Below are positions 1 through 64,000 of a stretch of 64,000 bases of DNA, one piece after another. Positions within the stretch are counted from its first letter, which is position 1. Every line of letters begins with the position of its first letter. The notes under the pieces were generated by a model. That model saw nothing but the letters and a program-made list of their open reading frames with translations. It ran no database searches and was not told where the DNA came from. Position numbers and translations under genes: made by a program. This DNA comes from an uncultured Actinomycetes bacterium. Lineage in GTDB: Bacteria > Actinomycetota > Acidimicrobiia > Acidimicrobiales > Ilumatobacteraceae. The stretch is taken from NCBI GenBank assembly GCA_903872155.1, contig CAIQJP010000146.1, forward strand, positions 1 through 64,000, read 5' to 3'.

Positions 1-437
1 ACCGAAGTCATGAAATTTGCATCGCCTCGCCAGCGAGGAACGATATGTACATGTAAGTGTTCGCTGACACTTCCTCCTGCGGCTGGCCCGAGGTTGATGC
101 CGATGTTGAGACCATGCGGGGCGTATTCGCTTTTCAGAACCTCGTCGGCACGGGTGACCGTCGCCCAAAGTTCAAGACTCTCCTCGGGAGTGAGTTCGGA
201 CAAATTGGCAATCTGCCGCATAGGTAAAACCATGAGATGGCCAACTGCGTAGGGGTACGCGTTCATGATGACAAAGACCAATTGTCCGCGATGAACGATG
301 AACGTTTCTTCATCCGGTACACCCGATTCAAGTATCTGGGTAAAGACACTTTGACCCTCAGAATGAGTACCTTCAAAAGGGTTTGGCAGTGATGACAAAT
401 ACTGGCTCCGCCAGCCAGTCCACAGCGCGTCAATCAT
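1..437 (-). CDS. HIT-family nucleotide hydrolase/transferase (3' end beyond window)
   Basis: Reads from an ATG at 437 to the window edge, so the C-terminus is missing (about 145 residues visible). The histidine-triad motif HLHVHIVP is clear, with the three active-site histidines near residues 127, 129 and 131, preceded by the N-x-G-x-N-x-G strand typical of Ap4A phosphorylase/Fhit-like HIT proteins. Such proteins act on nucleoside phosphate esters through a histidine nucleophile. It starts 30 nt after the thrS stop on the same strand. The order thrS-HIT is conserved in Actinobacteria (there usually followed by pgsA), so co-transcription is likely. The exact substrate cannot be read from sequence. 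Confidence 0.88.
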   Translation of the reverse strand, partial: MIDALWTGWRSQYLSSLPNPFEGTHSEGQSVFTQILESGVPDEETFIVHRGQLVFVIMNAYPYAVGHLMVLPMRQIANLSELTPEESLELWATVTRADEVLKSEYAPHGLNIGINLGPAAGGSVSEHLHVHIVPRWRGDANFMTS

Positions 438-467
438 GATTCATTTCAAATCTCAGGTGACAGTCGC

Positions 468-2435
468 TCAGACCACTGAGTGACTGACCTCTTCAGTAAT
501 CCGTCGGGTGAATTCAGAAACCGCAACTCCGCGTTCAACATCAAGACCGCGGGCGTTGACCCCAACCGTGTGTGCTGCCATATCGTCATCACCGACGACG
601 AGAACGTACGGCGTTTTTTCCATTTTGGCAGTACGAATGCGCTTACCGAGTTGATCATTCGCTTCGACGATCTCGACGCGAATTCCAGCAGTAAGTAATT
701 CGTTGGCAACTTGCTGAGCGTATGTCTCGTGAGCTTCGGCAACTGGCAAGATCTTGACTTGTACCGGACTCAACCAAGTTGGGAATGCGCCAGCGTAATG
801 TTCGACGAGAACTCCGAAGAATCGTTCAACAGAGCCGAACAAAGCGCGGTGCAACATGATGGGGCGCTGACGTGAGCCATCGGTCGCGACATATTCAAGG
901 TCAAAGCGCTCGGGCAAGTTGAAATCGCATTGGATCGTCGAGAGTTGCCAGGTGCGGCCGATCGCATCTCGGATATGAATATCAATCTTTGGTCCGTAGA
1001 AAGCAGCGTCGCCTTCTTTGACGCTGTATTCAACACCGTGAGTTTCAAGGGCTGTTGATAACGCGTTTGTTGCCGACTCCCAAATTTCATCGGAACCCAC
1101 ATACTTGTCGGGATCTTTGGTGGAGAGATGGAAAGAGAAGTCCTCAAACCCAAAGGCCTTCAAGACACTCATCACGAAATCAAGAAGTGAAATGATCTCG
1201 TCTTGTAATTGGTCGCGTGTGCAATAGATATGACTGTCATCTTGAGTGAACCCTCGAATACGCATCAGTCCATGCAAGGTTCCGGCCCGTTCGTAGCGGT
1301 ACACGGTTCCGAGTTCAAAGAGTCGCAAGGGAAGTTCGCGATAGCTGCGCTGTCGTCCGCGGAAGATTAAACAATGCATGGGACAGTTCATTGGCTTCGG
1401 GTAGTACGTGCCGTTGTCCATTTCCATGGGCGGGTACATACCGTCGGCGTAGAAGTCAAGGTGCCCTGAAGTTTGGAAGAGTGTTGCGTTTGAAAGATGA
1501 GGAGTGAAAACGAACTGGTAGCCACCGCTTTGGTGACGGGAGCGGCTGTAGTCCTCCATCAATTTGCGCACAATGGCGCCTTTGGGATGCCACACCGCAA
1601 GTCCCCCGCCAAGTTCGGTCGGGAATGACAGCAAATCAAGTTCAACCGCGAGGCGGCGGTGATCGCGACGCTCGGCTTCCTCAAGCCGGTGGAGATGTTC
1701 TTCAAGAGCTGCCTTGCTCTCCCACGCGGTTCCATAAATACGTTGTAGAACTGGACCCTTTTCGTTACCGCGCCAATACGCCGACGAAACTTTTTGCAGT
1801 TTGAAGTGTCCGAGTCGGCCAGTGCTCGGAACGTGAGGTCCGAGGCAGAGGTCAACGAATTCGTCGGTGTTGCGATAAATGCTGACTGAATCACCCGAGC
1901 CGCCGACCTCAGCGCTGTCGGTGCCATCGGCTGCACCTCCGGTGACGCGCTCAATGATTTCGCATTTATACGGTTGTTCACTAAAGAGTGCGAGAGCTTC
2001 AGCAACTGAAATGTCGGCTCGCACAAATGGCTGGTTTGCTGCAATGACTTTGCGCATCTCGGCTTCGACGTTGGCCAGATTTTCTTCAGTAAATACTCGA
2101 CCACCGAGGTCAAAGTCGTAATAGAAACCATTTTCAATGGCGGGCCCGATGGTGTACTTCGCACCTGGATATAAATTCAAAACCGCTTGGGCCATGACAT
2201 GAGCAGTTGAGTGGCGCAATACATGGCGACCACGATCGGAGTCAATAGTGATGATTTCGACCGAGTCGTTGTTCGTTAATGCCTGAGACACATCAACTTG
2301 TTGTCCATTGACGACTCCGGCGATGGCAGCTTTGCCCAAATTTCGACTGATCGAAGTCGCCAGAGATAACACGGTTGAATCCGCGGCGACTTCACGCTGT
2401 GATCCGTCAGGGAGGGTGATTGATATCTCGGCCAT
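468..2435 (-). CDS. thrS: Threonyl-tRNA synthetase
   Basis: Class II aminoacyl-tRNA synthetase charging tRNA-Thr in the cytoplasm. Domains in order: an N-terminal TGS domain (ITLPDGSQREV), the editing domain with HSTAH and the C-x-x-x-H motif CLGPH, then the catalytic core with the zinc ligands Cys (PMNCPMH), His (TQDDSH) and His (MLHRALFGS), and the C-terminal anticodon-binding domain (SPVQVKILPV). I chose the ATG at 2435 because it places the TGS domain at the N-terminus as in other ThrS; an in-frame ATG at 2462 would add nine residues and has no better ribosome site. It lies between plsC and the HIT gene in a minus-strand operon. Confidence 0.95.
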   Translation of the reverse strand: MAEISITLPDGSQREVAADSTVLSLATSISRNLGKAAIAGVVNGQQVDVSQALTNNDSVEIITIDSDRGRHVLRHSTAHVMAQAVLNLYPGAKYTIGPAIENGFYYDFDLGGRVFTEENLANVEAEMRKVIAANQPFVRADISVAEALALFSEQPYKCEIIERVTGGAADGTDSAEVGGSGDSVSIYRNTDEFVDLCLGPHVPSTGRLGHFKLQKVSSAYWRGNEKGPVLQRIYGTAWESKAALEEHLHRLEEAERRDHRRLAVELDLLSFPTELGGGLAVWHPKGAIVRKLMEDYSRSRHQSGGYQFVFTPHLSNATLFQTSGHLDFYADGMYPPMEMDNGTYYPKPMNCPMHCLIFRGRQRSYRELPLRLFELGTVYRYERAGTLHGLMRIRGFTQDDSHIYCTRDQLQDEIISLLDFVMSVLKAFGFEDFSFHLSTKDPDKYVGSDEIWESATNALSTALETHGVEYSVKEGDAAFYGPKIDIHIRDAIGRTWQLSTIQCDFNLPERFDLEYVATDGSRQRPIMLHRALFGSVERFFGVLVEHYAGAFPTWLSPVQVKILPVAEAHETYAQQVANELLTAGIRVEIVEANDQLGKRIRTAKMEKTPYVLVVGDDDMAAHTVGVNARGLDVERGVAVSEFTRRITEEVSHSVV

Positions 2436-2485
2436 TGCAGACAGTTTACGGGTATCCCCCATTGCTCACCGCGTGATTTGACGGG

Positions 2486-3223
2486 TTAGTGAAGCGAAGG
2501 TACCGATTGATCTTGGACGTGACCGACTTTGGCCGTCGTGATTGGTTCAGAATCGGCAGTTTTGCCGGCGTAAACGTTTTTGTATACCTGGCCCGTCATT
2601 GATTGAACTTCAAACATCACTTCATCAATCATTGATCGCCACGCCAAATGAGGGTCTGTGGCTGCGGTGTACCTTTCGGGTCGAACTGGTCGTCCGATAG
2701 TTATTGAACACGAGCGGAACAGCTTGGGGGCCTTGGCGTCGGGTGGCTGTATCTCATCAGTTCCGACGATGCCGACGGGATAAATTGGACAACCAACTTT
2801 GGTGGCTAATCGAGCTGCTCCCGTGCGTCCTTTGTACAAGCTTCCGTCACGACTGCGAGTACCTTCAGGAAACATGCCGAAAAGTTCGCCTCGGGCGAGG
2901 ACACCTTCGGCAGCGTCAAGCGCTGCTTGACTCTTTTCGCCGCCCGCACGATCAATCGGAATCATGCCCATCATCGGAAACAGAACTTTTGTCTTCCAAG
3001 AATCCATGTATTCGGCTTTGCCAACAAACGAGATATTGCGTTTCACCACCAACATCAAAAATGCTGAGTCGAGAAAGCTCACATGGTTCGGGCACAGAAT
3101 TGCCGGCCCTGTTTCGGGGAGGCGATCAAGTCCAGACACTTCGATTGACCACAAGCGACGGGCGACGGGCGCTAAAGCGGAGCGAGCACGGGTTTGGGCT
3201 TTACCGGCACCTTGTGCTTTCAT
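2486..3223 (-). CDS. plsC: 1-acyl-sn-glycerol-3-phosphate acyltransferase (PlsC family)
   Basis: Membrane-associated acyltransferase that would acylate lysophosphatidic acid to phosphatidic acid in phospholipid synthesis. Visible family blocks are the catalytic NHVSFLD (H-x4-D, residues 47-52) and the substrate-binding FPEGTRSRDG, spaced as in PlsC. The ATG at 3223 is preferred over a GTG at 3235 because AGGTGAT, a good Shine-Dalgarno match, sits 7 nt upstream of it. The gene lies between mshC and thrS. A second paralogue is at 34399-35085, so acyl-chain or position specificity may differ between the two. Confidence 0.88.
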   Translation of the reverse strand: MKAQGAGKAQTRARSALAPVARRLWSIEVSGLDRLPETGPAILCPNHVSFLDSAFLMLVVKRNISFVGKAEYMDSWKTKVLFPMMGMIPIDRAGGEKSQAALDAAEGVLARGELFGMFPEGTRSRDGSLYKGRTGAARLATKVGCPIYPVGIVGTDEIQPPDAKAPKLFRSCSITIGRPVRPERYTAATDPHLAWRSMIDEVMFEVQSMTGQVYKNVYAGKTADSEPITTAKVGHVQDQSVPSLH

Positions 3224-3300
3224 GGCTGAGATCACCTGCCCCTCACTGACGCTGTGCGCATCTTATGCAGGAAAATTGGCTCGCTGGGAAGTTCTGAGTT

Positions 3301-4428
3301 TTAGAGAGTGATTCCTAACAAATTGGCGGCGGCTTGAGCCGAGAAACCTTGGGCAATTGCTTGATCAATAGCAGTCATGGCTGATGGAGTGTCTAAATCG
3401 TTATCGAGGTGTTCGCGAACTTCGTTCATCAAGTTCGGGGACTCTGGTAAACCGACACTGCCTGCCCACACATTGAGCCGCTCACGAGCCACTGGCATCT
3501 GATCGTTGGTCCATTCCCATTCAAAACGATAATGGTGTTGAATGATGGCCATCCGAATTGCGCGCGGATCCCACTCTTTTCTCAACGCATCAACAAAGAC
3601 CAAGTTGCCAAGCGACTTCGACATTTTGGCACCGTCCATAAAGACCATGGCAACGTGCATCCAGTGCTTCACAAAAGGTGCGCCAGTAGCGGCTTCACTT
3701 TGCGCACGTTCACATTCGTGGTGCGGGAAAATGAGGTCGCTTCCACCACCGTGTAAATCAATCGTTTCACCAAGTTCGCGTAACGCCAAAGCACTGCACT
3801 CAATATGCCAACCTGGGCGCCCAGCCCCCCAAACAGCTTCCCACGAGGGTTCGTCAGAAGCCGACGGATGCCACAAGACAAAGTCGAGTGGATCGCGCTT
3901 GTTGGGGTTGTCGACATCGCCACCACGTTCACGGGCGAACTCAATCATTTGCTCGCGTGTGTAATGACTCACACTGCCGAATGAATTGAATTGACTGACG
4001 TCGAAGTACACCGAGCCACCAGCGACATAGGCAAAACCGCGTTCAAGAACCATTCCGATGAATCCGCGAATATCTGGAATCGCCGACGAGGCGCGAGGAG
4101 TTGAGTACACCGGCAAAGCATTGAGCGCTTCCATGTCCCGCTCAAAACGTGCTTCTTCTCCTGCAGCTAAATCGAGATAGTGCACACCAAGTTGGCGAGC
4201 CTTCGCGAAAAGCGGATCGTCCACATCGGTGACGTTACGAACACAACGCACTTCATGTCCAAGATCAATGAGGCGACGTTGCAGAACGTCATAGGCCATA
4301 AAGGTCGCCGCATGTCCGATATGCGTCGCGTCGTACGGCGTAATGCCACAGGTGTACATCAGTACACGCGGTCCAGGTTCGAAAGGCACGATGGCCTGAC
4401 GAGCAGTATCAAATAGCCTGATTGGCAA
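3301..4428 (-). CDS. mshC: L-cysteine:1D-myo-inosityl-2-amino-2-deoxy-alpha-D-glucopyranoside ligase (mycothiol biosynthesis)
   Basis: ATP-dependent ligase that joins cysteine to GlcN-inositol, the penultimate step of mycothiol synthesis. It resembles cysteinyl-tRNA synthetase, but the signature reads CGITPYDATHIGHA (residues 27-40) rather than the CGPTVYD of CysS, and the protein stops at 375 residues without the CysS anticodon domain. Both points identify MshC. The zinc ligand Cys27, the HIGH motif (35-38), a GWHIECSA zinc-site block and KMSKSLGN are present. The start is TTG at 4428 with AAAAGGG 8 nt upstream. It lies 15 nt after npdG and is probably in one operon with it, so the two genes join mycothiol and F420 redox functions. 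Confidence 0.9.
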   Translation of the reverse strand: MPIRLFDTARQAIVPFEPGPRVLMYTCGITPYDATHIGHAATFMAYDVLQRRLIDLGHEVRCVRNVTDVDDPLFAKARQLGVHYLDLAAGEEARFERDMEALNALPVYSTPRASSAIPDIRGFIGMVLERGFAYVAGGSVYFDVSQFNSFGSVSHYTREQMIEFARERGGDVDNPNKRDPLDFVLWHPSASDEPSWEAVWGAGRPGWHIECSALALRELGETIDLHGGGSDLIFPHHECERAQSEAATGAPFVKHWMHVAMVFMDGAKMSKSLGNLVFVDALRKEWDPRAIRMAIIQHHYRFEWEWTNDQMPVARERLNVWAGSVGLPESPNLMNEVREHLDNDLDTPSAMTAIDQAIAQGFSAQAAANLLGITL

Positions 4429-4443
4429 GTGACTAGCCCTTTT

Positions 4444-5115
4444 CTATTTTTGTTCAGGAATTGAACGGATACCTGTCAACTTAGGCGCAACTCGAGTCTT
4501 GTAACGAACATTCAGTTGCAAAAGTACTGCCGTAAATGCCTCGATGGCCGTGGCATTTGATAGTTGACCGGCATCCAAGGGTCGACATCCTGGAATCTTG
4601 TCGACGATGGCACTGACTTCTTTGAGTGCAGAGAGATCATCTGAACAAATCAAAACATCAGAGTCGATCGGTTCGCCAATATGTCCGAGCTCTTTGGCGG
4701 GAAGGTGATGGAAAGCGGCAACAACACGACTGCGCGGTACAGCAGCTTGAATATGGGCAGCCACACTGCCGCGAGGTGGGAGAAGCGGTTGGAATTCACC
4801 GGCGACGCGAACTAATGCATTGGCCATGCTGATGATGACCTTGCCGGCAAGTGCGTCGGCATTGTCTTGGACCGTGGTCGCTGCCGAATCCCAAGGGGTG
4901 GCAATCACGACTAAGTCGCATGCCGAAGCTGCTGCATTGTCTCCCCCCGTCAGTAAACCTGCGAGTTCGGGAAACTTAGCCACAAATTCGTTGGCAATCT
5001 CGGTGGCCCGATCGGCTGAACGAGAGCCGATGACGGCGTGGTAGCCAATGGAGGCAAGGCGGGCGGCTAACGCTGAGCCGGCGGGACCTGTTCCGCCGAG
5101 AATTCCAATACGCAT
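4444..5115 (-). CDS. npdG: NADPH-dependent F420 reductase (F420H2:NADP+ oxidoreductase)
   Basis: Catalyses hydride exchange between NADPH and the deazaflavin cofactor F420. The N-terminal Rossmann motif IGILGGTGPAGSALA at residues 3-17, followed by GSRS for the NADP 2'-phosphate, is diagnostic. Blocks such as VVIATPWDS and VVAAFHHLPA fit the family, and 223 residues is normal length. It is first in the npdG-mshC-plsC-thrS-HIT direction and diverges from inhA across 76 bases. Its presence implies that the organism makes or imports F420; no F420 biosynthesis gene is in this window. The flavin/deazaflavin split-barrel protein at 51254-51697 is a possible user (inference). Confidence 0.88.
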   Translation of the reverse strand: MRIGILGGTGPAGSALAARLASIGYHAVIGSRSADRATEIANEFVAKFPELAGLLTGGDNAAASACDLVVIATPWDSAATTVQDNADALAGKVIISMANALVRVAGEFQPLLPPRGSVAAHIQAAVPRSRVVAAFHHLPAKELGHIGEPIDSDVLICSDDLSALKEVSAIVDKIPGCRPLDAGQLSNATAIEAFTAVLLQLNVRYKTRVAPKLTGIRSIPEQK

Positions 5116-5179
5116 GAATACACAATGGCACAGATGATCAGCGATTCTTTAGTTGACCCTTTAAGAACAGTGAAACAAC

Positions 5180-5185
5180 TAGTTT
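5180..5185 (+). promoter_or_regulatory. -10 element for leaderless inhA transcript
   Basis: TAGTTT lies exactly 6 nt before the inhA ATG at 5192, so transcription would begin at the start codon. No Shine-Dalgarno site precedes the ATG. TTGACC at 5153-5158 is 21 nt upstream, too far for a normal -35. Confidence 0.55.
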
Positions 5186-5191
5186 GTTCGT

Positions 5192-5959
5192 ATGAGTCTT
5201 CTTGCTGGTAAGAAAATTGTCGTCACAGGTGTTCTCACTGATGCATCCCTTGCCTTCGGGGTCGCCAAATTGGCGCTCGAACAAGAAGCCCAGGTGGTCT
5301 TAACAGGGGCGGGCCGAGCAATGTCGTTGACTCAGCGAACTGCCCGCAAACTCTCACAAACGGTTGAGGTTCTTGAACTCGATGTGACGGTTGATGAACA
5401 TGCACCCATTGTTCGGGATCACCTTGCAGCCACTTGGGGTTCAGTTGATGGTGTCGTGCACTCCATTGGGTATGCGCCTGAAGTATGTCTCGGTGATGAT
5501 TTCATGGCTGCGACGTGGAATGACGTTGCGGTCGCGATGCAAATCAGCGCATATTCACTCAAGCATCTCGCTGATGTCTTCGTGCCCTTAATGAAGCCAG
5601 GCGGATCCATCGTTGGTCTTGACTTCGATAACACGGTCGCGTGGCCGGCGTACAACTGGATGGGTGTTGCCAAGTCAACGCTCGAAAGTATCAATCGCTA
5701 TTTGGCGAAAGAATTAGGTCCCAAAGGAATTCGTTCCAACCTGGTGGCCGCTGGACCCATCAAAACCATGGCAGCAAAATCGATTCCCGGATTTAAAAAA
5801 TTTGAAGATATCTGGGACGATCGAGCGCCTTTGGGATGGGATGTCACCAACGGAGAACCAGTGGCGCGTGCCGTCGTTGCATTGTTATCTGATTGGTTTC
5901 CCGCGACAACGGGATCAATGATCCACGTTGACGGCGGGTATCACGCAACTGGTGCGTGA
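5192..5959 (+). CDS. inhA: Enoyl-[acyl-carrier-protein] reductase, InhA/FabI type
   Basis: NADH-dependent reductase of the last step of fatty-acid elongation. It has the divergent SDR nucleotide site typical of FabI/InhA (VVTGVLTDASLAFGVA, residues 10-25), the catalytic stretch with Y-N-W-M-G-V-A-K (Tyr and Lys seven residues apart), and the substrate-loop segment RSNLVAAGPIKTMAAKSIPG. YNWMGVAKSTLESINRYLA closely follows mycobacterial InhA rather than E. coli FabI. The gene is monocistronic and ends 9 bases from the convergent thiolase. A dissociated type II fatty-acid synthase is implied; the other FAS-II genes are not here. Confidence 0.92.
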   Translation: MSLLAGKKIVVTGVLTDASLAFGVAKLALEQEAQVVLTGAGRAMSLTQRTARKLSQTVEVLELDVTVDEHAPIVRDHLAATWGSVDGVVHSIGYAPEVCLGDDFMAATWNDVAVAMQISAYSLKHLADVFVPLMKPGGSIVGLDFDNTVAWPAYNWMGVAKSTLESINRYLAKELGPKGIRSNLVAAGPIKTMAAKSIPGFKKFEDIWDDRAPLGWDVTNGEPVARAVVALLSDWFPATTGSMIHVDGGYHATGA

Positions 5960-5968
5960 GGCAAAGAT

Positions 5969-7177
5969 TTACAGACCGCTTCGTTCCAAAATGTGGATTC
6001 CGCAGGCTGAGCCCAAGCCGATGACATGGGCTAGACCAACTTTGGCGTCCTTGATCTGACGATCGCCGGCTTCATTGCGCAGGTGATGACAGACTTCCCA
6101 AATGTTGGCAATACCAGTTGCGGCAATGGGGTGACCCTTTGATTCGAGACCACCAGAAACGTTGACTGGCATTGAGCCGTCGCGCCAGGTTGCACCACTC
6201 ATGAAGAAGTCAACGGCGCCACCTTCGGGGCACAACATCAAGTTGTCGTAGTGCACGAGTTCTGCGGTGGCAAAGCAGTCATGGAGTTCAACGAGGTCAA
6301 GATCGCTCGGTGACACGCCGGCTTGCTCGTAAGCAATCTTGGCGGCGTTACGCGTCAAGGTGTTGACATCGGGCAGGATCTGACACGCTTCTTCGTACGG
6401 GTCGGTCGTCAACACTGAAGCTGAAACCTTGATCGCGCGACGCTGTTGTTCTTTCGACAACGTACGGAGAACTTCACCAGATGTCACAACTGCTGCAGCA
6501 GCACCGTCACAGTTGGCCGAGCACATTGGACGAGTATTCGGATACGCGATCATCATGTCGTTCATGATCTCGTCGAGGGTGAAGCGCTTTTGGTACGCAG
6601 CCATCGGGTTCAAGACCGAGTGAGCGTGATTCTTCTCGGAAATTTTGGCGAACAGTTCAAATGAAACTCCGCCGTACTTGTGGCCGTATTCCATTCCGAC
6701 TTGAGCGAAGGTTCCGGGCATGGTGTCGGTTCCGATACGTCCGTCAGTCGGAAGCACGCTTCCGTAGCGACCACGTGGCTCGAATTTGTTGCCGTCCTTC
6801 TTGGATACTCCACCGCCGCCGAGCAAACCTGCGCCGGCGAGCTTTTCTGCACCAACGGCCAGACCCATACGGACTTCGCCGGACTTCACCGCCATGATCG
6901 CGGTACGCAATGCAGTTGCTCCAGTGGCGCAAGCGTTGGCCACGTTGTACACCGGAATACCGGTTTGGCCGATTTGCTTTTGCAATTGCTGACCAAACCC
7001 AGCGCCAGCACCCATGAGGTTGCCGGCTGCCAAAATTCCGATATCGGCCATCGTGACGCCTGCATCAGCCAATGCAGCAATTGCTGCTTCTGATCCGAGG
7101 TCAACAATGTCTTTGTCGGAATGCTTACCAAACTTGGTCATTGCGATTCCGAGGATCCAGATGTCGTCACTTGCCAT
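5969..7177 (-). CDS. Thiolase-family protein (SCP-x / lipid-transfer type acetyl-CoA acetyltransferase)
   Basis: Carbon-carbon bond forming or cleaving enzyme of CoA-thioester metabolism. The catalytic Cys lies in NVANACATGATALR, and the second catalytic region appears as HDCFATAELVHYDN and SGGLESKGHPIAATG. This arrangement fits the SCP-x/non-decarboxylating thiolase subfamily rather than FadA, which has a C-terminal C-x-G motif. AAGG lies 9 nt before the ATG. Immediately upstream on the same strand is an OB-fold/zinc-ribbon protein, a standard partner of this subfamily, so the two probably form a complex in sterol or branched-acyl degradation or in acyl-CoA condensation. The substrate is unknown. 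Confidence 0.85.
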   Translation of the reverse strand: MASDDIWILGIAMTKFGKHSDKDIVDLGSEAAIAALADAGVTMADIGILAAGNLMGAGAGFGQQLQKQIGQTGIPVYNVANACATGATALRTAIMAVKSGEVRMGLAVGAEKLAGAGLLGGGGVSKKDGNKFEPRGRYGSVLPTDGRIGTDTMPGTFAQVGMEYGHKYGGVSFELFAKISEKNHAHSVLNPMAAYQKRFTLDEIMNDMMIAYPNTRPMCSANCDGAAAAVVTSGEVLRTLSKEQQRRAIKVSASVLTTDPYEEACQILPDVNTLTRNAAKIAYEQAGVSPSDLDLVELHDCFATAELVHYDNLMLCPEGGAVDFFMSGATWRDGSMPVNVSGGLESKGHPIAATGIANIWEVCHHLRNEAGDRQIKDAKVGLAHVIGLGSACGIHILERSGL

Positions 7178-7242
7178 GATGAGTGCCTTCGCTTTCGTAG
7201 TTGAAAAATGTTACTGAATATGAATGAAACAGGTAGTAATGA

Positions 7243-7635
7243 TCAAGCGGGTTCGAAGCCAAAACCAATGGCTTCTGTGCCTTCGTCGTCGGTTCCGAGG
7301 CTGAAGGTAGTCAGGCGAACTTTCATGCCAAGAGTTACTTTTTCTGGAGTTGGCTCGGTGTTGATGACATTGCCACGAACGCTGGTGCCGCCACAGTCGA
7401 TGATTCCGGCAACGAACGGTACGGGAACTCCGGGAGCCGCGAAAGCAACAATCGTGAATGACTTCAAAATTCCGTCGGTTGAAATTGCGACCTTCTTGAA
7501 ATCGTTCTTGAAACACTTTGCGCAAGCGTTGCGACGATCAAAGAATCGAGCACCACACGAGGTGCATTCGTTGGCAACGAGGTGGGGCTTGTCGCCCAGT
7601 TCTAGATAATCAACGTGTGGGATTTGGTTAGCCAT
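7243..7635 (-). CDS. Zn-ribbon/OB-fold (DUF35-type) thiolase partner protein
   Basis: A 130-residue protein with an N-terminal rubredoxin-like zinc ribbon, CTSCGARFFDRRNACAKC (four cysteines, near residues 24-41), followed by an OB-fold with FTIVAFAAPGVPVPFVAGIIDCG. This is the DUF35 architecture, found beside SCP-x thiolases and HMG-CoA synthase and known to hold acyl-CoA subunits together. GGAG lies 8 nt upstream of the ATG, and an 11-bp inverted repeat (CCGTT-T-AACGG) overlaps the leader. It sits 65 nt upstream of the thiolase, probably in one transcript. Confidence 0.87.
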   Translation of the reverse strand: MANQIPHVDYLELGDKPHLVANECTSCGARFFDRRNACAKCFKNDFKKVAISTDGILKSFTIVAFAAPGVPVPFVAGIIDCGGTSVRGNVINTEPTPEKVTLGMKVRLTTFSLGTDDEGTEAIGFGFEPA

Positions 7636-7731
7636 GATGGATGCTCCGTTTAACGGTTGTTCGAACAGACTTACCCTAAACCTTCATGTGCCCCGAGCAG
7701 AAACCCTTGTGTCGGCACTTCCCAATTGGTG

Positions 7732-8355
7732 TCACCACTGTCCGAGGTGGACAACCTCAGATTTTGGTCGGCGAGTACGGGTTGTCGGAGAACCACTTGG
7801 TTGATCATCGGGGTGGCGATAACCCACGGCGATGGCCCCAACGCACGAAACTGATGGCGGCACCGCATATGCATCCAAAACGACTCGGGGGTCACCGAAG
7901 AGTCCAAATAACAGGGCTCCCCAGCGTTTTTCTTCGATCAGAAGGAGAAGATTTTCGGCTGCCATCGCCGCGTCAGTCAACCAAAATGGCGTGACCCACC
8001 GCTCGGCATCGTCGAGCCCGTGTCCGGCCTTATCAGGCAGGCTGTAACGCTCGGTGTAGGCATCCTGGTCCCCGAGAATCAGAACAATGGCGCTGGCATC
8101 AAGTACCCCAGGCGCCTTCACGCTGAACCAGTCCCCTGAACCAGAAACCTGCCAAAACTTGGTGAGCTGATCATCAGCGAGGACAAGAAAATGCGCACCT
8201 TGTGAAAAACCGGCTGAGGGCGCCCGTAAAGCCAAGGCGCACATGTCGGTCAACTCCGTTGATGACGGTCCGCCGGAAAATCGTCGGGTCATGCGCCGCC
8301 GGCGCAACAATGCCTCGAGCGCACTCGAAGAATTGGGGCTACTTGAGTTTGCCAA
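7732..8355 (-). CDS. Nitroreductase-family flavoprotein
   Basis: An FMN-binding nitroreductase-like fold is indicated by the N-terminal RRRRMTRRFSG, the LALRAPSAGFSQGAHFLVL strand-helix (FMN-contacting A-P-S-x-G), and a C-terminal CVGAIAVGYRHPDDQP typical of the family. The reaction is not predictable; members reduce quinones, nitro compounds or enoates, or act in cofactor metabolism. The start is uncertain: a TTG at 8355 gives the 207-residue form and overlaps the upstream gene by 17 nt, while an ATG at residue 22 would be shorter than the family norm. The overlap suggests translational coupling to the GNAT-like gene. Confidence 0.8.
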   Translation of the reverse strand: MANSSSPNSSSALEALLRRRRMTRRFSGGPSSTELTDMCALALRAPSAGFSQGAHFLVLADDQLTKFWQVSGSGDWFSVKAPGVLDASAIVLILGDQDAYTERYSLPDKAGHGLDDAERWVTPFWLTDAAMAAENLLLLIEEKRWGALLFGLFGDPRVVLDAYAVPPSVSCVGAIAVGYRHPDDQPSGSPTTRTRRPKSEVVHLGQW

Positions 8356-8998
8356 GTTTGAGCAGATCCTCAGTCATCGTCCAGCCGTGAATGATCAAAC
8401 AACCACCAACTGCGGGGTTCACCCCCGAGAACAACTCGGCGATTTCCGGCTTGATCTTGTCGGCCTTTGTTGATTCGTGGTCAAGAAAACCCGACAAGCC
8501 CTTTTTGCCAACAATGAAGGTCTTTTCGTCATACTGGGCATCAACACCGAAACGTCGAGCTAAGCGGCGACCCCACGCCCTCTCTTCGCCCACAGCGCGA
8601 TGTCCTGGTCGAGGAATGAGTTCAGTGAGTTGTTTGAAAGCTTCAAGGCCTTCGGCTGAGACGAAACGGCTTCCGACGACGACATCTTCGTCAGGGAAAG
8701 CCATCAGGGCTCGGTGAAAGGCTTCGGCCATGAGACCTTTCAAAATCTGATCTCGTTTCGACGAACGCTTGACGCTCATCAAACCCAGCAAAACACACGG
8801 TGTGCCACCAATACGTTCAAGCGTGGAAAAGGTAAAACCTTGGACTTTGCCGGCCTCAATGGACGTGGTGCACAGCACCCAGTCTTCTTTGGCCTTGACG
8901 AGGCGCTCCATATCGAATGAGCCACCCATCGCGACCATGTCTTCGAGTTGAGCCTCCGTAAGCGCCGCGCAATCTATTGTTTCGACTTCGACGGACAT
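8339..8998 (-). CDS. Uncharacterised protein with a GNAT-like core
   Basis: 219 residues, no confident family. The middle part (GFTFSTLERIGGTPCVLLGLMSV followed by a basic helix and GLMAEAFHRAL) resembles the beta4-alpha3 core of GCN5-type N-acetyltransferases, but the classic Q/R-x-x-G-x-G/A acetyl-CoA motif is not clear. The C-terminus, with PAVGGCLIIHGWTMTEDLLKLGKLK, is unlike standard GNATs. AGGGAG lies 11 nt upstream of the ATG. It is immediately upstream of, and overlapping, the nitroreductase gene, so a common role is likely. Acetyltransferase activity is inference only. Confidence 0.7.
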   Translation of the reverse strand: MSVEVETIDCAALTEAQLEDMVAMGGSFDMERLVKAKEDWVLCTTSIEAGKVQGFTFSTLERIGGTPCVLLGLMSVKRSSKRDQILKGLMAEAFHRALMAFPDEDVVVGSRFVSAEGLEAFKQLTELIPRPGHRAVGEERAWGRRLARRFGVDAQYDEKTFIVGKKGLSGFLDHESTKADKIKPEIAELFSGVNPAVGGCLIIHGWTMTEDLLKLGKLK

Positions 8999-9117
8999 GA
9001 AAACGGCTTCTCCCTGGTGGACCCGGAATTGAGGGATCCGGAAACGATCTCACCTATTCTGCCACTTGGAAGGGCGTGAGAGCGAAACGACCTTGTCGTG
9101 TCGGGGGAAATAACGAC

Positions 9118-12100
9118 CTAACGGACGACTCCGGCCCCAAAGGCGACTCGTAACGGCGGAATGACCCGGTCAATATCAACCATGAATTCGGCGCCAAGCT
9201 TCAGAATCTTGGCATCACCGATATGTAAAAAGACGTACGAGGGTCCGGGGTACTTCGTCAAAATGGACTTCAGGCGAGCAACATTTTCTGGATCGAGCGC
9301 AACTGCTGGCAGGTTTAAACGCAGTTCGGGTTCGCGGTTTGACAGTTGTAATGGAGTGATTTCCATCGTGGCCACGCTGATGCGATCATCTTGTCGATTC
9401 ACCCGACACTTCACTGAAATGATTGCCTCGTCAACAATCTTGTGTCCGTGGGTCTGCAAGGTCTTCGTGAAAACCGTGAGTTCAACTCCCCCGTACAAAT
9501 CTTCAAGATGCACGATGGCCATCGGATCACCTTTTTTAGTGACCTTGCGTTCAACTTTGGTAATGATGCCAGCCAAAGTCCAAATGGAACCATTTTCGGC
9601 TTCGGCCAACATTGCAGTGGTCGTCGTGGAATGTTTGTTCAATGACGACTCGTGGCCGAACAACGGGTGGTCACTGATGTACAGACCCAGCATTTCTTTT
9701 TCGAACTTCAGTTTGACTGATTTGTCGTATTCGTTTTCAGGAATCGGAATGTCAAGATCAAACGAGGGATCAGAATCGGTATCGATGGCATCGAAAAGAC
9801 TCATCACTCCTTGATCGGCTTCAGCACGTCGTGACACGGTGTCGTCAACGATGTTTTCAAAGACGGCCATCAGACCTTGACGGGGGTGACCCAAACTGTC
9901 AAAGGCTCCGGCCTTGATGAACGATTCCACGGCCTTTTTGTTGAGGCAATCGGTCGGAACGCGCATCGCGAAATCGTGGAACGATTCGAATGGGCCGTTT
10001 GTTTGGCGCTCAGCAACAATTCGTTCGCAAATAGCGTGCCCAACACCTTTGATCGCTGACAGGCCAAAGTGGATCACTCGCTCTTCAACTTGCGGCGTGA
10101 AGTCAACATCGGAAACATTGATATTGGGAGGTCCAACCGTGATTCCGCCGATTCGGGCATCAACGAGGTAGCCAGCAGCTTTATCAAGGTTGTCTTTAAC
10201 ACTCGTGAGCATTGCTGCGAAATACTGAACCGGATAGTTCGCTTTGAGGAAAGCAGTTTGGTAACAGATATACCCGTAGCCGAATGAGTGACTCTTGTTG
10301 AATGCGTAGTCGGCGAAATTTTCGATGATGTCAAAGAGTTGCTTGCCAAGCATGTCTCCATAGCCCGATGTTGCGCACCCTTCTTCGAACTTAGAACGTT
10401 CCTTCTCCATGAGGGCGCGTTCTTTCTTGCCGCACGCCTTGCGCAAGTTGTCGGCTTCGGCTAACGAATACCCTGCAAAACGTTGCGCAACACGCATCAC
10501 ACTCTCTTGATAAATCATGAGTCCGTAGGTGTCACCGAGAACTTCTTCGGCGTCGGGATGGAAGTACTCAACCTTCTTGCGACCATTTTTACGATCAGCA
10601 AAGTCGTAGTGCATATTGACGCTCATGGGGCCAGGGCGATACAGGGCAATCACAGCCGACACATCTTCAAAGCTTGTTGGTGCCATGGCCCGAAGCAACT
10701 GTTGCATTGGAGGAGACTCGAGTTGGAAGACACCGATGGTGTCGCCGCGCGACAACAATTCAAAAGTCTTTTGATTATCGATCGCGATGGCATCAATATC
10801 AAAATTGGGTTCTGATAGACGAATGAGTGCCATTGCGTCGGAGATGACGTCCAAGTTACGCAGACCAAGGAAGTCCATCTTCAACAGGCCGAGTGATTCA
10901 ACGCCGTGCATTTCGAACTGAGTTGTTACTTGCGACTCTTCGATGGGCTTGCCAGCTTCTGGCTTGCGTTGCAGAGGCAAGTACGAAGTCAGTGGTTCTT
11001 TGGAAATCACCACAGCAGCCGCATGAATTCCGGTGGATCGCTTGAGGCCCTCGAGTCCTTTGGCCACATCGATCACTTGCCGCATATCTTCTTCAGACTC
11101 GTAGATGTCGCGAAGTTCTTGAGCAGCTTGATACCCGTCTTTGTATTTCGGATCGAGTTCGAGACAATATTTGAGCGGAGTGTCGCGACCCATAACGAGA
11201 GGTGGCATTGCCTTAGCAAGTTTGTCGCCAACTGCGTATGGATGGCCAAGTACTCGAGCCGCGTCACGCACGGCATTGCGGGCCTTGATCGTGCCGAACG
11301 TAATGATTTGGGCGACGTGTTCGCGGCCATAGGTATCAGTTGCGTAGTGAATCATTTGCTCGCGATACCTGGAGTCAAAGTCCATATCGATGTCGGGCAT
11401 TGAAATACGACTGGGGTTTAAGAAACGTTCAAAGAGTAAGTCGTAGCGAATCGGGTCAATCTCGGTGATGCCCAAGCAATAGGCAACTGCGCATCCGGCG
11501 GCTGATCCACGTCCGGGTCCGACACGAATACCTTGTTCTTTGGCGTACCGAATGAGATCCCACACGATCAAGAAATACGAGGCAAACCCCATATCGCAAA
11601 TGACCTTGGTTTCATAAGCCAATCGTTCGATGATTGATGGTGCGAGTTTGTCGCCCCAACGGCGCTTGGCACCTTCTCGTGTGAGATGGTCAAGGTACGC
11701 CGCGTCATCAGCGAAACCTGGCGGGATTTTGAAGTTTGGCAATTGTGGTTTGCCAAACTCGATGGTGACTTCAGCGCGTTCGGCGATCCAGAGTGTGTTG
11801 TCGCATGCTTCAGGAACTTCACGGAAGACGTAACGCATTTCGTTTGATGTCTTGAGGTAATGCTCGGTGCCTTCAAAGCGAAAACGCTTTGGGTCGTTCA
11901 TCATTGAGTTGGTTTGAACACATAACAGCGCATCATGGGCATCGCTGTCGTGACGATGTACGTAGTGCGAGTCGTTGGTGGCAATCACCGGTGCGCCAAT
12001 TTCTTGGGCGATCTGCAGTAATTGCGGATTGGTCTTGGTTTGGGCAGCCAGACCGTGGTCTTGAATTTCTACGAAGAGGTTGTCTTTGCCAAAAATTTCT

Positions 12101-12630
12101 TGCAGTCGTGCGGCTTTGATTTTGGCGTCTTTGTAATCATCTTTTAAGAGGGACTGCAAAACATGGCCACCGAGACAGCCAGTTGTCGCAATCAGCCCTT
12201 CGTGATACTTCTCAAGTAGTTCCCAGTCCATCCGCGGCTGGTAGTAATAGCCCTCCAGAAAAGCCAAGCTCGATAACTGAATCAGGTTCTTGTACCCAAC
12301 GTTGTTCTCAGCGAGCAGCGTGAGGTGGTAGTACAACTTGCGGCCACCTTCGGTGTCGCCGCCGGAGTCGTCAACTTGGCCACGTCGACTGGGGCGTTCA
12401 AAACGAGTCTCGTAGGCCATATAGGCCTCGGTGCCAATGATGGGCTTGACTCCTTGAGCTCGACATTCTTTGTAGAAGTCGAGAACTCCGTACATGTTGC
12501 CGTGATCGGTCATTCCGAGAGCAGGTTGGCCATCGGCGACGGCTTTGGCGACGAGTTCGTCGAGTTTGGCTGCTCCATCAAGCATCGAAAACTCGGTGTG
12601 AACATGGAGATGGGTGAAAGAGTCGCCCAA
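9118..12630 (-). CDS. dnaE: DNA polymerase III alpha subunit
   Basis: Replicative polymerase, about 1170 residues. The PHP domain opens the protein (FTHLHVHTEFSMLDGAA, then GMTDHGNMYG), followed by the C-family polymerase core with the catalytic aspartates in PDIDMDFDSR, the fingers segment with FNKSHSFGYGYICYQTAFLKANYP, a helix-hairpin-helix region and an OB-fold (WTLAGIITKVERKVTKKG). The start is TTG at 12630: GGAGG sits exactly 6 nt upstream, and it places the PHP domain 4 residues in, as in actinobacterial DnaE1. The longer form from 12678 adds 16 unrelated residues. It follows bpa and a phosphodiesterase-like gene on the same strand. Confidence 0.96.
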   Translation of the reverse strand: MGDSFTHLHVHTEFSMLDGAAKLDELVAKAVADGQPALGMTDHGNMYGVLDFYKECRAQGVKPIIGTEAYMAYETRFERPSRRGQVDDSGGDTEGGRKLYYHLTLLAENNVGYKNLIQLSSLAFLEGYYYQPRMDWELLEKYHEGLIATTGCLGGHVLQSLLKDDYKDAKIKAARLQEIFGKDNLFVEIQDHGLAAQTKTNPQLLQIAQEIGAPVIATNDSHYVHRHDSDAHDALLCVQTNSMMNDPKRFRFEGTEHYLKTSNEMRYVFREVPEACDNTLWIAERAEVTIEFGKPQLPNFKIPPGFADDAAYLDHLTREGAKRRWGDKLAPSIIERLAYETKVICDMGFASYFLIVWDLIRYAKEQGIRVGPGRGSAAGCAVAYCLGITEIDPIRYDLLFERFLNPSRISMPDIDMDFDSRYREQMIHYATDTYGREHVAQIITFGTIKARNAVRDAARVLGHPYAVGDKLAKAMPPLVMGRDTPLKYCLELDPKYKDGYQAAQELRDIYESEEDMRQVIDVAKGLEGLKRSTGIHAAAVVISKEPLTSYLPLQRKPEAGKPIEESQVTTQFEMHGVESLGLLKMDFLGLRNLDVISDAMALIRLSEPNFDIDAIAIDNQKTFELLSRGDTIGVFQLESPPMQQLLRAMAPTSFEDVSAVIALYRPGPMSVNMHYDFADRKNGRKKVEYFHPDAEEVLGDTYGLMIYQESVMRVAQRFAGYSLAEADNLRKACGKKERALMEKERSKFEEGCATSGYGDMLGKQLFDIIENFADYAFNKSHSFGYGYICYQTAFLKANYPVQYFAAMLTSVKDNLDKAAGYLVDARIGGITVGPPNINVSDVDFTPQVEERVIHFGLSAIKGVGHAICERIVAERQTNGPFESFHDFAMRVPTDCLNKKAVESFIKAGAFDSLGHPRQGLMAVFENIVDDTVSRRAEADQGVMSLFDAIDTDSDPSFDLDIPIPENEYDKSVKLKFEKEMLGLYISDHPLFGHESSLNKHSTTTTAMLAEAENGSIWTLAGIITKVERKVTKKGDPMAIVHLEDLYGGVELTVFTKTLQTHGHKIVDEAIISVKCRVNRQDDRISVATMEITPLQLSNREPELRLNLPAVALDPENVARLKSILTKYPGPSYVFLHIGDAKILKLGAEFMVDIDRVIPPLRVAFGAGVVR

Positions 12631-12636
12631 CACCAA

Positions 12637-12641
12637 CCTCC
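12637..12641 (-). promoter_or_regulatory. Shine-Dalgarno site fixing the TTG start of dnaE
   Basis: GGAGG on the minus strand ends 6 nt before TTG at 12630. It is one of the strongest ribosome-binding sites in the window, and it excludes the upstream start at 12678. Confidence 0.75.
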
Positions 12642-12714
12642 TTACGTCTCGGTGGAACCCGACCAATTCGGGGTCCAAATCTCATCAATGTGGTTTAGGA
12701 ACAGTAGCAGTGAC

Positions 12715-13254
12715 CTAGAGGTAAGTTCCTGGGAGTCCGGTGTTGTCGGGACCATTTTGCGGAGATTGGTTGGGTCCGCCGGGATTGATCTGACGTAGTT
12801 GTTCATATTGCTGGCGGGCGGCCATTTGCTGGGCGAATAATGTCGCCTGGATGCCGTGAAACAGGCCTTCAAGCCAGCCCACCAATTGGGCTTGAGCAAT
12901 ACGTAGTTCGCCGTCACTTGGAATGCCATCAGAAAATGGAAGGGCCAACATGCGCAACTCTTGCTGAAGATCAGGAGACAGGGCTTCGGCGAGTTCAACA
13001 ACTGAACGTTCGTAAATCTCGGCGAGTCGTTCACGGCTTCCGGCATCAAGTTGTGAGTTACGCACTTCTTCAAGTAACTGCTTCACCATTGATCCGATAC
13101 GCATGACCTTGGCGGGTTCGGTCACTGACTCGGTCACAGGAATTTCAGTTTCTGGCGAACCGAGTGAACTTGGTTGTGAAAGTACTTCAGCAACAATCTT
13201 TTCGGAGTTGTTGTTTTCGTCAGAATTGCTGTTGATGGTGTTGGGATCGGACAT
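12715..13254 (-). CDS. bpa: Bacterial proteasome activator Bpa
   Basis: ATP-independent ring-forming activator that opens the 20S proteasome gate and feeds in unfolded substrates. Family signatures are very strong: PAKVMRIGSMVKQLLEEVR, then LPFSDGIPSDGELRIAQAQL, then VGWLEGLFHGIQATLFAQQMAAR. The C-terminus is G-T-Y-L, equivalent to the G-Q-Y-L tail of Mycobacterium Bpa that docks into the proteasome alpha-ring. The acidic, Ser/Asn-rich N-terminus (about 60 residues) looks disordered. I chose ATG 13254; ATG 13260 and GTG 13284 are in frame, but a TAGAAT box at 13272-13277 would place a transcription start after the GTG. It lies 84 nt upstream of dnaE. Confidence 0.92.
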   Translation of the reverse strand: MSDPNTINSNSDENNNSEKIVAEVLSQPSSLGSPETEIPVTESVTEPAKVMRIGSMVKQLLEEVRNSQLDAGSRERLAEIYERSVVELAEALSPDLQQELRMLALPFSDGIPSDGELRIAQAQLVGWLEGLFHGIQATLFAQQMAARQQYEQLRQINPGGPNQSPQNGPDNTGLPGTYL

Positions 13255-13301
13255 GTTCATACGTAAGTCACATTCTACACTCACATGTTTTGCGGGCGAT
13301 T

Positions 13302-14456
13302 TCAGACCGTGTGGGCAAGAAACGGAACAAACATTTCGTCACTCGTCAACGATCCGTGCCGACAGACCAATTGAAATGGTCCCGAATCTAAGGGATCATC
13401 AAATGTGGTTGCAGTAAATGGAACAAGAGCGACGTCACCAAGTCGACGCTTCACTTGATCAGACATCCGTCCGCCGCGTGCAGGTCCGAGCCAGGCTTCT
13501 TCAACTACTTGTTCACGAGATGCCACCCAAGCGAAGTCTCCATACGCATCGGCAGCCATTTTGACGAGATCATCCTCGTGACCACGTTTGGCATGTAGCC
13601 AACGGAATCGGCCCTCACCTGATTGATGATGAAGCAGACTCTTGATGTCGTCGGACAGATGCACCACATTGTCGCCAACTTGAACTTGACCATGATCGGC
13701 CGTGATGGCCAAAGTCGTTCCACTTGGCAATGCTTCTAGAAGCGCACCGACGAGCCAATCGGTTGCCGTCATTTCAGCGTCGTAATACGGTCCAAATCCA
13801 CGTTCGTGAGCGATCTTGTCAATGCCGTCGTAGTAGGCATAGACGAACTTTTCGCCAGATGAAACCAACTGCGCGCATTGAGCGACGATTGAACTTGCGG
13901 CGCGCCACCCACACGGGCGACTCCCCCGTAAATGAGCCTCGGTGAACGCGGTTCCTTCAAGTTCGGCACGACTCACGACGGGTATTGACATTCCGGCGAA
14001 CGGTGGAATTGGTTGCACTGTTGCTGGTGGATGGACTTTTCGCAGATCGCGGGAATCAGACCACCAACGTAAAGAATTCATGATTGAGTCACCCATATCC
14101 ATGCGGTAACCCACGATTCCGTGTTCGGCGGGGGTTGAACCTGTCACCAGACTGGTTAACGCGCTCGCTGTAGTGCTTGGCGCAATTGTTGAGATGGACC
14201 CACCAGTCATCGCCATCAAGTTGGGAGCGAGCTTCGCGTGGCGTTGCAACTGCTCGAACCCCAAGCCATCAATGACCAACAAAACTATGCGTTCGGCAAC
14301 TTGAAGCGGTTGCGGAAACCAAGCGGGTCGCTGGCCTGGGCTCAATAAGAGGCATCCAGGCATGATTCCGGTCAAGTTTGCACCCGAGTAGTCGGGAATA
14401 TTGGGCTTGGGAATCATGTCTACATCTTTCACCAACGGAGAGGAAAAAGCCCGCAT
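13302..14456 (-). CDS. Alkaline-phosphatase-superfamily phosphodiesterase/pyrophosphatase-like protein
   Basis: Metal-dependent phosphoesterase of the type I phosphodiesterase/nucleotide pyrophosphatase family. Seen motifs are VLLVIDGLGFEQL (metal-binding Asp), STIAPSTTASALTSLVTG (Thr nucleophile region), AEHGIVGYR, YYDGIDKIAHERGFG (Asp/His metal ligands) and TLAITADHGQVQVGDN (Asp-His ligands). No signal peptide or membrane anchor is apparent, so the protein appears cytoplasmic. An ATG at 14417, preceded by GGTGAAAG, is an alternative start removing 13 residues. It diverges from the Rrf2 regulator and lies upstream of bpa and dnaE. Substrate unknown. Confidence 0.83.
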   Translation of the reverse strand: MRAFSSPLVKDVDMIPKPNIPDYSGANLTGIMPGCLLLSPGQRPAWFPQPLQVAERIVLLVIDGLGFEQLQRHAKLAPNLMAMTGGSISTIAPSTTASALTSLVTGSTPAEHGIVGYRMDMGDSIMNSLRWWSDSRDLRKVHPPATVQPIPPFAGMSIPVVSRAELEGTAFTEAHLRGSRPCGWRAASSIVAQCAQLVSSGEKFVYAYYDGIDKIAHERGFGPYYDAEMTATDWLVGALLEALPSGTTLAITADHGQVQVGDNVVHLSDDIKSLLHHQSGEGRFRWLHAKRGHEDDLVKMAADAYGDFAWVASREQVVEEAWLGPARGGRMSDQVKRRLGDVALVPFTATTFDDPLDSGPFQLVCRHGSLTSDEMFVPFLAHTV

Positions 14457-14528
14457 TGAAGCGTGAAGTTGAAAGGTGTTTATTGCGGTGAAGATGCGTT
14501 AATTCGTATGAAGAGGGTCTCAACCTCC

Positions 14529-14534
14529 TACGAT
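14529..14534 (+). promoter_or_regulatory. -10 element for leaderless Rrf2 regulator transcript
   Basis: TACGAT followed by 6 nt and GTG at 14541. This is the same spacing as at other genes in the window and agrees with the family start M-R-V-S-T-R-G. Confidence 0.5.
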
Positions 14535-14540
14535 GACACT

Positions 14541-14993
14541 GTGCGTGTTTCTACAAGGGGTGACTATGCCTGCCGAGCTTTGCTGTCACTTACTCTGCAC
14601 GCCGGCGAACCAGGTCCGACTTCGGTTCGCGACATCGCTGATCGCACCGGACTTCCTCAGCCCTATCTCGAACAAATCTTGCTGGCGCTGAAAGGTGCGG
14701 GTCTCGTGAAATCTAAGCGCGGAGTCGGTGGTGGTTACACCTTGGCGAGGTCTCCCGAAGAAATTCGCTTGAACGACATCATTGCCGCCGTCGATGGTCC
14801 GATCACATTGGGTGACTTTGGTGAGCCCCATCAAGACGGATCATGCGACCATGAAGGTCAATGCGTTTTGTTGGCGATTTGGAAACACACTGGCGATCAC
14901 ATGCGTGAACACCTCGCCGGCTTTACTTTGGCAAATGTTGCTGATGCCGCCAATGGCAAAAGTTCCTGGCCGGAAACCACTCATCACGACTAA
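14541..14993 (+). CDS. Rrf2-family transcriptional regulator
   Basis: 150-residue winged-helix regulator of the IscR/NsrR/CymR group. It begins RVSTRGDYACRALLSL, has the recognition region LPQPYLEQILLALKGAGLVKSKRGVGGGY, and a C-terminal dimerisation helix. Fe-S members carry three cysteines spaced like Cys92, 98 and 104 of IscR. Here only two are present (GSC-DHEGQ-C); the first is replaced by Pro, with His one position along. It may therefore bind a cluster with different ligands or sense something else. GTG 14541 is preferred over ATG 14508 and GTG 14463 from family alignment and the TACGAT box. It diverges from the phosphodiesterase gene. Confidence 0.87.
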   Translation: MRVSTRGDYACRALLSLTLHAGEPGPTSVRDIADRTGLPQPYLEQILLALKGAGLVKSKRGVGGGYTLARSPEEIRLNDIIAAVDGPITLGDFGEPHQDGSCDHEGQCVLLAIWKHTGDHMREHLAGFTLANVADAANGKSSWPETTHHD

Positions 14994-15020
14994 TACGTGG
15001 CAGCAACCTGAGTTGCGCTT

Positions 15021-15443
15021 TTAGTTGGCGCGAATTTCTCGAGCGATTGCTGACAAAACTCCGTTGACATATCGTCCAGAGTCATCAGTACTGAAAGTCT
15101 TCGCAAGTTCAACTGCTTCGTCCATGATGACGGCCTTGGGAATCTCGTCGCGCTTCAATAATTCAAATGTGGCCATGCGCAAAATATTGCGATCAAGACA
15201 CGGCATCCGTTCGATTGTCCAACCATCGGCATGCTTGATAATCATCTGATCAATCTCAGTTGCTAAATCGGCAACTCCCCGAACAATCAACGCGGTGACC
15301 TGGTCGGGATCATCAACTAACCCAGCAAGAACTGAGTGACCATCGAGGTTTTTGGTATCTGCTTCATACAGAAGTGTTAATGCTCGTTCACGCGATTGTG
15401 AACGAGGATCAACATGCGATGAACGCGATCGGCGAGAAGCCAC
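15021..15443 (-). CDS. nusB: Transcription antitermination factor NusB
   Basis: RNA-binding all-helical protein that acts with NusE/S10 in rRNA antitermination. The 140-residue sequence runs through the family blocks: SRERALTLLYEAD near the N-terminus, then ALIVRGVAD, ERMPCLDRNILRMATFELL, IPKAVIMDEAVELAKTF and the C-terminal YVNGVLSAIAR. The start is GTG at 15443, two bases after the efp stop, so it is translationally coupled. It is the last gene of the alaS-to-nusB superoperon and converges on the Rrf2 gene with 27 bases between them. Confidence 0.94.
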   Translation of the reverse strand: MASRRSRSSHVDPRSQSRERALTLLYEADTKNLDGHSVLAGLVDDPDQVTALIVRGVADLATEIDQMIIKHADGWTIERMPCLDRNILRMATFELLKRDEIPKAVIMDEAVELAKTFSTDDSGRYVNGVLSAIAREIRAN

Positions 15444-15445
15444 AA

Positions 15446-16009
15446 TCAGACTCGCGTCAAGTATTCGCCTGAACGAGTATCGACCTTAACCTTGTCGCCA
15501 ATGTTCACGAACAACGGAACCTGAATGGTCTTACCTGTTTGCAGTTCGGCCGGCTTACGAGCTCCAGAAACACGATCGCCCTGAATACCGGGTTCGGTGT
15601 TGGCGATCAGCAGTTCGACGGAGGCCGGGATTTCAACGGACACAATTTCGTTGTTGTGTGTCGCAATAATCGCGATCATTGATTCGATGATGTAGTCGGC
15701 GGCATCTCCGAGGGCAACTGGCGCAACGTTGATCTGGTCGTAGGACTCGGTATCCATGAAGACGTAGTCGTCTCCGTCGCGGTACAAGAACTGCATGTCT
15801 TTCTTTTCAAGCATGGCCTGCTCAACGCGGATTCCGGCGTTGAAAGTCTTTTCTAAGACGTTGCCAGTCTTGAGGTTGCGCAACTTGGTGCGCACGAAGG
15901 CTCCACCTTTGCCGGGCTTCACATGCTGGAATTCGATGACGGTAAAGAGACCGTTATCAAGTTGCAGCGTGATGCCGTTTTTTAGGTCGTTAGTTGTAAT
16001 GGCGGGCAT
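15446..16009 (-). CDS. efp: Translation elongation factor P
   Basis: Relieves ribosome stalling at polyproline motifs. At 187 residues it matches normal EF-P length: KOW-like domain I (TTNDLKNGITLQLDNGLFTVIEFQHVKPGKGGAF, where the loop Lys is the usual modification position), then two OB domains ending with DKVKVDTRSGEYLTRV. ATG 16009 is preceded by AAGGA with suitable spacing. It overlaps the 3' end of the upstream peptidase gene by 28 nt, an unusually long same-strand overlap for this operon. The efp-nusB order is conserved in Actinobacteria. Confidence 0.95.
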   Translation of the reverse strand: MPAITTNDLKNGITLQLDNGLFTVIEFQHVKPGKGGAFVRTKLRNLKTGNVLEKTFNAGIRVEQAMLEKKDMQFLYRDGDDYVFMDTESYDQINVAPVALGDAADYIIESMIAIIATHNNEIVSVEIPASVELLIANTEPGIQGDRVSGARKPAELQTGKTIQVPLFVNIGDKVKVDTRSGEYLTRV

Positions 16010-17094
16010 GTTGGATCCTTGGGAGATGTGTTCAAAATTCGGCAACCATGTTCGGTGATGACCACGAGGTCTTCAACACGGAAACCGCCGAACCCCCCAC
16101 GATAGAGCCCAGGCTCGACAGTCACGACGTCTCCAGGCTGAAGAATTACCGAGGCTGATGAATTTATGAAGGGTTCTTCATGGATCTGCAGACCAACTCC
16201 GTGGCCGGTTCCGTGGGTGAAATATTGGTCAAGCCCTGCTTCAGACAGCACTTTTCGGCATGCAGCGTCAACTTCGGATGCCAGAACACCTGGTCGGCAC
16301 GTGGCCACCCCGGCTTGCTGTGCTGTCTGAACGGCTTCATAGAACTCAGATTGTTCTGCGTTCATCGGTCCAATCACGAAGGATCGGGTCATGTCGGAGT
16401 GATATCCCGCGACGAGGGCACCCACATCGATGATGACGGTGTGACCGTTTTCGATTTTCGTCGCCGTCGGATGATGGTGAGGACGGGCAGCATTGATCGG
16501 TCCACTGGCCACGATGGTGTCGTATGAGGGTCCATCAGCCCCCAATTTGCGCATGGTGTAGTCGAGTTCGTCACGAATATCGCTCTCGGTCAATCCTTGT
16601 GAAAGTAAACCTCGGCACTGCGTCAGAGCTTGATCGGCGATGAGACAGGCCGATTCAATGAGCTTGATTTCTTGGTCATCCTTGATACGTCGGAGGAATT
16701 TGCTCGATGCATCAAGGGGGACGAGCGAATTTCCAAGTTCGCCTTGAAGTAGGCAAAAAAGTTGATGGGACATACTTGAATCCTGAAACTGAATAGCCGA
16801 GGCACCGAGCGTCAGCGACTTAGTTGTGCTGATCATCGCTGCTTGTGTTCGACATTCAACGACGTCAACGTTGGCCTGGTGCGTTGCAATCTCGGCGCGA
16901 GCCTGTTCGGTATATCGGCCATCTGTGATGAGGAACATTTTGTTTGCGTGAGTAATCAACCACGCATGTGAACCCGAAAATCCGGTGAGCCAACGAATAT
17001 CTGAAAGATCGGTGATCAAACAAGATGATGAAGATCCCCGACTCAGAAGTTCAAATAATCTCTCAGCACGCGCTGAAGATCCTTGAGTTGTCAT
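15982..17094 (-). CDS. pepP: Xaa-Pro aminopeptidase / M24 metallopeptidase
   Basis: Dinuclear-metal aminopeptidase that removes residues before proline. The N-terminal creatinase-like domain (residues 1-130) is followed by the pita-bread catalytic domain with ligands in VIIDVGALVAGYHSDMTRSF (two Asp), THGTGHGVGLQIHEEP (His, Glu) and VVTVEPGLYRGGFGGFRVED (Glu). ATG 17094 is used; the longer form from 17121 would overlap aroQ. The last residues (DPTCPPLQLTT) are read from DNA that also encodes the start of efp. Its placement between aroQ and efp matches other Actinobacteria. Pairing with EF-P suggests a shared proline theme (inference). Confidence 0.9.
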   Translation of the reverse strand: MTTQGSSARAERLFELLSRGSSSSCLITDLSDIRWLTGFSGSHAWLITHANKMFLITDGRYTEQARAEIATHQANVDVVECRTQAAMISTTKSLTLGASAIQFQDSSMSHQLFCLLQGELGNSLVPLDASSKFLRRIKDDQEIKLIESACLIADQALTQCRGLLSQGLTESDIRDELDYTMRKLGADGPSYDTIVASGPINAARPHHHPTATKIENGHTVIIDVGALVAGYHSDMTRSFVIGPMNAEQSEFYEAVQTAQQAGVATCRPGVLASEVDAACRKVLSEAGLDQYFTHGTGHGVGLQIHEEPFINSSASVILQPGDVVTVEPGLYRGGFGGFRVEDLVVITEHGCRILNTSPKDPTCPPLQLTT

Positions 17095-17101
17095 TGCTAT
17101 G

Positions 17102-17536
17102 TCACTTGAGTAGGCGTGCAACAGCGTTGACGGCTAGCTCGTATCCCAACATTCCGAGTCCAGCGATCGTGCCGTTCGCAACCGGAGCAATCACGCTGGT
17201 ATGACGCCAAGGTTCACGCGCATTCGGATTTGAAATGTGAACTTCAATGACTGGACCAGAGAAAGTTGCGAGAGCATCATGAAGACTCCAGGCGTAATGC
17301 GTGAATGCTCCAGCATTAATAATGATTGCGTCAACTCGTCCGCGCGCTGCGTGTATGGCGTCAACCAACTGGCCTTCGTGGTTCGTTTGGAAATCTTCGA
17401 GGGTGAAACCAGCCTCACTCGCCCAACCAGCAACGCTAGAAACATAATCGGCAAGTGTCGCCGTCCCATAGATCTCGGGTTCGCGTTGTCCCAAAAGGTT
17501 GAGGTTCGGACCGTGAAGTAAAAGGATGGTTCCCAC
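17102..17536 (-). CDS. aroQ: 3-dehydroquinate dehydratase, type II
   Basis: Third step of the shikimate pathway, using the trans-elimination dodecameric type II enzyme. Signature blocks: LLLHGPNLNLLGQREPEIYG (catalytic Tyr at the end), FQTNHEGQLVDAIH, IIINAGAFTHYAWSLHDAL, and VIEVHISNPNAREPWRHTSV with the active-site His and Arg. The length of 144 residues is standard. The start is GTG at 17536. It lies 56 nt downstream of aroB, the largest gap within this aro run, and 7 nt before pepP. Confidence 0.95.
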   Translation of the reverse strand: MGTILLLHGPNLNLLGQREPEIYGTATLADYVSSVAGWASEAGFTLEDFQTNHEGQLVDAIHAARGRVDAIIINAGAFTHYAWSLHDALATFSGPVIEVHISNPNAREPWRHTSVIAPVANGTIAGLGMLGYELAVNAVARLLK

Positions 17537-17592
17537 GTTGACGACGATACCCGCTCGACCCGAGCGAGGCTGTCAACTTTAGAATTTGAACT

Positions 17593-18609
17593 TTACGACT
17601 GGCTGAAACGTACGAGTTCGGAACGCACTATTTCAGGTGAAATATTGGCCACGATTTCGAGACCTTGTGGCGAATCCAAGATGAAGGTCAATCCTTGCAG
17701 AGCCTTCTTGTCACGGGCCATTGCGGTCATGAGTTGATCAATATCAAGACCTGCTGGCATGCGGGTTTGCAATGAGTAGGTCTGACCCACAACAAGTTCG
17801 TGATAATCGACTCGGGAGTCGTCAATTCGTCCAAGTGCCCGAGCTAAACGTGCGGCGAAGATCAGGCCGATCGCCACAGCTTCTCCGTGAGCCAGTTGAT
17901 GTTGGCCAACTGTTTCTAAAGCATGCGCCAAGGTATGTCCATAATTCAGGAAGGCCCGCTTGCCAGATTCACGTTCATCTTGTTCAACGAACGAACCCTT
18001 AATGGCGACACATCGTGCGACCCGCTCATCAAGACTCAAAGCCAAGAGATCGTCGCCCGTTAAGAAGTGGTACTTGGCTACTTCGCCGAGTCCGCACCGC
18101 AGTTCTCGTTCGGGCAATGTGGCCAGAGAATCAAGATCACAAAAGACAGCGCTCGGTTGCCAAAACGCGCCAACAAGATTCTTTCCTTGAGGAAGGTTGA
18201 CTCCGGTCTTGCCACCAATGGCTGCATCGACCATCGCCAACAATGATGTCGCCACGTGCACGACAGGTGTTCCACGGTGCCAAGTTGATGCAGCGAATCC
18301 GGCGATGTCAGTCACCATTCCCCCGCCGACTCCGATAATCACATCGTTGCGAGTCATGCCCATGTCGGCAAACTCTTGGCTCAAAGTTTCAATAGTCGCG
18401 AGCGACTTGGCTGACTCTCCCTGACCGATGATCACTGTTTTTGATTCAATGGGAAGCGCGAGATTTGCTGGAATTCCTTCTTGAGTAATGATGACGGCTC
18501 GACGAGCAGTGGCAGGAAGAAACTGAGCAATGTGTTGGTTGACGCCGTGGCCAATGAGAACGGGATACTCCCGACCAGGAAGTCGAACGTCTATGCGATG
18601 AGTTGTCAT
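17593..18609 (-). CDS. aroB: 3-dehydroquinate synthase
   Basis: NAD- and metal-dependent cyclisation of DAHP, second step of the shikimate pathway. Seen: GGGMVTDIAGFAASTWHRGTP (NAD site), MVDAAIGGKTGVNLPQGKNLVGAF (substrate loop), the metal-binding Glu of GLGEVAKYHFL, LNYGHTLAHALE and HGEAVAIG (two metal His). Length of 338 is slightly short but complete. It overlaps aroK by ATGA, indicating coupled translation. The pathway's first enzyme (DAHP synthase) and aroA are not in this window. Confidence 0.95.
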   Translation of the reverse strand: MTTHRIDVRLPGREYPVLIGHGVNQHIAQFLPATARRAVIITQEGIPANLALPIESKTVIIGQGESAKSLATIETLSQEFADMGMTRNDVIIGVGGGMVTDIAGFAASTWHRGTPVVHVATSLLAMVDAAIGGKTGVNLPQGKNLVGAFWQPSAVFCDLDSLATLPERELRCGLGEVAKYHFLTGDDLLALSLDERVARCVAIKGSFVEQDERESGKRAFLNYGHTLAHALETVGQHQLAHGEAVAIGLIFAARLARALGRIDDSRVDYHELVVGQTYSLQTRMPAGLDIDQLMTAMARDKKALQGLTFILDSPQGLEIVANISPEIVRSELVRFSQS

Positions 18610-19160
18610 GAGTTCGCCTCCAATCGAGTCTCGAATAAAACTTTGTCAATCACGTCTTGTACTTGTAAGCCTTCCACATCAATTTCAACCGATGAAACTT
18701 CGCGGTACAGACTTTCGCGTTCAACGTACAATTTCTGCAGCCTTTCCGCAGGGTTGCCATCAATGAGAGGACGATGCCCATCACCTTTGGCGGCCCGCTG
18801 CCCGATTCGTTCAAGCAAGATCGGCAATGGTGCGTTCAACCAGATCACATGCTGAGCGCTCTTTAAAAGTTCGCGGTTGTCGGCGCGAAGAATGATTCCA
18901 CCAGCACCTGCGATCACATGAGGAGTCGAAAGTTGCCAAGCTGCAACAAGTACTTCATGTTCTAATTGACGAAAGTACTCCTCGCCTTCTGCTTCGAAGA
19001 TCTGACGCACGGTACGGCCAGTCGTTCGGGTGATCTCGTCGTCGGTGTCAAGAAACTCCCAACCCAATTTGTGAGCGATTCGACGGCCAACGGTGCTCTT
19101 GCCAGTGCCCATGAGACCCACTAACACCAAATGGGGTGCTGGTGAAGTCGGTGGGTTCAT
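18606..19160 (-). CDS. aroK: Shikimate kinase
   Basis: Phosphorylates shikimate with ATP. P-loop GLMGTGKST at residues 15-23, shikimate-binding [27 protein letters not shown], the G-A-G-G-I/G loop and the Arg of the lid region RPLIDG are all visible. 184 residues is normal. It overlaps both neighbours by 4 nt (ATGA with aroC upstream and aroB downstream), the tightest part of the operon. Confidence 0.95.
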
Positions 19161-20317
19161 AAAGGTTGAGTCGCCGACTTCGCGTTGCGGACGAATTCAG
19201 CAACAGAGTCGCCACCAAATTTGCGTTGAGCCTCGGCTGCAAGAACCAGAGCCACCATTGTTTCGGCGACGACCCCCATGGCTGGAACAGCAGTGACGTC
19301 GGTACGTTCTTTGAACGAGACGCCTGCTTCTTTGGTGATGACGTCAACGGTGGGCAATGTCGGTTTGTTGAGAGTGGCAAGGGGCTTCATCGCAGCGCGC
19401 ACAACAAGAAGTTCTCCAGTGGTAATGCCGCCTTCGGTTCCGCCAGCAAGAGTTCCGGTGCGCACAAAACTCTCGGTTGCTTCATCCCAATGGATGGGGT
19501 CGTGACCATTACTGCCGCGACGGGTTGCAACTTCAAAACCGTCACCGATTTCTACGCCTTTGACTGCTTGGATACTCATGATGGCTTGAGCAAGCAATGC
19601 ATCGATCTTGCGATCCCAGTGCACATGTGAACCGAGGCCAACAGGAACTCCGTAGGCAAGAACTTCAACGATGCCACCGAGTGAGTCACCTTCTTTGGCA
19701 GCTTGTTCAATTTCGGTGACCATGCGGTCTCCGGCCTCTGTATCAAAACTGCGAACGGGCGACTCGTCCACTTGATTGAGATCAGATGGTGTCGGACGAC
19801 GACTGCCATCAGATTTGGCCGTGCCCATTGAAATGACGTGTGAGACGACCTCAACGCCGATCGTGCGAAGTAACGCCTTTGCTAATGCTCCTGCCGCAAC
19901 TCGAGCAGCCGTCTCGCGAGCGCTCGCGCGTTCAAGCACATCGCGGGCATCGGTAAAGCCGTACTTCTGCATACCAGCGAGATCGGCGTGGCCTGGTCGA
20001 ACCTTTGTCAACGGGTCTGCAGTAGCTCCAGGAGCTGGATCCATTTCTTTATGCCACTTGTCTGAACGGAACCATTCACTGTTCTTGATCTCAATGGCTA
20101 CTGGTGAACCAAGGGTTCGACCATGGCGCACGCCACCAACCAAAGTGACCTCGTCCTTTTCAAACCTTTGTCGCGGTCCACGACCGTACCCAAGACGCCG
20201 CCGTGACAATTCGATCTGAATATCTTCAACGGTGATGGGCAATCCAGCAGGGAGACCTTCGACGATAACGACTAAGGCTTGACCATGGGATTCGCCGGCG
20301 GTGAGGTAGCGCAACAT
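19157..20317 (-). CDS. aroC: Chorismate synthase
   Basis: FMN-dependent last step to chorismate. Recognised by [25 protein letters not shown] at the N-terminus (start Met followed by the flavin-binding G-E-S-H-G), [52 protein letters not shown], and [21 protein letters not shown]. At 386 residues it is a standard monofunctional enzyme and must receive reduced FMN from elsewhere. It is 22 nt downstream of aroE and overlaps aroK by ATGA. Confidence 0.96.
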
Positions 20318-20339
20318 TGGGAGTCAGGTTACCGCTGAC

Positions 20340-21251
20340 TTACGCGAGCGCCTGTAATGCTGCCTGGTACATATCGGACACATTGGGCACAAGACCAGTC
20401 CAAATCTGTTGCTGAAGAGCCGCTTGGTGGACCAACATGCCAAGGCCATCGATGGCTAGTGCTCCGCGACGACGGGCCTGACGTAAAAGTTCGGTCTCCA
20501 TGGGGTGATAGACCAAATCCACAACGATGTGATCAGGGCGAATTAGATCGACTGAGATCGGACTCACCGATACATTTTTGGACACAGTCCCTGGGCTCTT
20601 AGTCATCCCGACACTGGTGGCATTGATGATGATGTCGCTATTCGCCGCTGCTGCAAAAAGAGATGTGCTGTCTGTGGTTGAGACAGCAGTGGCGATTGAG
20701 GGGGCTAGAGCGACGGCCATCTGAGCGTTATCGAGTGATCGATTGGCAACAAAGATTTGCCGACATGCATGACGATGAAGCGCATCGATGACCGAGCGAG
20801 CGGCTCCCCCTGCTCCCAGAATCAAAATTGCTTGACCGTTAACGCTGACGCCTTGTTCTTTGAGGCTCGCCACGAGACCGTCGCCATCGGTGCTGTGACC
20901 GATCAATGAACCATCGGCGGCAACTTCAACGGTGTTGACACTGTGTAAAGCCTGAGCTGCTGCACTCACTGCATCAACTAAAGAAGCGATCGCGGTTTTG
21001 TGTGGCATGGTGACCGACAGCCCCCGCAGACCGAGAGTCTTCATCGCATCTAGGGCCGACTGAGCCTCGCCTTCTTTGACTTCGCAGGCGACATACACCC
21101 AATCAATTCCGAGTGATCGAAAACCAACGTTATGAATGACCGGAGACAGACTGTGCTTGACAGGGTCTCCAATCACGGCAGCAATTGATGTGCCAGCATG
21201 TATTCGTTTTTCGCTCAGTGCGATTTCAAAAGTTTGTTGAGTTGAGGTCAT
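20340..21251 (-). CDS. aroE: Shikimate dehydrogenase
   Basis: NADPH-dependent reduction of 3-dehydroshikimate. The substrate-binding SLSPVIHNVGF, the catalytic Lys in SVTMPHKTAI, and the Rossmann segment ILILGAGGAARSVIDALHRH are clear; the C-terminal DGLGMLVHQAALQQQIWTG is typical. ATG 21251 lies one base after the mltG stop; a longer frame from 21350 only reads through the end of mltG. About 303 residues, with a slightly longer middle region than E. coli AroE. Confidence 0.93.
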   Translation of the reverse strand: MTSTQQTFEIALSEKRIHAGTSIAAVIGDPVKHSLSPVIHNVGFRSLGIDWVYVACEVKEGEAQSALDAMKTLGLRGLSVTMPHKTAIASLVDAVSAAAQALHSVNTVEVAADGSLIGHSTDGDGLVASLKEQGVSVNGQAILILGAGGAARSVIDALHRHACRQIFVANRSLDNAQMAVALAPSIATAVSTTDSTSLFAAAANSDIIINATSVGMTKSPGTVSKNVSVSPISVDLIRPDHIVVDLVYHPMETELLRQARRRGALAIDGLGMLVHQAALQQQIWTGLVPNVSDMYQAALQALA

Positions 21252-21252
21252 G

Positions 21253-22443
21253 TCAGAGAACTCCTGCAATGATCGCCGCTTGAACGTTGGCTTGATGTTG
21301 CGCCAACGTTGCGGCGAACACGTGGTGTCCGTCTTTGTCGGAGAGCACATAGTAGATGTACAAACAAGGGGAACCGTCAGTGATTTCTCGACAGATTGGG
21401 TCGCCAGCTGATGGATTTGGTGCAGGATTCAACGCAGCATTGATTGCGGCGCGTCCCGGATTTGCAATGGGCGTTGGCGGCAACCCGGTATGAAGATACG
21501 AGTTGTACGGGCTGTCAATGGCCTTCAATTCGACAAAAGGTAAATCTGGATTCTGTTTGTACAAAAGGGTGGCATCAACTTCGAGAGGCATGCCAAGAGT
21601 CAGACGATTGTAGATAACTCGAGAGATTTTCGCCCGATCTTCGGGCACTTTTGCCTCTCGTTCAATGATTGAGGCGATCGTCAATACCTCGTACGGGCTG
21701 AGGCCAACGGTATTCATTGAATCGTCAAGGCCCTCTTGTCTCCCGACACGTTCCATCAGTTTGAGCATTTGTTGAGCGACCTGTGTCGCAGTTTCGTCGC
21801 CGCTGATGAGATAGGTATCAGGAAAGAGCAAACCTTCAAGGCTCGTCACAGCATCAGGTTGATAGACAGAACGGACGGCAGAAATCTCCGCCAAGGTGTC
21901 GCCCGTCTTGGCGAGGAAGTCAGATTCTTTGACCGACTTCACAACTTCGCCAAGTCGTTGTGCCATTTGTTGCAAAGTAAAACCTTCGGGGAAGGTGACC
22001 TTGGTCAAAGTTTCGTTAGGTGGTGTTCGTAGAACTCGCAGAATATTGCCGACGTGATCGTGCGGTTTCAACGTATAGAAACCAGCAGCGACAACAAGTC
22101 CACCTTTTGACGAAACATAGGAACGGAAAACGGAATCGTTCACAATGAAGCCTTCTTGTTCAAGGCGTTTACTGACCGAAACTAAGTCATCTGTTTCGGT
22201 CACGGTAAAGATTTCGGCGGCACCTGGATCTCCTGGTGGGTTGACCTGACGTAAATACCAAAATTGATAACCACCGTAAACAACTGCCACGATCGCGAGA
22301 ATCGCGACGAGACCGAGGGCGATGCGATTGAGGATTTTTCTGCTCGGAAACCGAGAAAGTGGCGAGACGGCAACATGAATTTTGGGAAGGACCTGATACG
22401 GGTCTTGTGTTGATTCATCGCCTGTCGAACTGTCACGGCTCAT
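21253..22443 (-). CDS. mltG: Endolytic murein transglycosylase
   Basis: Membrane-anchored lytic transglycosylase that trims nascent peptidoglycan strands. A cytoplasmic N-terminal tail of about 45 residues precedes one transmembrane helix (RIALGLVAILAIVAVVYGGY). The outer part has a LysM-like region and the YceG catalytic domain, with the catalytic Glu in LTIASIIEREAKVPEDRAKISRVIYNRL and substrate residues around YNSYLHTGLPPTPIANPG. ATG 22443 overlaps the ruvX stop as ATGA and is preferred over a frame start at 22467. About 396 residues. The position between ruvX and aroE is conserved in Actinobacteria. Confidence 0.92.
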   Translation of the reverse strand: MSRDSSTGDESTQDPYQVLPKIHVAVSPLSRFPSRKILNRIALGLVAILAIVAVVYGGYQFWYLRQVNPPGDPGAAEIFTVTETDDLVSVSKRLEQEGFIVNDSVFRSYVSSKGGLVVAAGFYTLKPHDHVGNILRVLRTPPNETLTKVTFPEGFTLQQMAQRLGEVVKSVKESDFLAKTGDTLAEISAVRSVYQPDAVTSLEGLLFPDTYLISGDETATQVAQQMLKLMERVGRQEGLDDSMNTVGLSPYEVLTIASIIEREAKVPEDRAKISRVIYNRLTLGMPLEVDATLLYKQNPDLPFVELKAIDSPYNSYLHTGLPPTPIANPGRAAINAALNPAPNPSAGDPICREITDGSPCLYIYYVLSDKDGHHVFAATLAQHQANVQAAIIAGVL

Positions 22444-22859
22444 GAGTTGCGACGTCTTTCTAACCACGCTTGCAACATGATGGCAGCGGCAACTTTGTCG
22501 ACGAATTGACGTCGGGCAGTAGCACTGAGTTCGGCTTCTTTCAGCACTCGGTCAGCAGCGACGGTTGTCATTCGCTCATCAAACATTTCTACGGGCACAG
22601 AAAGAACCGTACTGAGTCGACGGGCTTCGGTGGTGGCGGCCTTTGCTGCCGGTCCGTGTCCGCCAGACATCAAAAGTGGAAGACCAACAACAACAATCTC
22701 GGCTTCTTCTTCAATCACCAAGTCAAGAATCTTTTGGTGATCTAGCCGAACTGACTTACTGCGGAAAATGACTGAATGAGGGCTGGCAATCGTGCCTGAA
22801 AAATCACTGACTGCGACGCCGATGCGTTTTGTACCGAGGTCGAGTCCGATGGCTCGCAT
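22440..22859 (-). CDS. ruvX: Putative pre-16S rRNA nuclease / Holliday junction resolvase RuvX (YqgF)
   Basis: RNase H-like nuclease involved in 16S rRNA 5'-end maturation. Starts MRAIGLDLGTKRIGVAVSD with the first catalytic Asp at residue 7; VVVGLPLLMSGGHGPAA and FDERMTTVAADRVL (acidic residues) complete the fold. 139 residues is standard. Start and stop are linked to neighbours: TGATG with alaS (1 nt overlap) and ATGA with mltG. Confidence 0.93.
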   Translation of the reverse strand: MRAIGLDLGTKRIGVAVSDFSGTIASPHSVIFRSKSVRLDHQKILDLVIEEEAEIVVVGLPLLMSGGHGPAAKAATTEARRLSTVLSVPVEMFDERMTTVAADRVLKEAELSATARRQFVDKVAAAIMLQAWLERRRNS

Positions 22860-25471
22860 CAGCTGCGTGCCGCCTCCTGCGCTAAACGAAGAGCTTCAGG
22901 GATTCCCTCAGGATTCTTTCCACCAGCAGTCGCGATATCGCCCTTGCCGCCCCCGCCGCCGCCGACAGCTTTTGCTGCCGCAGTAATTAACTGAGCGGCG
23001 TTCTTTCCGCTTGCTGGATCAACCGCACCCACGAGCGACACTCCTCCACCGGGCGAAACTCCGATGAGGACGACTGTGTGCACATTGGGTTGTTGACGAA
23101 CCGCAATCGTAAGGTCTCGTAGATCTCCAGGTGTCAAGTCATCAACTTGAGTAACAACGATTCCGTCGACGGCTTCAGCGGCAAGAGCTGCCGCAGCAGT
23201 AACTGCTAATCGAGAACGCAAAGTCTTGTTCTCATCTTGCAGCCCCTTGATGTCATCTACTTTGCGCTGGACGCCAATCATCAACTCATCAGGACCAGAT
23301 CCGACGAGACGCGCCGCATCGGCAATAACGCGACGATCATGTTGTAAAAGATTCAAAGTGCGAGTTCCGGCGACTGCTTCAATGCGACGCAAGTTTGCGC
23401 CAACTGAACCTTCGGAAATCACTTTGATGATTCCGATGTCACCTGTTGCTGAAACGTGGGTACCACCACACAACTCAACAGAGGGTCCGGCCGAAAGAAC
23501 ACGTACGCGGTCACCGTATTTGTCGCCGAAGAAAGCAATCGCTCCCTTGGCGAGTGCTTCTTCTTTGGAAGATTCAGTGGAATCAACATGTTCGTTCGAA
23601 AGTGTGAGACTGTTCGCAAGTTCTTCAATACGCAGTAACTCTTCTTCGGATACGGCGTCGTAATGACTGAAGTCAAAACGTAGGCGTTCATCGTCCACGA
23701 GTGATCCTGCTTGCTTCACATGCTCACCCAGAACTTGGCGTAGCGACCAATGCAAAATGTGGGTTGCCGTGTGGTGGCGACGAATCGCTAACCGACGTGT
23801 CGCATCAATATCGGCACTGACACTTTGATTCACCATCAGACTGCCGGAGACAACCCGACACTGGTGACGGCGAAGGCCGGGTAATGCAAAAGTGGTGTCG
23901 ATGACTTCGTAACGGTTGGCTCCAGAAGAGATGAAGCCCGTATCGCCTACTTGGCCGCCGCTTTCGGCATAGAACGGAGTGCGATCGAGGAAAAGATCAA
24001 AGGTTCCGTCGTCGTCTGGAACAATGGCCAAAATTTTGGCTTCGCAAGAATCGAGTTCATATCCAACAAATTCTGTGGTACCGAATTCTTCCATGACTTC
24101 GCGATACAAATCGTGTCGATGTGAATCAACTTCTCCACCCTTACGGGCAGCCTTGGCGCGTTGGCGCTGCTGGTTCATCTCGGTGTTAAATCCATCAATG
24201 TCAATTGCTAAGTCGCGCTCGTTCACTATTTCTTCAGTGACCTCAAGCGGGAAGCCGTAGGTGTCGTGCAACAAGAAGGCTGCCGACCCCGACAAGACTT
24301 TGTTCGACTTTGCAGCCGATTGCAGTTCGTCTTCCAAGATGGTGAGACCGGTCTTCAGGGTTTGACGGAAACGTTCTTCTTCTTTGGTGAGCACTCCCAT
24401 GATGAAGTCTTTTTGCGCGACGACTTCGGGGTACGCCTGTCCCATGGTGGTAATTGCCGTCTCAACAAGTGATGGCATGACGAGCTTTTCAGTTCCGAGC
24501 AAATAGGCATGGCGAACGGCACGACGAATAATGCGGCGAAGTACATAACCGCGTCCTTCATTCGACGGGAAAACGCCATCGCCGACGAGCATGGTGCTCG
24601 AGCGGGCATGTTCAGCAAGTACCCGCAATGAAAAACTGGCACGATCGTCGTAATCGCCAATCTTGTACGTTGCGCCAGTCACGGATTGGGCAGCTTCAAC
24701 GATGGGGAAAATCGCGTCGGTCTCCCACACGCTGTCTTTTCCTTGTACCAAAGCCAAGATGCGCTCGAGTCCGGCGCCAGTGTCGATGGAAGGTTTAGGT
24801 AGCGGTGTACGAGTGCCATCAGGGGCCTGGTTGTACTGCATGAAAACTAAGTTCCAGAACTCCATGAAGCGATCGCCGTGCGGATCGTTCAGCGGGCCAC
24901 CATCGGGACCGAACTCAGGTCCACGATCGATATGCAATTCGGAACACGGACCACAAGGACCGGTATCGCCCATTTGCCAGAAGTTGTCTTTGTCGCCTAA
25001 ACGCTGAATGCGATTCATGGGCACACCGACTTGCTCGTGCCACATTGCTTCGGCTTCGTCATCACTGGTATGGACGGTCACCCAAATGCGATCGCCATCA
25101 AACCCAAGGTTCTCGGTGACGAATTCCCAGCTCCAAGGAATCGCTGACTCTTTGAAGTAGTCACCAAATGAGAAGTTGCCCAACATCTCGAAGAACACCA
25201 AGTGCCGCTTCGTGCGACCAACGTCATCAAGGTCGTTGTGTTTGCCGCCAGCTCGTGCGCACTTCTGAACTGTTGCTGCTCTGCTGTACGGCGGTACTTC
25301 ATCACCGACGAAGTACGGTTTGAAGGGCACCATGCCCGCCACCGTGAAAAGTACCGTCGGGTCGTGAGGTATAAGGCTCGCCGAAGCGACAGGAGTGTGT
25401 TGACGATCGGCGAAAAACTGGGTGAAGGCCGAGCGCAGTTCGTTGGCGGTGCGGGGGGTTTGCGGAGACAT
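22859..25471 (-). CDS. alaS: Alanyl-tRNA synthetase
   Basis: Class II synthetase charging tRNA-Ala, about 870 residues. Domains in order: aminoacylation core (AFTQFFADRQHTPVASASL; TVLFTVAGMVPFKPYF), tRNA-recognition domain, editing domain with zinc ligands in RRHHTATHILHWSLRQVLG (H-x3-H) and VELCGGTHVSATG (C, H), and the C-terminal DHHA1 domain with the glycine-rich GKNAAQLITAAAKAVGGGGGGKGD. ATG 25471 puts the core at the N-terminus; a frame start at 25522 adds 17 unlikely residues. It is the first gene of the superoperon and diverges from the Cys-rich unknown gene. Confidence 0.96.
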   Translation of the reverse strand: MSPQTPRTANELRSAFTQFFADRQHTPVASASLIPHDPTVLFTVAGMVPFKPYFVGDEVPPYSRAATVQKCARAGGKHNDLDDVGRTKRHLVFFEMLGNFSFGDYFKESAIPWSWEFVTENLGFDGDRIWVTVHTSDDEAEAMWHEQVGVPMNRIQRLGDKDNFWQMGDTGPCGPCSELHIDRGPEFGPDGGPLNDPHGDRFMEFWNLVFMQYNQAPDGTRTPLPKPSIDTGAGLERILALVQGKDSVWETDAIFPIVEAAQSVTGATYKIGDYDDRASFSLRVLAEHARSSTMLVGDGVFPSNEGRGYVLRRIIRRAVRHAYLLGTEKLVMPSLVETAITTMGQAYPEVVAQKDFIMGVLTKEEERFRQTLKTGLTILEDELQSAAKSNKVLSGSAAFLLHDTYGFPLEVTEEIVNERDLAIDIDGFNTEMNQQRQRAKAARKGGEVDSHRHDLYREVMEEFGTTEFVGYELDSCEAKILAIVPDDDGTFDLFLDRTPFYAESGGQVGDTGFISSGANRYEVIDTTFALPGLRRHQCRVVSGSLMVNQSVSADIDATRRLAIRRHHTATHILHWSLRQVLGEHVKQAGSLVDDERLRFDFSHYDAVSEEELLRIEELANSLTLSNEHVDSTESSKEEALAKGAIAFFGDKYGDRVRVLSAGPSVELCGGTHVSATGDIGIIKVISEGSVGANLRRIEAVAGTRTLNLLQHDRRVIADAARLVGSGPDELMIGVQRKVDDIKGLQDENKTLRSRLAVTAAAALAAEAVDGIVVTQVDDLTPGDLRDLTIAVRQQPNVHTVVLIGVSPGGGVSLVGAVDPASGKNAAQLITAAAKAVGGGGGGKGDIATAGGKNPEGIPEALRLAQEAARS

Positions 25472-25521
25472 GACCCCGAAATGATACCCAAGGTTCATCG
25501 TGGGATTAAGGGTTATTGGCA

Positions 25522-25527
25522 TAACCT
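25522..25527 (+). promoter_or_regulatory. -10 element for leaderless transcript of the Cys-rich unknown gene
   Basis: TAACCT ends 6 nt before GTG at 25534. The same hexamer appears upstream of the binding-protein gene at 40969-40974. Confidence 0.5.
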
Positions 25528-25533
25528 ATTCGT

Positions 25534-26346
25534 GTGAGCAACTCAGCCAAAGAAAATTCATCCAAATCAACCGCTGTGACCAAGCGCAAAGCGATCCCCG
25601 TGACTGGATTGTCCGGTCGCCATGAAGATTTGCACGAAATGCTGTCGTTTGAAGATCCGAAAGAACAAAGGTCATGGATCTTTGATGCCACCTTCATGCG
25701 TTCATCGTGGAAGTGCATTTTCGGTGAAGGTTGCCAAGGCATTCTGGATGTGGCTTCGCCCGAACTCAATCAAGGGTGTTGTTCGGAAGGCGCTCACTTC
25801 GTTGATGAAGACGATGTCGCTAATGTCGTGAAGGCCGTTGTTCGACTGACCGACAAGAATTGGCAGTTCAAAGACAAGGCCAAGAAAAAGGGATTCCTGA
25901 AAAAGAATAAGGAAGGCGACACTTTGACTCGCCGTGTCGACGGTGCTTGCATCTTTTTAAATCGTCCTGGCTTTGAAGGTGGAGCCGGATGTGCATTCCA
26001 CATTGCGGCAACCGAAGCAGGCGAACGTCCGCTCGATTGGAAACCAAATGTGTGTTGGCAACTCCCCTTACGTCTCGAATATCACACCGATACCAACGGT
26101 TGGGTCAACACGGTTGTCCGTGAATGGAAACGACGCGACTGGGGCGATGGCGGCACCGATTTGCATTGGTGGTGCACCGATAACTCAGATGCGTTCGTCG
26201 GTAAAGAACCGGTCTACAAGTACCTCAAAGAAGAGATCATTGAGTCTGTCGGCGCCAAGGTCTACGAACTTTTGGTTGAAGCTCTTGAGCGCCCCACCGC
26301 TGTTGCTCTTCCTCACCCCGTGTTGACGGTGAAGAAGAGCAAGTAA
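25534..26346 (+). CDS. Conserved-looking Cys-rich protein of unknown function
   Basis: 270 residues, not recognised with confidence. Cysteines cluster as WKCIFGEGCQGI and NQGCCSEGAHF (residues about 60-90) and again as DGACIFLNRPGFEGGAGCAFH (about 140-160). This layout recalls YkgJ/DUF3109-type proteins proposed to chelate iron or zinc, but I cannot confirm membership. The C-terminal half is Trp-rich (CWQLPLRLEYH, DLHWWCTDN). Start and end are lysine-rich. No signal peptide or membrane helix is seen. The GTG start fits a leaderless promoter. Its stop abuts the typA stop with no gap, and it diverges from alaS. Confidence 0.8.
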   Translation: MSNSAKENSSKSTAVTKRKAIPVTGLSGRHEDLHEMLSFEDPKEQRSWIFDATFMRSSWKCIFGEGCQGILDVASPELNQGCCSEGAHFVDEDDVANVVKAVVRLTDKNWQFKDKAKKKGFLKKNKEGDTLTRRVDGACIFLNRPGFEGGAGCAFHIAATEAGERPLDWKPNVCWQLPLRLEYHTDTNGWVNTVVREWKRRDWGDGGTDLHWWCTDNSDAFVGKEPVYKYLKEEIIESVGAKVYELLVEALERPTAVALPHPVLTVKKSK

Positions 26347-28179
26347 CTAGTTGGCCTTCTTGAAGGCTTTTCGACGATCTTCAGGATTGAGATAACGCTT
26401 ACGAACGCGGATCGCTTTCGGAGTGACTTCAACGAGTTCATCATCAGCAATCCATTCGATTGCCGTTTCGAGTGTGTGAATACGCGGTGCAGCAAGTTTC
26501 ACGCCATCGTCGTGACTGTGTGTACGAATGTTGTTTTTCTCTTTGGCACGAACAGCGTTGACGACCATTTCGTCGCCACGTGCGCTTTCACCAACAACCA
26601 TTCCTTCGTACGTTTTCTCGCCTGGCTCCACGAAGAGTTCTCCACGAAGCTGCAGGTTGTCCAGGGCGTAGGCCGTCACCATTCCTTCACGGTCGGCGAT
26701 CATTGCACCTCCGAGACGATGTGGAAGCTCTCCGCACCACGGCATCCAACCGGCATGGTTTTGGTGCAACATTGCAGTACCACGGGTGGTGGTCATCAAG
26801 AGCGAACGGAAACCAATGAGGCCACGACTTGGGCATTCAAACGTAATCACGGTTCGACCCGGGTCACCCGAACGCAAATCGGTGACTCGACCTTTACGAG
26901 GAGCCAAAGCTTGTGTGACTGCGCCGACGTATTCGTCGGGTACGTCGCAAACACCGCGTTCGAGTGGTTCGAACTTTTTGCCATTGACTTCTTTAGTAAT
27001 AACTTCGGGGCGGCTCACTTGAAGTTCAAAGCCTTCGCGTCGCATTCCTTCAATAAGTACCGCTAACTGCAGTTCTCCGCGGCCCGCAACTTCCATCACG
27101 TCAGCAGAATCAGTTTCGTGCAACTTGATGGACACGTTTCCGAGAATTTCTTTGCGCAAGCGGTCGATCAAGTGACGGCTCGTGAGGTACTTGCCGTCGC
27201 GGCCAGCGAAAGGTGATGTGTTGACGCCAAAGGTCATACGCAACACGGGTTCGTCAACGGTGAGTCGTGGAAGTGCCACCGGAGTTTCGGCCGACGCAAT
27301 GGTGTCGCCAATTTCAACTTCAGGGAAACCAGCAACGACGAAAAGGTCGCCCGCACGAAGTTCATCAACTTCAACGCGGCTGACGCCCATGTAGGCCATC
27401 AATTGTGAAAGTCGACGCTTCAAAGGTGGTTGTCCTTCAGCGAACTCTTCTTCGAGCAAGGCCACGTTCTCGCCTTTACGCATCACGCCTTGATACACGC
27501 GACCAATTGCCAAACGACCGAGGTACTCAGACGCATCAAGGTTGGTCACAAGAGCCTGCAACGGAGCACTTGAGTCGCCGCCTGGTGCGGGGATCCGCTC
27601 AAGAATGGTGTCGAGCAGTGCCGAAAGATCGGCGTCAGCAGCCGGCATTCCGAGACCAACCATGGTTCGACCTTCACGAGCAACGGCTGAAATCACGGAG
27701 AAGTCAATATGGTGGTCATCGGCCTCGAGGTCGATAAACAACTGATAGACCTCGTCGAGAACTTCTTCAGCACGAGCGTCGCCACGGTCAACTTTATTGA
27801 TGACCACGATGGCCGGCAAGTTCAAAGAAAGCGCCTTCTGCAAAACGTAACGAGTTTGTGGTAGCGGGCCTTCGGCGGCATCAACGAGCAACAAAATGCC
27901 GTCAACCATCGTGAGCGCTCGCTCGACTTCTCCACCAAAGTCAGCGTGACCAGGTGTGTCAACCAAGTTGATCTTGGTGTCCTTGTAGATCACCGAGGCG
28001 GCTTTGGCCAAAATGGTGATTCCTCGCTCGCGTTCTTGATCATTCGAGTCCATGACTCGATCGACCACCGCTTGGTGGGCAGCAAAGGTTCCGGTTGCCC
28101 GCAACAGAGCGTCCACGAGAGTTGTTTTTCCATGGTCGACGTGCGCGACTAACGCGACATTTCTTAGTTGTGTATACAT
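26347..28179 (-). CDS. typA: Translational GTPase TypA/BipA
   Basis: Ribosome-associated GTPase of the EF-G group, involved in ribosome assembly and stress responses. G1 AHVDHGKTTLVD, G2/G3 ERGITI and DTPGHADFGGEVER, and G4 NKVDR are all present, followed by domains II, III, V and the C-terminal BipA domain (GEKTYEGMVVGES, KEKNNIRTHSHDDG). ATG 28179 gives about 610 residues starting MYTQLRNVALVAHVDHGK; the frame also allows TTG at 28194. It lies 20 nt downstream of the small acidic gene, probably co-transcribed. Confidence 0.95.
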   Translation of the reverse strand: MYTQLRNVALVAHVDHGKTTLVDALLRATGTFAAHQAVVDRVMDSNDQERERGITILAKAASVIYKDTKINLVDTPGHADFGGEVERALTMVDGILLLVDAAEGPLPQTRYVLQKALSLNLPAIVVINKVDRGDARAEEVLDEVYQLFIDLEADDHHIDFSVISAVAREGRTMVGLGMPAADADLSALLDTILERIPAPGGDSSAPLQALVTNLDASEYLGRLAIGRVYQGVMRKGENVALLEEEFAEGQPPLKRRLSQLMAYMGVSRVEVDELRAGDLFVVAGFPEVEIGDTIASAETPVALPRLTVDEPVLRMTFGVNTSPFAGRDGKYLTSRHLIDRLRKEILGNVSIKLHETDSADVMEVAGRGELQLAVLIEGMRREGFELQVSRPEVITKEVNGKKFEPLERGVCDVPDEYVGAVTQALAPRKGRVTDLRSGDPGRTVITFECPSRGLIGFRSLLMTTTRGTAMLHQNHAGWMPWCGELPHRLGGAMIADREGMVTAYALDNLQLRGELFVEPGEKTYEGMVVGESARGDEMVVNAVRAKEKNNIRTHSHDDGVKLAAPRIHTLETAIEWIADDELVEVTPKAIRVRKRYLNPEDRRKAFKKAN

Positions 28180-28199
28180 ATCAGTTGTGGACAACCGGC

Positions 28200-28406
28200 T
28201 TAGGCCAGGTCGTCGTCCTCGTCCTCAGCCTCAATCTCGTCTTCATCGTCAAACACGACTCCGTACTTTTCGGCTAAGGCTGCGTACTCATCATCTTGAG
28301 AACGCGGTTGCGAGTCTCCGCCACCAAGGCCGAGATCAAAGGCACTGGGGCCTGCTTGCTTCAATTTTCTCGCTTCTTCGAAACGACGATGACGACCCTT
28401 TTTCAC
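28200..28406 (-). CDS. Small acidic-tailed protein of unknown function
   Basis: 68 residues with a strongly basic head (KKGRHRRFEEARKLK) and a strongly acidic tail (DDEDEIEAEDEDDD). It is probably real: GGAG lies 8 nt before a GTG start, the frame runs directly into typA with a short gap, and the charge segregation is not what a shadow frame would give. The basic head suggests nucleic-acid or ribosome contact (inference). No family is assigned. Confidence 0.68.
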   Translation of the reverse strand: MKKGRHRRFEEARKLKQAGPSAFDLGLGGGDSQPRSQDDEYAALAEKYGVVFDDEDEIEAEDEDDDLA

Positions 28407-28681
28407 GGCAGGGCTCCGAACTTGTGAGAGGGGTAGGCGATGGTTACGAAAGTGGGTGGCACTGGCCTGAAAACAGGACGCACCGACTCAAATTCGGCTC
28501 CGATACATGACCAGGTCATCTAACAGAACGCTCAAGAGTGTAGGACCAAATGACCTCTATATGTGGGAACTTCAGGCTCTTTCGTGTTTTTTCAGTGTGT
28601 CATCAGTAGTCCTGACGCCCGAAAACTGCTCAGTGAGTCGTTTTTGGGGCCAAATACTGTCAACCGACTTCGTTGTCTGAG
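28407..28681. other. Longest intergenic stretch (275 bases)
   Basis: Separates the end of rnd from the start of the small acidic gene, both on the minus strand. It should hold the promoter for the acidic gene and typA, but I see no convincing -35/-10 pair. There are only short hairpins (for example CCTG-AAAA-CAGG), no terminator-like U-tract, and no tRNA or other recognised RNA. Confidence 0.6.
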
Positions 28682-29848
28682 CTATTGCCCTGGTGACGCC
28701 GAGATCATTTTGAGGCCACCCTTGCCATCAAAGGACAAGCCCGCCCGCCCTTGGAGCAAGTCATCGAGTTGTTCGCCGATGAGATCATGGCGCCAGCCGG
28801 TAGATAACCGAGCATCGGCGTCCTTGCGCAAAAATACCACGATGTCGTTGCGGGTGGCTAACAGGGCCGTGTCCACATGTTCAAGCCGGGCCACTTCACT
28901 GATCCACGCCGAAATCAGAGTGATCGCGGGACGTAAATGGCGGTCGACCTCTTCTCCGTCGGTTGCTGAAATCTCGACTGGATGGTCTTTACCTCGAGCA
29001 ACCGCAGCCAAGATTTCTTGACCGATCACACCTCGGGTGTGGCGATCGTCAACACCTCGGGCTTGCGACAAATCCCCTAAGTTGCCAGGCTCGCGTTGTG
29101 CGATGCCCTGCAGGGCTAAATCGGGAAGTACTTGGCGCGGCGGAATGTCGCTGGTCATGGCACGGCGTTCGCGCCATTCAGCAAGAGCCGCGAGAACTCC
29201 GCGGGTTCGAGGTTTGAGAGCTCGCACGTCTTTTTGTTTTTGCCAAGCATCGGCCGGATTGCCTGGTCCCACTTTGCGGGTGCGTAGTTCTTCACAGGCG
29301 TCAGTTGCCCACGTCAGTCGATTGCGCTCGTCAAGTTTGGCAGTAAGTAGATCATGTATTTCTAAGAGGTGTTCGACATCTGATGCGGCGTACGACTTTT
29401 GCCCATCGGTTAGTGGACGACGCAGCCAATCGGTCAGACGATCGCCCTTGGGTAAAACAAGTTTGAGTTCGGAATTAACAAGCGAGGCTAACGATGGAGT
29501 TGAGTAGCCAAGGAAACCCGCAGCAATTTGGGTATCAAATATTCGCGCGGGAATTGTGCCCATCGCGTGGGACATCACATCAAGATCTTGTTGAGCGGCA
29601 TGCAAAACGATGAGATGATTCGCTCCAAAAATACGGCTCAATTTCGACGCATCACACGTCAACGGATCAACAATGGCGAGACCATCAAGCCAGGCCAATT
29701 GGATGAGAGCTAAGCGCGGGAAATACGTTTTTTCTCGATGGAATTCGGTGTCAAGAGCGACTCGGTCCTGATTTTGCAATCGATCAAGTAACTCATCGAG
29801 GGCTCGATCGTCGGCAATCCATTCATAGTTAACTTGAGTAACACTCAC
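28682..29848 (-). CDS. rnd: Ribonuclease D
   Basis: 3'-5' exoribonuclease of the DEDDy type used in RNA maturation. ExoI VALDTEFHREKTYFPRLALIQ (Asp, Glu), ExoII around LHAAQQDLDVM (Asp) and ExoIII YAASDVEHLLEIHDLL (Tyr, Asp) are all present. An HRDC domain (RGVLAALAEWRERRA) and a helical C-terminal extension complete 388 residues. Its ATG overlaps the end of the rhodanese gene by 4 nt. Confidence 0.92.
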   Translation of the reverse strand: MSVTQVNYEWIADDRALDELLDRLQNQDRVALDTEFHREKTYFPRLALIQLAWLDGLAIVDPLTCDASKLSRIFGANHLIVLHAAQQDLDVMSHAMGTIPARIFDTQIAAGFLGYSTPSLASLVNSELKLVLPKGDRLTDWLRRPLTDGQKSYAASDVEHLLEIHDLLTAKLDERNRLTWATDACEELRTRKVGPGNPADAWQKQKDVRALKPRTRGVLAALAEWRERRAMTSDIPPRQVLPDLALQGIAQREPGNLGDLSQARGVDDRHTRGVIGQEILAAVARGKDHPVEISATDGEEVDRHLRPAITLISAWISEVARLEHVDTALLATRNDIVVFLRKDADARLSTGWRHDLIGEQLDDLLQGRAGLSFDGKGGLKMISASPGQ

Positions 29849-30180
29849 TTGGGTTGACTTCCCTCAACAACGTCATGGCCCTGCATAAGCCATCCCATTG
29901 TTCCGCCAGCAATATTGATGACGTTCAAAGATTTCTGAGCCAAATAGTCACAAGCACTCGCGCTGCGTCCACCGGCCTTGCAAATTACGTAGGTGACTCC
30001 CCCTTGCGGATTGCGGAACTCTTCAACCCGATTGGGAACTTCGTTCAATGGAATATGAATTGCTCCAGGGACGTGTCCATCGAGATACTCATCTGTTTCA
30101 CGTACGTCAATGAGGAATGTCTCCTCGTTCAACAACTCGGCAAAATCGGATACGGAGATTTCTGAAGACTGCGACGACAT
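29845..30180 (-). CDS. Rhodanese-like sulfurtransferase domain protein
   Basis: Single rhodanese domain, 111 residues, with the catalytic Cys in the loop CKAGGRSASA (near residue 80), preceded by FLIDVRETDEYLDGHVPGAIHIPL. It may carry persulfide sulfur; partner unknown. It lies between mobA (9 nt upstream) and rnd (ATGA overlap). Co-occurrence with the molybdenum cofactor gene mobA suggests sulfur transfer related to Mo-cofactor (inference). Confidence 0.88.
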   Translation of the reverse strand: MSSQSSEISVSDFAELLNEETFLIDVRETDEYLDGHVPGAIHIPLNEVPNRVEEFRNPQGGVTYVICKAGGRSASACDYLAQKSLNVINIAGGTMGWLMQGHDVVEGSQPK

Positions 30181-30189
30181 CTTCCCAAA

Positions 30190-30789
30190 CTAGCCTTTTG
30201 CTCGGTGGAAGTTCTCAAAATCACTGGGCAAGTTGATGTTGATTAAGTGTGAATCGGAAATGAGAACTCCTTGACGTTTGAGTCCCTGCCACGCCTTCAT
30301 GACTGAACGTTGGCCCTGTTCAAGTTGTTGACTTAAGACGGCCAGCGACGACTCAACCCGCCAGGCCGCGCAAAGTGGTTGTGCGCCATGCTCGGATGGG
30401 TCTTGTTTGCTTTGCGCAAAGAACACATCACATTCAGAATCAACGTCTTGAGAACAGGCGGCCAAAACTGCGGTGATATCGGCGGTAGAGATGGCTAGCA
30501 AATCAACAGCCAAAATCACGGCGATTCCGTTCTCGGCATGTTGAAGAGCGGAGATGATTCCAAATAGTGGTCCTTGGTCGAGCATCGAATCCTGAATGAC
30601 TGGCCAAGAAAACTTTGAGAGTTCGCTCGATCGTGCTCCGGCGATGAAGACCCCTTGCACGCAAAAGGTTTCGAGTATTTCGCACTGTCGTTCAATTGTC
30701 GTCCGGCCTTCCATGTTGAGAAGGGCTTTGTCAGATCCCATCCGACTGCTCTTTCCGCCGGCAAGTACATATCCGCGAATATCAGTCAT
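30190..30789 (-). CDS. mobA: Molybdenum cofactor guanylyltransferase
   Basis: Transfers GMP to molybdopterin to give the guanine dinucleotide cofactor. N-terminal GYVLAGGKSSRMGSDKALL (residues 6-24) is the nucleotide-binding signature, and LAVDLLAISTADI replaces the usual metal-site segment (normally D-x-P). 199 residues is standard. Because Asp-Leu-Leu stands where Asp-Met-Pro is expected, a related NTP transferase (for example MobA/MocA-type) is possible. It lies 23 nt downstream of the DUF3151 gene. Confidence 0.82.
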   Translation of the reverse strand: MTDIRGYVLAGGKSSRMGSDKALLNMEGRTTIERQCEILETFCVQGVFIAGARSSELSKFSWPVIQDSMLDQGPLFGIISALQHAENGIAVILAVDLLAISTADITAVLAACSQDVDSECDVFFAQSKQDPSEHGAQPLCAAWRVESSLAVLSQQLEQGQRSVMKAWQGLKRQGVLISDSHLININLPSDFENFHRAKG

Positions 30790-30812
30790 CGGAGAGATCG
30801 ATCGCTGAGGTC

Positions 30813-31286
30813 TTACTGATGGAATGAGAGAAATTCGGGAGGAATGCCCGAAGGGTCAAGCTGCAGCAGGAACAGATGACAACGCTCAGCTTCATCGGCT
30901 TCGCCGATCGCTTCGGCAAGTTTTTGCAAGCCAAGCAAACAACGCAAAAAGCCATGATTTGATTCTTGGTTCCATCGCACATAGCCAGAACCGCGCCAAC
31001 CGTTTTGGCGCAAAGTGTCAAGTCCGCGGTGATAACCAATTCGGTAATACGCATAACGCTCAAGATTGTCTCGTCCTAAATCACCGATATTGGCCCAAGA
31101 GATCAGTGAACGCGGGTGATGACTCACGACAGTTGCGACGGCTTCACGTCGAGATTCTGGGGCGACTGAAAGTGCCTGTGATAACTCATGGCGGATTGCT
31201 GGGTCTTCCAGAGGGATCACGGTCGTCGGCGGTCCCTGTGGAGTCAAGCTGATGGGATTTTGCGAAGCTGGCGTGGGACTCGACAT
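30813..31286 (-). CDS. DUF3151-family protein
   Basis: About 157 residues; actinobacteria-specific family of unknown function. The characteristic region SWANIGDLGRDNLERYAYYRIGYHRGLDTLRQNGWRGSG and the Gly-Tyr-Val-Arg-Trp block are clear. ATG 31286 is chosen because TACTCT sits 6 nt upstream (leaderless pattern) and the preceding 16 codons look non-coding. It is first in the DUF3151-mobA-rhodanese-rnd run and diverges from the small membrane gene. Confidence 0.85.
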   Translation of the reverse strand: MSSPTPASQNPISLTPQGPPTTVIPLEDPAIRHELSQALSVAPESRREAVATVVSHHPRSLISWANIGDLGRDNLERYAYYRIGYHRGLDTLRQNGWRGSGYVRWNQESNHGFLRCLLGLQKLAEAIGEADEAERCHLFLLQLDPSGIPPEFLSFHQ

Positions 31287-31292
31287 GTCGTC

Positions 31293-31298
31293 AGAGTA
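31293..31298 (-). promoter_or_regulatory. -10 element for leaderless DUF3151 operon
   Basis: Minus-strand TACTCT ends 6 nt before ATG at 31286. It faces the TAGTCT box of the divergent membrane gene 46 bases away. Confidence 0.5.
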
Positions 31299-31343
31299 TC
31301 GCCCATTGCCCAGGTATGCCCGATAGTGCTGCATCGAGTTGCG

Positions 31344-31349
31344 TAGTCT
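31344..31349 (+). promoter_or_regulatory. -10 element for leaderless small membrane protein gene
   Basis: TAGTCT followed by 6 nt and ATG at 31356; no ribosome-binding site is present. Confidence 0.5.
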
Positions 31350-31355
31350 GAAGCC

Positions 31356-31664
31356 ATGACCAGTCTTGTTTCATTCGGTGTGTGGGCTTTCGATGAGGCT
31401 CAGTTGAAGAACTTCACGACATATGGTGCCCTCTTGCCGATCATTATCGGACTCATTATTTTTAAGTTTGCCGTGAGTGCAATGGTGCGCTCAATAGTGC
31501 TTATTGTTGCGCTCGCCCTCGGGGTCTTGATTTATAGCCAACGCTCAGAAATTTCGAATTGCGTTGACAGCGCGAAAGCCAATGCTGAAGTCTCACTCGG
31601 CAAAGTTCAGTGCAAGGTTCTGGGTTTCAAAATCAATCTTGATCTTCACGACCAAATTCCCTGA
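31356..31664 (+). CDS. Small membrane protein of unknown function
   Basis: 102 residues with two hydrophobic segments, LLPIIIGLIIFKFAV (about 27-41) and SIVLIVALALGVLIYS (about 46-61), then a polar tail with two cysteines and the segment GKVQCKVLGFKINLDLHDQIP. The layout suggests an inner-membrane protein with a short soluble end. No family recognised. Its promoter pattern supports it as a gene. The last 19 bases overlap the convergent hydrolase gene. Confidence 0.7.
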   Translation: MTSLVSFGVWAFDEAQLKNFTTYGALLPIIIGLIIFKFAVSAMVRSIVLIVALALGVLIYSQRSEISNCVDSAKANAEVSLGKVQCKVLGFKINLDLHDQIP

Positions 31665-32461
31665 GCAACTCGACGAATCAACGGTTGAATCAGCAGTTCA
31701 ACGAATTCCTCTGGTGATCCAGAATGTGCGTTGTGATGCGCTCCTTCAATTTTGATTGAACGGCAATCGGGAAGATTGCCAAGAAGTTCGGCACTGGCTT
31801 GTAAATGGGGTTTTGAAAGTGACCCATATCCAGCCATCAGCGGTCCTCTCACGAGATTGATGTCCCAGGGTTTGGTGCGTCGGATATCGCCAAGTTCGCC
31901 AACGAGGGCTTCACCTTCGGAACGTCGCAGAGATTTTGTTGAATCTGGAAGCGACTCCCAACGTCGATGACCAATGAATCGTCGCATAAACGTTTCGGCT
32001 GCAAGTTCGGGATCATCGGCGACGGCTACCGCGGCGCTTCCACCTGAGTCTTTAGGCCACCATGGCTCCCAACTCATGGGGCTTTCGTAAATGACAAGTC
32101 CGGCGATTGCATCAGGGAATTGCTGGGCGTACGACAAAGCCACGACTCCCCCAAAACTGTGTCCAACCAAAATCACTTGTTGATGAGCGGCAAATTGCTC
32201 AAGGATTTCACCGAGGTCACCGACTTGTTCATCAACAGAAAAAGTTCCACGTTGTTCGACTGACTTTCCATATCCACGACGATCAAAAGTTATGACGTGA
32301 TGTGTTGCACTCAAAAGACGGGCCATTCGAGCAAAGGCCGCCTGGCGGTCCATGCTTCCGTGAATGAGCACGATGACTGGACTCGGTGTGTCTTGAGTGA
32401 TGTCTTGGGTGTTACGTCGATCGTGAAGTCGGACGCTCTCAATTACCTTGTTCCGACCCAT
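31646..32461 (-). CDS. Alpha/beta-hydrolase fold protein
   Basis: About 271 residues with the oxyanion HG motif VIVLIHGSMDRQ, the DRRGYGKS strand and the nucleophile elbow GHSFGGVVALS. The terminal His is probably in EGAHHNAHSG. It resembles haloperoxidase/epoxide-hydrolase-like esterases; the substrate cannot be read. ATG 32461 is preferred over GTG 32479. It is divergent from the phosphoglycerate-mutase-like gene. Confidence 0.84.
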   Translation of the reverse strand: MGRNKVIESVRLHDRRNTQDITQDTPSPVIVLIHGSMDRQAAFARMARLLSATHHVITFDRRGYGKSVEQRGTFSVDEQVGDLGEILEQFAAHQQVILVGHSFGGVVALSYAQQFPDAIAGLVIYESPMSWEPWWPKDSGGSAAVAVADDPELAAETFMRRFIGHRRWESLPDSTKSLRRSEGEALVGELGDIRRTKPWDINLVRGPLMAGYGSLSKPHLQASAELLGNLPDCRSIKIEGAHHNAHSGSPEEFVELLIQPLIRRVAQGIWS

Positions 32462-32482
32462 ACAAGTCCATCTTGGCACGCG

Positions 32483-32488
32483 TATCCT
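32483..32488 (+). promoter_or_regulatory. -10 element near a leaderless start of the histidine phosphatase gene
   Basis: TATCCT is 5 nt before GTG 32494 and 8 nt before ATG 32497, so the leader is absent or at most a few bases. Confidence 0.45.
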
Positions 32489-32493
32489 GAATA

Positions 32494-33117
32494 GTGATGG
32501 AAGTACTACTGATTCGACACGCCATACCGATCCGACGCGAACTTGAAAGTGGTATCGCGAACCCCGAGTTAGCTGCTGAAGGTCTCAAGCAGGCCGACTT
32601 GATGGCTCAGTACCTAGCTTCTGAAAAACTTCATGCCATTTATGCGAGTCCGATGCAACGGGCCCAGCAGACTGCACAACCATTGGCCGCGGTACAGGGA
32701 CTTGCCATCACGACAGTTGATGGTGTTGCCGAGTACGACAAAAACAGCAACCAATATGTACCTGTTGAAGAACTCAAGGCTAATAACGATCCGCGTTGGC
32801 AGGAAATGTTGCGGGGTGAATGGACTTCAACAGATGAGACTGAAGAAGAATTCATCAAACGAACAGTGAGTTCAATTGAGGAAATCATTACGAACCATTC
32901 ATCGCAGCGAGTTGCGATTGTGTGTCATGGTGGCGTCATTAACGCGTACATCTGTCATGTTTTAGGGCTCAAAAACCAACGTGGCTTTTTCTACCCCAAC
33001 TACACGTCAATTCATCGAATTGCCGCTGCGGGTAGCGGAGAACGCAGCATTGTCACGCTCAATGAAACCTCACACTTGCGCGGAACTGGATTGCCAATGG
33101 GGCTATTTCAGAAATAA
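32494..33117 (+). CDS. Histidine phosphatase superfamily protein (phosphoglycerate-mutase-like)
   Basis: 207 residues. Catalytic RHA at residues 8-10 (LLIRHAIPIR), YASPMQRAQQTAQPLA with the conserved Arg, a Glu in the middle, and VAIVCHGGVINAYICHVLGL with the second catalytic His. Substrate unknown. The start is GTG 32494 or ATG 32497. A paralogue with the same S-P-x-x-R-A-Q-Q-T-A-Q-P-L block is encoded at 52825-53511. It lies 31 nt upstream of the M18 aminopeptidase. Confidence 0.87.
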   Translation: MMEVLLIRHAIPIRRELESGIANPELAAEGLKQADLMAQYLASEKLHAIYASPMQRAQQTAQPLAAVQGLAITTVDGVAEYDKNSNQYVPVEELKANNDPRWQEMLRGEWTSTDETEEEFIKRTVSSIEEIITNHSSQRVAIVCHGGVINAYICHVLGLKNQRGFFYPNYTSIHRIAAAGSGERSIVTLNETSHLRGTGLPMGLFQK

Positions 33118-33148
33118 TGATTGAACGACAAGGACGGAGACACAATCA

Positions 33149-34414
33149 ATGAGTTCATTACCTGATTTGTCAGTTGACGGCCTGATTCGTCACCTCAATG
33201 CTTCGGTATCGCCGGCACATTCGGTTGAGTATTCAGCATCTCGCCTGCTCGGTGCCGGGTTTGTCGAAACCTCTTTCGCAAGCCTCAATGAAGGCTTGCC
33301 GCCGCAGGGATTTATTGCTGATGCTGGAATTCTGTTGGCGTGGAAACTTCCTCAACAGGCAATTCGTCAGTTCCGTATTGTTGGAGCACATACTGATTCG
33401 CCGTGTCTGAAAGTGAAACCCCTTCCTGATTCTGGAGCATTTGGTTGGAAACAAATTGGCGTCGAGGTGTATGGCGGAATTTTGAACAATTCGTGGCTCG
33501 ACCGCGATCTCGGATTAGCCGGACGGGTTGTGCTGAACGATGGCTCGGTACAGAACGTTCGCATCGATCAGGCCGTCGCCCGCATTCCACAACTGGCAAT
33601 CCATCTAGATCGTGATGTGAATGACCGCGGTCTTGTTCTTGATCGGCAAGTTCATCTCTCGCCAATTTGGGGACTCGGTCAGTATCGACCAGGCGAATTC
33701 TCAGAATTTCTCGCCGAACATCTGTCAGTGTCTGCGAGCGAGATTTCTTTTTGGGATATCGCCCTCTTTGATCTCACTCCGGCGTCGTTACTTGGACACG
33801 ATCAATCGCTTCTGGCGAGTGGTCGGTTAGACAATCAAGTGTCATGTTGGGCAGCAACTGAGGGATTGATGAGCACGAGCGCACATTCGGGCGACACCGC
33901 GTCCGTCATTGCTCTGTTTGATCATGAGGAAGTTGGTTCTGAAAGTACTCATGGGGCTGCAGGTCCCCGATTGGCTTGGTTGCTTGAAGCGTTGCATGTC
34001 GGCACCAGAACCGAATTTCATGAGGCGTTGTCGCGATCACATTGCATTTCTGCCGACAATGCACATGCTGTACATCCCAATTATCCAGACCGCCATGAGC
34101 CCGCACATCGACCATTACCGAATTTGGGACCTGTACTGAAGGTCAATGCCAATCAGCGTTACGCGACCAGTCCAGAATCGGCATCGATCTTCTTGCAGAC
34201 GTGTGATCTTGCTGGAGTACCTCATCAAGTGTTCGTGAGCAAAAACAGCATGCCGTGTGGATCGACAATTGGACCGATTACTTCAACCCAACTGGGTATT
34301 CCGACGGTTGATGTTGGTGTGGCGCAACTCTCGATGCACTCAGCTCGCGAACTTTGTGGAGCCAACGACCCAGCGCTATTGGCGCGAGTCATCGCCCACT
34401 ATTTCGCGGTGTAA
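33149..34414 (+). CDS. apeB: M18-family aminopeptidase
   Basis: Dinuclear zinc aminopeptidase for N-terminal acidic or neutral residues. Metal and catalytic motifs in order: GAHTDSPCLKVKP (His ligand, Asp), GRLDNQVS (bridging Asp), LFDHEEVGSESTHGAAG (catalytic and ligand Glu), SADNAHAVHPNYPDRHE and the C-terminal VAQLSMHSARELCG (His ligand). At 421 residues it is full length. A CGGAG site precedes the ATG. It is probably co-transcribed with the phosphatase; its last 16 bases overlap the convergent plsC paralogue. Confidence 0.93.
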   Translation: MSSLPDLSVDGLIRHLNASVSPAHSVEYSASRLLGAGFVETSFASLNEGLPPQGFIADAGILLAWKLPQQAIRQFRIVGAHTDSPCLKVKPLPDSGAFGWKQIGVEVYGGILNNSWLDRDLGLAGRVVLNDGSVQNVRIDQAVARIPQLAIHLDRDVNDRGLVLDRQVHLSPIWGLGQYRPGEFSEFLAEHLSVSASEISFWDIALFDLTPASLLGHDQSLLASGRLDNQVSCWAATEGLMSTSAHSGDTASVIALFDHEEVGSESTHGAAGPRLAWLLEALHVGTRTEFHEALSRSHCISADNAHAVHPNYPDRHEPAHRPLPNLGPVLKVNANQRYATSPESASIFLQTCDLAGVPHQVFVSKNSMPCGSTIGPITSTQLGIPTVDVGVAQLSMHSARELCGANDPALLARVIAHYFAV

Positions 34415-35085
34415 CCAGCTTTGATTTGTGCTTCATCAAAAAGTTTTTGCAGTTGCTCGTGTATTTGAGCGGTCACTTCTTTGACAGCAGTGCGCGGCAT
34501 TCGTCCATCAACGGCGGCCGGAACTGGAATGGGCTTTCCAATAATCACCACGAGTTTTCTCGGGTAGATGAATTTTGCGCCTTTGCCCATTACTCGTTCA
34601 CTACCACCGATGCCGACGGGAATGATTGACACTCCAGCCTTGCAAGCGACGTACGCCGCACCATCCATTAATGGTTGAACGATCGGGCCAGATTTACGTT
34701 CGCCTTCGGGAAACAAAACTAAAGGTTCTCCTGATTTCAGAACTTGAATCGCCCGCAAAATTGCTTCTCGATCCGCACTACCGCGGGTCACGGGGAATGC
34801 TCCAAGCGCAGACAACATCCAATTCATCGGTTGGTGCTTCCACATTGAATCTTTGCCCATAAAGCGCATACGGCGACGAGTGCAACCGGACGCAATGGGT
34901 GTGTCGATATAGCTGCGGTGAATCGGAGCCAAAATGAATGGACCAGTTGTCGGGATGTTTTCTTGACCAGTCACGGTCATTCGGCAATATGTACGGCAAA
35001 TTGTCACGACGAGAAAACGAATGAACTGGTAAAAAGATCGACTTCCGAGGTCGTCTCCGGCCAATTTTGATTCGACGGCGCTCAT
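34399..35085 (-). CDS. plsC: 1-acyl-sn-glycerol-3-phosphate acyltransferase, second paralogue
   Basis: 228 residues. The catalytic block is APIHRSYIDTPIA: H-x4-D is kept, but the usual Asn before His is Ile. The second block is FPEGERKSGPIVQPLMDG and the third VSIIPVGIGGSER. The Ile is a variation shared with some actinobacterial PlsC-like acyltransferases. It overlaps cmk by ATGA; cmk-plsC coupling is common in bacteria. Confidence 0.87.
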   Translation of the reverse strand: MSAVESKLAGDDLGSRSFYQFIRFLVVTICRTYCRMTVTGQENIPTTGPFILAPIHRSYIDTPIASGCTRRRMRFMGKDSMWKHQPMNWMLSALGAFPVTRGSADREAILRAIQVLKSGEPLVLFPEGERKSGPIVQPLMDGAAYVACKAGVSIIPVGIGGSERVMGKGAKFIYPRKLVVIIGKPIPVPAAVDGRMPRTAVKEVTAQIHEQLQKLFDEAQIKAGYTAK

Positions 35086-35732
35086 TTCAATCGCTCCCTG
35101 ACTAGTTCAACGATTGAATTCACGATGTCATCAATCGTTCGGTTGCTGGTGTCGACGACAACAGAGTCGGCTGATTCCTGAAGTGGACTATCAGCTCGAG
35201 TCGAATCCTTTAAATCTCTTTCGGCAATCGAGCGTTCGATCTCACCAATGTTCCCACCGGCTTCAGCGACCCGTCGTTCAGCACGTACACGGGGTGAAGC
35301 GGTGAGGTACACCTTAAGAACCGCGTCAGGAAACACGACAGTGCCAATGTCGCGACCTTCAATGACTCCCCCATTGTTGAGGTCACTCCATTCGCGTTGA
35401 CGGTCGCGCATATTTGCGCGAACGAGCGAATTGGCGGCAACAGTACTGACAGCGTTCGTGACAGCCATCGATCGAATATCCGCGGTGACATCGGATCCGT
35501 TGGCGACGACTGTGCCGTGCTCCATCACGAGGTTCATCGATTGAGCAATCGAACCTACGGCTATCTCGTCATGTGTATCTAGTCCAGAACTCAAAACCAA
35601 ACTGGTCACCGCACGAAACATCGCTCCGGTGTCGAGGTACTTCAACTTCAGCGCCGTGGCAAGAGCTTTCGCAACAGTTGACTTACCAGCTCCCGCCGGG
35701 CCATCAATTGCTACGACAACATCTTTGCTCAT
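35082..35732 (-). CDS. cmk: Cytidylate kinase
   Basis: Phosphorylates CMP/dCMP. P-loop AIDGPAGAGKSTVAKALA near residue 8, DTGAMFRAV, the NMP-binding insert, EGRDIGTVVFPDA and KVYLTASPRVRAERR are typical. 216 residues from ATG 35732; the open frame continues upstream to 36125, but that part is antisense to guaB1. It begins 7 nt after the guaB1 stop, so guaB1, cmk and plsC form one transcript linking nucleotide and lipid synthesis. Confidence 0.94.
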   Translation of the reverse strand: MSKDVVVAIDGPAGAGKSTVAKALATALKLKYLDTGAMFRAVTSLVLSSGLDTHDEIAVGSIAQSMNLVMEHGTVVANGSDVTADIRSMAVTNAVSTVAANSLVRANMRDRQREWSDLNNGGVIEGRDIGTVVFPDAVLKVYLTASPRVRAERRVAEAGGNIGEIERSIAERDLKDSTRADSPLQESADSVVVDTSNRTIDDIVNSIVELVRERLK

Positions 35733-35739
35733 CAGAGAT

Positions 35740-37179
35740 TTACCAGCTTGTGCCGACTGGACGGCCTTCGTCGTAACCAGCTGACCCCTGGATGCCAACG
35801 ACGGCTCGCTCACGGAATTCACTGACAGTCGCAGCACCCGCATATGTAAACGAACTGCGAACACCGGCAACGATCTGATCGATGATGTCTTCAACGCCAG
35901 GTCGTTCTGGATCGAGGTACATACGTGAAGTTGAGATGCCTTCTTCGAAGAGTTCTTTGCGTGCTCGATCAAAAAGACCTTCGCGGCGGGTGCGATTTCG
36001 CACTGCACGGTTGGACGCCATTCCAAAGTTCTCTTTGTACAAACGACCCTCAGGATCACGCATCGTGTCAGCGGCTGATTCGTATGTTCCGGCAAGCCAT
36101 GAACCAAACATGACATTGCCAGCACCAGCAGCTAATGCCAAAGCCACGTCTCGCGGATAACGCACCCCACCGTCGGCCCACACTGATCCGCCCATACGTC
36201 GGGCTTCGTCTGAACATTCAAGAACCGCTGAGAACTGTGGACGACCAACGCCAGTCATCATGCGAGTGGTGCACATGGCGCCAGGTCCAACACCAACCTT
36301 GACGATATTTGCTCCAGCGTTAATGAGATCGCGGGTACCACCCGCGGTCACAACATTGCCGGCAACAATGATTGCCTGTGGAGCAGCTTTGCGGGCCTGT
36401 TCAACGGCGGTGATCATTCGCGTTTGATGACCATGCGCGGTATCAACGACCAAAACATCAACACCCATCGCATGAAGTTGTTTGGCTTTGACTGCAGGAT
36501 CACCATTAACTCCGATTGCGACTGCAGTCAGAAACTCTTTGTTCGTATTAAGCGCTGGTGTATACAAAGTTGAACGTAAGGCTCCGCGTCGAGTCACACA
36601 ACCGATTAATCGCCCTTCCTTGTTCGTGACAGGAGCAGCCGTTAAACGTTGATTAGATAGAGCGTGAAAAATCTCTTCGAGGTCTGTGCCTTCTTGAATA
36701 CATAGCAATTCGGTGGACATCACGTTGTGCAACTGAGTAAAACGATCGTACCCACCGGCATCGGCTTCGGTGAAGATGCCGAGTGGTCGCTGTTCGTTGT
36801 CGGTCACGATGACTACACCGTGCGCTCGTTTGTGAATCAGGCTCAGTGCTTCGCCGACTGTGTCGGTTGGAGCAAGAGTAATGGGCGTCTCATAAATCGG
36901 GTGGCGTGACTTCACGAACTTCACAACTGATTCGATGACATCAAGCGGAATATCTTGCGGAAGAACGACGAGCCCACCTCGACGAGATACGGTTTCGGCC
37001 ATTCGTCGTCCAGCAACAGCTGTCATGTTGGCGACGACAAGAGGAATTGTCGTACCGATGTTGTCTGGGGTTGATAAGTCAACATCGAGACGCGACCCGA
37101 CATTGGACATGCTCGGAACCATGAAAACGTCGTTGTACGTCAAGTCGTACGGCGGTGGTGTTTCGTTTAAAAATTTCAT
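35740..37179 (-). CDS. guaB1: GuaB1-type IMP dehydrogenase-related protein, probable GMP reductase
   Basis: TIM-barrel IMPDH/GMPR family enzyme of 479 residues. A tandem CBS pair (about residues 95-210) sits within the barrel, and the catalytic Cys loop reads VGVGPGAMCTTRMMTGVG, followed by VWADGGVRYPRDVALALAAGA. Mycobacterial GuaB1, with this architecture, has been shown to be a GMP reductase rather than an IMP dehydrogenase; I assign that function by family. Its CBS pair suggests purine-nucleotide control. ATG 37179 is preferred over TTG 37185. It diverges from a hydrolase-tsaC pair. Confidence 0.9.
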   Translation of the reverse strand: MKFLNETPPPYDLTYNDVFMVPSMSNVGSRLDVDLSTPDNIGTTIPLVVANMTAVAGRRMAETVSRRGGLVVLPQDIPLDVIESVVKFVKSRHPIYETPITLAPTDTVGEALSLIHKRAHGVVIVTDNEQRPLGIFTEADAGGYDRFTQLHNVMSTELLCIQEGTDLEEIFHALSNQRLTAAPVTNKEGRLIGCVTRRGALRSTLYTPALNTNKEFLTAVAIGVNGDPAVKAKQLHAMGVDVLVVDTAHGHQTRMITAVEQARKAAPQAIIVAGNVVTAGGTRDLINAGANIVKVGVGPGAMCTTRMMTGVGRPQFSAVLECSDEARRMGGSVWADGGVRYPRDVALALAAGAGNVMFGSWLAGTYESAADTMRDPEGRLYKENFGMASNRAVRNRTRREGLFDRARKELFEEGISTSRMYLDPERPGVEDIIDQIVAGVRSSFTYAGAATVSEFRERAVVGIQGSAGYDEGRPVGTSW

Positions 37180-37233
37180 GGGCAAAAGCCAGCTCTCTGA
37201 GTGCGCGCCAATGGGCGGAATCAGGCTAGGCGG

Positions 37234-37239
37234 TATCTT
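37234..37239 (+). promoter_or_regulatory. -10 element for near-leaderless hydrolase-tsaC transcript
   Basis: TATCTT is 7 nt before ATG at 37247, leaving at most one leader base. Confidence 0.42.
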
Positions 37240-37246
37240 GACCTAC

Positions 37247-37963
37247 ATGGGGCATCTTTCGTTAACGGGAAACACCGGATCCGTACCGGTCGTCTTGGTT
37301 CATGGCTGGGGCGGGTCATTTGCGTCCACATGGCGTTCGAGTGGGTTTGCTGACCTGCTGGAAGACTCGGGTCGGCAGGTGATTGGGGTTGACTTGTTGG
37401 GCCACGGCATGGCGCCTAAACCCCATGACCCAGAGGCATATAGCGATTTGACTCAGCGAGTTCTGGACTCTCTTCCTACCGAACCTTGCGATCTGGTGGG
37501 GTTTTCGCTCGGAGCGATCACCTTGTTGCAACTGGCAATCAATCACCCAGACCGAGTGCGCAGCTTGGTGTTGGCCGGAATCGGACGCAACGTCATTGAA
37601 CGTGATGATTCTGGGTCACATGATGTGCTGGTACAGGCCTTAGAAGGAAAAGAATTTCCTGACAACAATCTTGCCCGCCTTTTCGTGCAATATGCCGAAC
37701 AACCTGGCAACGACAAGATCGCGCTCACAGCGATTATGAAGCGTGACCGTGCTCCGTACACAACTGAACAATTAGCCAGGGTGACTTGCCCTGTCCTCGT
37801 TGCCATTGGCGATCAGGACTTCGCTGGACCTGGAGACGGCTTGGTGAATTTGTTGCCAAATGCGCGTCTTGTTGTTTTGAAGAAATGTGATCATTTTGCA
37901 ACGACCGAGAATTTTGATTTCTTTGATGCTGCTTTAGGTTTCTTGGAAGCGTCTCCATCTTGA
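37247..37963 (+). CDS. Alpha/beta-hydrolase fold protein
   Basis: 238 residues. Oxyanion segment VVLVHGWGGSF near residue 16, GVDLLGHGMAPKP, and nucleophile elbow GFSLGAITLLQ (Ser). The catalytic Asp is likely in AIGDQDF and the His in KKCDHFATTENF. The open frame extends upstream to 36935, but that region is antisense to guaB1. Its stop overlaps the TTG start of tsaC (TTGA). Substrate unknown. Confidence 0.86.
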   Translation: MGHLSLTGNTGSVPVVLVHGWGGSFASTWRSSGFADLLEDSGRQVIGVDLLGHGMAPKPHDPEAYSDLTQRVLDSLPTEPCDLVGFSLGAITLLQLAINHPDRVRSLVLAGIGRNVIERDDSGSHDVLVQALEGKEFPDNNLARLFVQYAEQPGNDKIALTAIMKRDRAPYTTEQLARVTCPVLVAIGDQDFAGPGDGLVNLLPNARLVVLKKCDHFATTENFDFFDAALGFLEASPS

Positions 37964-38892
37964 GTAAGCAAGTCATTGGTACCGATCTTGACCGCGCCAT
38001 AGAAATTTTGCGCAATGGTGGTCTGGTCGGTATGCCGACTGAAACTGTTTATGGATTAGCCGCCGACGCGTCTCAGAAAAATGCAGTTGCCAAAATATTT
38101 GCGGCGAAGGGTCGACCTAGTAATCATCCACTGATTGTCCATATTGCCGCAATAGAAATAGCACGGAAGTGGAGTTCGTTATGGCCACAAACTGCTGAAT
38201 TGTTGGGAACAACATATTGGCCAGGACCATTATCGGTTGTTGTGAAGAAGGCTCCCGAAGTCCTTGAAGAGGTGACTGGTGGACATCAGACAGTGGCGCT
38301 TCGAGTTCCCGGTCATTTGATGGCGATTGAATTGCTCGCACGTTTTGGTGGCGGCCTCGCTGCACCATCGGCGAATAAGTTTGGAAAAGTCAGTCCGACG
38401 ACTGCGCAACATGTCTGGGATGACCTCGGAACAAACGTTGACTACATCCTTGACGGAGGCCCGTGCACCATTGGCCTTGAATCAACCATCGTTGATTGTT
38501 CAACAGAAACTCCGATTGTTCTTCGTCCAGGTGGGATTTCTGCAGAAGACATTCACGCCATCGTTGAACTGGGCTTTGATGATGTCGGTATTAGTCGGGC
38601 TCCTGGCATGTTGCCGGCTCACTACGCACCAAATTGTGAAGTGATCTTGCTCGACGACTTATCAGAGGCGAATCGCCTGAGCCAATCTTTCGATCCGTCA
38701 ACACTTCGAATGATTGATGCATCAATTGATCCACTTCGTTTTGCATCGTCAATGTATGCGCGACTACGGCAATGCGATGTTGATCAAATACGGAAAGTCT
38801 TGGTGATTCTTCCAAAGCCGATGGGTATTGGGCTGGCGATTCGTGATCGGCTTACTAAAGCAGCTCACGGCTCGAAAAACCAATCTCATTGA
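37960..38892 (+). CDS. tsaC: Threonylcarbamoyl-AMP synthase (Sua5/YwlC type)
   Basis: Makes threonylcarbamoyl-AMP for the t6A37 modification of ANN-decoding tRNAs. The YrdC-like domain carries GMPTETVYGLAADA (residues 25-38), KGRPSNHPLIVH and APSANKFGKVSPTTAQHV. A linker (RPGGISAEDI) leads to a C-terminal Sua5 domain (PGMLPAHYAPNCEVIL), so it is the long form, 310 residues. The start appears to be TTG at 37960, overlapping the hydrolase stop. Its 3' end overlaps the convergent J-domain gene by 38 nt. Confidence 0.92.
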   Translation: MSKQVIGTDLDRAIEILRNGGLVGMPTETVYGLAADASQKNAVAKIFAAKGRPSNHPLIVHIAAIEIARKWSSLWPQTAELLGTTYWPGPLSVVVKKAPEVLEEVTGGHQTVALRVPGHLMAIELLARFGGGLAAPSANKFGKVSPTTAQHVWDDLGTNVDYILDGGPCTIGLESTIVDCSTETPIVLRPGGISAEDIHAIVELGFDDVGISRAPGMLPAHYAPNCEVILLDDLSEANRLSQSFDPSTLRMIDASIDPLRFASSMYARLRQCDVDQIRKVLVILPKPMGIGLAIRDRLTKAAHGSKNQSH

Positions 38893-39403
38893 TTGTCGCG
38901 ACCCACAGATCGCGAATTTCTTGAGCATCTGTGTCTTTGTCGAGTATGAAACTGATTGTTGACGAACCGGCATCGGGAACAATTTCTAAACGGCACCACG
39001 TCAGTGGTGGATCTTCCAGTTGCACCTCAAGTAGGTATGGCGGTTCATCAGAGCTGATATCGCCAAGTACTCTTGCGGCGAGTAGCAATACTTCATAGGC
39101 AACCGCCGGAAGTGCGTTGATCGTAAATGATGGTCGGTCTACGGAAAACCTTGTCATGACATCGCGAGCCGTCACAACGGGTTCAGATGTCTCAGTTTGG
39201 GTTGTTGATATCAACTTTGCTGATTGTTCACTATGACTCGCGATGATCGTGTCAAACGCGAGATTGATGAGCGCCATATATTGCGGATCACCTCCACGAT
39301 CTGGGTGGAATTCGCGAGCAAGGACTCGACGCGCCGCAACGATTTCGCTGACTGACGACGAGTGAGTGACTCCAAGTAATTCGTAAAACGACTCATCGAC
39401 CAT
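38855..39403 (-). CDS. J-domain protein (DnaJ-like)
   Basis: 182 residues. An N-terminal J-domain (FYELLGVTHSSSVSEIVAARRVLAREFHPDRGGDP, with HPD near residues 33-35) would stimulate an Hsp70 ATPase. The rest (about residues 80-182) is not a zinc finger or DnaJ C-terminal domain; it has LEVQLEDPPLTWCRLEIVPDAGSS and is unrecognised, presumably a client- or target-binding region. It is third in the echA-nitroreductase-J-domain operon and has no strong ribosome site. Confidence 0.85.
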   Translation of the reverse strand: MVDESFYELLGVTHSSSVSEIVAARRVLAREFHPDRGGDPQYMALINLAFDTIIASHSEQSAKLISTTQTETSEPVVTARDVMTRFSVDRPSFTINALPAVAYEVLLLAARVLGDISSDEPPYLLEVQLEDPPLTWCRLEIVPDAGSSTISFILDKDTDAQEIRDLWVATINEIGFSSRELL

Positions 39404-39424
39404 GACGTTGAACTTTGAGCCGAT

Positions 39425-40120
39425 CTATTTCGGGCCTGCAGAAGTGAATCGAGTGCCATCGGGATCGATGGCCCACGTCGGACTACTGCCCCATTTGTTT
39501 TCAAAAACCAATTCCGAAATGGGTCGGCGGCGAACTGGTCCGTGCGATCCTTGTGGCCGACCAAGGGTGATGCACGCTGAAATCGCCACATTGTCCGGAA
39601 TGTCAAGCAGTTCACGAAGTTGAGTCTCAACACCTTGGTGCCACATCGTGAGTGCTCCACCGAAACCAAGTGAACGCGCGGCAATCAACAGATTTTGGCA
39701 CGCAGGATAAATGGATGCGCCTTCCATCGTTGATGGTTCTCGGTACCTGACGAGGCAGGCGAAAACGATGACGGGTACTTGTTCAATGTGGTCCACGTAA
39801 TGCTGCATCGCCGCCGCTTGGCGCGACTTCGCAGAATTTGGATCTTGACCACTGCCTGTTTGGTAGCCGTCGCTTTTTAACTTCGCGGCCCAGCCTTTAC
39901 GAAACGAATCTCCAAGGAGGCTTTTTACTTTGTCGGCGACTTCGCCGCGAGTGATTGCCAGGAAACGAAACGGCTGACGATTTGAACCGCTGGGAGCTCG
40001 AGAGGCGAACCACAAAATTTCATTGAGAATTTCAACGGGAATTTGTTCATCGGTGTATCGACGAATCGCTCGGGTCGTTGATAACGCTTCGATCGCAGAA
40101 ATTGGTTGCAACTGATCCAC
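39425..40120 (-). CDS. Nitroreductase-family flavoprotein
   Basis: 231 residues. FMN-site features: TTRAIRRYTDEQIP, WFASRAPSGSNRQPFRFLAI, and IYPACQNLLIAARSLGFGGALTMW, with a C-terminal GRPQGSHGPVRRRPISELV. It starts with GTG directly after the echA stop (TAAGTG). Sharing an operon with an enoyl-CoA hydratase suggests use of an acyl-CoA-linked or xenobiotic enoate substrate (inference). It is distinct from the nitroreductase at 7732-8355. Confidence 0.88.
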   Translation of the reverse strand: MDQLQPISAIEALSTTRAIRRYTDEQIPVEILNEILWFASRAPSGSNRQPFRFLAITRGEVADKVKSLLGDSFRKGWAAKLKSDGYQTGSGQDPNSAKSRQAAAMQHYVDHIEQVPVIVFACLVRYREPSTMEGASIYPACQNLLIAARSLGFGGALTMWHQGVETQLRELLDIPDNVAISACITLGRPQGSHGPVRRRPISELVFENKWGSSPTWAIDPDGTRFTSAGPK

Positions 40121-40918
40121 TTAGCGACCTTTGAAATCCGCGGGTCGCTTCTCCATAAACGAAGCGACTCCCTCCTTGAAATCTTGAGTCTTGAATAACG
40201 GGAGAAGCTGCAAGAAAACATGGTGGATGTTTTGTTCAAAGGTTTCAGTTTCTGCGGCACGCATCATGCGTTTGATGGCCCGAACAGCCAGAGGTGCATT
40301 GGCGGCAATCTCTCCAGCCAATCCATACGTACGTTCCTGCAACTGTTCGGGAGCGACTACGTGGTTGACCAAGCCCAGTTCGAGACCTTCATCGGCGGTC
40401 AAGGTTCGGCCAGTGAAGCAAATCTCCGCGGCCTTGGCGTATCCCACCATGCGGGGCAGCAACCAGGTTCCTCCGCTCTCGGGAAGAATTCCGCGCTTGG
40501 CAAACCCAGGTGCCAATTTGGCCGTTGTTGAAGCGATTCGAATATCGCAGCCAAAAGCCAGGTCGAGTCCGTACCCAGCAGCGCCGCCATTGATCGAACA
40601 GATGGTTGGCGTGTCGAGATTGTGTAATACGACCGGCGGCGCGGTACGGAGGTCGAATTCGGCACCCATGTCGCTTCCAGCGTCAAGGACCCCCAGATTT
40701 TCCTTTTTGCCCATCTGAGAAGCCAGGTCAAGCCCTGCACAGAAGGCTTTTCCGGCCCCGGTGACCACGATGCAACGAACATTACGGTCACGGTCGCCTC
40801 GCAAAAGTTGATCTGACAGTTCGTTCAACATGGCCCCTGAGATGGTGTTCATCCGTTCGGGTGCGTTCAACGTAATGGTGGCGATATGGCCGTCGACTTC
40901 GTATAAAACTTCGCTCAT
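40121..40918 (-). CDS. Enoyl-CoA hydratase/isomerase family protein
   Basis: 265-residue crotonase-fold protein. CoA/oxyanion motifs are GAGKAFCAGLDLA (residues about 55-67) and ICSINGGAAGYGLDLAFGCDIRIAS; Glu of GILPESGGTWLLPRMVG matches the second catalytic Glu of hydratases, and LGLVNHVV follows. The start at ATG 40918 fits a TATGTT box 6 nt upstream; the frame beyond it is antisense to the binding-protein gene. It is first in an operon with a nitroreductase and J-domain protein. Confidence 0.9.
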   Translation of the reverse strand: MSEVLYEVDGHIATITLNAPERMNTISGAMLNELSDQLLRGDRDRNVRCIVVTGAGKAFCAGLDLASQMGKKENLGVLDAGSDMGAEFDLRTAPPVVLHNLDTPTICSINGGAAGYGLDLAFGCDIRIASTTAKLAPGFAKRGILPESGGTWLLPRMVGYAKAAEICFTGRTLTADEGLELGLVNHVVAPEQLQERTYGLAGEIAANAPLAVRAIKRMMRAAETETFEQNIHHVFLQLLPLFKTQDFKEGVASFMEKRPADFKGR

Positions 40919-40924
40919 CAGCCA

Positions 40925-40930
40925 AACATA
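40925..40930 (-). promoter_or_regulatory. -10 element for leaderless enoyl-CoA hydratase operon
   Basis: Minus-strand TATGTT ends 6 nt before ATG at 40918, back to back with the TAACCT box of the divergent binding-protein gene. Confidence 0.48.
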
Positions 40931-40968
40931 GTCAAACCATCGTGGTTTTCGCTTATGTAACTCTCGGG

Positions 40969-40974
40969 TAACCT
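40969..40974 (+). promoter_or_regulatory. Candidate -10 element for the substrate-binding protein gene
   Basis: TAACCT, identical to the box at 25522-25527, gives a leader of about 50 nt. The leader holds a 5-bp hairpin (GGGGC-ACCC-GCCCC, 40994-41007). A -35 is not evident. Confidence 0.35.
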
Positions 40975-41017
40975 GAAATCTTCCAAACCAAACGGGGCAC
41001 CCGCCCCAGATCTCCAT

Positions 41018-41024
41018 AGGGGGA
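41018..41024 (+). promoter_or_regulatory. Strong Shine-Dalgarno site of the substrate-binding protein gene
   Basis: GGGGGAG is followed by AAAATATG, so it sits about 6 nt before ATG 41031. It contrasts with the many leaderless genes here and suggests high translation, as expected for a binding protein. Confidence 0.65.
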
Positions 41025-41030
41025 GAAAAT

Positions 41031-42341
41031 ATGCAGAAGTCACGCGCACGCCGCGTTAGTGCTCTTCTCGTCGGTTTAGCAATCGTGGGCGTTTCAGCCT
41101 GCGGCGGCGACGACGGTGGAGCTAAAGGTGGCGAACTAGAAGGAATGAAGGGCACCACGCCTAAGAGCGCCGAGATCAGCCAGGAATGGCTCGACAAGGT
41201 TTCAGCATTCTGGGAATCAGAAGGCAACACCAAGCTTGCCGACTTCAACTACGCAGCCGAGGCTTACGACGCAGTCGTGGTCATCGCTCTTGCCGTTGAA
41301 GCAGCAGGCACCGACGGTGCAGCTCATGCTGACGAAATCGTCAACGTCACTGTTGGTGGCACCAAGTGCACCACCTTTGTTGATTGCTTGGCAATCATCA
41401 AGGACGGCGGCGACCCCGACTATGACGGTATTTCCGGTCCGCTCGACTTCAACGGAAACGGAGAGCCACTCAAGGGTTCATACGCCATGTTGCAGTTCGG
41501 TGCCGACAACCGTCTTGACGATGCACTCACAACATTGATCGAAGCCGAGTCACCCGCATCAGCAATTGTTGAATTGGGCAAAACCTCTGCAACTCGCGCT
41601 GGTGATGGTCAGCTCAAGATTGGTTCACTCCTCCCCGAGACCGGTAACCTTGCCTTCCTCGGTGACCCCGAGTACGCCGGCCTCGAGTACGCAATCAATG
41701 AAATCAACGCTGCAGGTGGCGTTCTTGGCAAAGATGTGTTGTACAGCCAGGGAGACTCTGGCGACACCAGCACCGACATTGCCAGCACCTCTGCTGACCG
41801 TTTGATCAGCGAAGACGTAGACGCCATCGTTGGTGCTGCTTCATCTGGTGTGACCTTGACCGTGATCGACAAGATCACTGCCGCTGGAATCACCATGTTT
41901 AGCCCAGCAAACACCAGCCCCGCATTGAGCGATTACGCCGATGACAATTTGTATTTCCGTGACGCACCGCCGGACGGACTGCAGGGTGCAATCGTTGCTA
42001 ACCAGATTATCGAAGACGGTAACTCTTCGGTATACATCATGAACCTTGATGATGCTTACGGCAACGGCATTGGTGCTGTTGTGAAGGCTGTCCTTGAGGC
42101 CGCTGGTGTTGAAGTGCTCGGAACCAAGGCTTACGACCCGGCTGCTGCATCATTTGACGCAGAAGTTGGCGAAGTTGTTGCTGCCGATCCGGACGCCATC
42201 GTGTTGATCTCGTTCGACGAAGGTAGCCGCATCTTGCGTACCGCCGTTGAAAACGGAATCGGCCCGAAGGTCAAGATGTGGTACGGAACCGATGGCAACA
42301 TGGGTAACGCACTCGGAGAAAACTTCGACGCTGGTAAGTGA
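41031..42341 (+). CDS. ABC-transporter substrate-binding lipoprotein (branched-chain amino acid type), circularly permuted
   Basis: 436-residue periplasmic-binding-protein type I (Peripla_BP_6/LivJ-like) lipoprotein with signal peptide and lipobox VSAC (Cys24). The order of segments is wrong for the family. Residues 37-180 (LEGMKGTTPKS ... FNYAAEAYDAVVV ... DYDGISGPLDF ... AMLQFGADN) correspond to the normal C-terminal third. Residues 195-436 (LKIGSLLPETGNLAFLG ... SPANTSPAL ... YGTDGNMGN ... GENFDAGK) correspond to the normal N-terminal part. The last residue, Lys436, would be followed in a normal protein by Leu37. Length is normal overall, and signal peptide, ribosome site and terminator are intact. 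Codons look biased as in a highly expressed gene. It converges on livFGMH. Either a true circular permutation or an assembly rearrangement. Confidence 0.92.
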   Translation: MQKSRARRVSALLVGLAIVGVSACGGDDGGAKGGELEGMKGTTPKSAEISQEWLDKVSAFWESEGNTKLADFNYAAEAYDAVVVIALAVEAAGTDGAAHADEIVNVTVGGTKCTTFVDCLAIIKDGGDPDYDGISGPLDFNGNGEPLKGSYAMLQFGADNRLDDALTTLIEAESPASAIVELGKTSATRAGDGQLKIGSLLPETGNLAFLGDPEYAGLEYAINEINAAGGVLGKDVLYSQGDSGDTSTDIASTSADRLISEDVDAIVGAASSGVTLTVIDKITAAGITMFSPANTSPALSDYADDNLYFRDAPPDGLQGAIVANQIIEDGNSSVYIMNLDDAYGNGIGAVVKAVLEAAGVEVLGTKAYDPAAASFDAEVGEVVAADPDAIVLISFDEGSRILRTAVENGIGPKVKMWYGTDGNMGNALGENFDAGK

Positions 42342-42343
42342 TC

Positions 42344-42363
42344 AACTAGATCAGTCACTAGTT
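42344..42363. repeat. Inverted repeat just after the stop codon (AACTAG...CTAGTT)
   Basis: A 6-bp inverted repeat with an 8-nt spacer lies 2 bases after the TGA of the binding-protein gene. Its first arm plus one base (AACTAGA) also occurs at 41134-41140, the junction of the displaced segment. Confidence 0.55.
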
Positions 42364-42375
42364 CTTCGGAACACG

Positions 42376-42410
42376 AAAGGCCCCCGGGAAACCGGGGGCC
42401 TTTTTGTTAC
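42376..42410 (+). terminator. Rho-independent terminator of the substrate-binding protein gene
   Basis: Perfect 12-bp stem (42376-42387 with 42392-42403), GAAA loop and a U-rich tail (TTTTTGTT from 42401). It is the only strong intrinsic terminator I see in the window. In the opposite direction the tail is only three T, so it would act weakly on the livF side. Confidence 0.93.
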
Positions 42411-42458
42411 TCAAGTTTTGTGACCGAATATGTCCAGTCACCAATGGCTATTCAATAC

Positions 42459-43196
42459 TCAGCCACCAGTGGCTTTTGCCAACGTGCCGAGGTACAACTC
42501 GATGACGTTGGGGTCGGCCAGCAGCTCACGACCGGTCCCGGTGTACGCGCTACGACCTTGATCAAGCACATATCCCCGATTCACAACTTGTAAGCACCGG
42601 CGAGCATTTTGCTCGACCATCAAGATGGCAACGCCAGTTGCGTTAATGGTGCGACATTGCACAAAAACCTCGTCCTGTAGTGCCGGTGACAATCCAGCTG
42701 AAGGTTCGTCGAGTAACAAGATCTTTGGTTCAAGCATGAGAGCACGACCCATGGCGACCATTTGTCGCTCACCACCAGATAACGCACCAGCGCGCTGCGA
42801 AGCTCGATCGCCAAGCTTCGGGAACAAGCTGACGACGTATTCAAATCTTTCACCGAAAACCGACGGCTTTAAGAAGCATCCCATTTCAAGATTTTCTTTA
42901 ACGGTCAGGCTTGGAAAGACATTCTTGTTCTGCGGTACATAACCGACGCCTAACGGAACCAATTCGTGGGCTTTACGCCCAGTGATGTCTTGGCCCATCA
43001 ATGTCACTGTTCCAGAACGAACCTTGCACTGGCCCAACACTGCTTTCAACAACGTTGACTTACCTGCACCGTTTGGCCCGATGATGCCCACAAATTCTCC
43101 AGCATTGACGACAACGTCGCAGCCATTCAGAATATTGACTTCAGGGATATACCCAGCAACGAGATCTGTGCTGCGAAGGATTGCGGTATCTTCCAT
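42459..43196 (-). CDS. livF: Branched-chain amino acid ABC transporter ATP-binding protein LivF
   Basis: 245 residues. Walker A GPNGAGKST near residue 39, Q-loop VPQNKNVFPSLTVKENLEMG, signature LSGGERQMVAMGRALM, Walker B ILLLDEPSAGLSP and the H-loop region MVEQNARRCL. Q-N-A-R at the last motif is typical of LivF, which has Glu-Gln in place of the usual His. It powers the importer with LivG. ATG 43196 overlaps the livG stop as TGATG. Confidence 0.93.
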   Translation of the reverse strand: MEDTAILRSTDLVAGYIPEVNILNGCDVVVNAGEFVGIIGPNGAGKSTLLKAVLGQCKVRSGTVTLMGQDITGRKAHELVPLGVGYVPQNKNVFPSLTVKENLEMGCFLKPSVFGERFEYVVSLFPKLGDRASQRAGALSGGERQMVAMGRALMLEPKILLLDEPSAGLSPALQDEVFVQCRTINATGVAILMVEQNARRCLQVVNRGYVLDQGRSAYTGTGRELLADPNVIELYLGTLAKATGG

Positions 43197-44068
43197 CACT
43201 CATCCTCCAACAACGATTGACCCTGACGGGTTCCGAGATATGCGTCGATCACCGCGGGGTTTTTCGAGATGTCGTCAGGCGTTCCTTCAGCAATAATGCG
43301 ACCTTCGGCCATCACAATGACCCAGTCGGAGACATCATGCACCATGTCCATGTCGTGCTCGACGAACAACACTGTCATTCCTTGATCACGCAACCCACGA
43401 ATGTGTTCGTTCAAACTTTGTTTGAGCGCAGGGTTGACACCAGCCATCGGCTCATCAAGCATGACCAATGTCGGATTCGTCATGAGTGCACGAGCCATTT
43501 CGAGCAACTTGCGCTGTCCGCCCGATAGTGCGCCGGCATACTCGTCGCGCATATGGCCCAGTTTGAAGCGATTCAGTAACTCTTCGGCGCGTTCGGTGAT
43601 GGAAGCTTCTTGTGCTTTCCACACTCGACCGAACAAACCATTCCACCACTTTTCGCCTTTTTGATCGGTCGCGCCAAGACGCATATTTTCAATGACTGAC
43701 AGTTTGGTCAAACTTTTGGTGAGCTGGAAGGTACGAACCATTCCGAGTGATGCCGTCTTATGCGGCGCAACATTCTCCATCGACTTTTCATTGAAAGTCC
43801 ATGAACCGGTGTTGGGCTTATCGAACCCGGTGAGCAAGTTGAACAAAGTTGTTTTACCGGCGCCATTGGGACCAATCAGTGCAGTGATACTTCCCCGCTG
43901 AATCTCCACGTGCTCGACATCGACAGCTACGATTCCACCGAATTCGCGGCGGATACCAGAGGCATTCAAGATCGCATCTTGTTTGGCTGCTCCTGGTGAC
44001 CGTTCGACGCCAGCCAAAGCGGCACGGGCAACAAGAGTTGCTTCAGAGAGTGAGTGCTCAGTGTCCAT
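43196..44068 (-). CDS. livG: Branched-chain amino acid ABC transporter ATP-binding protein LivG
   Basis: 290 residues. An N-terminal extension of about 40 residues, unusual for LivG, precedes the ABC domain: Walker A GPNGAGKTTLFNLLTG, Q-loop VRTFQLTKSLTKLSVIENM, signature LSGGQRKLLEMARALM, Walker B LVMLDEPMAGVNP and FVEHDMDMVHDVSD (H-loop). The Leu-Phe-Asn-Leu-Leu after Walker A and the family C-terminal tail (AYLGTRQGQSLLEDE) fit. ATG 44068 overlaps the livM stop by 11 nt. The upstream form from 44101 is not favoured. Confidence 0.92.
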   Translation of the reverse strand: MDTEHSLSEATLVARAALAGVERSPGAAKQDAILNASGIRREFGGIVAVDVEHVEIQRGSITALIGPNGAGKTTLFNLLTGFDKPNTGSWTFNEKSMENVAPHKTASLGMVRTFQLTKSLTKLSVIENMRLGATDQKGEKWWNGLFGRVWKAQEASITERAEELLNRFKLGHMRDEYAGALSGGQRKLLEMARALMTNPTLVMLDEPMAGVNPALKQSLNEHIRGLRDQGMTVLFVEHDMDMVHDVSDWVIVMAEGRIIAEGTPDDISKNPAVIDAYLGTRQGQSLLEDE

Positions 44069-45068
44069 CGAAGGCCATCTCCTTGCGATTTCCAAAGACA
44101 CCTTGCGGTCGATACACCATCAGCAAAATCAGGGTCAGACCGATCAACATGTAGTTCAGTTGACCAACTTGGGTTGATTTCATGATGGTGAAGTTGCCAA
44201 TACTCACCGGGTCTTTGGCGACTTGGCGCAAGAAGTTATCCATAAACGTGAAGATGCCCCAGAAGATCATGGGGCCAACAATTGATCCCGATACTTTGGC
44301 GACACCACCAAGAACAAGCGCGGTCAAGATGTAGAACGTGACGTCACGGCTGTAGTTGTCTGGCTGAACACTTCCTCGGTCAAGGGCGAAAATCATGCCT
44401 GACATCGTGCCAATAGCGCCACCGAGAATGAGTGATTGCATTTTGTATGAGAAAACACTCTTACCGAGACTGCGCACAGCATCTTCGTCTTCGCGAATGG
44501 CCTTGAGCACTCGACCCCACGGACTTTTCATTAACAAGTACACGAAGTATGCAACAACAGCGACAACGACCCAACCCACCACGAGAGTCCATAGTTCGCG
44601 ACCAGTAAAACGCAGAGGCCAAATTCCGTATTGGTTGGCTTGAACGATTCCGATGTCGTCACCGATATTTCGGAATGAATCGGTAAATCCGTTGATTCCG
44701 TCGCTGCCGCCAAAATACGTCTTGAACTTCACTGATCGAACAACAAGACGAATAATCTCCGCGGACGCGATCGTGACAATTGCCAAATAGTCAGCTCTCA
44801 ATCGCAGTGTTGGAATACCCATCAAAAAGCCCAACACCACCGAGAATGCAATGCCGATCGGAATACCCCACCACATCGAGATGCCGAAATAGTGAGCGGT
44901 CATTCCTAATCCATAAGCACCACATGCCATGAAGCCGGCTTGACCAAAATTCAATAGGCCGGTGAAACCGAATTGCACGTTGAGTCCAATGGCGGCAATC
45001 GCGAAGTACACGGCGTTGATGCCAATGAAACCCTTGATGCTGTTTTCGATAATGAGAGACCAATCCAC
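44058..45068 (-). CDS. livM: Branched-chain amino acid ABC transporter permease LivM
   Basis: 336-residue inner-membrane permease with about nine hydrophobic segments, including the family features NAVYFAIAAIGLNVQFGFTGLLNFGQAGFMACGAYG, LRLRADYLAIVTIASAEIIRLV, SPWGRVLKAIREDEDAVRSLGK (cytoplasmic EAA-like coupling loop) and the C-terminal YRPQGVFGNR. It starts 2 nt after livH, with which it forms the translocation pore. Confidence 0.93.
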   Translation of the reverse strand: MDWSLIIENSIKGFIGINAVYFAIAAIGLNVQFGFTGLLNFGQAGFMACGAYGLGMTAHYFGISMWWGIPIGIAFSVVLGFLMGIPTLRLRADYLAIVTIASAEIIRLVVRSVKFKTYFGGSDGINGFTDSFRNIGDDIGIVQANQYGIWPLRFTGRELWTLVVGWVVVAVVAYFVYLLMKSPWGRVLKAIREDEDAVRSLGKSVFSYKMQSLILGGAIGTMSGMIFALDRGSVQPDNYSRDVTFYILTALVLGGVAKVSGSIVGPMIFWGIFTFMDNFLRQVAKDPVSIGNFTIMKSTQVGQLNYMLIGLTLILLMVYRPQGVFGNRKEMAFDGH

Positions 45069-45070
45069 GG

Positions 45071-46441
45071 TTAACCCACTCTCTGCGCTCGTCCAAGGAT
45101 CCCTTGCGGACGCAAGAGAAGAACCAAAATCAATACAAGCAAAGCCGGCGTCGCTTTCAGCTCGGTCGGTACGACCAAACTGGCGACCTCAACCATGATG
45201 CCAACGACGAACCCGCCCATTAACGCTCCAAAGGCTGAACCAAGTCCACCGAGAGTGATTGCTGCGAACAACAAGAACAACAATCGACTACCCATATCAA
45301 AACTCACTTGCTCATCAAGACCTCGGAAGATTCCGCCAGCCGCCGCTAAGGCGCCGCCAAGAATCCAAACCAAACGTATGACTTTTTCGGAGTCAATTCC
45401 GGTGGCTGACGCCAAATCGGGGTTATCCGAAACTGCGCGAGTGGCCTTGCCTAAACGAGTGAAACGCAAGCCAAGAGCAACGGCAATCAAAATCAACAGA
45501 CTCATCATGGACACAATGAGGTCGCGTGCCGTGATGCTAATTGGGCCAAATTCCATGGCGCGTTGCAAAGTGAATTCTGCGTACGGACGGGTACGTCCTT
45601 CAAACCTTGATAAGAAAAAGTTACGCAAAAGAATTGACAGTCCGACGGTGAGAACCATTTGGGTCACAAGTCCGATTCCGCGCTTCCGCAAACGACCGAA
45701 AATTGCGTAGTTAAGAGCCCAGCCAAATGCTCCACCAGCGATAATGCCGATAGGTGCCGCCCATAAAATATGGAAGGTTCCGTTCGGTCGAATACCCGGA
45801 ATAAAGCTTAAGAAACCCAAGAAACTCAAACCTGAAATATTGAGAACGAAGGCGGCTAGTCCGCCAAAGGTAACCATCTCACCATGGGCGAAGTTCGTTA
45901 ATCCGGTGGTACCAAAAATCAATGACAAACCAACTGAACACATGGCCAAAATCAATCCAAGACGTACACCGTCGACGAGACGCTGTGCAACCTTTTCAAA
46001 AAGTGATTGTGAAACACTTTGCGAACCACCGGTAAAAAAGTTGACAACCTTTGTTTTCATGACGAACGAGTCCGCGAGCAATGTTTGGCTGTTGGAAGCC
46101 GCGGCATCAAGTTTCTGCCCAGAAGGCAAAGTTGACTCATCAATTGTGACTGTGTAATCGGCCTTAGCGGGAAGGTCGAAGATCGCAATGCCATCGGCAT
46201 CAGTTTCTAAGCGCCCAATTTCGACTCCATTAGCGTCGGTAACAAAAACAGTGACGCCAGCAATGGGTTGATTATCAGTTTTTCCGGCCGCGTCGCGTTG
46301 CTGTTCTTTGACTTGTACGCGAATCGCGTAACCATCACCTTCGGCATTTGCAGGAGAAAAGGCAAATCCAAGGACTGCAAAAATGGCCGACAAAAGAACC
46401 AAGACACGAATGAATGGAGATTTCTTCGCCGATGATTTCAC
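45071..46441 (-). CDS. livH: Branched-chain amino acid ABC transporter permease LivH with N-terminal extracytoplasmic domain
   Basis: The C-terminal 290 residues are a normal LivH permease (GLSLIFGTTGLTNFAHGEMVTFGG, a TRAVSDNPDLASATGIDSEKV coupling loop, LLRPQGILGR at the end). In front lies an extra ~165-residue region: a signal peptide (KKSPFIRVLVLLSAIFAVLG ... SPANA, cleavage after A-N-A), then a small beta-sandwich resembling carboxypeptidase-regulatory/prealbumin domains (PIAGVTVFVTDANG ... LETDADGIAIFDLPA ... DYTVTID). GTG 46441 with GGGGAGAG upstream starts the signal peptide neatly; ATG 46495 is the longer alternative. The added domain faces outward and could meet the binding protein (inference). 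Confidence 0.88.
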   Translation of the reverse strand: MKSSAKKSPFIRVLVLLSAIFAVLGFAFSPANAEGDGYAIRVQVKEQQRDAAGKTDNQPIAGVTVFVTDANGVEIGRLETDADGIAIFDLPAKADYTVTIDESTLPSGQKLDAAASNSQTLLADSFVMKTKVVNFFTGGSQSVSQSLFEKVAQRLVDGVRLGLILAMCSVGLSLIFGTTGLTNFAHGEMVTFGGLAAFVLNISGLSFLGFLSFIPGIRPNGTFHILWAAPIGIIAGGAFGWALNYAIFGRLRKRGIGLVTQMVLTVGLSILLRNFFLSRFEGRTRPYAEFTLQRAMEFGPISITARDLIVSMMSLLILIAVALGLRFTRLGKATRAVSDNPDLASATGIDSEKVIRLVWILGGALAAAGGIFRGLDEQVSFDMGSRLLFLLFAAITLGGLGSAFGALMGGFVVGIMVEVASLVVPTELKATPALLVLILVLLLRPQGILGRAQRVG

Positions 46442-46523
46442 TTGAAATTCAACTCTCCCCAGAAAACCTGTACCTGAACCGACTTGCGCCGCCATGAACT
46501 TGACCTAGCGTAGTGCAGGTCCT

Positions 46524-47432
46524 ATGGCAGATGGAACTTGCGCACTCACAAACAAATCCCCGGTTGGACCGATTTTGTGCATCCTTGGTGCAGCTGCGTT
46601 ATTTGGCACGACTGGAACAGTTTTGGCGAATGGTCCACTGGGCGTCGACCCCGTGTCCGCTGGCGTCGTGCGGTTGCTGATCGGCGGGGCCGGGCTTGCA
46701 GTTCTGAGTTTTCGCCATTTTCGGCGGGTTCTCAGCCATTTCTGGATGGTCATCCTCGGTTCAGCGGGAGTCGGCGCATATCAGTTGTGCTTTTTCTATT
46801 CGACGCGCCACGCTGGGGTCGCGGTTGCGACGGTCATCACGATCGGAAGTAGTCCCCTATTTGCGAGATTGATCGGTGCCTTGCGTCGTCGACCTGCGCC
46901 ACATCGTCTCTGGTACTTGGCCGCTCTCATCTTGTCAATCGGTTTGGCCTTCTTGTCCTCCGCGCAAGATTCGAAGTCAGACATTGAAGTTGTGGGTGTG
47001 CTCGCGGCTTTGATCGCTGGTTTGTCGTATGCGGTGTACACCGAATGTGCAGCAGTTTTGATTGAGCAGAATCTCGATTCGACAGCAGTCATGGGCGTGC
47101 TCTTTTTGGGTGCCGGTGTGTTCACGAGTCCATTTCTTTTGTTCCGACCCGTTGCCTGGATTGTCACCCAACGTGGAGTCGTGATGCTCGCCTATTTGGG
47201 AATCGTGACTTTGACCCTTGCCTATGTGGCTTTTGGGAAAGGACTCAAACAGTTGGTTCCAACCACTGTTGTCATGCTGACACTTCTCGAGCCTGTGGTC
47301 GCCACACTTTTAGCGTTCTTTGTCTTGCATGAAACGGTGTCGGGTCAGGCGTGGGTCGGGATGCTTCTGGTACTTGTCGGTCTTCCAATCATTGCGATCT
47401 CGGTCCAGCGACCTACTACCGTCAAGTCATGA
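46524..47432 (+). CDS. EamA/DMT-family transporter
   Basis: 302-residue membrane protein with ten predicted hydrophobic helices in two EamA repeats, as in drug/metabolite exporters: ILCILGAAALFGTTGTVLANGPLGVDPVSAGVVRLLIGGAGL begins repeat one, and LIAGLSYAVYTECAAVL begins repeat two. The C-terminal LEPVVATLLAFFVLHE is a family hallmark. Substrate unknown. The ATG at 46524 is 82 nt from the livH start on the other strand. Its stop overlaps the nitronate monooxygenase start as ATGA. Confidence 0.9.
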   Translation: MADGTCALTNKSPVGPILCILGAAALFGTTGTVLANGPLGVDPVSAGVVRLLIGGAGLAVLSFRHFRRVLSHFWMVILGSAGVGAYQLCFFYSTRHAGVAVATVITIGSSPLFARLIGALRRRPAPHRLWYLAALILSIGLAFLSSAQDSKSDIEVVGVLAALIAGLSYAVYTECAAVLIEQNLDSTAVMGVLFLGAGVFTSPFLLFRPVAWIVTQRGVVMLAYLGIVTLTLAYVAFGKGLKQLVPTTVVMLTLLEPVVATLLAFFVLHETVSGQAWVGMLLVLVGLPIIAISVQRPTTVKS

Positions 47433-48382
47433 CTCATTCGCCTGTTGCTCCCCAGCCAATAAAGAATCGCATCACCGAGCTGCTCGGCATTGACTACCCC
47501 ATTGTTCAAGCCCCGATGGGCTGGATCGCTCGTTCACAACTTGCTTCGGCAGTCAGCAATTCTGGGGCGCTCGGAATCATCGAAACTTCGTCGGGCGAAC
47601 TCGACAATGTGCGTCAAGAAATTTTGCGGATGCGTGAATTGACTGACAAGCCATTCGGCGTCAACATCGCTCAACTGTTTGTGCGAGATCCATCAATCGT
47701 AGATTTTGTCGTTGAGCAGGGCGTCAAGTTTGTGACGACGTCGGCGGGAAATCCGCAGCAATACACCGGACAACTCAAGGCTGCTGGTCTCACTGTCTTC
47801 CATGTTGTTCCAACACTCGCTGCGGCACTCAAAGCAGTTGACGCAGGAGTTGACGGTCTTGTTGTTGAAGGTGGAGAGGGCGGCGGTTTTAAGAACCCGC
47901 AAGATGTCGCAACGATGGTCTTATTGCCTCTCATTGCATCAAAAGTTTCGTTGCCAATCATTGCTGCAGGTGGTATCTGCGACGGGGTTTCGATGGCTGC
48001 TGCTTTTGCCCTTGGTGCAGAAGGTGTGCAAATGGGAACCCGAATGGTTTCTGCTGCGGAGTCACCGGTTCATAACAATTGGAAGAACTCAATTGTCAAC
48101 GGTGCAGAAACGGGAACCGTATTCTTGAATCGTTTATCTCGGCCAGGTTTGCGGGCTTTGCGTACCGAACGAACCACCGAATTAGAGAAGCAAGATCACG
48201 TTCCGTTGACCGAGATGTCTCGAGCCCTCGATCTCTATTTCGGCGGAGATATGGAAGCTGCGATCGCACTGACCGGTCAGGTCATGGGTCGCATTGAAAC
48301 GATCAAGCCCGTTCAAGAAATTATCTACGAAACGATTGCCGAATTGCGATCGGTGATTACAGGATTGGCATCGGCAATCTGA
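47429..48382 (+). CDS. Nitronate monooxygenase-family (2-nitropropane dioxygenase-like) flavoprotein
   Basis: 317 residues, FMN-dependent TIM barrel. Motifs: GIDYPIVQAPMGWIARSQLASAVSNSGALGII (N-terminal flavin site), KPFGVNIAQL, VEGGEGGGF and LPIIAAGGICDGVSMAAAFALGAEGVQMGTR. The last two fix FMN phosphate. It would oxidise alkyl nitronates, or act as an enoyl reductase-like member (FabK relatives share the fold). Coupled to the EamA transporter by ATGA. Its final 58 bases overlap ctaA on the other strand. Confidence 0.9.
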   Translation: MTHSPVAPQPIKNRITELLGIDYPIVQAPMGWIARSQLASAVSNSGALGIIETSSGELDNVRQEILRMRELTDKPFGVNIAQLFVRDPSIVDFVVEQGVKFVTTSAGNPQQYTGQLKAAGLTVFHVVPTLAAALKAVDAGVDGLVVEGGEGGGFKNPQDVATMVLLPLIASKVSLPIIAAGGICDGVSMAAAFALGAEGVQMGTRMVSAAESPVHNNWKNSIVNGAETGTVFLNRLSRPGLRALRTERTTELEKQDHVPLTEMSRALDLYFGGDMEAAIALTGQVMGRIETIKPVQEIIYETIAELRSVITGLASAI

Positions 48383-49263
48383 TTGGCAACCATCCACAAG
48401 TTGACGAGCGATAAGAAAAACATCGTCGCTCCGAAGACGTGAATAGCCACCAATAGTGCGGGAATGTTATTGAAGTACTGGATGTACCCAATTGTTCCTT
48501 GCAAAACTCCAATGACGAGAACAGTCTCGAGTGGCGTATAAAGATCTTGCATTTTCTTTGACTTGACTTTCCAAGCAACGAACACCAGCAAGGCGATCGC
48601 TATGAAGACGGTAATCCCATGCACTCGTGCAACAGATGTGATGGCGAAGTTCAAACGACGAGCTTTTTCGTCTCCCGCATGCGGCCCCGAAGCAGTCACC
48701 ACGGTTCCGGTGACGAGCGCTATCGAACCAATGATCACTGTGAAACGAATCAACCGTTGAAACGTGGATAATTGCGCCACGGGCGTAGGTGCATCGCTAC
48801 TCTTCGCCCTTCGGTGAAGAATTAATGCATTGGCAACCAAGAACATTGATAACAAGAAGTGTCCTTGATTCAGGATTGGGTTCAGTTCAGTTAAAACCAA
48901 AATTCCACCCAGGAGAATTTGTCCAAGAACTCCGGCGACAAGACCCCACGACAACAAGACCAAATCTCGTCGGTAGGGCACTCTGTATCGAGCGACCAAC
49001 ACCGCAAGAATCACGATGACCGTGACGAGACCAGTAAACAGTCGATTGATCTGCTCAATCGCTCCATGGGTTGTTGAAACATCAATGAATTTTTCGGAAT
49101 TACAACGTGGCCAATCAGAGCAACCAAGACCAGAACCAGTCAGTCGTACCGCCGCTCCGCTGACGACGATGACACACAAAAGAATGAGGGCAAAACGCGT
49201 CACCCACGCGTATCCAGACGGACTCGTCAGACGCGGGCGACGGACGACGTTCGGTGCGCTCAT
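48325..49263 (-). CDS. ctaA: Heme A synthase (COX15/CtaA)
   Basis: Membrane enzyme converting heme O to heme A for cytochrome c oxidase; 312 residues with about eight transmembrane helices. Features: GAAVRLTGSGLGCSDWPRC (paired outer cysteines), TTHGAIEQINRLFTG (heme His), LNPILNQGHFLLSM (His), VHGITVFIAIALLV (His) and VAIHVFGATMFFLSL (His). ATG 49263 is supported by a TACTGT box 6 nt upstream. It diverges from the unknown gene at 49322. It implies an aa3-type terminal oxidase. Confidence 0.92.
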   Translation of the reverse strand: MSAPNVVRRPRLTSPSGYAWVTRFALILLCVIVVSGAAVRLTGSGLGCSDWPRCNSEKFIDVSTTHGAIEQINRLFTGLVTVIVILAVLVARYRVPYRRDLVLLSWGLVAGVLGQILLGGILVLTELNPILNQGHFLLSMFLVANALILHRRAKSSDAPTPVAQLSTFQRLIRFTVIIGSIALVTGTVVTASGPHAGDEKARRLNFAITSVARVHGITVFIAIALLVFVAWKVKSKKMQDLYTPLETVLVIGVLQGTIGYIQYFNNIPALLVAIHVFGATMFFLSLVNLWMVANQIADANPVITDRNSAIVS

Positions 49264-49269
49264 ATCCCC

Positions 49270-49275
49270 ACAGTA
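49270..49275 (-). promoter_or_regulatory. -10 element for leaderless ctaA transcript
   Basis: Minus-strand TACTGT is separated by 6 nt (GGGGAT) from ATG at 49263. Confidence 0.5.
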
Positions 49276-49309
49276 GGCGCATGGGTTCATTTGTTCCACC
49301 CGTTAGGAC

Positions 49310-49315
49310 TACGGT
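49310..49315 (+). promoter_or_regulatory. -10 element for leaderless transcript of the unknown gene at 49322
   Basis: TACGGT followed by 6 nt (CACATC) and ATG at 49322, mirroring the ctaA box within the same 58-base gap. Confidence 0.5.
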
Positions 49316-49321
49316 CACATC

Positions 49322-50434
49322 ATGCTCACATCTTTTGACGACTACCCCATTCATGCGGGAAGCGCTCCAGTTAATGAAACGGGTTCCAGCGACCCCAACC
49401 ACTATGACCGGTACTTCTTCAACGGATACCGCGCTGATGCTTCGTTGTACTTCGGTGTGGCCATGGGTTTGTATCCGAATCGCCATGTGGCGGATGCTTC
49501 TTTTTCAGTCATCGTCAACGGTCACGAACAAATCTCGATTCATGCGTCATGTCGTGCCGACATCGATCGAGCCAAAACAAATCATGTCGGACCCATTCAG
49601 GTGATCGTTCTTGAGCCGATGAAACGACATCAGATCATTGTCGATAGCCCTGATCATGGGGTGACAGCAGATTTGGTTTTCGTGGCGCGAAGTGGCCCAG
49701 TTCAAGAACCACATTTCTTGGTGAAGGCCGGCCAGCGAACACTGTTCGATTACACCCGACTCACGCAGTTCGGGCACTGGAGCGGATGGGTCGAGGTCGA
49801 TGGTGTACGACACGAAGTCGATGCAACCTCGACATACGGATCGCGAGATCGTTCGTGGGGAGTTCGACCAGTTGGTCCAGCTGCTGAACTTGGTGCGCCA
49901 GTTGGTGAACGGCAGTTCTACTGGTTATGGGCACCGATCAACTTTGAAAATTTTGCAACCCACTTTGATGTCAACGAATACGCGTCGGGTAAAAGATGGC
50001 ATGAGACTGGCTTCATCATTCCTGATGGCGATCAGCCAGCAAAAGAAATGTCGCGGGTTGAATATTCCACTCAATGGCGTACAGGTACGCGTTGGGCTCA
50101 AGATTTCTCGATCGACCTGGTAGATGAGGCTTCAGCAACGCACTCAATTGTTTTAGAACCTTTGTACGAATTTCACATGCTCGGAATCGGATATGGAAAT
50201 CCCGAGTGGGGTCACGGTCATTGGAAGGGCGAATTGGCCGTTGGTTCAGAACGTTGGGCTCTGCCCGTCGAAAAACCCTGTGACCCGCGAAATATTCATA
50301 TTCAGGCTTTGTGTCGTGCCACGATGACCGATGCTCAAGGAATGATCCATCAAGGAATTGGCATTCTTGAACAGTTGATTATTGGTCCTCACGAACCAAC
50401 TGGACTCACCGGAATTATTGACCCAGCGCGTTAA
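49322..50434 (+). CDS. Uncharacterised protein, possibly AttH/CrtC-like beta-barrel
   Basis: 370 residues, no signal peptide. Rich in aromatic residues, with beta-strand-like alternation and the segment ATSTYGSRDRSWGVRP (about residues 160-175), which recalls the D-x-S-W-G-x-R block of the CrtC/AttH lipocalin-like superfamily, where many members hydrate or bind hydrophobic substrates. Other notable stretches are YFFNGYRADASLYFGVAMGLYPNR and YGNPEWGHGHWKGEL. The N-terminal half (HVADASFSVIVNGHEQISI) also fits a lipocalin-type sheet. I do not assign an activity. It is monocistronic and converges on the SDR gene with 15 bases between. Confidence 0.78.
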   Translation: MLTSFDDYPIHAGSAPVNETGSSDPNHYDRYFFNGYRADASLYFGVAMGLYPNRHVADASFSVIVNGHEQISIHASCRADIDRAKTNHVGPIQVIVLEPMKRHQIIVDSPDHGVTADLVFVARSGPVQEPHFLVKAGQRTLFDYTRLTQFGHWSGWVEVDGVRHEVDATSTYGSRDRSWGVRPVGPAAELGAPVGERQFYWLWAPINFENFATHFDVNEYASGKRWHETGFIIPDGDQPAKEMSRVEYSTQWRTGTRWAQDFSIDLVDEASATHSIVLEPLYEFHMLGIGYGNPEWGHGHWKGELAVGSERWALPVEKPCDPRNIHIQALCRATMTDAQGMIHQGIGILEQLIIGPHEPTGLTGIIDPAR

Positions 50435-50449
50435 CAACACGCTTACAAC

Positions 50450-51241
50450 TCAGGTATGGCGAATAGTCATGCCGCCATCAACGACGATTGATGCCCCGGT
50501 CACGAAACTCATCGCTGGCATACACAAACTGACAGTCATGTGCGCAACTTCTTCTGGTTCTCCGTACCGGCGCAGGGACACGTGTCGTTGGGCGTATTTG
50601 CTTTTCATATCGCTTGGAATTGCTTCGGTCATTCCTGTGTTGATTGGCCCAGGACAGATGCAATTGACAGTGATTCCATCTTTGCCAAGTTCAACCGCCA
50701 AACTTCGCGTGAGCCCAGTGACTCCTGACTTTGATGCTGAATATGCGGACAAGGTGGGCGTCGCAACAATCGATTCAGTTGACGCGACATTGACAATTCG
50801 ACCAGATGATGATTGTTTCAAATGTGGCAGCGCGGCACGAACGAGATGAACATATGCCGACAAGTTGATCGCCAAAGTTGTATCCCAAGCACTCAGGAAA
50901 TCATCGTTTGAAGAATTGGCCGGTGACGACAAAGAAATACCGGCGTTGTTAATCACAATGTCGAGAGAACCAAAAGCAGAGACAGTTTTGTCAACAACTG
51001 ATTGAAGTTGCTCGGTATGACGCACATCAACGGCAAAGCCGATTGCTCGTTGAGGGCCGTACTCATTTTGTATGGCCTGAACGACTGCGTCGACCTTGGC
51101 CTGATCGAGATCAACGACAGCGACATTCGCACCCTCGTCAGCGAGAAGAAAAGCGGTGGCGCGGCCCATACCGCTTGCTGCGCCAGTCACGATCGCAGTT
51201 TTGCCAACCAAGCTTCGAGAAAGTTTGCTGAGACGGGTCAT
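50450..51241 (-). CDS. Short-chain dehydrogenase/reductase
   Basis: 263-residue classical SDR. TGAASGMGRATAF (residues 20-32) is the cofactor motif, the acidic D-L-D after beta2 predicts NAD(H) preference, NNAGIS is standard, and the catalytic set is Ser (NVASTES), Tyr and Lys (YSASK). C-terminal PGPINTGM and GASIVVDGGM are typical. It follows the flavin-domain gene by 12 nt. Substrate unknown. Confidence 0.92.
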   Translation of the reverse strand: MTRLSKLSRSLVGKTAIVTGAASGMGRATAFLLADEGANVAVVDLDQAKVDAVVQAIQNEYGPQRAIGFAVDVRHTEQLQSVVDKTVSAFGSLDIVINNAGISLSSPANSSNDDFLSAWDTTLAINLSAYVHLVRAALPHLKQSSSGRIVNVASTESIVATPTLSAYSASKSGVTGLTRSLAVELGKDGITVNCICPGPINTGMTEAIPSDMKSKYAQRHVSLRRYGEPEEVAHMTVSLCMPAMSFVTGASIVVDGGMTIRHT

Positions 51242-51253
51242 GATGGCTCTTCT

Positions 51254-51697
51254 CTATGCTCGCGAGTAGCGCTGCATGCCACCCATGCCATACATCTTCA
51301 TGACGAGCGCACGTTCAACAGTGACTTCCATAAAGGCAGTATCAGGGCTGTTGTCGGGTCCGCCCGGAGCAAATCCGTTGAGGTCGTAGTCGAATACTCC
51401 GTTCCACAAACGACGTTTTGTCTCGATGTCACTGAGCACTCGAGCAGTTCCCCATACTTCGACCCCATCGCCGTTTTCAGTGACCTGCCAATGGAGAGCG
51501 ACTCGAGGGTTCACTGCAACATTTCGGGTCTTGGTTGATGTCAATCCCACCATGATCCACAGCGTTTCTCCATCCCAGCAGGGATGCACTGGAACGACGT
51601 CGGGTTCTTGATCGGCGCCAACAGTTGCAATGTGTGCCCACATGCTGAGCGCAGAGCTGGCCGTCTTCACTTCTTCAATGGTGATATCGCTACTCAT
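51254..51697 (-). CDS. PPOX-class flavin/deazaflavin split-barrel protein
   Basis: 147 residues with the FMN/F420-binding split beta-barrel pattern: AHIATVGADQEPDVVPVHPCWDGETLWIMV, TSTKTRNVAVNPRVALHW and VEVWGTARVLSD. Most actinobacterial members of this size use FMN, F420 or heme. Since npdG shows F420 chemistry in this genome, F420 is possible (inference). GGGGG lies 5 nt before the ATG. It is first in a pair with the SDR gene downstream. Confidence 0.84.
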   Translation of the reverse strand: MSSDITIEEVKTASSALSMWAHIATVGADQEPDVVPVHPCWDGETLWIMVGLTSTKTRNVAVNPRVALHWQVTENGDGVEVWGTARVLSDIETKRRLWNGVFDYDLNGFAPGGPDNSPDTAFMEVTVERALVMKMYGMGGMQRYSRA

Positions 51698-51733
51698 GAT
51701 TCCCCCTCAGGAAAGTAATTCTCTTATGGTTTA

Positions 51734-52825
51734 TTACGGACGAACCTCGTAAAACGCATTGAGCGAATGCTCGATGTCAAGTTTGCGAAAACGCGTGAAA
51801 CCAGCGGCGGCCGCCATGCTGCGCGCCTTTGATTCGGGAAGACCCAATGTCCCGAGACCGGCACCACCAACTGCTGACATTGCTGACGACATACAACTCA
51901 TCACACTGATGCCGTACATCAATGACGCCATTGGATTTTTAGCCATGTTTTCACCGAACGTGTCGAGGGCTTTGATGTCGACGAGGAGCCAAATTCCATC
52001 TGGTTTCAGTGAACGACGAATTGCCTCCATGACATCTTGTGGATGAGTCATGTCATGAATGCAGTCAAAGGCTGTCACGATGTCAAGCGACTCGTCCGCG
52101 GGCAATGGAGTGACCCTGGGATCGACGAAATGTACGTTGCTTGTGGCGTCAATGGTTTTCTTCTCAAGCGCTCGGTCAAGGGCGTAGCGCGAAATGTCAT
52201 ATCCCGTCACCGTTGCTTTCGGAAAGGCCTGGGCCATTCGTATGGCCGCGCCACCTGCTCCGCATCCGATGTCGGCTACTTGTGCGCCTGCCTCTAAACG
52301 ATGAACTGCGCCGTCGAGTGCTGGAAGAACGACGGGAAGAAGATATGAACGACTCCAGGGTTCGAAACTTCGCTCAATACCGACCGCACCCTCGGGGCCA
52401 TGACTGTCGTAGTCAAGACCAATACCCGTCTTAAAACTCTCAGGCAAAACGGTGAGGCTCTGCATGGTTTGAGGCAGGCGGTGAAACATTCCCATTCCAA
52501 AAGCTGGATGCAACTCGTCAGATAAAACCACAACCGCTTCGGGTGTCATTGAATACCGTTCGGTCCCTTGTTCGTCGATCTCGACTTCAATGAGTCGCGC
52601 GGCTGCTTGATTATGAATCCATTCTTTGACCCAGCGCGGATGAAGTTGAAGTGATGCCGCTAATTCATCAGATGTCACGGCATGGGCAAACGACGAAAGG
52701 CTCTGGTACAAACCAAGTCGATCACCGAGATGAATCATTCCTGAGGTGACTGCTCCCTCAAGTTTTGAAAAAACCAAAAAGGAATACATCTTGAGGAGAT
52801 TGGGGTCAAGTTCGCGCTGTGTCAT
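51734..52825 (-). CDS. Class I SAM-dependent methyltransferase with winged-helix N-terminal domain
   Basis: 363 residues. The N-terminal region (residues 1-110) reads as a winged-helix/dimerisation domain (DRLGLYQSLS ... TSDELAASLQLHPRWVKEW ... GTERYSMTPEAVVVL), common in O-methyltransferases and rebeccamycin-type enzymes. The Rossmann methyltransferase follows, with SAM motif I VADIGCGAGGAAIRMAQAFP and TGYDISRYALD, then FDCIHDMTHPQDVMEAIRRSLKPDG. Substrate unknown. Its ATG overlaps the stop of the upstream phosphatase gene (TAATG). Confidence 0.88.
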   Translation of the reverse strand: MTQRELDPNLLKMYSFLVFSKLEGAVTSGMIHLGDRLGLYQSLSSFAHAVTSDELAASLQLHPRWVKEWIHNQAAARLIEVEIDEQGTERYSMTPEAVVVLSDELHPAFGMGMFHRLPQTMQSLTVLPESFKTGIGLDYDSHGPEGAVGIERSFEPWSRSYLLPVVLPALDGAVHRLEAGAQVADIGCGAGGAAIRMAQAFPKATVTGYDISRYALDRALEKKTIDATSNVHFVDPRVTPLPADESLDIVTAFDCIHDMTHPQDVMEAIRRSLKPDGIWLLVDIKALDTFGENMAKNPMASLMYGISVMSCMSSAMSAVGGAGLGTLGLPESKARSMAAAAGFTRFRKLDIEHSLNAFYEVRP

Positions 52826-53511
52826 TAGAAGGTCCTTTGATCGTTAGACATATGCTCAACATCGCTCAGTTTGGTCAAGCCGAAAAAGTGACCATCACCA
52901 ATTTGAAACGATTCGAGTCGACTGATCGAAGCATGCGCAATGACGAATCGCTCCCATTCCCAGGGAGTTGGGTCAAGCCCCAAGATATGCCCGATGAAAA
53001 CGCTGTTCGTACCCGCATGGGCGACACACAAAATCTTTCGTTGTGGCTCGTCAATATGCCAAACCGGCAAGTCTTGGGGACTTGCCGACACTCCACGAGC
53101 CTTCAAGAAAGCATCTGCTCCCACGTGAATACGTTGAACAAAATCTCGAACTGGTTCGCCATCGGTTAATCCGTCCCAACGCTTTTCCGCGACACGACCA
53201 CGTTCTTCACGGTAGGCCGCGTCTGCCTTTTCGCGCGGGGTTCCATGCCAAAGCGGATTACGAATCTCTTCTAGCCAATTTTGGGTAACGAGCGGACCAA
53301 CCTCGATGTTGCGCTGTGAGAGAAGCGGCTGAGCAGTCTGTTGAGCCCGTACGAGCGGTGACACCCAAATCTCATCAAAATGCTCACCCTTTAACGCCTG
53401 GGCGACGCATTCGGCTTGGGCGAAACCAAGATCGGTTAAAGGTGGGTTGTCGACGTTGAGATCATCTTTGACCCATTCAGGTTGCCCATGACGGACCAGA
53501 ACAATTTCCAT
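52825..53511 (-). CDS. Histidine phosphatase superfamily protein (phosphoglycerate-mutase-like)
   Basis: 228 residues from ATG 53511. RHG at residues 7-9 (IVLVRHGQPEWVKDD), VSPLVRAQQTAQPLL, a Glu in NWLEEIRNP, and ILCVAHAGTNSVFIGHILGL with the second catalytic His. The frame extends upstream to 53793, but that part is antisense to the ABC exporter gene. Paralogue of the protein at 32494-33117. Coupled to the methyltransferase gene downstream (TAATG). Confidence 0.87.
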   Translation of the reverse strand: MEIVLVRHGQPEWVKDDLNVDNPPLTDLGFAQAECVAQALKGEHFDEIWVSPLVRAQQTAQPLLSQRNIEVGPLVTQNWLEEIRNPLWHGTPREKADAAYREERGRVAEKRWDGLTDGEPVRDFVQRIHVGADAFLKARGVSASPQDLPVWHIDEPQRKILCVAHAGTNSVFIGHILGLDPTPWEWERFVIAHASISRLESFQIGDGHFFGLTKLSDVEHMSNDQRTF

Positions 53512-53539
53512 ATTTCCTATTGTGGCATTTCTCCGCAGG

Positions 53540-55366
53540 TCAATCGGTTGAGTTGTGAGACATCTCCCAAGATTTATACATCTCGCTGTACAGGCCGGGA
53601 GTTGAGACCAACTGATCGTGTGAACCATCTTGCACAAGAAGGCCCGAATCAAGAACCAATACCCGATCCGCCCGAGCGGCAGTGGAGAGTCGGTGGGCAA
53701 TGGAGATAGTGGTTCGTCCTCGAGAAAGCTTGTCAAGGGCTCGTGTGAGTCGTACTTCAGTTGATGCGTCAACAGATGACGTTGCTTCATCAAGAATCAA
53801 AATTGCGGGATTAATCAGCGAAGCTCTGACGAGAGCAATTAATTGACGCTCGCCTGCTGATAATTGAGAACCGCGTTGCCCAACGAGCGTGTCGAGACCT
53901 AGAGGGAGAGTCTCGAACCAATCCTGCAGGTCGACATTGCTGAACGCGTCAACGAGTTGTTTGTCCGTCGCCTGTGGAAATGCAAAACGAAGATTGGCCG
54001 CAACAGTGTCAGAAAAAAGGAAGGGTTCTTGAGGCACAACAACCAAGAGTTTTCTCAATTCATCATTCTGGATTCGATTTAATGGAATCCCGCCGATTGA
54101 AATCTGTCCGACAGTCGGATCAGAGAATCGAGAAAGGAGTCGACCGAGTGTTGTCTTGCCCGAGCCAGTCTCGCCAACAACAGCAACTTGAGTGCCAAAT
54201 GCAATGGTGCATTGAATACCTTGCAGGACTGTTCGATTGTCAATCTCAGACTCGCCATCGCGAGGACGATACGAAAAAGACAGATTTTCAATATCAATGT
54301 CGTACGGGCCTTCACCTACTTTGATGGGATACTTCGGCGCCTCTGGACCGACAGGAATCGCCAAGATTCCAAGAATTCGTCGCATACCTGAAATAGCGGT
54401 CTGGGTTTGATCTAAAACTTCGGTGAGTTCGGCGATTGGTTCTAAAAATCGATAGGTCAAAAAGATAAAGCCGACCAATGCCCCTGCAGTCAGGCCAGAA
54501 CTAGGACCTCTCCATAGGCCGACAAACACAACCATAGAAACCGCTATCGCACCAAAAATTTCACCTGAGGGAAACAACAATGCCCCGATCATTGTTGCTT
54601 TAGTCTGGGCATCGCCTCGTGCTTTGGCTGACTTTTTCACCCTTTGGCCGAAAATCGAACCGGCCGAGTAAGCATGCAATGTTTCGGCGCCGGTGACTAA
54701 CTCGGCGGTTGAACCTAGAACGAATGAGTTCGCTGATCGAGTGGCGTCGTATGCGGCTATCAACTTCGATTGAACTCGACGAAGTACATACACCAATGGT
54801 GTTGAGATCGCGATCACGATGAGGGCTAAGACCCAGTCGTAAGCAAGCATGACCGCAGCCACAATCACCATTAATGCGCTGTCGAGCAAATATGCCAGAC
54901 CTCCCCACGAAAAGAATTGAGAAAGTGTCTCGACATCGGAGGTCACTCGTGACACCAACGAGCCACGCTGTTCATCATTGTGATCTTCAAGACTCAGAAG
55001 ATGAATATGTTGGAAAAGTTGGACTCTCAATTCGAAAAGCGCAGCTTCGCTACGTTGGCCCAAACGAGAAACGGCAGTTCGTTGAGCAAGCGCAGCGACC
55101 AACAAATAGATGGCGGCACCTACACAAAGCTGAATCACAAGACGAACATCGACGGTTTGAGAAATCGCGGTTGTTGAGGATGATTTTGATGAGCGGTGTA
55201 AGCCGTGATCAATCGCCTGTTGGATGACAACTGGAACGACGACTCGTCCACTTGCGCCTACTAACGCCAAAAAGACGGTGAAACCTATTCCTTGACGCAA
55301 ACTTGGGACAGCCCGCACCCCTCGATTGAGGGTGGCGATGGCTCCGTTGTTTTGTGAATCGATCAC
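53540..55366 (-). CDS. ABC exporter half-transporter, catalytically competent Walker B partner
   Basis: 608 residues: six-helix transmembrane domain (about 30-330) followed by an ABC ATPase. Walker A GETGSGKTTLGRLLSRF, Q-loop VVPQEPFLFSDTVAANLRF, a non-consensus signature LSAGERQLIALVRA, Walker B ILILDEATSSVD with intact catalytic Glu, and H-loop SIAHRLSTA. Together with the upstream gene it forms a heterodimer in which the altered signature belongs to the degenerate ATP site and the intact Walker B to the consensus site. Substrate (drug, lipid or peptide) unknown. The ATG overlaps the upstream gene by 4 nt. Confidence 0.9.
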   Translation of the reverse strand: MIDSQNNGAIATLNRGVRAVPSLRQGIGFTVFLALVGASGRVVVPVVIQQAIDHGLHRSSKSSSTTAISQTVDVRLVIQLCVGAAIYLLVAALAQRTAVSRLGQRSEAALFELRVQLFQHIHLLSLEDHNDEQRGSLVSRVTSDVETLSQFFSWGGLAYLLDSALMVIVAAVMLAYDWVLALIVIAISTPLVYVLRRVQSKLIAAYDATRSANSFVLGSTAELVTGAETLHAYSAGSIFGQRVKKSAKARGDAQTKATMIGALLFPSGEIFGAIAVSMVVFVGLWRGPSSGLTAGALVGFIFLTYRFLEPIAELTEVLDQTQTAISGMRRILGILAIPVGPEAPKYPIKVGEGPYDIDIENLSFSYRPRDGESEIDNRTVLQGIQCTIAFGTQVAVVGETGSGKTTLGRLLSRFSDPTVGQISIGGIPLNRIQNDELRKLLVVVPQEPFLFSDTVAANLRFAFPQATDKQLVDAFSNVDLQDWFETLPLGLDTLVGQRGSQLSAGERQLIALVRASLINPAILILDEATSSVDASTEVRLTRALDKLSRGRTTISIAHRLSTAARADRVLVLDSGLLVQDGSHDQLVSTPGLYSEMYKSWEMSHNSTD

Positions 55367-57117
55367 AGCAGGTCCTTGCTCTGAGCAGATACCTGTTCGG
55401 TCGGACGTTCGTAGGCCTGCATGAGCGCGCGATAGGGGCCGCTTTGTACAAGCAGTTCTAAATGCTGACTTGGTCCGATGATTGTTTCTTGATGAAAAAA
55501 CATCACGTAGTCGGCCATACCAATGAGCGATGGTCGAGATGCAACGGCAATGACAACTGCATCAGACAATTCATTCTCAATATTCTTCAGAACCTTCATT
55601 TCGGTATTTGGGTCTAGTGCGCTTGTTGTGTCATCGAGGAGAAGAACTTGCGGACGTCGGATGATCGCTCGGGCTAAAGCAATCCTTTGACGCTGCCCAC
55701 CTGATAGCCCGACGCCTCGCTCCCCGATAATCGTGTCGACACCTTGCGGAAGTTGGTGTACGAAATCTGCTTCGGCGACCGCCAACGACCAATACATTTC
55801 CTCGTCTCCAAATGGCTCACCCATGCAAACGTTGTCTCGAACCGATGTCCCGAAGAGAAAGGGCTCCTGAAAGACGAGACAGACATTGTTTCCTGGGGAG
55901 GAAATTTCGCCGCAGACAAAAGGAATTATTCCAGCGAGCGATTGGAGGAACGTCGACTTGCCACAGCCGGTATAACCAACGAGAGCGGTAAACGTTCCTG
56001 GTTGAAAAGTCGCCGAAAAATCATTCAGTAACACGTGCTCTGGGTCATGACCGACAGAGACAGATCTCATTTCTAGCGCAATTCCCTCTCGCGCATACTT
56101 CAATCGCGGATCGGTCAGCATTGGGCTCAGACGCAGTGTTTGAATTCGTTCAAACCCGGCTTGTGAACGCGGCATTTCGGAGAGTGCGTACCCGATCAAA
56201 CGTAAAGGGAAAACCAAAAGCGTGAACATGTAAATAAAGCTCGCCAACTCACCCACCGACAGGTCGCCACTGCGAACCCGGAAGGCCCCGCCGATGACCA
56301 AACAGATGTTGGTGAGATTGGGAACGAAGTCGAGGGCTGCCTCGAAAAGAGATCTCAACCGAATCGCTTCGACTCGAGCATCTTGAACTCGTGATGCGAT
56401 GACGGCAAGCCTTTCAGTCTCACGATTTTCTGCACCAAAGGCTTTCACAACGGTGACACCTTCGAAACTTTCGTGAACTGCAGCCGATAGTGATCCCAAT
56501 TCTCCTTGCGCGATATCAAACCATTTATCAACTCGACGTTGATACAACACATTGAGGCCAATCAACAATGGAAAAATTGCCGTCGCTGCTATACCGAGAA
56601 TTGCGTCATTGGAAATCAGGCCATAGCCAGCGATCACCATCATCAAAATGACGCTGCTTGCATAAGGCAGCGGAGCCATGACTGCCACGCTGGCATCAAC
56701 GTCGACCCCAGCGCGCGTCAGCAAATCTCCGGTTGACTGTTGTCGGTGCCATTGAGGTGGCTGTTGCACCAGGACATCAACCACTTCGTCGGTCAAACTC
56801 TGAGCAGTTCTCCATTGGGCCCTACCAGCGAATGAGCGTCGAACGATGACCCCACCGGCGCGAATCAGCGACAAGCTGAGAAGCAGTCCTACTGCAGCCA
56901 GAGTGCGCGACAGCGAGAAATGTTGCGAGTCAAAACGTCGAACAATGACTTCATCAATGATCCAGCGAAGTAACCAAGACGAAGCGACGGTACAAACTGC
57001 GAAAAGTGCGGCGCCGCCCATCGAAATGGAGAAAAGTGCCGGATGGTACGAAATGAGTGCGCGAAGCAACTTGATTGTGCGTTGAAACCTTCCTGAAGTT
57101 GACGAATGATCGTGCAC
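55363..57117 (-). CDS. ABC exporter half-transporter, degenerate Walker B partner
   Basis: 584 residues, start GTG 57117. Transmembrane domain of six helices, then an ATPase with Walker A GYTGCGKSTFLQSLAG, Q-loop CLVFQEPFLFGTSVRDNVCMG, consensus signature LSGGQRQRIALARA, and Walker B VLLLDDTTSALDP, in which Asp replaces the catalytic Glu. The switch region reads AVASRPSLIG, with Ser where the H-loop His is expected. This is the degenerate half of a TM287/288-like heterodimer. It is divergent from doxX across 28 bases. Confidence 0.9.
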   Translation of the reverse strand: MHDHSSTSGRFQRTIKLLRALISYHPALFSISMGGAALFAVCTVASSWLLRWIIDEVIVRRFDSQHFSLSRTLAAVGLLLSLSLIRAGGVIVRRSFAGRAQWRTAQSLTDEVVDVLVQQPPQWHRQQSTGDLLTRAGVDVDASVAVMAPLPYASSVILMMVIAGYGLISNDAILGIAATAIFPLLIGLNVLYQRRVDKWFDIAQGELGSLSAAVHESFEGVTVVKAFGAENRETERLAVIASRVQDARVEAIRLRSLFEAALDFVPNLTNICLVIGGAFRVRSGDLSVGELASFIYMFTLLVFPLRLIGYALSEMPRSQAGFERIQTLRLSPMLTDPRLKYAREGIALEMRSVSVGHDPEHVLLNDFSATFQPGTFTALVGYTGCGKSTFLQSLAGIIPFVCGEISSPGNNVCLVFQEPFLFGTSVRDNVCMGEPFGDEEMYWSLAVAEADFVHQLPQGVDTIIGERGVGLSGGQRQRIALARAIIRRPQVLLLDDTTSALDPNTEMKVLKNIENELSDAVVIAVASRPSLIGMADYVMFFHQETIIGPSQHLELLVQSGPYRALMQAYERPTEQVSAQSKDLL

Positions 57118-57133
57118 CCAATATTCCTAGCAG

Positions 57134-57139
57134 TAATCT
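57134..57139 (+). promoter_or_regulatory. -10 element for leaderless doxX operon
   Basis: TAATCT followed by 6 nt (GATCTC) and ATG at 57146; best match to the -10 consensus among the leaderless boxes here. Confidence 0.6.
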
Positions 57140-57145
57140 GATCTC

Positions 57146-57676
57146 ATGCTTAGTCTTCAAAATCAGTTCGGTTTAGATCAGATCAATTTTGGTCTGCTCG
57201 TTTTACGTCTAGTGCTTGGTCTGTTTCTCGCTTACCACGGGTACAACAAGGTGTTTGGTCAGGGCGGTCTTTCGGGCACTGCTTCTTGGTTTGGAAGTAT
57301 TGGTATGAAGTGGCCCAAGTGGCAAGCACGAATGGCCGCGGCGACCGAGATCGGCGCCGGTGTGTTGCTTGCCTTAGGTTTGCTCACTCCTCTCGCTGCT
57401 GCTGGGGTGATTGGTGTGATGGTGGTGGCTATTTACACGTCTCACTTGAAGGTCGGATTTTTTGTTTTCCTTCCGAATCAGGGTTGGGAATACTGCGCAA
57501 CGATTGCGCTCGGAGCGCTTGCCGTTGGTGCAATGGGGCCAGGTGAATGGTCGATTGACAATGCGATTGATTTTACGATTTCTGGCTGGGGCGCCTTACT
57601 TGTGACGGCCGTCCTCGGAATTGGCGGCGCCGCATTGCAGTTGGCAACTTCGTATCGACCAGCACCCAAATCATGA
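57146..57676 (+). CDS. DoxX-family membrane protein
   Basis: 176 residues with four hydrophobic segments. Family blocks are LRLVLGLFLAYHGYNKVFGQGG (conserved His-Gly before helix end), ATEIGAGVLLALGLLTPLAAAGVIGVMVVAI and WEYCATIALGALAVGAMGPGEWSID. DoxX relatives take part in quinone or thiol redox systems at the membrane. In mycobacteria a DoxX-like protein works with mycothiol-linked stress defence, which could relate to mshC here (inference). Its stop overlaps the next ATG as ATGA. Confidence 0.88.
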   Translation: MLSLQNQFGLDQINFGLLVLRLVLGLFLAYHGYNKVFGQGGLSGTASWFGSIGMKWPKWQARMAAATEIGAGVLLALGLLTPLAAAGVIGVMVVAIYTSHLKVGFFVFLPNQGWEYCATIALGALAVGAMGPGEWSIDNAIDFTISGWGALLVTAVLGIGGAALQLATSYRPAPKS

Positions 57677-58215
57677 GTGACGGCAGCGAGAAGTCTCCCC
57701 GTTCACGTCGACCATTACAGATTTTTTTAGGAGCTATTTGTTTAAGTCTGGCGGCGTTTTGGGTTTATGCATTGTTCTTCGCTTCAAAACAGGGCGTCAA
57801 CGTACTTGAAGATAAGGCCTGGACTGTCCGAGCAGAAGAAATATGCAAAAACGCCAATCTTGAAAGAGACAAGCTCATTGATCTTCGCCGCATTGATTCG
57901 GTGAACGGAAATGCTCTCTCAGAAAGAGCAGACATCATCGATAAAGCAACGGCGATCATTCAGCAAATGCTTGATGATGTGGTAGCTCGGGTTCCTGTCG
58001 GCGTTGAGGATGCAAAATTGTCCAATCGTTGGCAAGAGATCTACCAAAGCTGGATCAATGCAAGAATTGATTACACCGCGGTTTTACGTACCGGCGAAAA
58101 TGCTCCTTTTGCAGAATCAATGCTCGAAGGTTCGCCGGAATCTGACTACATCAACGACTTCACCACGAACAACCGAATGACGTCCTGTGCGGCGCCGATG
58201 GACTTAGCCGTTTAG
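57673..58215 (+). CDS. Membrane-anchored protein of unknown function
   Basis: 180 residues. A short basic N-terminus (KSPRSRRPLQ), one transmembrane helix (IFLGAICLSLAAFWVYALFF, about 17-36) and an outer helical domain (AEEICKNANLERDKLIDLRRID ... IIDKATAIIQQMLDDVVARVP ... WINARIDYTAVL). One Cys near residue 59 and one near 173 could pair outside the cell. No family recognised. Coupled to doxX by ATGA; 4-nt convergent overlap with the acyltransferase gene. Confidence 0.78.
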   Translation: MSDGSEKSPRSRRPLQIFLGAICLSLAAFWVYALFFASKQGVNVLEDKAWTVRAEEICKNANLERDKLIDLRRIDSVNGNALSERADIIDKATAIIQQMLDDVVARVPVGVEDAKLSNRWQEIYQSWINARIDYTAVLRTGENAPFAESMLEGSPESDYINDFTTNNRMTSCAAPMDLAV

Positions 58216-58883
58216 TTCTTAACGTCGTGCCATGTGCCGTCAATGTATTGCCGAATAACTCGTGCTGGTGAACCGACCGCGACACTGAATGACGGAATCG
58301 AACCAGTCACAACACTGTTGGCTCCGATCACAACATGTTCGCCGATGTCGGCGCCAGGAAGAATCACACTGCCGTAGCCGAGCCACGAGCCGTTACCGAT
58401 ACGGACTGGCTTTTCGGGCATCGTCTGCACGGAGATCGGCAAAGTCACATCTTGATAGCCGTGGTTTTGGTCGGTGATGTAGACATTGTGACCAGTCCAT
58501 ACGTCATCACCAATTTCAATCGAGAAATGGCCGACGATGCCACTCCCCTTTCCGATCAGACAACGATCGCCAATCGTGACAATACGTTCGGCAATACATT
58601 GTTGACCCGGCACCATTCCAGCCGACAAGGTGCACTGCGGACCAATCATGGTGTTGCGACCGATGTGTATGAACTGTTCGTTGAAAATGGTGTTTGTCGG
58701 GAAGCAGATCACACTTTGTTGTCCGAAAGATCCGAATTTTTGGCCCCGTCGCGTTGTCGCACCGATGGCTCCTGCCTCGATGGCCATTTCCCAGAGGTAA
58801 TGAACTGCCCGAGCAAAGAAACGATTTCGCCAGGCCCGGCTTTTGGTCATCGCAACTGGTGCGTAAGCCGGTTCATCTTTCAC
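58212..58883 (-). CDS. Hexapeptide-repeat (left-handed beta-helix) acyltransferase
   Basis: 223 residues. Repeating [LIV]-G-x4 turns run from IGRNTMIGPQCTLSAG through IGDRCLIGKGSGIVG, IEIGDDVWTGHNVYITDQNHGYQD and IGNGSWLGYGSVILPGADIGEHVVIGANSVVTGSIP. The His in QNHGY is the likely catalytic base, as in maltose/galactoside and WcaF-like O-acetyltransferases. It probably modifies a cell-surface sugar (inference). GTG 58883 is preceded by TAATCT at 6 nt. Confidence 0.88.
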   Translation of the reverse strand: MKDEPAYAPVAMTKSRAWRNRFFARAVHYLWEMAIEAGAIGATTRRGQKFGSFGQQSVICFPTNTIFNEQFIHIGRNTMIGPQCTLSAGMVPGQQCIAERIVTIGDRCLIGKGSGIVGHFSIEIGDDVWTGHNVYITDQNHGYQDVTLPISVQTMPEKPVRIGNGSWLGYGSVILPGADIGEHVVIGANSVVTGSIPSFSVAVGSPARVIRQYIDGTWHDVKN

Positions 58884-58889
58884 GTCTTG

Positions 58890-58895
58890 AGATTA
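58890..58895 (-). promoter_or_regulatory. -10 element for leaderless acyltransferase transcript
   Basis: Minus-strand TAATCT, 6 nt (CAAGAC) before GTG at 58883. It is the same hexamer as at 57134-57139. Confidence 0.55.
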
Positions 58896-58940
58896 TCGGT
58901 AAGTGCTTGTTGGCAGTGATCAATCTGTCAGCATGGGCTG

Positions 58941-60026
58941 ATGGATCGATCAGACAATACGCCGACACCTGCGCCAGCGCTCAATGATTCATTTACTGAC
59001 GTAGGTTCGGTCAAGGTCGGACATTTCGCTCGAACATCTCGAGGTTGGTTGACCGGAACCACTGTGATCTTGACACCTACGGGTGCCATTGCTGGAGTTG
59101 ATGTACGAGGTGGCGGACCTGGTACTCGAGAGACCGATCTTTTACGACCAGAGAATTTGATTCAGAAAGTACACGCCATTGTTTTAAGTGGGGGCAGCGC
59201 CTATGGATTAGCAAGTGCTCACGGTGTGATGGAGTTTCTCGAAGAGGCCGGTTGTGGATTCCCCGTTGGCAGAGACGAGGCGTGGGTGGTCCCCATTGTT
59301 CCTGGAGCTGTGATCTTTGATCTTGGGCGCGGTGGAAAGTTCATCAATCGTCCTGATTCAACTTTCGGTTATCGCGCGTCTCAATCAGCCAAGACGCGAA
59401 CGACTGCTGTTGGTTGCGTCGGTGCTGGAGTAGGCGCTCGTTCGGGTGGACTCAAAGGTGGTCTCGCGATGGCCAGCACTCAGATCGATAGTGGACATGT
59501 GGTGTCGGCAATCGCCGTCGTGAACTCAATTGGATCAGTGATCAATCCAGAGACGTGTCTTCCATGGAATGACTCGCCAACTCGATTACGGCGTCCGAAT
59601 GTCAGTGATCGGAAAGCTCTCCGTGAATATTTGACATCTCTCGAAACGTCGGTGACATCAACTGCCGCATCGCTGAACACCACCATTGGTGCGGTCGCCA
59701 CAAACCTCCGGTTGTCGAAGTCTGAATGCACTAAGTTCGCCGCCGTCGCCCATGATGGCTTAGCTCGAGCGGTGCGGCCTGCGCATCTCATGAACGATGG
59801 CGACACGATATTTGGACTGTCTGTTGGTCATGGTGAATTGGTTCTGTCCGAAAATGAGCCAGTTTTTAGCGACCCGGTTGGACGTCCTGCTTTACTGAAC
59901 AAAGTTTTGGCGGCAGGTGCCGATATGTTCGCCCAAGCCTGTACTGAAGCCATTTTGCTCGCCACATCTGCGGGTGGAATGGTGAGCTATCGCGACCTCT
60001 GTCCTTCGGCATTTGTGAGCCACTGA
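58941..60026 (+). CDS. P1-family (S58/DmpA-like) peptidase
   Basis: 361-residue N-terminal-nucleophile hydrolase precursor. VKVGHFARTSRGWLTGTTVIL and VDVRGGGPGTRETDLL open the fold; LSGGSAYGLASAHGVMEFLEE and GCVGAGVGARSGGLKGG follow. The likely self-cleavage site is before Thr in LNTTIGAVATNLRLSK (about residues 250-265), as in NylC-type members, yielding alpha and beta chains. Acts as an aminopeptidase or amidase; substrate unknown. The sequence before ATG shows no good Shine-Dalgarno site and only a weak CAGCAT hexamer. Confidence 0.9.
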   Translation: MDRSDNTPTPAPALNDSFTDVGSVKVGHFARTSRGWLTGTTVILTPTGAIAGVDVRGGGPGTRETDLLRPENLIQKVHAIVLSGGSAYGLASAHGVMEFLEEAGCGFPVGRDEAWVVPIVPGAVIFDLGRGGKFINRPDSTFGYRASQSAKTRTTAVGCVGAGVGARSGGLKGGLAMASTQIDSGHVVSAIAVVNSIGSVINPETCLPWNDSPTRLRRPNVSDRKALREYLTSLETSVTSTAASLNTTIGAVATNLRLSKSECTKFAAVAHDGLARAVRPAHLMNDGDTIFGLSVGHGELVLSENEPVFSDPVGRPALLNKVLAAGADMFAQACTEAILLATSAGGMVSYRDLCPSAFVSH

Positions 60027-60152
60027 TGGGCATGCCCTAAATCACAAAAAATCAGTCCTCGAAACGTCTAACTAGGTACCTGTGTCGCTAGGTTTCGCTC
60101 TGCTGTTTAAGTTGTGACCTGTTCCCCCGTATCGACCCCACGAGGTTCTGTG

Positions 60153-60980
60153 ATGCCATCGCTGCCCAACGATCGTAAGAAAGTACAGGTTCCTGATCTC
60201 GCTGCGTGGAAGGCCGAAGGTCGGCGCATGACGATGATTACGGCGTACGACGTCACTTTTGCTCGCCTGGTTGATCAAGCCGGCATCGACATGATCTTGG
60301 TCGGCGATTCAGTTGGCATGGTCGTTCAAGGAACCAGCAATACGATTCCGGTCGATCTTGATGAGATGGCATATCACGTTCGTTGTGTTGCTCGCGCGAA
60401 CACTAAAGCACTTGTGGTTGGAGACTTGCCGTTTGGTTCGTATCAAATCAGCCCCGAACAAGGTGTTGAGTCGTCCATTGTGCTCATGAAGAATGGCGCT
60501 CAGTGCATCAAGCTCGAAGGTGGCGTGCACATGGCTGAAACGATTGCCGCAATTACCCGCGTCGATATTCCAGTGATCGGGCATATCGGGTTGACACCAC
60601 AAAGTGTTCATCGCATGGGTGGCTTTAGGGTGCAAGGTCGTACCGAAGGCTTTGAAGCTGGCGGCCGTGAACGAATTCTTGAAGATGCTCATGCGGTCGA
60701 ACAATCAGGGGCATGCGCAATTGTTATTGAGGGCGTCCCCATGGAACTCGCTCAAGAGATCACCCAAAAGGTGAGTATTCCTACCATTGGTATCGGTGCA
60801 GGAATTCATTGTGATGGTCAAGTATTGGTTCTCCACGACGTTTTAGGTTTGTGTGATTCGAAGTATCGCTTCGCCAAGCATTACGCCGATCTGCGAACTC
60901 CGACTATTGAAGCAACACAGGCATTCATTGCTGATGTGCGCAGCGGTTCTTTCCCCGATGACGCTCACTCGTTCCACTGA
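60153..60980 (+). CDS. panB: 3-methyl-2-oxobutanoate hydroxymethyltransferase
   Basis: Folate-dependent formation of ketopantoate, first step of pantothenate synthesis. Seen: MITAYDVTFARLVDQAGIDMILVGDSVGMVV (metal-binding Asp), VVGDLPFGSYQ (second Asp), CIKLEGGVHM (Glu), PVIGHIGLTPQSVHRMGGFRVQGR and IPTIGIGAGIHCDGQVLVLHDVLG. ATG 60153 has GAGG 7 nt upstream; GTG 60114 would add 13 residues. panC follows 5 nt later. Upstream 60027-60113 contains no recognised element beyond a possible TAGGTT at 60089. Confidence 0.94.
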   Translation: MPSLPNDRKKVQVPDLAAWKAEGRRMTMITAYDVTFARLVDQAGIDMILVGDSVGMVVQGTSNTIPVDLDEMAYHVRCVARANTKALVVGDLPFGSYQISPEQGVESSIVLMKNGAQCIKLEGGVHMAETIAAITRVDIPVIGHIGLTPQSVHRMGGFRVQGRTEGFEAGGRERILEDAHAVEQSGACAIVIEGVPMELAQEITQKVSIPTIGIGAGIHCDGQVLVLHDVLGLCDSKYRFAKHYADLRTPTIEATQAFIADVRSGSFPDDAHSFH

Positions 60981-60985
60981 CGACT

Positions 60986-61825
60986 GTGCGCATTCTTCGT
61001 ACTCCTCAGGAACTCAGTCAAACCGTTGACGCCTGTCGAGTTCATGGTCAATCGGTGGCCATGGTTCCCACAATGGGAGCATTACATCAAGGTCATACGT
61101 CGCTCTTTGATATTGCCCATGAACACGCCGACGTTGTCGTGGCGACGATCTTTGTTAATCCGTTGCAATTTAATAACGCAACAGATTTTGATAAGTACCC
61201 GCTTCAATTTGATAGCGATATTCAAATGCTTGAACAACATAATGTCGAATTTCTATACGCACCCAACGTCGAGACTATGTACGGTTCACAGTTCTCGACG
61301 AGTGTCCACGTTGCCGGAATCACCGATGTCTTAGAGGGTTCTTCACGACCTGGACATTTTTCTGGAGTCGCAACCGTTGTTGCCAAGCTGCTTTCTGCGG
61401 GTCGACCTGATGTCGCGATTTTCGGTCAGAAGGATTTTCAGCAGTTCGCGGTCATAAAACGGATGGTGGCCGATCTAGATATGCCTATCGAACTCATCAT
61501 GGCTCCTACGGTTCGCGAATTTGATGGATTGGCAATGTCGAGTCGCAATGTTCGGCTGTCCGAATCGGCTCGGACTGAGGCAGCGGCTATTTCGCAAGGT
61601 CTTGATGCGGCTCAAGAGCAATTCGCGACCGGAATCAGGGACACTACGCAGTTGATACAGACAGTCGAAACGGCGATCGGCTCAACAGATACAGAAATTG
61701 ACTATGTGAAAATCGTTGATTCGGTGTCATTGAAAGAAATCTCAGTCGCAATTCATGGAAGCGTCATTGTTGTTGCCGTCATACTTGATGGCGTCCGGCT
61801 TATTGATAATCACATTCTGGTTTAA
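60986..61825 (+). CDS. panC: Pantothenate synthetase (pantoate-beta-alanine ligase)
   Basis: ATP-dependent condensation of pantoate with beta-alanine. VPTMGALHQGHTSLFDIA with the HxGH nucleotide motif, FVNPLQFNNATDFDKYPLQFDSD, RPGHFSGVATVVAKLL, PDVAIFGQKDFQQFAVIKRMV and AMSSRNVRLS are standard. 279 residues, GTG start. It lies between panB and an FAD oxidoreductase 3 nt downstream. panD (aspartate decarboxylase) is not in the window. Confidence 0.95.
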   Translation: MRILRTPQELSQTVDACRVHGQSVAMVPTMGALHQGHTSLFDIAHEHADVVVATIFVNPLQFNNATDFDKYPLQFDSDIQMLEQHNVEFLYAPNVETMYGSQFSTSVHVAGITDVLEGSSRPGHFSGVATVVAKLLSAGRPDVAIFGQKDFQQFAVIKRMVADLDMPIELIMAPTVREFDGLAMSSRNVRLSESARTEAAAISQGLDAAQEQFATGIRDTTQLIQTVETAIGSTDTEIDYVKIVDSVSLKEISVAIHGSVIVVAVILDGVRLIDNHILV

Positions 61826-61828
61826 CTC

Positions 61829-63223
61829 ATGACACCGTCGATCATCCCGGAGAAGTGTCTATGGAATGAGATCGACCAAGTTGGCATTGTGGTTCCGGAG
61901 CAAGAACGGTCGGATCACGATCACACGGATTTCGATGTTGTGATCATTGGTGCTGGCTATACAGGTCTGTGGACAGCGTATTACCTTCATCTCAACGACC
62001 CCTCTCTAAAAATCGCTCTACTTGAAAAGAACACCGTCGGATATGGCGCGAGTGGACGTAATGGTGGTTGGTGTTCAACGATCATGCCGATGTCCTTAGA
62101 TTCAATTTCGAAGCAAAACGGACGCACTCAAGCGATCGCCATGCAAAATGCGATGTTTGCAACATTGAAAGAAATCCGCGACAGAACTACTACTTTGGGA
62201 ATCGATTGCGATTTCGTACAGGGCGGTTCGATCGAAGTTCTACGTACCGAGAATCAGAGTGATCGGGCAAAGAGTCGGGTGCAACATCTCCGCGAATACG
62301 GCTTCGGTGAGAACTTTTATAAGTTATTAGATCGGGATCAAACGCTCGACATCATTGAAGCAAGTCAGACCTTAGGTGGCCTGCTAGATACGCAGAGCGC
62401 AGTGCTACATCCAAAGAAATTGTGTGTTGGTTTGGCCAATGTTGTGCGGGCGCAAGGAACCAAAATCTTTGAGAACACCGATGTTCTGGCCTATACATCT
62501 GGTCAAGTGGAAACGCTGCGTCGCACTTTCAAAGCCTCGACTGTTTTGCGAACGACCGAAGCCTTTAGCGTGAATTTTTCGCAGGCCAAGCGTTCAGTGA
62601 TTCCGCTGTATTCAATGATGGTTGCAACAGAACCACTTTCTGCTGATGTTTGGTCTGAGATTGGTCTCGAAAGTCGTCCGTCCTTTAATGACGGACGCAA
62701 CATGATTATTTATGGGCAAAGGACAGCCGATCATCGACTGGCTTTTGGCGGACGTGGAGCTCCTTATCACTTCGGATCAAAGATCTCCACCGACTCTGAT
62801 TTCAATCAAGGTGTCGCACAAAGACTTCGCACAACTTTGGTTGATCTATTTTCCGTTTTGGAACGAACTGAATTCACTCACCATTGGGGTGGACCGTTGG
62901 CTGCTCCACGTGATTGGACGTTCAATATTTCGTATAACCCCGCAACCGGTCTTGGATCAGCTGGGGGCTATGTCGGCGATGGAGTCGCAACATCAAACTT
63001 GGCTGGTCGAACTTTGGCCGATCTGGTGTGCGATAAGTCAACCGACATCACTCGTCTCCCTTCGGTGAATCACTCCTCAAAGAAATGGGAAATTGAGCCC
63101 TTACGATTTGTCGCAGTGAACTCGCTGACGAAATTGGCGATGTTGGCTGACTGGAGAGAAGAAAGAACGGGTCGACCTGCACGATTGATTAACGCAGTCA
63201 TCGACAAAATCTCCGGTGGCTGA
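61829..63223 (+). CDS. FAD-dependent oxidoreductase (DAO / gamma-glutamylputrescine oxidase-like)
   Basis: 464 residues. The FAD Rossmann motif FDVVIIGAGYTGLWTAYYL lies near residue 35, ALLEKNTVGYGASGRNGGWCS continues the adenine/flavin site, and the C-terminal HHWGGPLAAPRDWTF and YVGDGVATSNLAGRTLADL complete the DAO fold. The closest named relatives are amine oxidases of the PuuB/gamma-glutamylputrescine type. It begins 3 nt after panC, so beta-alanine supply by amine oxidation could be its role in this operon (inference, untested). Confidence 0.87.
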   Translation: MTPSIIPEKCLWNEIDQVGIVVPEQERSDHDHTDFDVVIIGAGYTGLWTAYYLHLNDPSLKIALLEKNTVGYGASGRNGGWCSTIMPMSLDSISKQNGRTQAIAMQNAMFATLKEIRDRTTTLGIDCDFVQGGSIEVLRTENQSDRAKSRVQHLREYGFGENFYKLLDRDQTLDIIEASQTLGGLLDTQSAVLHPKKLCVGLANVVRAQGTKIFENTDVLAYTSGQVETLRRTFKASTVLRTTEAFSVNFSQAKRSVIPLYSMMVATEPLSADVWSEIGLESRPSFNDGRNMIIYGQRTADHRLAFGGRGAPYHFGSKISTDSDFNQGVAQRLRTTLVDLFSVLERTEFTHHWGGPLAAPRDWTFNISYNPATGLGSAGGYVGDGVATSNLAGRTLADLVCDKSTDITRLPSVNHSSKKWEIEPLRFVAVNSLTKLAMLADWREERTGRPARLINAVIDKISGG

Positions 63224-63241
63224 TCAATACTTCAGCCCTGT

Positions 63242-64000
63242 TTATCGGTGCTGTTGCGGGTCAGACTGTTTCATCACATAGCGAGTTGTGAATACGCCAT
63301 CGCCCGACAAAATACCGCCGCGAGCAAAGAGACGACCAGATTGCCAATTCGATAGGCCCAGTTCGGGTCGGTTGAGTGCGTATTGCCCGTCGACCCATCG
63401 AGTGAAGCCATTGCCAAAAAATGGCGATTCAGTCGAACGAAAAGCATGTTCAATCTCTGCGTGATCGGAGCTGATCATTGAAAGTACGAAATGCGGACTG
63501 AAAGAATTGAAAAGTTCAATTGCTTCATCAAGATCTGAAATCAATCGGAGAGAGAATTCGGGATGATCGTCCCATTCCCATTCTGTCGCTAAAACCTCAT
63601 CGTCGTCATGTTCGATGAGATCGAACAAAAATGATGATGAATACAGTTCTCGGAGGACTTGAGAAGTGAACGCTCCAACTGCGTGAACAATAAGTTTTGC
63701 CTCACGACCTTTGGCCGCTAATACTGCCCCATTCAATACCGCCAAAAGAAGATCGTGGCGGTCGAGTGGAACACAACAGACATTTAGGGTGTTGCACACT
63801 TTGCGATCTAATGAATGGCAAATGACTTGAGCGAGGTCAAGAGCATCGGCAGTCTGCCCAACAATGCTCCACGCACCACCAGTGCCATGAAGACTGACGG
63901 GTATTCCCGATTGACGTGCCACTGCCCCAAGTTGAGCGACGGCCTCTCCGCTTCCGCGAGCAACCGCTAGCGAGAGACCGGCGTGTGAGAATAAGGCGTA
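63242..64000 (-). CDS. Glutamate-5-semialdehyde dehydrogenase-like protein (ProA), 5' part beyond window
   Basis: The frame is open to the window end; about 250 C-terminal residues are visible. The catalytic-Cys region SLDRKVCNTLNVCCVPLDR and the C-terminal LGLSNWQSGRLFARGGILSGDGVFTTRYVMKQ match gamma-glutamyl phosphate reductase (C-N after V; S-x-x-x-L-x-A-R-G near the end). The C-N-T-L-N context is a variant of the usual C-N-A-x-E, so an aldehyde dehydrogenase relative with another substrate remains possible. Convergent with the FAD oxidoreductase, 18 bases apart. Confidence 0.72.
   Translation of the reverse strand, partial: YALFSHAGLSLAVARGSGEAVAQLGAVARQSGIPVSLHGTGGAWSIVGQTADALDLAQVICHSLDRKVCNTLNVCCVPLDRHDLLLAVLNGAVLAAKGREAKLIVHAVGAFTSQVLRELYSSSFLFDLIEHDDDEVLATEWEWDDHPEFSLRLISDLDEAIELFNSFSPHFVLSMISSDHAEIEHAFRSTESPFFGNGFTRWVDGQYALNRPELGLSNWQSGRLFARGGILSGDGVFTTRYVMKQSDPQQHR

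Follow-up and report, generated by a model that had tools for sequence, protein, structure and literature searches.

A Probable Natural Circular Permutant of a LivJ-type Binding Lipoprotein and the Apparent Recurrence of Its Permutation in Actinomycetota

The window, which is the whole stretch of 64,000 nucleotides that was analyzed, contains an open reading frame for a LivJ-type binding protein that adjoins LivHMGF-type genes on the opposite strand (42459-46495). The protein has a signal peptide and a lipobox-like VSAC sequence in which the codon of Cys24 is at 41100-41102; secretion and a lipid anchor are predicted from this pattern. Behind the cysteine there is a short linker, which in relatives is longer and often TEAP-rich, and the remainder of the chain comprises three blocks that are designated C, N1, and J. 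The features of the locus are as follows.

About 41018-41025, forward strand: Shine-Dalgarno-like site upstream of the start codon at 41031, read by eye
41031-42341, forward strand: open reading frame of 436 residues with an ATG start and a TGA stop
41031-41102, forward strand: signal peptide and lipobox up to Cys24, recognized by eye and by a lipobox pattern match
41103-41132, forward strand: short linker behind the lipobox cysteine, residues 25-34
41133-41549, forward strand: C block and tail, residues 35-173 (HMM core 41139-41513)
41550-41612, forward strand: linker joining the old C terminus to the old N terminus, residues 174-194, with limits inferred from canonical ends
41613-42269, forward strand: N1 block, residues 195-413, the N-terminal part of canonical LivJ-type proteins (HMM; PF13458 match at profile positions 2-238)
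42270-42338, forward strand: J unit, residues 414-436, a predicted strand and helix (HMM core 42273-42335)
About 42378-42406, forward strand: terminator-like GC hairpin and T run, read by eye
42459-43199, reverse strand: LivF-type ATPase, in convergent orientation to the binding-protein gene
43196-44101, reverse strand: LivG-type ATPase (listed open reading frame, of which 43196-44020 was run against Pfam)
44058-45068, reverse strand: LivM-type permease
45071-46495, reverse strand: LivH-type permease with an N-terminal part ahead of the membrane domain

The blocks of the window protein are in the order C-N1-J, as compared with N1-J-C in canonical LivJ-type proteins, where J is a strand-helix unit of 23 residues. 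The C block, which includes a predicted strand at residues 168-173, is the counterpart of the canonical C-terminal third. The earlier note on this DNA had proposed that the C-terminal segment comes first and that the normal N-terminal start follows at residue 195, and this order was confirmed both by Pfam and by block HMMs. The PF13458 profile matched residues 195-431 only, at profile positions 2-238 of 343, with a score of 129.6 bits against a cut-off of 31.7 that places the protein in the family; in the canonical relative L112 the match to the same profile extends from 2 to 307 in a single run. Only PF13458, PF01094, and PF13433 were found by Pfam at E 0.001, and an NCBIfam search of the protein gave matches below the cut-off only. 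In a comparison with the LivJ structure 4gnr, residues 171-400 (mature numbering) matched residues 7-231 of the chain, and residues 49-74 and 106-131 matched residues 280-305 and 314-339, in reversed order and with scores that are individually insignificant. By block HMMs the C, N1, and J blocks each occur once in the 64 kb window, the remaining N1 and C matches having E values of 0.13 or worse or being fragments of the same match. A second adjacent copy, which the earlier note had named as a finding that would speak against its reading, is therefore absent for every block within the window.

Relatives of the window protein are present in many assemblies, at identities from 91% downward. The two parts were searched separately and their order compared, as the earlier note had suggested, and C preceded N at 16 of the 22 related loci in named genomes; one locus (L021) was canonical and five had one part only. 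Orthologues with the same order, which the note had also wished to see, were found in that the permuted order is kept at this locus in related genomes. One of the 16 loci, L020, belongs to the second permuted class described below (class B), and nearly all of the named relatives with the order of the window protein (class A) are, judging by their titles, from metagenome-assembled genomes. Loci L006, L007, L017, and L019 are titled Bifidobacterium breve, but these titles look wrong, as their binding proteins share 80-91% identity with that of the window and L006 groups with Acidimicrobiia rows.

Within the window's family, at least 131 of 150 genomes gave a match, and at least 52 of the 150 (by hand count) had a single match that runs through both blocks, C first and N second; three of these 52 matches stop early, at 386-397. 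All 47 of the spanning-match genomes that were fetched as DNA (that is, all but G096, G146, G095, G027, and G020) have class A genes with the order C-N1-J. At least 34 other genomes of the family had an N1 match at 47-60% identity and no spanning match, and the 22 of these that were fetched are all canonical. Among the matches listed, no genome belonged both to the permuted set of 52 and to the N1-only set of 34. A single spanning match was rejected as proof of permutation by itself, since two such rows, G044 (77-430) and G1037 (85-445), proved on fetching to be canonical genes (L079 and L179); both were left out of the permuted counts.

Block HMMs assigned 181 open reading frames to three architectures: 79 are canonical (N1-J-C), 69 are class A (C-N1-J), and 33 are class B (J-C-N1). 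These counts contain duplicates, one species being present in two collections; for 8 of the first 124 frames, an identical compared domain was present in another frame. Four further open reading frames had no C block by the same HMMs. The ends of the two permuted classes are sharply placed. The stop codon lies 21-24 residues past N1 in all 69 class A frames and 1-7 residues past N1 in all 33 class B frames, so that J is the last unit of the window protein and the first unit of class B proteins, and the two cut sites flank J at a distance of 23 residues. Class B is common in family f102, where it was counted by hand in at least 85 of 121 genomes; 27 of these were fetched, and the genes are all of this class. 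In the class to which genome G610 belongs, a full-length match was found in at least 8 of 246 genomes, of which two are in f102; of the other six, five were fetched and all are class B. The permuted form is also present in at least 2 of 35 genomes of family f64 and in at least 8 genomes from a spread of 396 across the phylum. The permutation is not a single oddity, because the form is found in a large clade of Acidimicrobiia and a second cut site is used elsewhere in the phylum.

The number of origins was addressed with a tree of 103 rows, thinned by identity from 171, in which the blocks had been joined in silico in canonical order; L002, L003, L004, L024, L025, L026, L079, L126, L144, L146, L151, L167, and L169, which are remote paralogues, fragments, and long or odd rows, were omitted. 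The permuted rows form five clades that contain no canonical row, with support values from a bootstrap that had not fully settled: A1 (24 rows including the window, 100/99), A2 (L076 and L077, sister to canonical L104 at 100/99), B1 (19 rows from f102 and L020, weakly joined at 92/13 and beside canonical L119), B2 (L170-L172, 99/97), and B3 (L174, sister to canonical L185 and L120 at 100/99). A single clade of all permuted rows was rejected (p 1.3e-8, and p 0.0063 in a 96-row set thinned from 115 rows), as was a single clade of all class B rows (p 2.1e-5); these and the following p values are rough because the groups were named after the trees had been seen. For class A as one clade the result was borderline, p being 0.074 with 103 rows and 0.023 with 96. 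The union of B2 and B3 was not rejected (p 0.10), nor was that of A1 and B1 (p 0.577), for which the joined tree scores slightly better. The tree from N1 only has six changes, of which two for class A and two for class B are forced by starred branches, and the tree from C only lacks resolution.

Among the alternatives, a single ancient permutation, with several later returns to the canonical order, survives best, and we regard it as unlikely. The compatibility of A1 with B1 and of B2 with B3, together with the borderline result for class A, would suit such a history, but parsimony on the 103-row tree requires five changes of order as independent gains and eight reversions after a single gain, the clade of all permuted rows is rejected, and individual permuted groups, namely A2 and L174, have canonical sister rows. 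At least two origins look safe, and three to five are likely; A1 and B1 may derive from one shared permutation, with the cut later shifted across J. On balance we favor repeated permutation in one subfamily of LivJ-type proteins in Actinomycetota, with about five events on the best tree, mostly in place next to the transporter genes and with the cut on one side of J or the other. The cut region would then be an evolutionary hot spot for re-anchoring, and canonical and permuted forms would be interchangeable at the same locus.

The neighborhood of the genes bears on what the permuted proteins do. Of the open reading frames, 57 of the 69 in class A, 63 of the 76 canonical ones, and 6 of the 33 in class B have a convergent livF within 1.5 kb (a count that includes duplicates and omits L002, L003, L004, and L024-L026). 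Of the other 12 class A frames, six are followed by no more than 1 kb of sequence, five by a longer stretch that has no livF, and one has livF upstream. The six class B genes beside livF are those outside f102, and livF was absent near all 27 fetched class B genes of f102 (L078 and L131-L156). Close to two of these, L078 and L137, there is an open reading frame that resembles leucine or valine dehydrogenases, as recognized by eye. A role outside transport, as a sensor or as some other binding lipoprotein, is quite improbable for the permuted protein: the 27 f102 genes, and likewise the class A genes L070-L072, have no livF nearby, but the window gene and the 57 class A frames lie beside livF and are arranged as the canonical genes are. 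Because none of the 27 genes adjoins livF, the same function is not implied for the class B proteins of f102, which may have another role. The shared locus itself is most simply explained by permutation of the gene in place, with continued service to the same importer.

The structure prediction proposed by the earlier note gave a confident fold for the window protein (AlphaFold with 37 class A sequences, pLDDT 90.6, pTM 0.86), and the class B protein L078 was predicted equally with 32 sequences (pLDDT 91.3, pTM 0.89). Residues 193-436 of the model superpose on residues 1-241 of the canonical protein 3ipc (Z 20.8, 2.6 A over 239 residues) and on 4n0q (Z 21.0, 2.8 A). The superposition covers this part and not the C block, which is unmatched to canonical structures because the two aligners used, Foldseek and VIA-align, follow chain order. 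In the model, J consists of a strand (416-419) and a helix (426-433), and the C block opens with a strand at 40-44. The lineage of the window gene is under purifying selection: in ten pairs from A1, dN/dS is 0.03-0.14 for N1 and 0.05-0.23 for C. The corresponding values are 0.19 and 0.28 in the A2 pair and 0.24-0.41 and 0.31-0.52 in three class B pairs; some values for the linker and J (up to 1.3) are unusable because dS is tiny. Conservation, selection, and predicted fold together support the view of the earlier note that this is a working, circularly permuted LivJ-type protein. A pseudogene or non-working relic of a rearrangement is very unlikely, given the open frame with its signal peptide, ribosome binding-like site, and terminator-like hairpin, the purifying selection, and the conserved position next to livFG. 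No second close copy was found in the window's own genome, which besides this gene has a canonical paralogue at 29% identity and one match to the N-terminal part at 23%. An assembly artefact, with a false order produced by the collapse of a repeat or of two canonical copies, is scarcely credible and was rejected. The window is from a genome of 165 contigs, and genomes of this type may contain chimeras, but the order and the end points are the same in many other assemblies. Some of these genes are on long contigs of 0.5-7 Mb (L016 on 1.30 Mb, G360 on 565 kb, and the class B gene of G610 on a single contig of 7.0 Mb), and the dN/dS of the blocks is low.

The block order is conserved over many assemblies, the liv locus is shared, selection is purifying, and the fold is predicted with confidence. 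The product of the window gene is very probably a LivJ/HAAT-type lipoprotein (PF13458, type I/cluster B) that is circularly permuted by nature and serves the adjacent LivHMGF importer. In such a permutant a linker of about 20 residues would connect the old C and N termini, and the new ends would be situated between J, which is the final strand-helix unit ahead of the crossover, and the next strand, at a site that would correspond to residues 241/242 of 3ipc. The lipid anchor would therefore be at this site, near the crossover, and not before the first strand of the N-lobe. An amino acid, probably branched-chain, would be bound between the two lobes and passed to LivHM, as presumed from the canonical relatives. 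The order may have arisen by tandem duplication in place, in-frame fusion of the C block of the first copy to the N1 block of the second, and loss of the outer pieces, and on the best tree about five such changes would have taken place in the subfamily, at two cut sites flanking J. No duplication intermediate with J at both ends was present among the 102 permuted open reading frames, and flanks of up to 2.5 kb contained no remnants of a duplication except for a tandem pair at L070 and a weak N1 match beside L147. The L070 pair consists of two permuted binding-protein genes (L070:5686-7056 and 7060-9291) with no livF near. At L176, two canonical binding-protein genes (L176:2012-3367 and 4435-5745) are in tandem within one liv locus, and a tandem duplication of this type could precede a permutation.

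The N1 and J blocks align in sequence and structure with the HAAT proteins LivJ and LivK (LivJ 4gnr, and 1z15 and 1usg, the LIV- and leucine-binding proteins), and canonical actinobacterial LivJ-type relatives occupy the same liv locus as the window protein. As compared with LivJ and LivK, the two parts of the window protein are swapped, and the anchor and both ends are elsewhere. Sequence searches of solved structures returned no permuted LivJ-type protein, the reported stretches being within the N1 part. The NeIle sensor (8z0g, 9jti), a fusion of the LIV-binding protein with mNeonGreen, is engineered. MglB belongs to a Pfam family other than PF13458, and by Pfam at E 0.001 the window protein is not a member of the sugar-binding MglB sequence family.

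The earlier note knew of no natural permutation in this family, and this holds for LivJ insofar as none was found in the open literature, a scope outside which most subscription journals lie. It does not hold for type I binding proteins at large, since a natural circular permutation of a lipid-anchored protein of this type, TpMglB-2 (Tp0684) of Treponema pallidum, has been described (PMC4990184). According to that paper, this glucose-binding, MglB-like protein has the first three strands of its N-lobe near the C terminus and requires a fourth crossover; its relatives are in treponemes and Gram-positive bacteria, a type Ic/cluster Bc was proposed for them, and a link of permutation to membrane tethering was also raised (PMC4990184). 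Its text makes no mention of LivJ or branched-chain proteins. TpMglB-2, as described there, and the window protein are both circularly permuted type I proteins with a lipid anchor (predicted for the latter), but about 70-100 residues are moved to the C terminus in TpMglB-2 and about 242 (195-436) in the window protein. The cut also differs, being next to the last unit ahead of a crossover in the window protein. Natural permutation of a type I protein was thus already known from that source (PMC4990184), and the LivJ-type permutation differs in its cut and in being apparently recurrent, which we rate as its surprising part.

Because the swap is real, widespread, and seemingly repeated near the same place, evolution can rewire a common binding protein without breaking it. 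The canonical, C-N1-J, and J-C-N1 forms within one subfamily, often at the same type of locus, are a natural series that permits a direct comparison of how binding and transport depend on chain connectivity and on the position of the anchor. If the recurrence is true, why some sites are permuted repeatedly becomes testable. There is also a warning for annotation in that the PF13458 profile covers only about two thirds of the permuted proteins.

A further feature of the locus is the N-terminal part of the LivH-type protein (45071-46495, reverse strand), which has about 165 residues and begins with a signal-like segment, behind which a region gave sub-threshold matches to CarboxypepD_reg, bMG3, SdrD_B, and SpaA. 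A tie between this part and the permutation was considered and rejected, since matches to it are present at many canonical loci too; its lengths in the comparison across loci were taken from the open frame and not from a start codon.
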